A stretch of DNA of 32,860 bases from Bacteroidota bacterium (lineage in GTDB: Bacteria > Bacteroidota > Rhodothermia > Rhodothermales > JAHQVL01): positions 1-32,860 of the forward strand of contig JBCCIM010000054.1 in assembly GCA_039111535.1 (NCBI GenBank), read 5' to 3'. The notes under the pieces were generated by a model. It was not told the DNA's origin. It ran no database searches and saw nothing but the letters and a program-made list of their open reading frames with translations. How positions within the stretch are numbered: the first letter of the stretch is position 1; each line of letters begins with the position of its first letter. Below, one piece after another: positions 1 to 32,860 of this stretch. A program made the position numbers and the translations under genes.

Positions 1-26
1 CACATCTACCCAGCAAACCATAAATT

Positions 27-71
27 TCACTCCTCACTCCTCACTCCTCACTCCTCACTCCTCACTCCTCA
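27..71. repeat. Heptanucleotide tandem repeat (TCACTCC)6
   Basis: Six perfect copies of TCACTCC run from 27 to 68, and TCA at 69-71 begins a seventh. On the minus strand the unit reads GGAGTGA. The TCA at 69-71 is the complement of the TGA stop of the minus-strand gene, so the array starts exactly at that gene's end. Because the stop comes first, gain or loss of copies would not change the protein. Such arrays arise by replication slippage; no function is evident from the sequence. Confidence 0.95.
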
Positions 72-1313
72 GATAACCCAAACCTTTTCTTCCCGCAAAA
101 GCGGATGTAGCGCTTCGTATTTCTTGTTGAAGTACTGTTCAAAGGTTTCCCTAATCCATTTGACTGCCTGGTAGGCATACCACATCAGCCGGCGTTGGAC
201 GTGCATGTATGCCTGGTCCGTTTTGTTCTCCCCACCATTCAGTTGCCGTTCGTTGAATTCTTTGCGGGTCGACTTTATTATTTTTGCGAGCCGTGGAATA
301 AGGCCGGCATCTTTTACATCAAATGCCTGCACGAGCCATTCGCTGACAAACTCCAACGCCATTTTAGCGGGCCGCTGCAGTTTCCTGTGTTTCCGCGGCG
401 TTACCCGGTGATAGCCTGCTTGCTGTATTGAATGCAGAAAAGCCGGATTGATGTTTTGCAACAACAAAATCTGGTAGTGCAGGAAAAACGCGCCGAAATT
501 TTGCGTATTAGGGACAGGAATAAAGCCAAAGTGCCTTGCCTGATGCTCTGGTACCGTATGGAATACAAACAAAGGAGGTTTGCTGATCTCAGGACAAAGG
601 GCATTTACTGCCCGCATTTCTGCAAGGAGCGCCTCGAAGACCGACATTTTTTCCCTGAAAGATCCGTTGAGCAAGGGGCCGGCAACATCCGGATGAATTG
701 AGCCGGCACCTGATAACAACATAGAATGCCAGTGGGCCTGGTCTTCAGCTGGCAACTGGGAAAGATGGCCAAGGTTCGATGCAATAAGGTCGGTGAACTG
801 GTGTCCGTACGACGGGCCAAATGAGGCACGGGTGAATTTGAAGCGCGTTTGCGCAAAATTGAGCGATCCTTGCACATCATTCAGGATTTCGCATTGCTCA
901 TTTTGGATGTAGTGCTCCAGCACATAAGGATCGAAAAAATCGAAGGTGTACTGTGGCGCGCCAAGGGCAAGCTTCAACGAAAAGGGCTGCTGGGCGTACC
1001 GGGAAGGCTCCACAACACGCTTGAGGTACTTCGGTAACGGGAAAATACAGGCATGCTGCAACCGTTGAGGTACTAATTTTGCAAGCTGGGTACCTACCGG
1101 TTCATCTGGCAGCGCCCGTATGAATGGATTGGGGTGTACATCCCCAAATGTAACACTGGCCGATTTGTTGGTTACGATCGGCTTGATATACGGTAAAAGT
1201 CCCCCCAACTCAACATCCAGTTGATCTGCCAGACTGGGCAGTGGCATACCATTAAAGTGGTAAGATTCCAGGTAATAGTTTGTAATGCAGTCCAGGATCT
1301 TCGATTGATTCAC
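69..1313 (-). CDS. Hypothetical protein, 414 aa, GTG start
   Basis: I do not recognise this family. The frame is open for 414 codons and is far longer than chance. It starts with GTG at 1313; an in-frame TAA lies three codons upstream, so there is no earlier ATG, and the next in-frame Met is residue 23. No signal peptide or membrane segment is visible, so a cytoplasmic location is likely. The first 45 residues could form a small helical, winged-helix-like unit (inference only). The C-terminal third is rich in Lys, Arg and aromatic residues (for example RKHRKLQRPAK, then WYAYQAVKWIRETFEQYFNKK), which would suit nucleic-acid or protein contacts. It is transcribed away from the giant FG-GAP gene and ends inside a heptamer repeat. 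It is a real gene by length and composition, but its function is unknown. Confidence 0.7.
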   Translation of the reverse strand: MNQSKILDCITNYYLESYHFNGMPLPSLADQLDVELGGLLPYIKPIVTNKSASVTFGDVHPNPFIRALPDEPVGTQLAKLVPQRLQHACIFPLPKYLKRVVEPSRYAQQPFSLKLALGAPQYTFDFFDPYVLEHYIQNEQCEILNDVQGSLNFAQTRFKFTRASFGPSYGHQFTDLIASNLGHLSQLPAEDQAHWHSMLLSGAGSIHPDVAGPLLNGSFREKMSVFEALLAEMRAVNALCPEISKPPLFVFHTVPEHQARHFGFIPVPNTQNFGAFFLHYQILLLQNINPAFLHSIQQAGYHRVTPRKHRKLQRPAKMALEFVSEWLVQAFDVKDAGLIPRLAKIIKSTRKEFNERQLNGGENKTDQAYMHVQRRLMWYAYQAVKWIRETFEQYFNKKYEALHPLLREEKVWVI

Positions 1314-1508
1314 AATCTGTTATAAAAAGCTTGTTTAATAAAGAGATAGCTTAAATTTGGTAATCGGATCACATTCCGCCGGCTTAACTGCAATTTTCTA
1401 CAGGATCAATAGACAGCACGCTAAAAGTTGCTGAACAATCGTTGTTGGAAATCAGTATGTTTTCACTTCTACGACCTGATCCTCCACGTTCAAATACATC
1501 ACCTGGCT
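1314..1508. promoter_or_regulatory. Divergent intergenic region
   Basis: This 195 bp gap separates the minus-strand 414 aa gene from the plus-strand FG-GAP gene and must carry the promoters for both. It is A+T rich next to the minus-strand start (about 1320-1365). I see no convincing operator palindrome or Shine-Dalgarno sequence. An in-frame TTG at 1428 would extend the FG-GAP protein by 27 residues into this gap, but the signal peptide argues for the ATG at 1509. Confidence 0.4.
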
Positions 1509-4500
1509 ATGCGTATAGTGCCATGGTGCCGCATCGCTGCACTTCTTTGCATTGGTCTAACCTTTCCCGTTGCCCCGCTCTTGGCCCAGGTAAGCGTAAA
1601 ATTACTGGCATCTGAAGGGGCTGATTTTGATTACTTTGGCGAAGCTGTCGATATCGATGGGGACTATGCCATTGTGGGGAGTTGGCTCGATGACAATGCC
1701 CGAGGGAGGGACGCCGGCGCTGCCAGAATATTTCACCGGGTGGGCGCGGTGTGGGAAGAACAAGCGTTGCTGCTTGCATCGGATGGCGAGACCGGAGACC
1801 AGTTTGGCATTGCTGTAGCAATCAATGGTGACGTTGCGTTTGTGGGTGCACATCGGGATGACAATGTCAACGGCGCATTCGCCGGCGCCGTCTACATTTA
1901 TGAGCGATCCGGCGAGACCTGGACACAGCGTGAAAAAATTGTTGCCGGAGATGGTGCTTTTGATGATCGCTTTGGAGGAGCAGTTGCTTCAAGTGGAGAT
2001 CGTTTGCTGGTTGGGGCTATTGGGGTCAATGAAGGACGTGGCGGGGCTTATGTTTATCACCGCGCAGGGGGAGACTGGCTGTTTGTGAACCGCGTAACAA
2101 TTGCCGACGGGATGCCGGGTGATGCTTTTGGTGGTGCCGTTGCTATCGAAGCAGAAGCGGCCATTGTTGGGGCAGCTACCCGCGATGGTGGCGGAATTAC
2201 TGACGCCGGCGCCGCTTATGCGCTGGCCTTTAATGGTGTCCGGTGGATACAGCAACAGGAATTGATTGCTGCATCGCCAGGGTTAGACGGTATTTTTGGT
2301 AAAGCCGTTGCCATCACCGGTGACCAACTGCTTATTGGCGCACCCGAAGAAGATGTAGACGGTATTGAGAATGCTGGTGCGGCATATGTTTTTCAGTTTG
2401 ATGGCACTACCTGGACACAGCAAGCAAAACTGGGTGCATTAAATGCGGAAGCTGGAGATGCTTTTGGGTTTTCTGTGGCGATTGATGGTACATATGCCAT
2501 TGCTGGGGCACGCTGGGACCTGAACAACCAGGGCAGAAAGTCTGGTGCCGCCTACGTTTTTGTGGAGCGGAATGGGGCCTGGGAATCCGAAGCACGCCTG
2601 CTGGCTGGTGATGGCGATGTGGGCGACCAGTTTGGCAATGCCGTTGCCGTTAGCAATGAGCAAGTTATGGTTGGTGCACGCTGGGATGACAATGAGGTTG
2701 GCCAGGATGCCGGCGCAGCATACATTTTCCCGATTGGCGGATCGGGTGTGCCCTCGCTGTTGAGCAGCAGATCGCAGATCGATTTTTCGGCCCTGTCGGT
2801 TGGAGAAAGTGAGGCAGTTTCTTTTACAATCACCAATATCGGTACCGCCGATCTCAACGTACTCGGGATGGCAGTAGAGGGCGCGGGTGCCAGCAACTTT
2901 ACGGTCACCCAGGGAAGCAATAGCGTATTGCTCGCCCCACTGGCGAGTATTACAACAACGCTCTCCTTTTCTCCCGTGAGCCCGGGAGACAAAATGGCAA
3001 CACTACGTATCGAAAGTAACAGCCCCTCGAGTCCACACGAAGTTGCGCTGACGGGTAGTGGTACGGACGGACTACAGCCGGGGATTGCCAAGGTGATTGC
3101 TTTCCGTGGGGATGTGGAGTCTTATTTTGGCAGTACCGTATCTGTTCTGGGAGATTATGCCATTGTTGGCGCGGAAGGCCAGCGTGACACAGAGCCGGGG
3201 GCAGCTTACATCTACAAAAGATCAGGTGATACCTGGGTGCAAGAGCTGAGGATTTCATCACTCGATGGGGAGGCGGGCGACCGGTTTGGCAGTGCGGTGG
3301 ATATCAGCAGCACCCACGCCATTGTAGGGGCCTGGAGCGATGATAACGAAGCCGGCGCAGCATACATTTTTGTAAAAAGCGGGTCGGCCTGGATTCAACA
3401 GGCCAAGCTTATCGCCACGGATCGGGAAGCCGGAGACCGTTTTGGACAATCTGTTTCCATCGAAGGTACGCATGCCGTGGTAGGGGCCTGGCAAGATGAT
3501 AACATTCGAGGTTCAGGTGCCGGGGCAGCCTACATTTATAATTTGGAGGGGGGCACCTGGCAACAGCAATTCAAGCTCACCGCATCAGACGGACAGCAGG
3601 GCGACCGGTTTGGTAGCGCCGTTGCGGTGCAGGGTACGGATGTATTAATTGGTGCCGCCAATGGGGGATTCTTTGGTGAAGGTACCGCCTATGTGTATAG
3701 CCAGAATGGCTCCATTTGGCAGGAAAGCGGCCGGCTCTCAGCCTCTCAGGCCGGCTTGAGCGATGGCTTTGGAACCACCGTTGCGATTGAGGGCGATATT
3801 GCCGTGGTTGGCGCACCAATACATGACAACCAGTCTTCGATTGATGAAGGCGCTGTTTATGTCTTTGAAAAAGTTGGCACTGACTGGGTGGAGCGCGTCA
3901 AGCTGGCTGCGTCAGATGGGGCAAGCGGGTATGAGTTTGGTCGGGCGGTAGACATTGCCGGAGGCGAAATTGCAGTTGGTGCTGCGGGCGCTAACAACCA
4001 GCAAGGGGCAATGTACCTGTTTTCTCGTTCAGGAGACACCTGGTTTCAGACCAACATTGTCACAGCATCTGATGGAGACGCCGGCGATAAATTTGGGACA
4101 GCGCTGGCGTTTACCGGATTTGACATCATTACGGGCGCACCGGAAGACAACAACGTAAATGGTGTCCGCGCCGGCGTAGTATACATTTATTTGCGTGAAG
4201 GCGCCGGTTGGGAAGAACGGGCCCGCTTGCTGGCCTCGAGCCGGCTGGTGCAGCCTGCATTTGGTGCAGCCGTGGCTATTGATGGAGATTATGCCGTGGT
4301 TGGTGCAAAGGGAGATACCGGGGCACCTGGTGCTGCGTATGTGTATTTCCGGGAAGGAGAGAACTGGACGCAGCAAACAGAATTGTCAGCGTCAGATAGC
4401 CAGCCCGGCGACCAGTTTGGGGTTAGCGTTGCTATTTCTGGTGCCTACATCGTTGTAGGGGCGTCTGGGGATGACAACGAACGGGGGACCGATGCCGGCG

Positions 4501-5657
4501 CAGCGTATGTCTTTTTGAAAGGTAGCGAAACGTGGAGTGAGCAGGCGCGCCTCATTGCTGGTGATGGGGAAGGGGGAGATGCATTTGGTGGACAGGTCGC
4601 TATTGACGGTGACTTGATCGGTGTTGGTGCACCGCTTGACAACAATGTTCGTGGCGAAGATGCCGGCGGGGTTTATGTATTTCAGCGTTCGGGAGCCGCA
4701 TGGTTGCAGCAGGCCAAGGTAACAGCATCAGATGGTATTGCCGGCGACTTTTTCGGTGTCGGTCTAGATCTGCAGCAAACTACGCTGGTCGCTGGTGCAC
4801 CCAACGCAGGACTCTTCCAGAGTGGGGCAGTGTATGTGTATGAGCAAAATGGTGCAGCGTGGAACCAGGCTGCACGGTTGTCTGCTTCAAACGCTGAATC
4901 GGGGCAAGCGCTTGGAAGTGCTGTCGCGGTTGATGAAAACTACATTATAGTTGGTTCTGAGCAGCGAAAGGGAGACCGCGGCGCTGCTTACATATACCGC
5001 CGCACAGCAGGCGTGTGGGCTGAAACAGAAGAACTGACCATCGAACTCGCTGAAAGTGTGCCGGGAGATGGACTTGGCGGTGCAGTTGCCATCAGCGGCG
5101 TGTATGTACTGGTAGGTGGTCAGGGATTTGACAATGGGCGTGGTGCCGCATATTTGTTTGAACGTAGCGGCAGCAACTGGCTGCTTCAAACGCGCATCGA
5201 CCCACAAGATGAAGGGGGAGATGATGCATTCGGGCTTGCCGTGGCATTGCAGGGCGGGCACGCAGTGGTTGGTGCGCAGAATGACAACAACGGGAATGGT
5301 ATTGCAGCCGGCTCCGCGTATTTATTATCGCTTACCGGCCAGGTGTCGATTGTGGCAACGGAAGATGTGTTCATGGTTGATGATGCCGTTGTGCTGTACC
5401 CCAATTACCCGAATCCATTTGTCTCACAGACAACCATCCCATACGAGGTGACACAAGCCCAGCACATTTTGCTTGAGGTCTATGATATGTTGGGCCGGCA
5501 CGTTGCCACACTGGTTGATGAACAGCAAGCGCCGGGTGCCTACGCGGTAGCGTTGCAGTCCCTCTCGCTGGCAAGTGGCGTGTATTTTTGCCGGCTCAAG
5601 GGTGATGCCGGCGTATCTGCTGTGCAGAAGCTGGTCCGCATAGGTGCTGACCGGTAA
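1509..5657 (+). CDS. Giant secreted FG-GAP repeat protein with T9SS sorting domain
   Basis: This 1382-residue protein is predicted to be exported by Sec and then by the type IX secretion system. ATG 1509 gives a clean signal peptide (MRIVPWCRIAALLCIG then a stretch ending in LLAQ); the upstream TTG does not. Twenty-one FG-GAP-like repeats of 52-60 residues follow the pattern GDxFGxAVAIxGDxAIVGA, DDN, GAAYIF, GxxWxQQxKL. Seven precede and fourteen follow an Ig-like choice-of-anchor-D/Hydin-type domain (about residues 420-515). Integrin-type FG-GAP repeats form seven-bladed propellers, so 7 + 14 suggests three propellers (inference). The last 90 residues, from YPNYPNPF through VYDMLGRHVATLV to LASGVYF, are a T9SS type A sorting domain that directs surface attachment or release. 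Many repeats carry Asp/Asn-rich loops that could bind calcium. A role in adhesion or ligand binding is likely, but the target is unknown. Confidence 0.9.
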   Translation: MRIVPWCRIAALLCIGLTFPVAPLLAQVSVKLLASEGADFDYFGEAVDIDGDYAIVGSWLDDNARGRDAGAARIFHRVGAVWEEQALLLASDGETGDQFGIAVAINGDVAFVGAHRDDNVNGAFAGAVYIYERSGETWTQREKIVAGDGAFDDRFGGAVASSGDRLLVGAIGVNEGRGGAYVYHRAGGDWLFVNRVTIADGMPGDAFGGAVAIEAEAAIVGAATRDGGGITDAGAAYALAFNGVRWIQQQELIAASPGLDGIFGKAVAITGDQLLIGAPEEDVDGIENAGAAYVFQFDGTTWTQQAKLGALNAEAGDAFGFSVAIDGTYAIAGARWDLNNQGRKSGAAYVFVERNGAWESEARLLAGDGDVGDQFGNAVAVSNEQVMVGARWDDNEVGQDAGAAYIFPIGGSGVPSLLSSRSQIDFSALSVGESEAVSFTITNIGTADLNVLGMAVEGAGASNFTVTQGSNSVLLAPLASITTTLSFSPVSPGDKMATLRIESNSPSSPHEVALTGSGTDGLQPGIAKVIAFRGDVESYFGSTVSVLGDYAIVGAEGQRDTEPGAAYIYKRSGDTWVQELRISSLDGEAGDRFGSAVDISSTHAIVGAWSDDNEAGAAYIFVKSGSAWIQQAKLIATDREAGDRFGQSVSIEGTHAVVGAWQDDNIRGSGAGAAYIYNLEGGTWQQQFKLTASDGQQGDRFGSAVAVQGTDVLIGAANGGFFGEGTAYVYSQNGSIWQESGRLSASQAGLSDGFGTTVAIEGDIAVVGAPIHDNQSSIDEGAVYVFEKVGTDWVERVKLAASDGASGYEFGRAVDIAGGEIAVGAAGANNQQGAMYLFSRSGDTWFQTNIVTASDGDAGDKFGTALAFTGFDIITGAPEDNNVNGVRAGVVYIYLREGAGWEERARLLASSRLVQPAFGAAVAIDGDYAVVGAKGDTGAPGAAYVYFREGENWTQQTELSASDSQPGDQFGVSVAISGAYIVVGASGDDNERGTDAGAAYVFLKGSETWSEQARLIAGDGEGGDAFGGQVAIDGDLIGVGAPLDNNVRGEDAGGVYVFQRSGAAWLQQAKVTASDGIAGDFFGVGLDLQQTTLVAGAPNAGLFQSGAVYVYEQNGAAWNQAARLSASNAESGQALGSAVAVDENYIIVGSEQRKGDRGAAYIYRRTAGVWAETEELTIELAESVPGDGLGGAVAISGVYVLVGGQGFDNGRGAAYLFERSGSNWLLQTRIDPQDEGGDDAFGLAVALQGGHAVVGAQNDNNGNGIAAGSAYLLSLTGQVSIVATEDVFMVDDAVVLYPNYPNPFVSQTTIPYEVTQAQHILLEVYDMLGRHVATLVDEQQAPGAYAVALQSLSLASGVYFCRLKGDAGVSAVQKLVRIGADR

Positions 5658-5669
5658 CCTATCCATACC

Positions 5670-6560
5670 ATGTCTGATTCCCTGATCAAGCTGCCTTTCA
5701 GGCATTCAAAAGGACGCGATGGAGGCATCGAAGTGCTTACATTTGCCGACCTCTATCGGCGGCAAGCAAACCTGAACCATCAGATCACCGCACCACACAG
5801 CATTGGTTTCTACATGTTACTCTACGTAGACGCCGGCCATGGGACACATACGGTTGACTTCCACAAGTTTGATGTTGCACCACACACATTGGCGGTGATC
5901 AGCAAAAATCAGATCCAGCAGTTTGACCCGGCCCTGGCGCTTAACGGGTATATCATTCTGATTACCGAAGACTTTATCCACCGTGCGTTGTTTGATCTGG
6001 CGGGTTCTGTGAGCCGTCTTCTTTTTGAGCCCGTTACCACGCAAGCCTACTTTTTGCGCAATGCGAAGACCATGTTACCACACATCGAGCGTCTGACCGA
6101 TGAATATACACAAGGTATAGACTCTCCCGAGCAAACCCCCATTATGTTGCGCGAACTGGGGCTGATTTTGCTCAAAGCAGAGCGGCTGCGCCGGGCACAG
6201 TTGAGTTCTTCCTTGCAACAGGCTGAAGCCTCGCCGCGATTGATCGCTTTCCGTGATTTACTACAACAGCATTTTGTAAGACACTGGACTGCCCAGATGT
6301 ATGCTGATGCCCTCGGTTTCTCAAAAAAGACGCTCGGCAACCTCACCCGAAAACACCTCCACCGCTCACCTAAAGAAGTCATCGACCAGCGGTTACTGCT
6401 GGAGATCAAGCGTATGCTGGTCCACACCGATCTCTCCATCAAAGAAATTGCCTATCAGCTTGGCTTTGAAGACCCATCTAACCTGAACAAGTTTTTCAAG
6501 CGCGTTGATGGTACAACACCTTCGTTCTTCAGAAGAAAGGGGGCACCCCGCCATCCCTGA
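5670..6560 (+). CDS. AraC-family transcriptional regulator
   Basis: This 296-residue protein has the classic AraC/XylS layout. Residues about 20-110 resemble a cupin-like sensor domain (it includes GHGTHTVDFHKFDVAP and a run NQIQQFDP). Residues about 195-292 hold two helix-turn-helix units: WTAQMYADALGFSKKTLGNL, and LSIKEIAYQLGFEDPSNLNK followed by FFKRVDGTTPSFFRR, the AraC signature region. It would be a cytoplasmic DNA-binding activator or repressor. Its ATG lies only 12 bp after the stop of the giant FG-GAP gene, so the two are probably co-transcribed, which is unusual for a surface protein and a regulator. The ligand and targets cannot be read from the sequence. Confidence 0.9.
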   Translation: MSDSLIKLPFRHSKGRDGGIEVLTFADLYRRQANLNHQITAPHSIGFYMLLYVDAGHGTHTVDFHKFDVAPHTLAVISKNQIQQFDPALALNGYIILITEDFIHRALFDLAGSVSRLLFEPVTTQAYFLRNAKTMLPHIERLTDEYTQGIDSPEQTPIMLRELGLILLKAERLRRAQLSSSLQQAEASPRLIAFRDLLQQHFVRHWTAQMYADALGFSKKTLGNLTRKHLHRSPKEVIDQRLLLEIKRMLVHTDLSIKEIAYQLGFEDPSNLNKFFKRVDGTTPSFFRRKGAPRHP

Positions 6561-6566
6561 ATGAAG

Positions 6567-6748
6567 TTCTGTCTATATATCACAAATAAGAGGGCTGTCA
6601 TCCTGATTCAGGATCCAGTCATCTTTAAAAGGGCTAATTTCCCCAATCATTCTCTGGATACCGGATCAAGCCCGGCATGATGTGGAGGGAAAAACGGGCA
6701 CAGTGTCCCTTTCGGACGGATGATGTTAATTGTGATATAGAGACAGTA
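6567..6748. repeat. MITE-like foldback element with 19-bp terminal inverted repeats
   Basis: The ends TTCTGTCTATATATCACAA (6567-6585) and TTGTGATATAGAGACAGTA (6730-6748) are inverted copies matching at 17 of 19 positions. Inside, 6597-6624 and 6651-6682 are a second imperfect inverted pair (CTGGATCC against CTGGATACC, with GGATCAAGCCCGGCATGA). TCCTGATTCAGGA at 6601-6613 is itself a palindrome with a one-base centre. There is no coding capacity. The inner arms resemble intergenic palindromic repeats common in many bacterial genomes. I see no clear target-site duplication. It could be a mobile miniature element or a structured 3' UTR of the AraC gene. Confidence 0.6.
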
Positions 6749-6960
6749 TCAAGTTGGGTATGACGGTTAAGGGATCGTGTTTGGTTGTTTGCCAGGCCTA
6801 AAAGTGCATGTGGCGCATTATTCGCAAGACGCTATGGGTTAAAGTGATAACAAAAGTCGATTTTCCCATTTCTACTGTTTTTGATTCGATCTTATCTTTC
6901 TCTTTGTGGGCCAGGTTGTGAAATTTATAGCTGTTCTAATCGCAATAAAAGTACATAATA
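6749..6960 (+). promoter_or_regulatory. Upstream region of the SnoaL-like lipoprotein gene
   Basis: With the preceding foldback repeat this completes a 400 bp gap without a gene. The last 100 bp are A+T rich (for example around 6895-6960) and must carry the promoter of the next gene. No Shine-Dalgarno sequence precedes ATG 6961. I see no operator palindrome. Confidence 0.35.
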
Positions 6961-7803
6961 ATGCGTGTACCACACCTGATGCTGCTCCTGGTATTCTGCC
7001 TTGCTGGATGCCAGAGCATGTCTAAAGAAACTCCCATAGATACCATGACAAACAAAGATAAAGCAGTTGCGCTGCTGGAGAGCCTGGAAACAGGTGCGCA
7101 AGAACCTGCCGGCTACATCAACCCCACGACGTACATCCAGCACAACCTCGCCGTTGCAGATGGACTGGAAGGCTTCGGTGCCGTCCTGCAAAACCAACCG
7201 CCAGGAGGATTCAAAGCAAAAGTCGTTCGTGCTTTCGAAGACGGTGATTTTGTCTTCACTCACACCGAGTATGATTTCTTTGGTCCGAAGGTAGGGTTTG
7301 ACGTGTTCAGATTTGAAGACGGTCTGATTGTAGAGCATTGGGATAACCTGCAGGAAACAGCAACTGAGACGGTTTCAGGAAGAAGCCAGACCGATGGACC
7401 TGTTGCCATTGAAGACGTAGATAAAACAGCTGCAAACAAAGCACGCATCAAAGGCTTTATGGCGGATGTGTTGATGGGCGCTGCTCCGGAAAAAATCACG
7501 GAATACGTGTCTACCGAAACGTATTACCAGCACAACCCGGCTGTGGGTGATGGTCTGGCAGCATTGGGGGAAGCTTTGGAAGCTATGGCAAAAGCCGGCA
7601 CCCCAATGGTTTATACAAAGAATCACTTTATCCTTGGAGAAGGCAACTTTGTGCTTACCGGCTCGGAAGGCTCGTTTCTCGGCAAAGAGGTTGCATTCTA
7701 CGACCTGTTTCGCCTCGCAGACGGTTTAATTGTTGAGCACTGGGATACCGTGGAAGAAATCCCGCCGCGCGATCAGTGGAAAAATGACAACGGTAAATTT
7801 TAA
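6961..7803 (+). CDS. Lipoprotein with two tandem SnoaL-like (NTF2-fold) domains
   Basis: This 280-residue protein starts at ATG 6961 with a lipoprotein signal; the lipobox is LAGC with Cys17, so the mature protein is membrane-anchored outside the cytoplasm. Two homologous domains follow, at about residues 30-132 and 158-270. Each has the pair YIQHN/YYQHN, an AVxDGL motif and the closing FRxxDGLIVEHWD motif. This is the signature of the SnoaL-like, NTF2-fold family annotated as predicted aldol-condensation or polyketide-cyclase-like enzymes. Most members have a single domain, so this is an internal duplication or fusion. The conserved His and Asp could line a small-molecule pocket, but the substrate is unknown. 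It is a single gene, convergent with the serine hydrolase and separated from it by a strong terminator. Confidence 0.85.
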   Translation: MRVPHLMLLLVFCLAGCQSMSKETPIDTMTNKDKAVALLESLETGAQEPAGYINPTTYIQHNLAVADGLEGFGAVLQNQPPGGFKAKVVRAFEDGDFVFTHTEYDFFGPKVGFDVFRFEDGLIVEHWDNLQETATETVSGRSQTDGPVAIEDVDKTAANKARIKGFMADVLMGAAPEKITEYVSTETYYQHNPAVGDGLAALGEALEAMAKAGTPMVYTKNHFILGEGNFVLTGSEGSFLGKEVAFYDLFRLADGLIVEHWDTVEEIPPRDQWKNDNGKF

Positions 7804-7840
7804 GTACGGCAAATGCTAACCGCTGAATTGATATAGCTTA

Positions 7841-7875
7841 AAAAGCGGCATCCCTTCGACAGGGATGCCGCTTTT
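7841..7875. terminator. Bidirectional rho-independent terminator
   Basis: AAAAGCGGCATCCC (7841-7854) and GGGATGCCGCTTTT (7862-7875) form a perfect 14-bp stem around the loop TTCGACA. The stem is GC-rich at its core and flanked by A on one side and T on the other, so it can act in both directions. It sits between two convergent genes, as expected. Confidence 0.9.
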
Positions 7876-7958
7876 GGGTGTTATCGTATTTTCGTACGAT
7901 CGGTTAGGAGCCTGCTGTCAGAAAGTCTCTTTCAATGCGCTACAGCATCCGTTGCCAG

Positions 7959-9836
7959 CTACTGATTTTGAAGCCGGCGCAGCGCAGCCTCGCTGCCTTC
8001 ACTTTGAGGGTTGAGCGTTAATGCGCGTTTGTACGCCGTGATCGCTTCTGGCAACCGACCTGCGAGCGCGAGTGCTTCGCCCAGGCTATCATGCACATTC
8101 CACGAGGTAGGAAACTGCTCGACGTTGAATTGAAAAAAAAGCAGCGCTAACGGCAGGTTGTCGTTTTGCAGGTAGTGGTAACCGATGGCATTGATACTGC
8201 CTTCGTGGTGCAAGCCGCCCTCAACAGCAGCAAGCAAGCCGGTATCCAAAGCCCCTTTTGCTGCAGTGAGACTGTCCGCCTGAACCATTGCGTAGGCCGT
8301 TTCTATACCTTCCCGCAACGACGTAAGTGCCGGCACGCGCTCAACGGTTGCGGGGCCATCGCTGGTCATGAAAAACGATACCTGTCCTTCAGCGTCTCGC
8401 CCAAAAAAGACTTCCTGTTTGCGGTCTTGCCGTATAAACACATCTTCGTCTGCAGAGGGTAAAAAGATCTCCTCATCGATTTCCAGGCCTTCTTCAGCCA
8501 AGGTAACGACCCGGTTGTAATGCAGCATCCATGCACCTCTTGCCAATTCGGCTTGCGAACAGGATTGGCAGAAGGTCCCCGCAGCGTAATCACCCACATA
8601 AGCTTCCAGATTGCGATTGCCCAAAGGGACGGGGGCTGAAATCGGATAGGTTGGTGATTCTGGATACAGGGCTTTGAGCACAGCCTGGCTGATGCGTGAG
8701 CCGAGGTTCACGGGGCCACCGCCGGCTTCGAAGTTGCGGTTGGTGACCATAAAGACGGCTACTTTTTTGTCAACAAAGATGTCCATCAGCGTCCAGAAGC
8801 CCAGCATGCTTCCTCCGTGACCAACCGAGCGGACTGCGGGACCATCGGGTGGATCTACGCTTGGCGATTCCCACAGGTTGTGGGTGACGCCAGTGAAGCG
8901 AGGATGAGGCTTGTACTGTGGGGAAAGGATTGCATCAGCCATCGCTTTACTGAAGACCCGGCCATGCGAATTGACACCATCACCGGTGAGGGCTTCGAGG
9001 AGCAACGCCATATCGGCGGGCGTAGCGTCGATAGAGGAGGCGGGTGTGGTTACATAAACCTCGTACGGTTGTGCCACGTAGGCGCTGTCAATCCAACCGT
9101 AGCCGAGCGCTACGTCTGGCAGGTGCGCTTTGTCTGCTTCGACAAAACTGTTTTCCATACCGGCCGGCGCAAACAGCTCCTGGTGCATGGCATCCGCGTA
9201 AGATTTGTTGGTAACCCGACCAAGTATTTCTCCAGCAAGGGTGATCCCATAGGTGTCATACCGAAAGATCTGCCCCGGCGGCGTAATCCTGCGCAGGTTG
9301 TTCTCCAGAAAAGTGCTGAGGCTGGGGCGCATGGCTTTACGGTTATCGAGCGATTGATCAAGGGACCAGATATGCCGGTCGAGGCCAGGCTGGTCAAAGC
9401 CACCGGTATGCGTAAGCAAATTCCATATGGTCACAGGATCTGCGCCGCCATTCAGGTTCGGAATGCCATCGAAGTATTGCGCCACGTCGGCCTCATACGA
9501 AAGCCGTCCCGTATCAATCAGCCGTGAAACGCCAAAACCAGTGAGGGCTTTGGTGACGGAGCCGATGCGGAATAGTGTCTTTTCTGTATCTACAGGGCGG
9601 CCGGTAGATACATCCGCAACACCGTAGCCGCGTTTGATCACCGTTTTGCCTTCTTTTACTATAACTATGGCGACACCAGGCAAGTGGGTTGCTGTCATTT
9701 CCTCCGCTACAATCTGGTCTATGGTAGCTTCTAATTGTTCAGCTGAGAACGTGGTGTCTGGCACCGGCTCAGCTTGAGGCAAACCTGTGCAGGCTGCGAG
9801 GAGCAGCGCGAGTAATATCGATAAATAACGCATCAT
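7959..9836 (-). CDS. Lipoprotein serine hydrolase (class C beta-lactamase fold) with TPR tail
   Basis: The start is ATG at 9836 (a second ATG follows at 9833); an upstream TTG frame adds nothing useful. The protein is 625 residues with the lipoprotein signal LLLAAC. The Pfam Beta-lactamase/serine hydrolase domain spans about residues 40-390. It contains the nucleophile motif SVTK (Ser codon near 9560), and the third motif appears as HGG in VGHGGSMLGF. The second motif, normally YSN or similar, reads YDT in FRYDTYGITLAG, so the usual Asn is Thr. After a beta-rich middle region, the last 70 residues form a TPR-like unit (NVHDSLGEALALAGRLPEAI, then TAYKRALTLNP). Family members include DD-peptidases, esterases and amide hydrolases, so drug resistance should not be assumed. 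It is probably a periplasmic, membrane-anchored enzyme and is transcribed alone. Confidence 0.88.
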   Translation of the reverse strand: MMRYLSILLALLLAACTGLPQAEPVPDTTFSAEQLEATIDQIVAEEMTATHLPGVAIVIVKEGKTVIKRGYGVADVSTGRPVDTEKTLFRIGSVTKALTGFGVSRLIDTGRLSYEADVAQYFDGIPNLNGGADPVTIWNLLTHTGGFDQPGLDRHIWSLDQSLDNRKAMRPSLSTFLENNLRRITPPGQIFRYDTYGITLAGEILGRVTNKSYADAMHQELFAPAGMENSFVEADKAHLPDVALGYGWIDSAYVAQPYEVYVTTPASSIDATPADMALLLEALTGDGVNSHGRVFSKAMADAILSPQYKPHPRFTGVTHNLWESPSVDPPDGPAVRSVGHGGSMLGFWTLMDIFVDKKVAVFMVTNRNFEAGGGPVNLGSRISQAVLKALYPESPTYPISAPVPLGNRNLEAYVGDYAAGTFCQSCSQAELARGAWMLHYNRVVTLAEEGLEIDEEIFLPSADEDVFIRQDRKQEVFFGRDAEGQVSFFMTSDGPATVERVPALTSLREGIETAYAMVQADSLTAAKGALDTGLLAAVEGGLHHEGSINAIGYHYLQNDNLPLALLFFQFNVEQFPTSWNVHDSLGEALALAGRLPEAITAYKRALTLNPQSEGSEAALRRLQNQ

Positions 9837-9993
9837 ACAGAACGGGTTGTGCAATCCAGCGAGCAAGAAGGCGGGTACTGGTTGCTAATGAGGTAAATTG
9901 TGTTGCTCTTTCCCATTGACGAGGGGATGATGCGCTGGATGCACGCAATTTTGTGAACGGCTCAAGGGAGCTGTGAATAGCTCAGGAATAGGT
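9837..9993 (-). promoter_or_regulatory. Spacer between response regulator and serine hydrolase genes
   Basis: This 157 bp gap lies after the stop of the response regulator gene and before the hydrolase start, both on the minus strand. The spacing suggests that the hydrolase has its own promoter here. I see no strong hairpin or operator. Confidence 0.3.
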
Positions 9994-10692
9994 TTATGCG
10001 TTGCCAAGCCGGCGCTTTACAGCCTCTACCCGGGTACGTCCGATGGGTAGTTTTTCGCCCGTTGTGAGTACGGCCGTGTACCTGCTGCCTTCGCGAACGC
10101 GTACCTGGGCGATGTTATCAAGCCTCACCAGGTAGGACCGGTGAATGCGCTCAAAGGATGCAGGCAATATCGAAAGCAGTTTTTCAAGTGATTTGCTATG
10201 GATGTGTACGGTGCCGTTGCGCAGGATCAGTTCTGCATAAGATCCTGCAGCTCTGACATAAGCAAGCTCTGCAACAGGGACCAGATCCACGCGGCCGGCC
10301 GATCGAACGGCAAGGGTTGCTGCTGGATGGCTGGCGCGAGCGCCATTGATGCGATCGAGGGTATTTCGGATACGCGCCGCGTTAAACGGCTTGCCTACAA
10401 AATCGAGCACACCTATCTCAAAAGCCTCAATGGCGCGTTCCGTGTGTGCAGATACAACCACCGTATGAAAAGCACCTGATACAGCGTTTTTTACCAGGTC
10501 AAACCCATCTTTGCCATTCAAATTCAAATCGAGGAAGACAACGTCTACCTTGTCCTCCGCAAGTGCGTGCTGCGCTGCTTCAAAGGTGGCATATCGGTCT
10601 ATGTCTAGCCTGCCATCAGGTGCCTCCGCACGTAACAGTCGTTCGAGGCGTTGTGCAATGACTGGTTCATCTTCTACAATGAATATGCGCAT
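9994..10692 (-). CDS. LytTR-type response regulator
   Basis: The chosen start is ATG 10692, giving MRIFIVEDEP, a normal receiver N-terminus. A longer frame to 10755 would overlap the kinase gene and is unlikely. The 232-residue protein has a CheY-like receiver (residues 1-115) with acidic residues E7 and D8, phospho-acceptor D55 in VVFLDLNL, and K101 in VGKPF. Residues about 130-228 are a LytTR DNA-binding domain (VAELAYVRAAGSYAEL, ERIHRSYLVRLDNI, LPIGRT). LytTR regulators bind direct repeats upstream of target genes. The gene begins 23 bp after the stop of the histidine kinase, so the two form one operon and very likely one phosphorelay pair. The target genes are not known. Confidence 0.95.
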   Translation of the reverse strand: MRIFIVEDEPVIAQRLERLLRAEAPDGRLDIDRYATFEAAQHALAEDKVDVVFLDLNLNGKDGFDLVKNAVSGAFHTVVVSAHTERAIEAFEIGVLDFVGKPFNAARIRNTLDRINGARASHPAATLAVRSAGRVDLVPVAELAYVRAAGSYAELILRNGTVHIHSKSLEKLLSILPASFERIHRSYLVRLDNIAQVRVREGSRYTAVLTTGEKLPIGRTRVEAVKRRLGNA

Positions 10693-10715
10693 AGGTAATG
10701 TGCTATGGAAAATTG

Positions 10716-12449
10716 CTATGGTAAATTGACTGGTAGCTGCATGCGGGTTACCCATTCGGTCGATTCGATGCCTGAGGACAGCGTGTATTGCGCAGATGCT
10801 ACTTCTTCCAGCCTGGCGCGAACGTACCGTAAACCGCCGCCTTCTTGCTTTACTTGAGGGTCTGGATTTACAAGCGGTGTTCGCAGTTCCAGCGTACGCA
10901 TGCCATCATCTACCGTCTCTCTGAGCGTAAAGGTAATTGTGCCGGCCAGGTATGCATTGTGTGTTATGGCATTTTCGATCAGGGTATGAATGACGGCCGG
11001 TGGAATAGGATGCTGTTCGGCGACTCCCGTTGTGTCGAGCTCAAAAACAACAGCGCGTCGGTAGCCCATGACCTCCAGATGGGCGCGGCACAGGGCCAAC
11101 TCCTGGCGCATTGGAATCGTATGCTGTCCCGATACTTCGCCAAGCGAACGCAACTCTGCTGCCAGCGCCTCAATTGCTTTCACGGCAGTAGCCGGGCTCG
11201 TTTCTACGAGCTCGATTATCGACGTCAGTGTATTCATCAAAAAATGTGGCTGCAGATGCTTTTTTAGGAGTTCACCCTCCAGTCGGGCTGCTGTAGCCCG
11301 TGCCATTTCATGTCGTTTCCGGTCGGCGCGGGTTTGCAAGCCAAGCGAGGTAAGCAGGCCGGCGACCAGGACACTAAAAGCCGGAAAAAAAGCCAGATCC
11401 ATAAATGAATGGCCTGAGAGAAATAGTACAATCAGGCAGATAAAGACGCCGCCGCAAGCGAGTCGGGCACCGGGTTGACGGTGCTGTATAGCCCAGCCGG
11501 TAATGCCTAGCGCTACAAAAAGTGCCATTGCAAATGCAGCATATGTGGCGGTTTCATGATCTTTAATGAGTATAAGCGCCAATGTTATCGCTACTGCGAG
11601 TGTAAACACGATGAAGCGGATCCTGGGGATGCTGAACTGGACCGCAAAAGTGCCGGCAAGTAACACGCCCGTAAGTCCCGTGAACAATTCTACCAGGCTG
11701 AGGCGCAGGCCATGCAAGGAATACATGTAGCCCAGGGCATTGCGCCAACTCTCAGTTGCCAGAAGGAGGGCGACGGCAAGGCACAAAGCTGCTGTCATGA
11801 GATAGGGAAGGCGCTGCTGATCAGCGATGAAGAGTGCGCCATAGTAAAGCGCAACAAGTACAAAGCCACCAAGGAAAAGCAGCGGAATACCTACCGCTTT
11901 GAACGGAGCGGTCGTGAGCTGCATAAAATCACCCAAAACAAACTGCATGCGTAAACCCGATGTCTGCTGTGGGCGCCTGAAGCTTGATATTCGGAGAGTA
12001 ACCTGGTGACCGCCCGGCGTAGCAAGGGTGTCAGGTACCCTGAAATACGCATCGATGGGGCCGGCCCGTTCTGTTTGTACGTTGTGCCCCACTTTGCCTG
12101 CCTCGCCAATCAAAACGCCATCCCAGTACACCTCACGAGCTGCAAGGCCGGTTGCTTTGATGCCCAGTGTTTGATAGGCCGGCACTTCAACATTAAACCG
12201 CAGCCACATCACTGCCGCCGTATCCGGTAGCGATAATACTGGAGCTGTGGACCACGTGGTATCATCACCGTTGTTTTCAGGCCACACAGCGGTGTCATCT
12301 ATCCTGTATTGCGTGGTTTCTACAACAAGTGCCGGCGTTTCTGTACAGCCAGAAATGAGCAGCATCAGAATTATATAGCAGATGCTTCCCGACAGGAATT
12401 GCCTGAGGGTGTGTATACTTTGTGGGGCACGGAAACGGGACATGTCCAT
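10716..12449 (-). CDS. 7TM LytS-type sensor histidine kinase with lipobox
   Basis: This 577-residue membrane kinase partners the downstream LytTR regulator. The N-terminus has a hydrophobic stretch ending LLISGC (Cys35), a good lipobox. An extracytoplasmic beta-rich domain follows (about residues 40-180; GLAAREVYWDGVLIGEAG is typical of 7TM-DISM or sugar-binding-like sensor folds). Seven transmembrane helices span about 184-372. The cytoplasmic part is a HisKA_7TM/His_kinase (LytS-type) domain with phospho-acceptor His402 in KKHLQPHFLMNTLTSI, the N box AVIHTLIENAITHN, and the G box EGGGLRYVRARLEEV. The start may be ATG 12449 or 12443. It is divergent from the PLP enzyme gene. The signal sensed is unknown. 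Confidence 0.93.
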   Translation of the reverse strand: MDMSRFRAPQSIHTLRQFLSGSICYIILMLLISGCTETPALVVETTQYRIDDTAVWPENNGDDTTWSTAPVLSLPDTAAVMWLRFNVEVPAYQTLGIKATGLAAREVYWDGVLIGEAGKVGHNVQTERAGPIDAYFRVPDTLATPGGHQVTLRISSFRRPQQTSGLRMQFVLGDFMQLTTAPFKAVGIPLLFLGGFVLVALYYGALFIADQQRLPYLMTAALCLAVALLLATESWRNALGYMYSLHGLRLSLVELFTGLTGVLLAGTFAVQFSIPRIRFIVFTLAVAITLALILIKDHETATYAAFAMALFVALGITGWAIQHRQPGARLACGGVFICLIVLFLSGHSFMDLAFFPAFSVLVAGLLTSLGLQTRADRKRHEMARATAARLEGELLKKHLQPHFLMNTLTSIIELVETSPATAVKAIEALAAELRSLGEVSGQHTIPMRQELALCRAHLEVMGYRRAVVFELDTTGVAEQHPIPPAVIHTLIENAITHNAYLAGTITFTLRETVDDGMRTLELRTPLVNPDPQVKQEGGGLRYVRARLEEVASAQYTLSSGIESTEWVTRMQLPVNLP

Positions 12450-12619
12450 AATCTATCACGCGCAAGATCCAATCGCCATCACAGCCGGATTTTCAACATT
12501 GCAGGCAAATGGTATATTGTATGTACGTATGGATCTGATACGGCAGGGGTATGCAGCAGGTTGTTGCAAATTGCCGTACAGCTGTTGCCGGCCTTTTACC
12601 CATCTTTCCCCGTACCAAC
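12450..12619. promoter_or_regulatory. Divergent promoter region, kinase / PLP enzyme
   Basis: This 170 bp region between two divergent starts must hold promoters in both directions. The plus frame is open upstream to an ATG at 12551, but ATG 12620 gives the sensible leader peptide of the PLP enzyme. I see no clear operator. Confidence 0.35.
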
Positions 12620-13903
12620 ATGAAGACGCGCCGCCAGTTTTTGAATACTGCCTTTGTACCTGTTGCCGCAACCTTGAATCCTGCTGCAATCCCTAATACA
12701 CTGGAAATGCTTGCCCAGCATACGGGTACGCCTACAGAAATTGCCCGCGATGAAGCGTATTGGCGCACCGTGCAGGAGGCCTTTACGGTGGATAAGAGCC
12801 TGGTTAACCTGAATAATGGCGGGGTATCGCCGGCGCCGGCCATTGTACAGGATGCTATGAAACGGTACCTGGATTTCTCAAACCTTGCGCCGGTGTACAC
12901 GATGTGGGAAATTTTGGAACCGCAACGTGAAGGCGTACGGCAGCGTGTTGCGAGAGATTTTGGATGTGATACCGAGGAAATTGCTCTGACGCGAAATGCG
13001 TCTGAGAGTTTGCAAATTTGCCAGCTTGGCATTGACTTGCAGCCGGGAGATGAAGTGCTCACCACCACCCACGATTATGGCCGGATGATTAACACGTTCA
13101 AGCAACGTGAACGCCGAAATGGTATCAAGCTTGTCCAGTTTCCCTTGCCTGTGCCGGCTGAAAACCCAGATGAGATTGTCCGACTCTTTGAGCAAAACAT
13201 CACGCCGCGGACCAGAATGATCCTGATGTGCCACATTGTAAACATCACGGGGCAAATTATGCCGGTCAAGCAGGTTGTGCAGATGGCCCGAAAAAGGGGA
13301 ATCCCCGTAATTGTTGATGGTGCCCATGCGTATGCGCACTTCACCTTCAAACACGAAGACCTCGATTGTGACTACTACGGTTCGAGTTTACACAAGTGGC
13401 TACTCGCGCCCCATGGTACCGGTTTGTTGTATGTTCGAAAAGAGAAAATTAAAGATTTGTGGCCGCTTATGGCTGCACCCGAGCGGCTGGATAGCGACAT
13501 CAGAAAGTTTGAGGAAATTGGTACCCACCCTGCAGCGAATTACATCGCGATTGCTGATGCCCTCACCTTCCACCAGGGGATTGGCGCCAAACGCAAGGAA
13601 GAACGATTGCGGTACCTCACCCATTACTGGGCAGAAAAGCTGCTTTCACATGATCGTATTAGATTGAATACAAGTTTGAATCCCGCCTACTCCTGCGCCA
13701 TCGGCAACGTGCAGATTGATGGAGTCGATACGAAAAAACTAAAAGACCATCTGTGGGATGCGCACCGCATAATTGTAGTGCCTATTCTGCATGAAGACTT
13801 TGAAGGGTTACGCGTTACGCCTAACCTGTACACCACATTGGAAGAGCTTGATCGGTTTGTTGATGCCATGACGCATGTGATAAAACACGGCTTGCCGGCC
13901 TGA
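12620..13903 (+). CDS. Exported class-V aminotransferase-fold PLP enzyme
   Basis: The chosen start is ATG 12620, giving MKTRRQFLNTAF, a twin-arginine-like leader (TRRQFL) with a moderately hydrophobic stretch ending near PAAIP; the upstream frame to 12551 lacks this. The 427-residue protein is a fold-type I PLP enzyme of aminotransferase class V, closest in style to isopenicillin-N-epimerase-like and cysteine-desulfurase-like members. Visible features are the N-terminal LNNGGVSPAP segment, TRNASESLQ in the phosphate region, the cofactor aspartate in VIVDGAHAYAH (Asp233) and the Schiff-base lysine in YYGSSLHKWLLAPHGTG (Lys259). The substrate is unknown. Tat export would fit a protein that folds with its cofactor in the cytoplasm. 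The RidA-like lipoprotein gene follows after 44 bp and is probably co-transcribed. Confidence 0.9.
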   Translation: MKTRRQFLNTAFVPVAATLNPAAIPNTLEMLAQHTGTPTEIARDEAYWRTVQEAFTVDKSLVNLNNGGVSPAPAIVQDAMKRYLDFSNLAPVYTMWEILEPQREGVRQRVARDFGCDTEEIALTRNASESLQICQLGIDLQPGDEVLTTTHDYGRMINTFKQRERRNGIKLVQFPLPVPAENPDEIVRLFEQNITPRTRMILMCHIVNITGQIMPVKQVVQMARKRGIPVIVDGAHAYAHFTFKHEDLDCDYYGSSLHKWLLAPHGTGLLYVRKEKIKDLWPLMAAPERLDSDIRKFEEIGTHPAANYIAIADALTFHQGIGAKRKEERLRYLTHYWAEKLLSHDRIRLNTSLNPAYSCAIGNVQIDGVDTKKLKDHLWDAHRIIVVPILHEDFEGLRVTPNLYTTLEELDRFVDAMTHVIKHGLPA

Positions 13904-13947
13904 GCTGTATGCCTTATTTGTACGCTACCCACCCCAAGACAATACAC

Positions 13948-14412
13948 ATGAAAAAAATGATGATGGCGTGCCTGCTCTGTTTTGCAGCCGCCGGCCTCGT
14001 GGCCTGTGAAACACCTGTCCCTGAAGCGACCCGCACTGTAATTTCAACTGAGGCAGCTCCACCAGCTGTTGGGCCTTACTCCCAGGCAATTCGGGTTGGC
14101 AACATGTTATTTCTTGCCGGCCAAATCGGACTGGATCCTGAATCCCGTAAGATCGTGGAAGGAGGTATAGAAGCCGAAACCCGGCAGGCAATGTCAAATC
14201 TGGATGCTGTGCTGGGTGCAGCCGGCTTTTCTATGGCTGATGTGGTTCAAGCCCAGGTATTTCTTGCAGATCTGAATGATTATGCAGTCATGAATGAAGT
14301 ATATGGCTCATACTTTGCTACCATGCCTCCGGGACGCGCAGCTGTGCAAGTTGCCCGGTTGCCACTGGATGCGCGGGTTGAAATTATGATGACTGCCGTT
14401 AAGGCGCAGTGA
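13948..14412 (+). CDS. RidA/YjgF-family lipoprotein
   Basis: The chosen start is ATG 13948; the in-frame ATG at 13909 would put 13 polar residues before the signal. The 154-residue precursor has a lipoprotein signal (MKKMMMACLLCFAAAGLVAC), so the mature protein should be anchored outside the cytoplasm. Residues about 30-154 are a complete RidA (YjgF/UK114) domain with AVGPYSQAIRVGNMLFLAGQ and the C-terminal signature PPGRAAVQVARLPLDARVEI, which keeps the active-site Arg and the VARLP motif. RidA proteins hydrolyse reactive enamine/imine intermediates released by PLP enzymes and are normally cytosolic trimers. Here the gene directly follows an exported PLP enzyme gene, suggesting a functional pair outside the cytoplasm (inference). 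Confidence 0.93.
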   Translation: MKKMMMACLLCFAAAGLVACETPVPEATRTVISTEAAPPAVGPYSQAIRVGNMLFLAGQIGLDPESRKIVEGGIEAETRQAMSNLDAVLGAAGFSMADVVQAQVFLADLNDYAVMNEVYGSYFATMPPGRAAVQVARLPLDARVEIMMTAVKAQ

Positions 14413-14671
14413 TTGCCCCGTTACCGCTTCTCTCCAACGGGTTGCAGTACATCATCGATCTTTTTGTCCACAATGTAGCGGACAACTGGCTGTCGCGTGT
14501 AAAAATAAATGCGACGACGGATAAAAAAAGAAGGTGATGAGCATTTAACTATGCCGGCCGCCCTCGCTGCTGGATTTGCGTCTCCTGCGTCTGTGTGCAC
14601 TAAACTGATGTAGAACTCCTGTTAACCCTTCTGTAATCATGCACAATACTGTGTTGTGTAAACCTTCTTTT
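14413..14671. other. Intergenic region with two small inverted repeats and a possible minus-strand ORF
   Basis: CCCGTT (14417-14422) pairs with AACGGG (14436-14441), and TTGTCC (14464-14469) pairs with GGACAA (14480-14485). Neither is followed by a T-run, so termination is uncertain. The minus strand is open from 14621 to a TAA at 14421-14423, about 66 codons, with a possible GTG start at 14600. It ends in a plausible C-terminus (VVRYIVDKKIDDVLQPVGEK). It has no ATG. It could be a small gene, a gene remnant or chance. Confidence 0.35.
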
Positions 14672-15886
14672 ATGCGCGCTGCTTCTGGTTTGCTACTTGG
14701 CATCATTGTGCTGAGTACTGCCTTATTGAGCAGCGCTTGCCTGGAACCAGACCCCAAAGTTTGGAAGCTGGATCAGGACTACGGCTTTCGTGGCTATAGC
14801 CTCGGGCCATCGTTGTACACCCGTGTGTTAGAACAGGCTGAAGGCCGTGCCACGGCATTTGATGTGGTCGAATTTGAGGCTTTTGGCAGTCGGTTTGCTG
14901 ATCAACAACTGTTTGAGCAACAGGGGCCCTCCACCGTTTTCGGAACGCCAGTGGCTAAAGTTTATGCTGGCGTCATCGACGAATCTATCTATGCTTTCTT
15001 ATTGCAGGTAGGGGCCGATCACAATGAACAAGCTGCGCTGGAAGACAGCCTCATCTTTCATTATGGTACCCCACAGTCCCGTGTAGACACGACTTACATT
15101 TCAGGTCAAACACTGGTACACGTAAATACTTTGCACTGGGAAGCGGATAGTGTTGGACTTGAACTTGGTATGGGCGACGGATTTGCTGAGCTGCTAGTTT
15201 ACGACAAAGACCTGCGTTTACGCCGCCAGCAGATTCAATACCTTACAACCCGCGCGCAGCGTGGCACAAATACCGGCGTTAGTGAACTGAAGACTGTTGG
15301 GCAGGTAAATCTGGATGAAATAGCACCCCGTGCGCGCTGGAAATATCGATATCGGGGCGAAGAGACCCATGTGCGGGGTGGCTCGTTTGGGGAAATTGAC
15401 TATTCGTATGTAAAGCCATTCTTCGAAGTAGAAGGGGAGAGTTTCTTTGGCGTCAAAATGGCTTTCGTTAACCTCAATTTTGTGGGAGGGAGCGACAGCT
15501 TGCGAACGCTTGAAGTTCGTTTTGACAACACCCAGGGCCAGACCGTTGGCTTTATGGACATGCTGCGGGTTATGGAGCGCAAGCTTGGCCGGCACGCCTA
15601 TTCCGATACACTACATACCACAAAAGGGCCGTTTCGTCGCGCCACCTGGTATGGCCATGACCTGACAATCACGCTTGAGGAGAACCGTTTTCGTCCAGAA
15701 CAGCCCGATCGGGCAGATGTGTTGGTTAGCTTCACCAAAGATCGGATTGAAGTTCCCTGGCAAGCCCCAGACCTTGCACGGGCAGCTGTCAATTCAGCTG
15801 ATTCACTTGATGTAGGCTCCGGTGGAGGGCAAGATTCTCTTGCCACCAAATCTGAACTCATATCCAAAAAGCCGCCGGCGCTTTAA
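14672..15886 (+). CDS. Hypothetical lipoprotein, 404 aa
   Basis: I do not recognise the family. The chosen start is ATG 14672, giving MRAASGLLLGIIVLSTALLS followed by SAC, a lipoprotein signal with Cys23. ATG 14639 is also in frame and would add 11 residues. The mature part is mostly mixed beta and polar sequence without membrane segments or recognisable catalytic motifs. Two stretches (about residues 40-190 and 220-360) both carry phrases such as FGSRFADQQLF and VEGESFFGVKMAFVNLNF, which may be two related beta domains, though I cannot demonstrate homology by eye. The C-terminal 30 residues are low-complexity Ser/Asp/Gly-rich. It is probably envelope-anchored. It follows the RidA gene by 259 bp and probably has its own promoter. 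Confidence 0.75.
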   Translation: MRAASGLLLGIIVLSTALLSSACLEPDPKVWKLDQDYGFRGYSLGPSLYTRVLEQAEGRATAFDVVEFEAFGSRFADQQLFEQQGPSTVFGTPVAKVYAGVIDESIYAFLLQVGADHNEQAALEDSLIFHYGTPQSRVDTTYISGQTLVHVNTLHWEADSVGLELGMGDGFAELLVYDKDLRLRRQQIQYLTTRAQRGTNTGVSELKTVGQVNLDEIAPRARWKYRYRGEETHVRGGSFGEIDYSYVKPFFEVEGESFFGVKMAFVNLNFVGGSDSLRTLEVRFDNTQGQTVGFMDMLRVMERKLGRHAYSDTLHTTKGPFRRATWYGHDLTITLEENRFRPEQPDRADVLVSFTKDRIEVPWQAPDLARAAVNSADSLDVGSGGGQDSLATKSELISKKPPAL

Positions 15887-16078
15887 TAATTTAGCTGATA
15901 CCCCATTTCTGATTGCCAGAAAGCGTGCAAAGCCGCCCATTCCTTGTGTGTTAAGAAAAGCCGCATTATTTGGGCGAATTCGACGCGGAATCGTCATATT
16001 TCTGCAATGCTTATTTCCGTTTATCAGGGCTTGCTAAAAAGTTCTGTTTTTCATGTGTTAGGGCAAGGTGTAAGTACT

Positions 16079-16112
16079 TGTTTACATTGGATTTGATTTA
16101 AAAATGTAAACA
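16079..16112. promoter_or_regulatory. Perfect 9-bp inverted repeat, candidate operator
   Basis: TGTTTACAT (16079-16087) and ATGTAAACA (16104-16112) are exact reverse complements separated by 16 A+T-rich bases. Symmetry, spacing (half-site centres 25 bp apart) and composition fit a regulator binding site or a promoter region better than a terminator. The regulator is unknown. It lies 230 bp upstream of the 65-residue gene. Confidence 0.5.
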
Positions 16113-16172
16113 TGGCGCATAAAATCTGAAATGGTAGCGCTAATTACATCAGTGCAGGAGTCGATATCTACT

Positions 16173-16202
16173 AATGGGATGCGATGTGAAGCGCATTCCA
16201 TT
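16173..16202 (+). ncRNA. Hairpin, possible small-RNA 3' end
   Basis: AATGGGATGCG (16173-16183) pairs with CGCATTCCATT (16192-16202) as an 11-bp stem with one G-U pair and an 8-base loop. The sequence after it, TGTTCATTTT, is U-rich but interrupted. With the inverted repeat 60 bp upstream it could be the end of a short RNA. No homology is known, so this is weak. Confidence 0.3.
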
Positions 16203-16341
16203 TGTTCATTTTGGTGGATTCTGGTTGCACCTAAAATCCGGCCATAAGTGTGGCATAGGATTTACGGCAGACGCTTTAGCATCGGTATCTTGATTTCGTT
16301 AAATGATGGTACCCCCAACCAGATTAGATAGATAAAATTCA

Positions 16342-16539
16342 ATGCAGGATATTTACACAAAATCTCTCAAAGAAGGCCTCACCGAATTGGAAGGATTGGA
16401 CCGCGACTACCTTGAAGCATCTCGTCGCCGGCTGTTCCTGATGCCTGAGGCAGAGCGGGAAGCTGTAGCAGAGGAGCACAAGCGCAAAGCAGCGCTCTAC
16501 TTTGAGCTCTACCGCACCGCACAGAACCTTTCTGTATAA
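16342..16539 (+). CDS. Small hypothetical protein, 65 aa
   Basis: ATG 16342 opens a 65-codon frame. The product is highly charged and predicted to be mostly alpha-helical (LTELEGLDRDYLEASRRRLF, then PEAEREAVAEEHKRKAALYF), with no signal peptide or membrane segment. The pattern of Leu/Ala with Glu/Lys/Arg looks like a helical hairpin. It has no recognised family. It lies alone after a 455 bp non-coding region and is convergent with an ABC permease gene. Codon use resembles its neighbours, which supports a real gene. Confidence 0.55.
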   Translation: MQDIYTKSLKEGLTELEGLDRDYLEASRRRLFLMPEAEREAVAEEHKRKAALYFELYRTAQNLSV

Positions 16540-16540
16540 A

Positions 16541-16656
16541 GGGCTGTGTCTGAAAACAACTTTGTAAGACTGATTCCTGAATCAAGGCCCACAACAGGCA
16601 TTTCGCCTTCGCTCAGGATCCGGCTTTGTCTCCGTTAGCTGTTGATTTTTCAGGCA
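16541..16656. repeat. Small foldback element between convergent genes
   Basis: TGTCTGAAAACAAC (16547-16560) is inversely repeated, with a two-base gap, in GTTGATTTTTCAGGCA (16641-16656). TGATTCCTGAATCA at 16571-16584 is a perfect inner hairpin of 6-bp arms. The words CCTGAATCA and AGGATCC also occur in the foldback element at 6567-6748, so the two may be related intergenic repeats. It may serve as a weak terminator for both flanking genes. Confidence 0.4.
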
Positions 16657-16664
16657 AAACCTAG

Positions 16665-17909
16665 CTACTCATAACGCAGCGACTCAACAGGATCGACGTT
16701 TGCAGCTTTGCGTGCCGGGAAGAAGCCGGCGAGTAATCCAATTACTGATAAGATGGCCACCGTGGTCATGGCAATTGGGGTGGAAATTTCAGGGTTGGCC
16801 AGGAATTGGAGCGCACCTTCCTTGTTGGGAATGCTTTGTATAGCAGTGACCACGGCATAGGAAAAGAGCAATCCAATAGCGCCACCTGATAGCGCAATCA
16901 GCAGCGACTCGAAGATGACCTGCAACTTGATATGATATTTACGAGCGCCGAGAGCCAGTTTGACACCAAACTCTCTCGTGCGCTCTTTTACTGTCACGTA
17001 CATGATGTTGGCCACGCCAACGCCCGCAAGGAGTAGCGTCAGGCCACCCACTACGCCGAGGAAGATCTGGATCCCGAGAAACACCTTGGCCCCTTCCTTT
17101 TCATTTTCGATAAAGTCCCAGATACCCAGTGCGCGTTCATCGCTTGCATCAAATTTGTGCCGTCGACCGAGTACGCGATACAACTCTTCTTTTACAGCCG
17201 GCGCAACATCAACGTTACTCGGACGGATCACCATGTGGTTGATGTACCGGTAACCGTAAATCGTTTCAAAAGTCTGTGATGGAATAATGGCGCGGTTGGC
17301 GTCAGGGCCATTGTTCATGCTCGTTTGCAGCTTGGGCTGCATAATGCCAATCACAGTGAATGGGAGCCCGTCGAGCAACACTTGTCCGCCTACAGGCTCC
17401 TGGTCGCCAAAGAGCCGGCCGGCAATTTCGTCACCAAGAAACAGGACGCGACGCTTCTGTGCTTCATCCTTCATGTTAAGGAAGCGTCCGCCAGCGGCAG
17501 GAAACATGCGCCGCATTTCTTCGAATGCCGGGCTCACGCCTTCCATATAGGCAGTGGTTTTGTTTTTACCCACCTGCAGCGATACTCCCCATCGACCATA
17601 AGAGACGCTGCCCATATCGATGCCGGGAATGGTTTTCTGTACAAGTGCCAGGTCGTCCCTGCGTAAACGGATGTTTCTGCCTTTGTCGAGGCCTTCATAG
17701 GGTAGGCTGGTTTCTCCTCCGTATACCTGAAAGATTTTGTCGCCGGCATTAAGCAGGCCATCTTGCATCGTTTTACCCAATCCTTCGCCAAAGGCAAGCA
17801 GCAAAACCACAGAAATGGTGCCCCAGGTGATGGCAAAGATGGTCAGGAACGCGCGTGTTTTCTGCGTGCGCAGGTCATTCCAGAATTCTTGCAGTAAGAT
17901 CTTCCACAT
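16665..17909 (-). CDS. MacB/FtsX-like ABC transporter permease
   Basis: This 414-residue inner-membrane protein has the MacB topology: one N-terminal helix (about 20-42, in TRAFLTIFAITWGTISVVLL), a MacB-type periplasmic core domain (about 45-260), then the FtsX domain with three helices (about 285-405). FtsX signatures are GVGVANIMYVTVKERTREFG, then VKLALGARK, and GFFPARKAANVDPVESLRYE at the C-terminus. There is no nucleotide-binding domain. It is the last gene of a three-gene minus-strand set (adaptor, permease, permease), 55 bp after the other permease, to which it is clearly paralogous. MacB-type systems move substrates or transmit mechanical force from a cytoplasmic ATPase to the periplasm; the substrate is unknown here. 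Confidence 0.92.
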   Translation of the reverse strand: MWKILLQEFWNDLRTQKTRAFLTIFAITWGTISVVLLLAFGEGLGKTMQDGLLNAGDKIFQVYGGETSLPYEGLDKGRNIRLRRDDLALVQKTIPGIDMGSVSYGRWGVSLQVGKNKTTAYMEGVSPAFEEMRRMFPAAGGRFLNMKDEAQKRRVLFLGDEIAGRLFGDQEPVGGQVLLDGLPFTVIGIMQPKLQTSMNNGPDANRAIIPSQTFETIYGYRYINHMVIRPSNVDVAPAVKEELYRVLGRRHKFDASDERALGIWDFIENEKEGAKVFLGIQIFLGVVGGLTLLLAGVGVANIMYVTVKERTREFGVKLALGARKYHIKLQVIFESLLIALSGGAIGLLFSYAVVTAIQSIPNKEGALQFLANPEISTPIAMTTVAILSVIGLLAGFFPARKAANVDPVESLRYE

Positions 17910-17964
17910 GGGATAGGGGTGTTATGGGTTACCGGTTAAGGTTTCTGGGAATTTTACAGTTTGT

Positions 17965-19194
17965 TTAGGTCCGCAGGCATTCTACCGGATCCAGTTGGGC
18001 TGCTTTGCGTGCCGGGAAGAAGCCGGCGAGTAACGCAATAAACGCGAGCAATGTCATGGTAACCAGGGCAACAAGCGGTGAAAGTTGTGGAATACCCACA
18101 AAGTCCTCAATGGGCAGGAACGAGATCCCTTTGATCAGCAGCATGGCCAGCATAAAGCCAAGCGCTGCTCCCATACCCACAATCAGAAAAGTCTCCAGGA
18201 AAAACTGGAAAAGGATATCACGGCTTGTTGCGCCAACCGACCGTTTGATCCCAATTTCTTTGGTGCGTTCACGGACAACCACGTACATGATGTTGGCAAC
18301 CCCAATACCACCTACGGTGAGGGTAAAGCTGCCGATGATGCCCATGAAAATGTTGAACCCGAGGAAGAAGTTTTTCAGGAATACGTCCGCTTCGTTCGTG
18401 TCCCACACTCCGAGGGCATCGTCATCATCCGGATTGAATCTGTTGCGCCGGCCCATTACTTCCATTAGCCGCCGTTCAACCTGCGCCGTCATATCCGGAT
18501 CGCTGGGGCGATAGATGATATTGTTGATGTACCGATCGCCAAACATGGTGCGGTAAGTGCTCGCGGGGATAAACACACGGTCGCTGTCGCGCGAATTGTA
18601 CGAAGAGTTCTGGGTTTTGGGCTGCATTTGCCCAATGACCGTAAACGGCGTTTCTCCGATCATAACCTGTTGTCCAACGGCAGTTGAATCGCCAAAGAGC
18701 AGGTTTTTGATTTCATTTCCCAGCATCACCACACGCCGGCGCTTCTGCATGTCGATTTCGTTTATAAACCGACCGCCGGGTTCAGCTATGATGTTTCGCA
18801 TATCCGCATACACCGGGTAGATACCGGTGACAGCCGGCGACGTGGCTGACCGCCCTTTGCGAATGGTGGTGTAGTTCAGGTACTCCGGACTAATCTGATA
18901 AATTTCAGGAATCTCTGAATCCAGTACGGGGACATCTTCTTCACGAAGATTAATTCGCCGTCCGTCCGGGAAGCCTTCGTAAGGCATGGTTGTGCGACCG
19001 CCAAAGACAACGACGATGCCGTCTCCCATGCCGTGCATGTTTTTCTTGGACTGTTTTTCCAGGCCAACCCCAAAAGCGAGCAAAACAACAACAGCCACCG
19101 TACCCCAGGTAATCCCGAGGATGGTGAGTGCTGTTCTAAGCTTCTGGGATCTAAGATCCTGAAAGAACTGGGAAAGGGTGGTGAATAGACGCAT
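17965..19194 (-). CDS. MacB/FtsX-like ABC transporter permease
   Basis: The chosen start is ATG 19194 (MRLFTTLSQFFQDLRSQKLR); a TTG 11 codons upstream is unnecessary. The 409-residue protein has an N-terminal helix (TALTILGITWGTVAVVVLLA), a MacB-like periplasmic domain (about 50-260) and a three-helix FtsX domain with GGIGVANIMYVVVRERTKEI, then GIKRSVGATSRDI, and the end GFFPARKAAQLDPVECLRT. It is the sister of the next gene downstream; the two probably form a heterodimer. It lies 88 bp after the adaptor gene. No ATP-binding subunit is encoded in between or beside it. Confidence 0.92.
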   Translation of the reverse strand: MRLFTTLSQFFQDLRSQKLRTALTILGITWGTVAVVVLLAFGVGLEKQSKKNMHGMGDGIVVVFGGRTTMPYEGFPDGRRINLREEDVPVLDSEIPEIYQISPEYLNYTTIRKGRSATSPAVTGIYPVYADMRNIIAEPGGRFINEIDMQKRRRVVMLGNEIKNLLFGDSTAVGQQVMIGETPFTVIGQMQPKTQNSSYNSRDSDRVFIPASTYRTMFGDRYINNIIYRPSDPDMTAQVERRLMEVMGRRNRFNPDDDDALGVWDTNEADVFLKNFFLGFNIFMGIIGSFTLTVGGIGVANIMYVVVRERTKEIGIKRSVGATSRDILFQFFLETFLIVGMGAALGFMLAMLLIKGISFLPIEDFVGIPQLSPLVALVTMTLLAFIALLAGFFPARKAAQLDPVECLRT

Positions 19195-19282
19195 GTCGAA
19201 TGCTGATTTTCGCGTGCCGAATGCCAATTGGGTTTAAAAGATGGGGAGCGCCCCGGGCAAGCCACTTGGCGCTTGTTCTTCG

Positions 19283-20416
19283 CTACTCAATTACTTTTGG
19301 TGGCTTCTCACGGACACGTACACCTTCTTCGAGCCCGGACAGCACTTCGATGCTGATGGCATCGCTCAATCCGGTTTCAATAATGCGTTCTTCGAGGGAA
19401 TTGTCAGCCAGCAGGATATTCACCCGTGCCGTATCGTTGGCAAAGTCGATCACGCGTTCTGGAATCAACAATACCTGCTCGCGTTTCTCGATAATGATTT
19501 CTGCGTTGGCTGAGTAGCCAGCGCGGAGAATCACTTCTTTCGGATTCCCTTCTGGCATGAGCAGGTCCTTTTCTGTAGCGCTCAGGATTTCAAGCTCAAC
19601 CGGGAATACCGTTGAATTGTCTTCTTTTTCAGCTTTGAGCCAAATTTTAGCAAGAATGCCGGCGACTGTTGCGCTTGGCAGGGCGCCTACCTTGATGTCG
19701 GTATTCATGCCTTCCTCCAGCCGGCCTACGTCAATTTCGTCTACGGTGCCCCGGAAGATCAGGTCGTCCATGTTTGCCATGGTCATCAATACCGTACCCT
19801 CCTGGAAGGAGGTCAGCGGGACAATGTTGTCACCGATTTCAACCATTTTGTCGAGAATAAACCCGCTCACAGGCGCCCGAACAACAGATTCGAATACACC
19901 TTTTTCTGTTGATACCTGTCCCTTTTTCAAGAGCTCAAGAGCTTCCTGTGCCATCTGAACCTGCAACTTGGCTTCGTCGTAGCTCCGCGCGGCGCGCTCA
20001 TAATCCTGGTTGGAAATGAGTTGCTTGTCGTGCAGGGCTTTCTGGCGGTCATATTCCATTTTCAGGTTGCGCACTTCAAGCTCGCGTAATTCAATTTGCC
20101 GCTCTGCGTCAACGAGCTCTTTGGGGGTCGGCGTTGGCCTGATTTCGAGCAGCGGGTCGCCGGCGCGGACAAAGTCACCTACATCAGCAAACTGGCGCTT
20201 GGCAACACCTGAGAATTGAGATTTTACGCTGACTTCTACCCGTGGCTCAATGGTGCCAACAGCCAGCGCTTTGTCTACGATATCACCGCGCTCAACGGTG
20301 ATGTGGGGAATTTCTTCTTCGCCGTCCTTGTTGTTATTGTTGTAAGCATAAACAGATGCGGCCGCGATGGCACCAACAACAAGCAGGGTAAGTACAATTT
20401 TGCCTGTACGCTTCAT
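19283..20416 (-). CDS. MacA/HlyD-like periplasmic adaptor protein
   Basis: This 377-residue membrane-fusion protein starts at ATG 20416 with an N-terminal anchor (KIVLTLLVVGAIAAASVYAY). A lipoyl-like half motif (residues about 45-95, VKSQFSGVAKRQFADVGDFV) is followed by an alpha-hairpin (about 100-165, rich in Glu/Leu/Lys heptads) and the second lipoyl half (VVRAPVSGFILDKMVEIGDN). A beta-barrel and membrane-proximal domain complete it. It would bridge the inner-membrane ABC permeases to an outer-membrane channel. It is the first gene of the adaptor-permease-permease set. No TolC-like partner is in this operon; the one at 21990-23486 belongs to the divergent RND operon but might be shared (inference). 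Confidence 0.92.
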   Translation of the reverse strand: MKRTGKIVLTLLVVGAIAAASVYAYNNNNKDGEEEIPHITVERGDIVDKALAVGTIEPRVEVSVKSQFSGVAKRQFADVGDFVRAGDPLLEIRPTPTPKELVDAERQIELRELEVRNLKMEYDRQKALHDKQLISNQDYERAARSYDEAKLQVQMAQEALELLKKGQVSTEKGVFESVVRAPVSGFILDKMVEIGDNIVPLTSFQEGTVLMTMANMDDLIFRGTVDEIDVGRLEEGMNTDIKVGALPSATVAGILAKIWLKAEKEDNSTVFPVELEILSATEKDLLMPEGNPKEVILRAGYSANAEIIIEKREQVLLIPERVIDFANDTARVNILLADNSLEERIIETGLSDAISIEVLSGLEEGVRVREKPPKVIE

Positions 20417-20579
20417 ACTGATCTCGGTGGAGGTTGGGGTGATAGCGCGCTCCGGGGTTCAGAGAGCGGGCTTTTTGTATCAGTTTTGAAGCCTATACGG
20501 CTGCTGCAGAAAAAGTGTTACGCTGTAGTGCTATGTTTTTAGCAGCCCTGGATCTACCTCACCACACCAGTACATGAAA

Positions 20580-21107
20580 TCACCCCGCTTCGATTTTTGC
20601 TATAATCCCGAGGTGGTGGCGCTTGTGGTTTTGCATAAATCGCAGCCATTCCAGTGCTGTCAGTGGCCCAAAAAAGAGGTGCGGGAAAAGGCGCGGGATT
20701 CCTTCGAGTTCATCAAGCAGCGGTTCTACACGTGTGATTGCTTTGGTCATGCGGCCCCAATCCCGTTTGAGGAGTCCATGGTCCAAATTGTCTGGTGGTC
20801 GGACTTGCTCGGGCGCAGTTCGTCCTCCTGGCACTTTCCCTTCATAGATCACTTGCAACCGTTCCGGAATGCCTGCTAATGTGTCGTCACCCAGCCGGCC
20901 GCTGTGTAATCGCTCGATCAGTCGGGGGATGGAGCCGTGCGCGAGCGCCAGATGGTACAGGTGATGCCCGATAGACCAGCCCGAAACTGCTGCTTTTACC
21001 TCGAATAATTTTTCTGCTGGCCACGCCACGTAACCGGCGCCTTGCTCTACCAGGGATTGCAGGGCTGCATAATTCTCGTGCGGTTCCAGACTCGGATCAT
21101 ATGCCAT
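20580..21107 (-). CDS. DinB-fold putative metal-dependent protein
   Basis: This 175-residue protein matches the DinB/YfiT four-helix-bundle superfamily by its His pattern. SGWSIGHHLYHLALAH (His48, His49, His52, His57) and NHKRHHLGII (His161, His164, His165) can provide the three-histidine metal site of this fold. Family members include thiol-S-transferases such as bacillithiol and mycothiol enzymes, and stress-induced proteins of unknown activity. There is no signal peptide, so it is cytoplasmic. It lies 163 bp upstream of the adaptor gene on the same strand and is divergent from tetR, so it could be the first gene of the efflux operon or a separate unit. A detoxification role beside efflux genes is an inference. 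Confidence 0.8.
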   Translation of the reverse strand: MAYDPSLEPHENYAALQSLVEQGAGYVAWPAEKLFEVKAAVSGWSIGHHLYHLALAHGSIPRLIERLHSGRLGDDTLAGIPERLQVIYEGKVPGGRTAPEQVRPPDNLDHGLLKRDWGRMTKAITRVEPLLDELEGIPRLFPHLFFGPLTALEWLRFMQNHKRHHLGIIAKIEAG

Positions 21108-21306
21108 AGCTACGCTCAGTTCTTCTTGATCTATTAGGTTAGCTCGCGCTTCCAGTTTACGCGAATCAGCGCAGGGAAAATATCGAATGTGCCACTGAAT
21201 AACACCTCTGATAAAAAATTATCCTCCGGCTGCAACTTCTTTATTGTACTCCTGTACAACCGTTGACAAAGTGTCAATGAGTTGATTCGGAGTAACCTGT
21301 AAACCC
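21108..21306. promoter_or_regulatory. Divergent control region, DinB-fold gene / tetR
   Basis: This 199 bp region must carry the promoters of the minus-strand DinB-fold gene and of the plus-strand tetR gene. A palindromic operator candidate lies at 21261-21280 near the tetR start. No matching palindrome is seen near the DinB-fold start. Confidence 0.5.
21261..21280. promoter_or_regulatory. TetR operator candidate 1
   Basis: CGTTGACAAAGTGTCAATGA contains the palindrome TTGACA-AAG-TGTCAA. It lies 26 bp before the tetR ATG at 21307. The same 20-base word with three changes recurs before the tolC gene at 21967-21986. Autoregulation by TetR proteins through palindromes near their own start is the rule for the family. 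Confidence 0.75.
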
Positions 21307-21951
21307 ATGTTAATGTCTACCCTTGAGCGCCGGCAAGAAGAGAAAGAACAGCGTCGAAATGATATTATCGATGCTGCTGAGGTTGTGTTCGCGCAAAAGG
21401 GTGTTGACAAGGCAACCATGGCTGATGTGGCAAAAGAAGCGCGGTTGAGCCGAGGTTTGATTTATTTTTATTTCAAAGATAAAGAAGATCTGTATCTGGC
21501 TATTATGGTACGCGCATCGCGCGGATTGCGGGAGGCTTTTGAACAGGCAGTTACAGATGAGATGCGGGGATTCGAAAAAATTACGGCGATGGGGCGTGCT
21601 TATGTGCGTTTTTCCAAAGAGCAGCCGGCCTACTTCCATGCGTTAACCGAGTTTGAGACCCGCACCATTAACTTTGAAGAGCCTATCGAGAGCGAAGTCG
21701 CCTGCCTGGCTGAGGGTAATAAAGTGCTTGAACTGATGGCACGCGTAATTGCTGAAGGGATGCAGGATGGGTCAATTCGTCAAGATATTGGTGATCCGAT
21801 GAAAGCCAGTGTTTGCCTCTGGGGATTCACACATGGGATCATTCAAATTGTGGCAAAAAAGCAAGACATGTTCACGCATGTACTGCAGGTTGATCCGGAT
21901 GCATTGATTACACAGGCGTTTGATATGATGGAACGCTCACTGGCATCTTAA
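21307..21951 (+). CDS. TetR/AcrR-family transcriptional repressor
   Basis: This 214-residue protein starts at ATG 21307 or 21313. The TetR_N helix-turn-helix spans about residues 15-65 (RRNDIIDAAEVVFAQKGVDK, then TMADVAKEARLSRGLIYFYF and KDKEDLY), a textbook match. The all-helical C-terminal part should bind the inducer and dimerise. It is the first gene of a plus-strand set with a TolC-like channel, an adaptor and an RND permease, with a 38 bp gap to tolC. Two near-identical palindromes, before its own gene and before tolC, suggest that it represses itself and the pump until a pump substrate binds (inference from family behaviour). Confidence 0.95.
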   Translation: MLMSTLERRQEEKEQRRNDIIDAAEVVFAQKGVDKATMADVAKEARLSRGLIYFYFKDKEDLYLAIMVRASRGLREAFEQAVTDEMRGFEKITAMGRAYVRFSKEQPAYFHALTEFETRTINFEEPIESEVACLAEGNKVLELMARVIAEGMQDGSIRQDIGDPMKASVCLWGFTHGIIQIVAKKQDMFTHVLQVDPDALITQAFDMMERSLAS

Positions 21952-21966
21952 AAAATTTGTCCTACC

Positions 21967-21986
21967 CGTTGACAAAACGTCAATAA
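21967..21986. promoter_or_regulatory. TetR operator candidate 2
   Basis: CGTTGACAAAACGTCAATAA matches operator candidate 1 at 17 of 20 positions and keeps TTGAC and GTCAA in inverted order. It ends three bases before the annotated tolC ATG, so a bound dimer would block the start region. If the true start is the ATG at 22008, the site sits more normally in the leader. Confidence 0.75.
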
Positions 21987-21989
21987 CTG

Positions 21990-23486
21990 ATGAAACGTCA
22001 AGAATTAATGATTTGCTTATATAGAACAGGCCGCCCACTGGCTTTTAGCATCTGGTTTGCGGGCCTCTTTGTATACACTTTTTTGTTCACGGCACCGGCT
22101 GTTTATGGACAAGAAAGTCCACTTGATGACTACTTACGCGAGGGGTTAACCAACAACCTGTCGCTCCAGGAACAGCAATTCGACGTTGAAAAGAGTTTTC
22201 GCGCGATGGATGAAGCCCGTGGCCTCTTTTTTCCTGAAGTGAGCATCGAAGCACGTTACTCACGCGCCGGCGGCGGGCGGCAGATTTCGTTTCCTGTAGG
22301 CGACTTGCTCAACCCGGTTTATAATACGCTTAACGACATGCTGTCGCAGCAGGGAGAGCTCCCAATCTTTCCACAACTGGAAAATCAGGATATCGGATTT
22401 TTGCGGGATCGCGAACAGGAAAGTAAAATCCGATTGATTCAACCGCTGTTCCAGCCGGCTATTCTACATAACTATCGGTTGCAGCAGCATTTGCTGGGTT
22501 CGCAAGAAGCTGCACTGGATGCCTACAAGCAGTTGCTGATGCGCGATATAAAGGTGGCCTATTACAACTACTTGAAGGCTGAGAAAGCCACAGGGATTCT
22601 TGATGCTGCCCGTGACCTCGTGGATGAAAACCTGCGGGTTAACGAACGGCTTGTTGAATACGACAAAGCAACCCAGGATGCCGTTTATCGCGCACGGGCT
22701 GAGATGCTGGCTGTAGCCCAACAGCAACGAGAGTCGGTGAAGAACAAGGATCTGGCGCAGTCTTATTTCAATTTCTTGCTCAATCGGCCATTTGAAGAAA
22801 ACATTGATCAGGCAGATGAGGGCCTGTTGATGGCTGCTGTGGAGGCGCCGGCCGCGCGGCTGATTCCTGCTTCTGCTACCGTTACTACACCGTCAGCCCA
22901 GGCAGCTTTCACCCGGCTTGCGCTGCAAAACCGCTATGAGCTAAAACAACTTGAAGCCGCCATCAGCGCTTCGAATGCTGCGGTGAACATCTCAAAAAGT
23001 GATCTGCTGCCCGGCGTTGCGTTTGCACTCGATCTTGGGATCCAGGGATCTTCTTATGGTTTTGCCGGCGACCAGTCCTTTTACATGGCCTCGGTGGTAT
23101 TTAGCTGGAAATTGTTCAATGGCTTCCAGAACCGCAACCGGATACAACAGGCGCGCATCGAAAGCCAAAAACTTACTACGCAGCACGAGGCGCTGCAACA
23201 GCAGATCAAACTGCAGGTGCAGGAAGCGTTCGACAATCTTGAGGTTGCCCGCGAGTCGTATTTGACGGCACAACAGCGGTTGACAGCTTCTTCGGAAGGG
23301 TACCGGCTGGTTTCTCGGCGGTACGACGAGGGGATGGCCAATCAGGTAACGTTCCTTGACGCACGTACCACGCTTACCGAAGCAGAAATCAACCTCAACC
23401 TCACACGCTATGACGTTCTGATCCGCATGGCGGAATTGGAATATGCGGTCGCTGTAAACCAGGCCCCGGAATCGGCCAACCCCTAA
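21990..23486 (+). CDS. TolC-family outer-membrane efflux channel
   Basis: This 498-residue outer-membrane protein has two OEP repeats. The signal peptide runs to about residue 41 (FAGLFVYTFLFTAPAVYGQ). ATG 22008 (MICLYRTGRPLAFSIW) is an alternative start that would leave room between the operator and the gene. The mature protein has long coiled-coil helices (DAYKQLLMRDIKVAYYNYLK and LTTQHEALQQQIKLQVQEAF) and short beta-strands, and ends with the family pattern DEGMANQVTFLDARTTLTEA. As a trimer it would form the outer-membrane and periplasmic duct for the RND pump encoded just downstream, and could also serve the ABC system upstream. Confidence 0.93.
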   Translation: MKRQELMICLYRTGRPLAFSIWFAGLFVYTFLFTAPAVYGQESPLDDYLREGLTNNLSLQEQQFDVEKSFRAMDEARGLFFPEVSIEARYSRAGGGRQISFPVGDLLNPVYNTLNDMLSQQGELPIFPQLENQDIGFLRDREQESKIRLIQPLFQPAILHNYRLQQHLLGSQEAALDAYKQLLMRDIKVAYYNYLKAEKATGILDAARDLVDENLRVNERLVEYDKATQDAVYRARAEMLAVAQQQRESVKNKDLAQSYFNFLLNRPFEENIDQADEGLLMAAVEAPAARLIPASATVTTPSAQAAFTRLALQNRYELKQLEAAISASNAAVNISKSDLLPGVAFALDLGIQGSSYGFAGDQSFYMASVVFSWKLFNGFQNRNRIQQARIESQKLTTQHEALQQQIKLQVQEAFDNLEVARESYLTAQQRLTASSEGYRLVSRRYDEGMANQVTFLDARTTLTEAEINLNLTRYDVLIRMAELEYAVAVNQAPESANP

Positions 23487-23521
23487 TCACCTTTCTATAT
23501 AAATTGCCAACCCATACCATC

Positions 23522-24655
23522 ATGAAAACCCTGGTCAATCTCATACATCGCGTATCTGGTCTTCCAAAAAACCACGCTGCTCATTTGACGGCTAGACAAT
23601 CTTGGACTGTTGCTGTAGTACTGATTGTACTCGGTGGCAGTTTTGCTGCGGGTTGTGGTCAGGATGTGGATGCCGGTGCTACTGCTACAACTGTTGCACC
23701 AGTAAACATCTTTGTCCAAGACGTGAGCAAGGAAAAGCGTGCACTACCCATTCGTTCGAGCGGCCGGCTGGCAACCAAGGCTGAAGTTCGGTTATCCTTC
23801 AAAATTGGCGGGTATATCGAACGGGTTTTTGTGGATGAAGGCCGGCGTGTGAAAAAGGGGACCCGCCTGGCGCGACTCAACCTGTCTGAAATTGATGCGC
23901 AGGTCTTACAGGCAAAAAGCGGGGTAGAAAAAGCCACCCGCGATCTGGAGCGAGCTGAAGGTTTGTACACAGACTCGGTAGCGACCCTGGAGCAGGTACA
24001 AGATGCGCGCACGGCCCTGGATGTGGCTGCTGCAAATCTGAAAATTGCCGATTTCAACCGGGCGTACGCAGAAATCTACGCGCCGGCGAGCGGCCGCATC
24101 TTGAAACGCACAGCTGAAGCGGGTGAATTGGTGGGTCCCGGACAACCGATTTATCTCTTTGGCGCGGATCGGGGTGGATGGGTTGTCCGCGTCGGCTTGG
24201 CCGATCAAGACATTGTTAAGCTGGCCATTGGCGACTCAGCATCGCTGTCGTTTGATGCTTATCCGGATGAGCAGTTCAAAGGGACGGTGACGGAGCTTGC
24301 GGATGCAGCTGATCCGATGAGTGGTACCTTCGAAGTAGAAATTGCGGTCAACGACCCGATGAATCTGCTCAAGTCCGGGTTTATTGCACGCGTAGATGTT
24401 TATCCATCTCGGGGTGAATCGCTGTACTTCTTGCCCATCGAAGCCCTGGTTGAAGGAAATGGCGAAGAGGGGATTGTGTATGTGTACGACGAGAATGAAA
24501 ACAAGGCGCGAAAAATTCCTGTGCAAATTGAGCGGATGCTGGATGCCGAAATTGCTGTGTCTGGCGATCTTGGCGGATACACGCAAATCGTTACGGAAGG
24601 TGCGGCTTTTATAAACGGTGACGGCCCTGTCCGGGTGATGCCGGCCACAGAGTAG
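23522..24655 (+). CDS. RND efflux periplasmic adaptor, lipoprotein
   Basis: The chosen start is ATG 23522; an in-frame TTG at 23504 is not needed. This 377-residue membrane-fusion protein has a signal ending in a lipobox (GGSFAAGC, Cys45), so it should be lipid-anchored in the periplasm like AcrA. The order is barrel strand and lipoyl half (KIGGYIERVFVDEGRRVKKG), a short alpha-hairpin (about residues 120-175), the second lipoyl half (EIYAPASGRILKRTAEAGEL), a beta-barrel (about 210-290) and a membrane-proximal domain. The 35 bp gap after tolC and 80 bp before the permease support one operon. It couples the RND permease to the TolC-like channel. Confidence 0.94.
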   Translation: MKTLVNLIHRVSGLPKNHAAHLTARQSWTVAVVLIVLGGSFAAGCGQDVDAGATATTVAPVNIFVQDVSKEKRALPIRSSGRLATKAEVRLSFKIGGYIERVFVDEGRRVKKGTRLARLNLSEIDAQVLQAKSGVEKATRDLERAEGLYTDSVATLEQVQDARTALDVAAANLKIADFNRAYAEIYAPASGRILKRTAEAGELVGPGQPIYLFGADRGGWVVRVGLADQDIVKLAIGDSASLSFDAYPDEQFKGTVTELADAADPMSGTFEVEIAVNDPMNLLKSGFIARVDVYPSRGESLYFLPIEALVEGNGEEGIVYVYDENENKARKIPVQIERMLDAEIAVSGDLGGYTQIVTEGAAFINGDGPVRVMPATE

Positions 24656-24735
24656 CCGTTTGCCATTTCCCAAATTGTGCACGCCAGATTGTGCCGGCCC
24701 ATTCATATAACGACAACTTTTGCAGATAAAGCACC

Positions 24736-27700
24736 ATGAGACTGCCCGCTCTTGCAATACAAAATTACCAGTTTACGATCATCATGGTATTGCTCCTTTC
24801 CCTGGTGGGATTGGTGAGCTTCCTGACGATGCCACGTTCTGAAGACCCGCCCATTGATGCGCCGGGTACCCGTATTCTTGTTGTCTACCCGGGCGCTAGT
24901 CCGGAAGACATTGAGAGCCTTGTGATTGACCCGATTGAGGAGGCCGTCAACGCATTGGATGATCTGAAAGAAATCCAGTCAACGGCACAGAATGGTCTTG
25001 GTGATATTGTAGTAGAATTTATCGCCAGTGAAGACCCCGATGATACGTACGATGAAGTTAACCAGGCGGTCAATGGTATCCGCGACAATTTGCCGGCTGG
25101 TATCCTGGCGATCGAAACGTTGAAGTTCTCAACGGCGGATGTCATCATAATGCAGATTGCGCTGATGTCGGAGCAGGTAAGCTACACCATCCTCGAAAAG
25201 GAGGCTGAAAAACTGGAGCGGCAGTTCGAACGCGTTTCGGGCGTGATGCAGGCGGATATCTGGGCCTTCCCGGAAACGGAAGTACGCGTATCGCTGGATC
25301 TGGAAAAAATGAAAGAAATGCGCATTTCGATGGACCAAATCATCGGTGCGGTACAGTCGAGTAGCCAGAACATCCCCGGCGGCAGCGTAGACCTTGGTGC
25401 CCGCCGGTTCAACATTCAGACAAGCGGTGACTATGAATCACTCGACGACATCCGGCAAACCATCGTTGCCACAAACGGTCAGCGGGTTGTTTACCTGAAT
25501 GATATCGCGGATGTTGATTTTGACTATGAAGATGACACGTACCGCGGGCGCTACAATGGCCGGCGCAGTGTGTTTGTGACTGTTGCCCAGCGCACCGGGA
25601 CCAACATCTACGATGTGAAGGCCGGCCTCGATGAGGCGCTAGCATCCTTTGGCGCACAATTGCCAGAAGGCGTCGAAATGGAAACGGTATTCGATCAGTC
25701 CGTTGGAGTAACGGAGCGTGTCAATGGCTTCTTTAATAACCTGTTTCAGGGCGTGTTACTTGTTGGGCTCGTCATCCTGCTAGCGCTTGGCGTCCGGGCT
25801 TCCGGTATCGTAGTTCTGGCTATCCCGGTATCAATTCTGATTGCGATTGGCTGGCTGGATTTTTCGGGGTATGGGATCCAGCAGATGTCGATTGTCGGGT
25901 TGGTGGTGGCCCTTGGGTTATTGGTTGACAATGCTATCGTCGTGACCGAGAATGTGGCGCGTTACCGTAAACAGGGACTGGATGGATTTGAGGCCGCGCT
26001 CAAAGGCACAAAAGAAGTTGGCTGGGCCATTATGGCTGCCACCGTTACCACGGTGCTTTCCTTTTTGCCGATTGTGCTGATTCAGAATGACAGCGGCGAC
26101 TACATCAGAAGCATGCCAATGACGGTGATCTTTGCGCTGATTGCGTCGCTGTTTGTGTCGTTGACCATGACACCCTTTTTATCGAGTCGACTACTCCGGA
26201 ATCAGGCAAAAACTACCCGCAAGCCAGTATTGCAAGGCGTGTTAGCGCGACTCGTGGCGGGACCGTACCGGCGGGTTTTGCGTGGCGCCATAAAGCGGCC
26301 GTTTGTGGTGCTTGTGCTAGCATTTACAATTTTTGCCGGCAGTCTCATGCTCTTCCCACTTGTTGGCGTTTCCCTGTTTCCGAAAGCGGAAAAACCGCTG
26401 TTCTATATCAACATAGAAATGTCTGATGGGGCAACGCTCGACCATACAGATGCGGCAGTGCGTACCGTGGAAGAGATATTGGCGACGCAAGACGAGGTGG
26501 TGGGGTATGCCTCGAATATCGGCAACGATAACCCCCGTTTCTATTACAACGTATTACCACGCGGCAAGAAGAGTAACATCGGGCAGGTTTTGGTTTCCGT
26601 TGAGAGCCTGGACAAAGTGCCGGGATTGATTCGGCGGTTGAAAGGCGAATTTGCTGAAGTCACCGGGGCAGATATCGATATCCTCGAACTGGAAAATGGG
26701 CCGCCCATTGAAGCACCTATCGCGATCAAGGTGATTGGGCCGGACAATGAGGTGATAAAACGGATTTCAGGGGATCTCGAAAACATAATGCTGGCCACTG
26801 AGGGCACAGAAAATGTTAATAATCCGCTGCGTTCCAATAAAACAGACCTACACGTTCGCATCAATCGCGACAAAGCCGGCTTGTTGGGTATTCCACTTGT
26901 AGAAATCGACCGTACCGTGCGTGCCAGCATGGCTGGGCTACCTGTGGGCACGTACCGGGATCCGAGTGGCGATGAACATAACATCGTAGCGCGTCTGCCT
27001 TTGGACGATCGTCCGGGGATGGAAGATTTCGACCGAATTTCTGTGACGTCGTTTATGGGAGCCAGCATTCCTTTGCGTCAGGTTGCTGATGTAGAACTGG
27101 AAGCCGTGCCTACCCGGATCGACCACTTCAATCTGGAGCGTACAGCAACAGTGACGTCGTATGTACAGGAGGGGTATTCTGATTTTGAGCTAACGGCCCA
27201 GATTTTGGAGGATGTTGAAGCGTACGATTGGCCGGTTGGCTATCGCTATTACGTGGCAGGAAAGCAGGAGGCACAGCAGGAAAGCTTTGGCGGGATGGCC
27301 TCAGCGCTGGTTGTGGCACTGCTGGGTATTCTGGGCGTTCTCGTTCTCCAGTTCCGGTCTTTCAGTCAGCCCCTTATCATCATTGTAGCTGTACCGCTGG
27401 CTATCATCGGATCCATCCCGGCGCTGTTGATCACGGGTTTTACGTTCAGCTTCTCCGCATTTATTGGGCTGACCAGCCTGGTTGGGATTGTTGTTAACAA
27501 CTCGATCATACTGGTGGACTATGCTAACAAGTTAATTGCTTCGGGTAAATCTGTAATAGAAGCAGTTGTCGAAGCAGGCGAAACGCGGTTTAGTCCGATT
27601 ATTCTAACTTCGCTAACCACCATTGGGGGCCTGCTCCCGCTTACTCTTACCAACTCTACCATGTGGAGCCCAATGGGATGGGTGATCATTGGCGGTCTGG

Positions 27701-27780
27701 TGGCTTCAACAGCGCTAACGTTGATTGTTGTGCCGGTGTTGTACAAGCTCTTCACGCCCCAGGTTAAGGTTGAAAGTTAA
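24736..27780 (+). CDS. RND-family efflux permease (AcrB/HAE1-like)
   Basis: This 1014-residue proton-driven inner-membrane pump has the duplicated RND layout: TM1 (about 13-32), a large periplasmic domain, TM2-7 (about 335-530, with an inter-half segment), a second periplasmic domain (about 545-850) and TM8-12 to the end. The TM4 proton-relay motif reads GLLVDNAIVV (Asp398-Asn399), where AcrB has two Asp. The TM10 position of AcrB Lys940 falls in GIVVNNSIILVDYAN (Asn921-Asn922). These variants occur in AcrB-like pumps of this broader group. Substrates cannot be predicted. The gene ends the operon and is followed by a long hairpin. Confidence 0.96.
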   Translation: MRLPALAIQNYQFTIIMVLLLSLVGLVSFLTMPRSEDPPIDAPGTRILVVYPGASPEDIESLVIDPIEEAVNALDDLKEIQSTAQNGLGDIVVEFIASEDPDDTYDEVNQAVNGIRDNLPAGILAIETLKFSTADVIIMQIALMSEQVSYTILEKEAEKLERQFERVSGVMQADIWAFPETEVRVSLDLEKMKEMRISMDQIIGAVQSSSQNIPGGSVDLGARRFNIQTSGDYESLDDIRQTIVATNGQRVVYLNDIADVDFDYEDDTYRGRYNGRRSVFVTVAQRTGTNIYDVKAGLDEALASFGAQLPEGVEMETVFDQSVGVTERVNGFFNNLFQGVLLVGLVILLALGVRASGIVVLAIPVSILIAIGWLDFSGYGIQQMSIVGLVVALGLLVDNAIVVTENVARYRKQGLDGFEAALKGTKEVGWAIMAATVTTVLSFLPIVLIQNDSGDYIRSMPMTVIFALIASLFVSLTMTPFLSSRLLRNQAKTTRKPVLQGVLARLVAGPYRRVLRGAIKRPFVVLVLAFTIFAGSLMLFPLVGVSLFPKAEKPLFYINIEMSDGATLDHTDAAVRTVEEILATQDEVVGYASNIGNDNPRFYYNVLPRGKKSNIGQVLVSVESLDKVPGLIRRLKGEFAEVTGADIDILELENGPPIEAPIAIKVIGPDNEVIKRISGDLENIMLATEGTENVNNPLRSNKTDLHVRINRDKAGLLGIPLVEIDRTVRASMAGLPVGTYRDPSGDEHNIVARLPLDDRPGMEDFDRISVTSFMGASIPLRQVADVELEAVPTRIDHFNLERTATVTSYVQEGYSDFELTAQILEDVEAYDWPVGYRYYVAGKQEAQQESFGGMASALVVALLGILGVLVLQFRSFSQPLIIIVAVPLAIIGSIPALLITGFTFSFSAFIGLTSLVGIVVNNSIILVDYANKLIASGKSVIEAVVEAGETRFSPIILTSLTTIGGLLPLTLTNSTMWSPMGWVIIGGLVASTALTLIVVPVLYKLFTPQVKVES

Positions 27781-27784
27781 ACGG

Positions 27785-27831
27785 TAAAGGTTGAAAGCTG
27801 CGTACAGTTGACGTGCAGCTTTCAACCTTTA
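27785..27831 (+). terminator. 17-bp perfect hairpin after the RND operon
   Basis: TAAAGGTTGAAAGCTGC (27785-27801) and GCAGCTTTCAACCTTTA (27815-27831) pair perfectly around a 13-base loop. It begins four bases after the RND stop codon. There is no T-run after it, so it is either an unusual terminator, a transcript-stabilising structure or a repeat-derived foldback. Confidence 0.65.
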
Positions 27832-28192
27832 ACCCGGCGTGACATAAATGACATGATTTCCAAACAGAATATTAGCAATAGTTGCTAGGCTGAGGGGAGG
27901 CTTTTTTGTATCTTGCATTCAGAATCAGCGCGACGCACGTCATTCGCATTTTCAAATCTTTTCAGAAACTGATTCAATCGTCAGTTCACCAGCGGTTCTT
28001 TTTGGATCGAATATTGACACCTAGACAATTCTCATAACCATGTAGCCGTCCACCTTCTTTGTGGATGATTTTTGTGCCTGTACCAGCACTGTGCAGCCAG
28101 TACACTGTACGCACAAGCCGGCCCTTCGGGTGTCGGTGAAATCTCGCAGTTGATGTATCGAGACGAAAGCCGAGATTGAAAGCCTCCAACTT
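27832..28192 (+). promoter_or_regulatory. Long leader region upstream of the tyrosine autokinase gene
   Basis: With the hairpin before it this is a 412 bp gap without a protein gene. It should hold the promoter of the polysaccharide locus. The A+T-rich part around 27895-27925 (GGCTTTTTTGTATCTTGCAT) is a possible promoter. A cluster of small palindromes follows at 28049-28116 and could fold in the leader RNA. Confidence 0.4.
28072..28116 (+). ncRNA. Structured leader RNA candidate before the autokinase gene
   Basis: TTGTGC-CT-GTAC (28072-28083) pairs with GTACGCACAA (28107-28116) as a 6 + 4 bp stem with a two-base bulge. It encloses the small palindrome GCACTGTGC (28086-28094). The alternative fold GTACACTGTAC (28100-28110) competes with the outer stem. 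A five-bp hairpin (28049-28065) lies just upstream. Mutually exclusive folds in a leader about 80 bases from the start codon could be regulatory, but this is not a known riboswitch class to me. Confidence 0.3.
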
Positions 28193-30583
28193 ATGCAAAA
28201 CCCTAATTCAGATCAGAATTATCTGCCTGTCTATACCAACCAGGTAGCTTACGAAGGTGACTTATTACCCGAAAGTGGCGCAGGATTTCCTGGATATGGC
28301 TCCGAGCCCGTTGTTGAAGAGTCTCAGTTCAAAGAACTGATAAACTTATTGTATGCGGGTCGGTGGTTGATCTTGGGCGCGTTTCTGATCGTAATGGCTG
28401 CAACAGCCCTCTATACGTTTACCCGCGTACCTGCCTACCGGGCACACAGCCTCGTGGTTTTAGACAAGCGGCTGGCCCCAGATCTGAAAGACGCCCTTGA
28501 GGCAGGGCCACATTCGAACGGTTCCTCGAGTCGGTCGGTGGATACAGAAGTTTACGTATTACAGCGTTCCCTGGGGGTGTCGCGCCGGGTTAGCGCCCGT
28601 TTACAGGAGTTGGGCCGCGATCCTGAAACAGGAAATGCGCTACCTTTGCTTGCAAAAGGCCTTAGTGTGGACCATTTGGCAGAGGTTATTCAGTATCAGA
28701 TTGAGGTCAGCAGGGAGCAGGTGGAAGACGTGTTGCGGATTTCAGCCATTTCGGTTGATCCTGGAGAAGCAAGGCTATTGGCCGATTTGTATGCAGCTGA
28801 ATTTGTAGAGCATGCATTGGGGCGTAGTCGTTCCCGGCTGGCAGCAACGCGATTCTTCCTGGAAAATGAAGCCGGCAAACGGCAAGATGAACTGAATACG
28901 CTGGAAGAGCAGATGCGGCAGTTCATGGCTCAAAATCGAGGCATTATCCTCGCTGATGGTACAGCAAACCTGGTTTCGCAAGTGGCTGAACTGGAGGCCT
29001 TGCGTGATGAGATTGTACTGGAAGCCAGAATGAAGCAGGTTGTACGGGAAGATTTGCTTGCGTCTATCCAGTCAATGCAGCCGCAACTTGCCACGCATGT
29101 GTCTGCCAATGTGCCGGCAAAAATTGAATCCGTTCAGGCTTCCATTGCTGAGCAAGAGGGAACGCTTGAACAAATTTATCGCCAGAATCCCGAATTAAGA
29201 AACCTTACAGGGGCAGGACAGCCGGCTGCAATTATCTCTCATAAAAATGAAATTGCGCGGTTGCAGAACGTACTTGTCGATTTAACAGAGCAATATATCC
29301 AGCAAGTAGTGACCTTTGGTGAGGCATCAGCCGAGAGCCCGGAGGGCACACTGGCAGCATTTGGCCGGCTTCGTCGTGAACTAGCAAATGAAGACATCGA
29401 AATTGGCCGGCTCAACGCCCGGGTTGATGTGGTAAACAAGCACCTCGCCACTTTTCAGCGTCAGCTTGAAGGGTTGCCGGCCCAGACGATTCGACTTACG
29501 CAATTGCAGCGCCAGATTAATACTACGGAGCGTGCATACCTCTTGCTGAGCGAAAAGCTCGAAGATGTACGTATTTCGGAAGAATCAGAGCAGGGCTACG
29601 CAGAGATTGTGCGCAAAGCAGCGCTCCCTTTTAAACCCGAATTTCCGAACAAACCGAAAAGCATGATTTTGGGGGCGTTGGTCGGTTTGCTAATTGGACT
29701 TGGGCTTGCTGTAATTCGCCAGCAAATCTACAAAAACACCATGGTCACGCCAGACGATGTACGCAAGTTGGGGTATGCCTTGATTGGCGTTATTCCGAGC
29801 ATGCGTGACTTTGTGAAGCAGCAGTATCGTGGTGTGAAGCTTGTTGAGCACAACGGGTATCTGAATGATAGTTGCCTTATTTCTCTTCAGCCGGCTTCTT
29901 CATTTGTTGTGGATGCTTACAGGCGCGTTCGAATGAACATTCTAGGGGCACAGGGAGAAACTGCAGTACAAAGCTTGCTGGTTACAAGTCCGAACCCCGA
30001 AGAGGGAAAAAGTATTACAGCGCTCAACCTGGCTATTGCGAGTGCGCAGGCGGGGCAGCGTACGGTTATTGTAGATACTGACCTTCGCCGGCCATCGATC
30101 CATGCTAAACTAGGCATTGATGCTGATCCTGGTATTACACACATGATTAATGAGCGGAAGCTTCAGTTTCGTAAAGCGCTCGGGCATGTGGACAACCTGT
30201 ATGTGTTAACTGCCGGCGCACCAACTGATGACGCCGCTGACGTGGTTGCTTCCAAAGAAATGCCGCAGCTTATCCATGAGTTGAAGCGCCTGTTTGACAT
30301 GGTAATTCTTGACTCCCCCCCTTTCATGCTGGTCTCAGATCCTTTGATGTTATCTGCCATGTGCGACGCCACCGTTATCGTTGCGTCTGCAGGCAAAACC
30401 CGGGCTGAAGACTTGCACCAGGGTATGCACGAATTGCAGAAAACTGGAGGCCGTGTGCTGGGTGTTTTGTTGAACGAGTTTAACCCGGTGGGGCTTTATA
30501 GTACAAGAACCAAATACAAGTATTATCGTTATACAAACCACTACGCTACTCAAATGCAGGCTGATCCAGTGCTGCAGTCGTAA
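28193..30583 (+). CDS. Wzc-like polysaccharide co-polymerase with tyrosine autokinase
   Basis: This 796-residue inner-membrane protein starts at ATG 28193. It has a Wzz chain-length domain with TM1 (about 55-78, WLILGAFLIVMAATALYTFT), a long periplasmic coiled-coil (about 210-470) and TM2 (about 490-510, SMILGALVGLLIGLGLAVI). The cytoplasmic BY-kinase follows: Walker A SPNPEEGKS (about 600), Walker A' TVIVDTDLRRPS (about 625), Walker B MVILDSPP (about 702). The C-terminus ends in a tyrosine cluster, YSTRTKYKYYRYTNHY, the autophosphorylation tail. Such proteins control polymerisation and export of capsule or exopolysaccharide. It opens the locus that continues with UpxY and an ABC exporter. 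Confidence 0.96.
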   Translation: MQNPNSDQNYLPVYTNQVAYEGDLLPESGAGFPGYGSEPVVEESQFKELINLLYAGRWLILGAFLIVMAATALYTFTRVPAYRAHSLVVLDKRLAPDLKDALEAGPHSNGSSSRSVDTEVYVLQRSLGVSRRVSARLQELGRDPETGNALPLLAKGLSVDHLAEVIQYQIEVSREQVEDVLRISAISVDPGEARLLADLYAAEFVEHALGRSRSRLAATRFFLENEAGKRQDELNTLEEQMRQFMAQNRGIILADGTANLVSQVAELEALRDEIVLEARMKQVVREDLLASIQSMQPQLATHVSANVPAKIESVQASIAEQEGTLEQIYRQNPELRNLTGAGQPAAIISHKNEIARLQNVLVDLTEQYIQQVVTFGEASAESPEGTLAAFGRLRRELANEDIEIGRLNARVDVVNKHLATFQRQLEGLPAQTIRLTQLQRQINTTERAYLLLSEKLEDVRISEESEQGYAEIVRKAALPFKPEFPNKPKSMILGALVGLLIGLGLAVIRQQIYKNTMVTPDDVRKLGYALIGVIPSMRDFVKQQYRGVKLVEHNGYLNDSCLISLQPASSFVVDAYRRVRMNILGAQGETAVQSLLVTSPNPEEGKSITALNLAIASAQAGQRTVIVDTDLRRPSIHAKLGIDADPGITHMINERKLQFRKALGHVDNLYVLTAGAPTDDAADVVASKEMPQLIHELKRLFDMVILDSPPFMLVSDPLMLSAMCDATVIVASAGKTRAEDLHQGMHELQKTGGRVLGVLLNEFNPVGLYSTRTKYKYYRYTNHYATQMQADPVLQS

Positions 30584-31108
30584 CATATTGTAAATAAACT
30601 GTTTGTGCCTCAGTATACGGCGATCTTTGTATGTCCATTTGACGCATAAACAGACAGTGCAGTAAAAGCATATCACCAGGTGCCATTCCCCCCGTTCATG
30701 GTGTCTTTGTTGGTGCTTTGCAGGCTTAGCATTTCGGTGCAACGGCCTGGGAACTGACAGAGGCTGTACCAGCGCTTTGACGCATATAACGTGTAACCGT
30801 AAGTCACCATTCTTTTTCGGATTACATGGGCGGAAATAGCGTAACAAACGAGGCGATGGCATCCCGCCGGCTTTACAGATACACCCGCTCTCTCTGGGGA
30901 ATCTTGTCAGGCAAAAAACACATCTGTACCGACGCGTAATCAGGGCCAGCAATAGGGCCGGCTACGTGTTCTCTTCTAGCATTCTTAGCCCGTGCTCCAT
31001 AACCAATACTGGTTCATCAGCACCATGTCTATTCACGGCATGTGACTGATGTGGCGGAGCCGTGTCGAAAAATAGTGTCGGTTCAAATTGTAGCGTTTTT
31101 TGCTTCCA
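30584..31108. other. 525-bp gap between autokinase and antiterminator genes
   Basis: I see no convincing gene. A 37-codon plus-strand frame starts at ATG 30826, and the minus strand has longer frames with unlikely, Cys/His-rich composition. A small inverted repeat AACCA-ATAC-TGGTT lies at 31001-31014. The gap probably contains the promoter and long leader of the UpxY gene, which would start a separate transcript of the polysaccharide locus. Confidence 0.45.
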
Positions 31109-31654
31109 ATGCCTACAGACATGTCTATGCAAAGCTGGCGGGTTTTTTACACAGCACCGCGTGCCGAGAAAAAATGCGAGGCGCGGATGCTCGAACAGGG
31201 CATCGAGGTTTTTCTGCCGAAGATAGCGGTTGACCGAAAATGGAAAGACCGCACAAAACGCGTTGAAGAACCTCTCTTTCGAAGTTACATCTTTGCGCAC
31301 GTTACGGAGCAAGATCGGGTGCGTGTTTTGCAAATGCAGGGTATCGTGCGGACGCTTGCATTTGGCGGCAAGCTGGCGGCAATGACTGCTGATGAAATTG
31401 AGCAATTACGGTTGACGCAGGCAGATAAAAGCCGGCTGACGCTCCTGGAGCAATGGCGTCCGCCCGTTGGCGCAATCATCCAGGTAAGTGACGGCCCTTT
31501 TGCAGGACTCAAAGGCGAAGTGCTGCAGCAGCGCGGACATGCTTATGTAGTTATTCGTATTGCAGCCTTGCGACAAGCGGTTAAAGTGAACATCCCGCTT
31601 GCCTGGGTAACGTCTACAGAACAGTTGGGCGCCTATCCTCGAACGGCGCTATAA
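31109..31654 (+). CDS. UpxY-type NusG-family transcription antiterminator
   Basis: Possible starts are ATG 31109, 31121 and 31127; a TTG at 31100 is less likely. From 31109 the protein has 181 residues. The NusG N-terminal domain begins at SWRVFYTAPRAEKKCEARML and includes FLPKI and EEPLFRSYIFAHV; the C-terminal KOW domain contains GAIIQVSDGPFAGLKGEVLQ. Paralogues of NusG such as UpxY and LoaP bind RNA polymerase and let it read through long polysaccharide operons. Its place just before an ABC exporter and after the autokinase fits that role. It probably acts on its own operon. Confidence 0.93.
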   Translation: MPTDMSMQSWRVFYTAPRAEKKCEARMLEQGIEVFLPKIAVDRKWKDRTKRVEEPLFRSYIFAHVTEQDRVRVLQMQGIVRTLAFGGKLAAMTADEIEQLRLTQADKSRLTLLEQWRPPVGAIIQVSDGPFAGLKGEVLQQRGHAYVVIRIAALRQAVKVNIPLAWVTSTEQLGAYPRTAL

Positions 31655-31758
31655 ATCAATCCCCCATTCTACTCAGATTGATAAGACATTGCATACATGT
31701 TCTGCCAGTTGTGGGTTACCACATCGTGCAGCGGGTCGTGTGCTGTTAAAGATATACC

Positions 31759-32860
31759 ATGTTTGATACCCTGAATAAGTTACGCGTTATTCTCACCCGG
31801 CGCGAAGGTCGTACCTTTTGTGTGTTGCTGGTAGTCATCGTGTTCATGGGCCTTTTTGAATTGGCCGGCATCGCATCGATTATGCCCTTCATGAAACTGG
31901 TTTCTCAGCCCGATGCTATAGCGGAGAGCGCGTGGTTGATGAAGGCGTATACCTTTTTTGACTTTAGCAGCGAGCGACAGTTTTTGTTTGCACTGGGGCT
32001 TACCGTGCTATCTCTGCTCACGCTGGCGAATATGCTCACTGTGGTCACACTGTGGCTGCAGCACAAATTTGCCTGGAGCAGTGCACATTCCATTGCTACA
32101 CGTTTGCTAAAGAAATATCTGCACCAGCCTTACGGGTTCTTTCTCAGCCAGAATACGTCTCAAATGGCGAAGCAAATTCTGAGCGAGACCAATGAGCTGG
32201 CGAATGGCTTCCTGCTGTCACTGGCTGTATTAATTGCTAAATCGTTTGTCGCATTTGTGATTTTTGCACTCCTGGTGCTGGTGGATCCGTATCTGGCTGT
32301 GATGATGTTTGTCATTTTTGGCAGCATCTACGCGGTGATGTATACAGGACTTCGAAAATATCTCACCCGGCTCGGAGAAATCAGGTTTGGAGCCAACGAG
32401 CAGCGCTTCAAATCTGCGAGTGAGGCTTTTGCCGGCATCAAAGTGGTCAAGATGAGTGGGACGGAAGCCTTCTTTGCCAACCGTTTTGCGACGGCGTCTT
32501 CCTTGTTCTGCAAGGTGGAGCCCAAGCGCGAGGCGTCGTTTGTAATACCCGTTTATTTTGTGCAAACGCTTGCGTTCGGCGCAATTCTGGTCTTTATCCT
32601 CTACCTGTTGTCGACAGGCCGCGGATTGCAGGATGTTATTCCCCTGTTGTCGTTGTACGCATTGGCCGGCTACCGTTTGTTGCCGGCATTGCAGCAGGTA
32701 TACAGCTCGCTAGCAAAAATTCGTTACCAGAAACCCATTGTTGATACCATCTGTGGTGTCTTGCATGCATATTCTAGTACATTCATGTTCCAATCTGCCA
32801 CACCGTCCTATGCCTATGGCTATGCCCCAAACTTGCACAGCCATAAATGCAGACAAAGAC
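31759..32860 (+). CDS. ABC exporter, transmembrane part (cut by window edge)
   Basis: An uninterrupted frame from ATG 31759 reaches the window end after 367 codons, so the gene is partial at its 3' end. The N-terminal part is the six-helix domain of a type I ABC exporter: TM1 about 20-42 (CVLLVVIVFMGLFELAGIAS), TM2 about 72-98, TM3 and TM4 about 150-200, TM5 and TM6 about 262-325. The coupling-helix region includes FKSASEAFAGIKVVKMSGTE, typical of the family. The ATPase domain must lie beyond the edge. In this locus it is probably a lipid-linked glycan flippase of PglK/MsbA type or a polysaccharide exporter (inference). It follows the antiterminator gene by 104 bp. Confidence 0.88.
   Translation, partial: MFDTLNKLRVILTRREGRTFCVLLVVIVFMGLFELAGIASIMPFMKLVSQPDAIAESAWLMKAYTFFDFSSERQFLFALGLTVLSLLTLANMLTVVTLWLQHKFAWSSAHSIATRLLKKYLHQPYGFFLSQNTSQMAKQILSETNELANGFLLSLAVLIAKSFVAFVIFALLVLVDPYLAVMMFVIFGSIYAVMYTGLRKYLTRLGEIRFGANEQRFKSASEAFAGIKVVKMSGTEAFFANRFATASSLFCKVEPKREASFVIPVYFVQTLAFGAILVFILYLLSTGRGLQDVIPLLSLYALAGYRLLPALQQVYSSLAKIRYQKPIVDTICGVLHAYSSTFMFQSATPSYAYGYAPNLHSHKCRQR

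Follow-up and report, generated by a model that had tools for sequence, protein, structure and literature searches.

In this study, we have analyzed a stretch of 32,860 nucleotides (the window) from a Bacteroidota bacterium of the order Rhodothermales and have found two near-identical palindromes, one before a tetR gene and one between that gene and the tolC-like gene of an RND efflux pump, which are very probably operators for the TetR-family regulator whose gene lies between the two. The computations show the sites to be unique in the genome, conserved in both placement and sequence, and matched in their variation to the recognition helix of the regulator; the features concerned are listed in Table 1.

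Table 1. Genes, putative operators and associated features of the tetR-pump locus in the window
Feature	Positions	Strand	Sequence or basis
DinB-superfamily gene, divergent from tetR	20580..21107	-	Pfam DinB_2 2e-6
Probable weak partner of site 1, 18 bp upstream	21245..21258	.	TGTACTCCTGTACA, 9/12 to TRGACA-N2-TGTCYA
Site 1, putative operator before tetR	21261..21280	.	CGTTGACAAAGTGTCAATGA; core 21263-21277 TTGACAAAGTGTCAA, perfect palindrome
tetR, TetR/AcrR-family regulator gene, 212 aa	21313..21951	+	Pfam, AlphaFold model, homologue starts
A6T3 tract, 10 bp upstream of site 2	21950..21958	+	Where about half of homologous loci have a T6-8 run
Site 2, putative operator between tetR and tolC	21967..21986	.	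CGTTGACAAAACGTCAATAA; core 21969-21983 TTGACAAAACGTCAA
Probable weak partner of site 2, 18 bp downstream, overlaps tolC start	21987..22001	.	CTGATGAAACGTCAA, 8/12
tolC-like outer-membrane efflux protein gene	21990..23486	+	Pfam OEP 2e-46
RND periplasmic adaptor (membrane-fusion protein) gene	23504..24655	+	NCBIfam RND_mfp 6.1e-53, above cutoff
RND permease gene (AcrB/AcrD/AcrF family)	24736..27780	+	Pfam ACR_tran 1.5e-198

The order of genes on the forward strand is tetR, tolC-like gene, membrane-fusion protein and RND permease, with the DinB gene upstream in the opposite direction. The likely start of tetR is the ATG at 21313, which aligns with the starts of homologues (the listed open reading frame begins at 21307); its stop codon occupies 21949-21951, and 38 bp separate it from the tolC ATG at 21990. 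At least one of the three pump proteins was matched downstream on the same strand in 73 of the 80 homologous loci from a scan of GTDB genomes. The protein has the TetR_N (PF00440, 2.3e-17) and TetR_C_33 (PF13305, 1.1e-8) domains of Pfam, both above cutoff, and its AlphaFold model (pLDDT 96) shows the standard all-helical TetR fold, with helices 36-43 and 47-53 as the helix-turn-helix. With this N-terminal helix-turn-helix and fold it belongs to the TetR/AcrR family, and with its gene placed beside outer-membrane, adaptor and RND permease genes in a conserved neighborhood, it is a predicted local TetR regulator of an RND pump.

Within that family, the protein stands apart from the named groups. 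Twenty-three NCBIfam subfamily models match it (AcrR, MtrR, BetI, FadR, ScbR, RutR and others), all far below their cutoffs, the best being ScbR with 60 of the 150 bits required. Foldseek returned TetR-type regulators such as DarR and FadR as best matches, the top 50 hits being 14 to 25% identical, and no close relative with a solved structure was found among PDB sequences (best match E 6.6e-19, 72 bits). The recognition-helix motif is ARLSRGLIYFYF, with R44, S46 and R47; since helix 3 comprises residues 47-53 in the model, these three residues lie at the start of the recognition helix.

An earlier note on this DNA had reported that the two 20-mers agree at 17 of 20 positions and that both contain an inverted TTGAC/GTCAA, and this description proved exact, positions included. 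Their shared 15-bp core is TTGACA-N3-TGTCAA, with TTGAC-N5-GTCAA inside both; site 1 (TTGACA-AAG-TGTCAA) is perfect, and site 2 (TTGACA-AAA-CGTCAA) has one asymmetric base. Between the end of site 1 and the likely tetR ATG there are 32 bp; site 2, between the tetR stop codon and tolC, ends 3 bp before the tolC ATG. The claim that such a pair is very unlikely by chance held for the spaced inverted repeat, which occurs in the window at these two places only (0.04 expected from shuffles), as does the 20-mer motif at up to three mismatches (2 matches, 0.03 expected). It did not hold for the 17/20 identity, which was rejected as evidence by itself because the window contains 202 direct register pairs of 20-mers that are at least as similar. 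In the whole 6.59-Mb genome, the 20-mer motif at up to three mismatches occurs only at sites 1 and 2, and a reversed control pattern occurs six times; the evidence therefore lies in the position and not in the number alone, and the 20-mer was also rejected as a genome-wide regulon signal. Of the perfect palindrome, this genome has a single copy, site 1. Allowing one mismatch, the 12-base palindrome finds site 2 and 12 other places versus 11 for the control, and 11 of those 12 lie inside open reading frames of at least 100 aa. It is thus the palindromy, placement and conservation of the sites that carry weight. Judged from the sequence, the predicted regulon in this genome is this locus alone, with no sign of a wider one.

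Both sites occur at the same places, before tetR and about 20 to 30 bp after its stop codon, in two genomes of the same family (G001 and G002) and in one of the same order (G008), and the core of site 1 is identical in the two same-family genomes while most of the flanking bases differ. Fifteen genomes of the order were then taken from 60; 11 of them have a homologue of the TetR protein (37 to 63% identity), and 4 have no close homologue. The perfect palindrome occurs 11 times in these 15 relatives, 10 times within about 2.2 kb of tetR and once elsewhere in G050, so that with the single copy in our own genome 11 of the 12 perfect palindromes in 16 genomes of the order lie at the tetR-pump locus. 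It was absent from all four of the examined genomes without a close TetR homologue. It was also absent from G023 and G045, which have an ELSKGL-type TetR, and from G014, G024 and G033, yet the TetR proteins of these three are 41 to 44% identical and have an EVSRS or ELSRS helix. The motif is therefore neither unrelated to tetR nor lost in close relatives, and this specificity for the locus, together with its conservation, supports the earlier prediction of TetR operators that would provide both autoregulation and separate control of the pump genes. No wider regulon was seen in Rhodothermota apart from extra sites in Salinivenus, where two more perfect N3 palindromes, 26 bp apart, precede an open reading frame that looks SnoaL/NTF2-like by eye (L060, 4863-4903; L071, 4747-4787), about 1.5 to 2 kb upstream of tetR.

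The earlier note had also advised looking for the motif before the DinB-fold or adaptor genes. Beyond the DinB gene and heading away from tetR, the reverse strand at 16665-20416 carries an HlyD-type (MacA-like) adaptor gene and two open reading frames that by eye are MacB-like permeases, and no copy of the operator was found before these genes. The divergent dinB could share site 1 and is a possible, unproven further target; a dinB homologue is present at one (L033) of the four related loci checked, the flanks of two loci (L005 and L011) spanning only 1.5 kb. Elsewhere in the window, positions 1428-5657 encode a long FG-GAP-like secreted protein with an apparent C-terminal sorting tail, recognized by eye.

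To the 80 loci of the GTDB scan we added the window, L005 (from G001) and L011 (from G031), and the resulting 83 loci fall by recognition helix into 70 of R type (xR[LV]SR), 10 with ELSKGT, 2 with ELSKGL and 1 other. An upstream site (up to two mismatches, within 150 bp of tetR) is present at 61 of the 70 R-type loci, 34 times in perfect form, versus 0.43 in dinucleotide shuffles; the other nine lack one at this threshold. Downstream, between -20 and +160 around the tetR stop codon, 16 of the 70 have a site of the N3 form (0.38 expected from shuffles), and another 36 have a form that is one base shorter, TRGACA-N2-TGTCYA (about 1 expected), a count that is favored because this N2 form was read off the same loci before being counted. 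The fixed position of the N2 form is separate support for these sites. A downstream site of either form is thus found at 52 R-type loci and none at 18, and 47 have both upstream and downstream sites. The downstream N3 form belongs to Rhodothermota and Verrucomicrobiota, and the N2 form to Pseudomonadota. One exact N2-type palindrome, TAGACAAATGTCTA, was seen away from the tetR locus in G002 (C267, 6031-6044).

The operator appears to change with the regulator, because N3 sites are lacking at ELSKGT loci (0 of 10) and a different motif, TTGACY-N3-RGTCAA, stands at the corresponding places in genomes of the ELSKGL type (G023, G045 and G050), before tetR and before the pump genes, the exact copy in G050 being before the pump genes only. 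All eight exact copies in these three genomes lie at the tetR-pump locus, and five further copies are scattered in G000, G002 and G016. Several ELSKGT loci have a TGACT-N3-RGTCA-like palindrome upstream instead, which was seen and not counted. On the TetR tree, helix types change three times and the state of the downstream site seven times, and the Rhodothermota and Verrucomicrobiota regulators, with N3 downstream sites, group together, as do those of Pseudomonadota with N2; with so few independent changes, the agreement between helix and operator partly reflects shared descent.

The control regions may also hold a second dimer site. Across loci, weaker partners of the strong sites stand out over other offsets in a fixed register, which is -18 on the tetR side (z 4.9 with the N2 probe) and +18 (z 6.0) or +19 (z 5.1) on the side of the pump genes; the window's own partners are weak. 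Just upstream of site 1, and enclosing its weak partner, is a palindrome at 21244-21259, TTGTACTCCTGTACAA. In two same-family genomes its left 13 bases do not vary, but its right arm does; it may be part of a promoter, a weak partner operator or both. A run of six to eight T residues follows tetR at 36 of the 70 R-type loci, compared with 3 of 350 random 40-mers from the loci, and in all 35 of the T-run loci with a second operator it ends 9 or 10 bp (30 and 5 cases) before that operator. We partly rejected the view that these runs are terminators only, as convincing hairpins (z <= -1.5) accompany just 14 of the 36; since the run keeps its distance from the operator even where no hairpin is found, a role in a promoter or in DNA structure is likelier at many loci. 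Some relatives do have true hairpin terminators after tetR (L034, L035 and most Limnobacter loci), and there the terminator separates two units. At L034 (7630-7700) and in Limnobacter (e.g., L066, L070, L076 and L084), a strong hairpin with T8 directly follows tetR and ends 9 bp before the second operator, as if one T-run served both the terminator and the promoter after it.

In Pseudomonadota, the upstream operator coincides in its left half with a -35 box, and TAnnnT follows 17 to 19 bp downstream in 40 of 49 loci, compared with 0 to 9 of 49 at seven other spacings; 17 bp separate a TTGnCC box from TAA, and the downstream operator lies in this interval. At the sites of the window itself, the search for sigma-70-like promoters found none (3.2 expected by chance). 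A GCAACY-N17-TANAAS pattern, conserved upstream of site 1 in three same-family genomes, was noticed by eye and is a promoter suggestion only. Among R-type loci with an estimable start, using the earliest possible starts, the first pump gene mostly abuts tetR where the second site is missing (median gap -0.5 bp, n = 14), and the median gaps are 61.5 and 25 bp where it is present (n = 10 and 32), which is the pattern to be anticipated for a second site that acts on a promoter. We consider that the pump genes probably have a promoter of their own and that tetR and pump form two adjoining transcription units. The earlier note had placed the separate control within a single operon: a second site does stand before the pump genes, and the terminators of relatives and the promoter layout in Pseudomonadota make "within" doubtful.

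We envision that a TetR dimer would most likely bind TTGACA-N3-TGTCAA before tetR, repressing its own gene, and likewise before tolC, where it would repress a promoter belonging to the tolC-adaptor-RND operon alone. Cooperativity may come from another dimer bound more weakly, at 18 bp from the main site in each control region, and both promoters would be relieved at once when TetR takes up a substrate of the pump or a metabolite. We propose more tentatively, as a possibility about which we are in some doubt, that a single cassette extends across Rhodothermota, Verrucomicrobiota and Pseudomonadota, made up of operator, tetR, a T/A tract at 9 to 10 bp (except in Verrucomicrobiota), second operator and pump genes. 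The same kind of regulator would read the N3 and N2 forms, with two dimers per control region in an 18- to 19-bp register, so that the tetR and pump promoters could be tuned apart by geometry, and exchanging R for E and K where the recognition helix begins would re-code TTGACA to TTGACY or TGACT.

Other readings of the same sites deserve weight in different measure. It is unlikely, although still worth considering, that the sites are TetR operators but that a single transcript, begun at the tetR promoter, covers both tetR and the pump genes, with site 2 acting as a roadblock or as an auxiliary (looping) operator. The short 38-bp gap without a clear terminator, the lack of a promoter-like site there in our scans and the overlap of the weak partner with the tolC start codon all fit such an arrangement in the window; however, the hairpin terminators of some relatives, the constant spacing of the T-run, the promoter-like layout around the second site in Pseudomonadota and the lack of that site at most loci without a gap speak for two units. 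That the regulator binds these sites as an activator, or as a dual regulator, is improbable. The Pseudomonadota operators overlap the -35 element, spacer and -10 element, the usual place for repression, and most studied TetR-type regulators are described in the source texts as repressors (PMC3511530, PMC4335029). Repression is nevertheless not certain here, since VexR of Vibrio cholerae, encoded by the first gene of a TetR-RND operon of similar order and uniform direction, is reported to be required for activation (PMC4335029).

We give very little credence to the two readings in which this TetR protein does not act at the palindromes. One would make them -35 boxes or other promoter parts with chance symmetry: TTGACA is indeed the sigma-70 -35 consensus and, in Pseudomonadota, stands at the proper distance before TAnnnT, but a promoter has no need of the TGTCAA right half, our own genome has no promoter-like match there, and the perfect palindrome is hardly seen outside loci that have this type of TetR and changes with its helix. 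The other would assign the sites to a regulator encoded elsewhere, which draws on the fact that binding by the adjacent TetR is only predicted; against it, in three phyla the sites occur together with the neighboring tetR and vary with it, and perfect copies are missing from the examined genomes of the order without a close homologue. Binding by the adjacent TetR protein remains our preferred reading.

If upheld, these data would provide an operator rule, open to testing, for regulators of RND pumps that form a widespread group outside the named NCBIfam subfamilies, as well as two operator geometries that occur in nature and are read by the same kind of protein. Regulon prediction would become possible in Rhodothermota, Opitutia, Lysobacterales and Limnobacter, and one could test directly how the half-site is determined by the residues with which the recognition helix begins. 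No paper on such an operator in these four groups was found in a search that excluded subscription journals and preprints.

In the Tn10 TetR/TetA system, the genes are divergent, both operators lie in one intergenic region and the pump is of the MFS type. The likeness to our locus is that a single regulator acts at two operators, of which one is near the regulator gene and the other near the pump gene (PMC3511530). AcrR/AcrAB of Escherichia coli also has a local TetR-type regulator of an RND pump that acts on its own gene as well (PMC4335029); it differs in its divergent arrangement, and our TetR protein scores 48 bits on the NCBIfam AcrR model, whose cutoff is 271. In CmeR-CmeABC of Campylobacter jejuni, a TetR-type gene lies directly upstream of the pump, and its inverted repeat lies in the pump promoter (PMC4488513). 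However, cmeR shares a transcript with Cj0369c, the promoter of which contains another inverted repeat of unknown meaning, and no matching second CmeR site before cmeR is described in the text consulted (PMC4488513), the operators being compared by description. VexR/VexAB of V. cholerae likewise has a TetR-type gene as the first of an RND operon in one direction, whose product binds the promoter before itself; unlike our proposal, it is described as having one promoter for three genes, an activator and no outer-membrane gene in the operon (PMC4335029). The possible pairs of dimers would have parallels in QacR of Staphylococcus, which is described as binding in this way with more than one dimer-sized site per control region, and in PA3973 of Pseudomonas aeruginosa, whose own -10 is covered by a palindrome together with a pseudopalindrome (PMC9736018). 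Both have other operator sequences, and PA3973 is credited there with more than 300 sites in its genome (PMC9736018), whereas two are predicted for our TetR protein. In conclusion, the type of switch is ordinary, a local TetR regulator of an RND pump in the manner of CmeR; what is new, as far as we have searched, is the family of operators with its two geometries, as well as the depth to which the predicted two-site layout, unusually well conserved across distant bacterial groups, can be followed.
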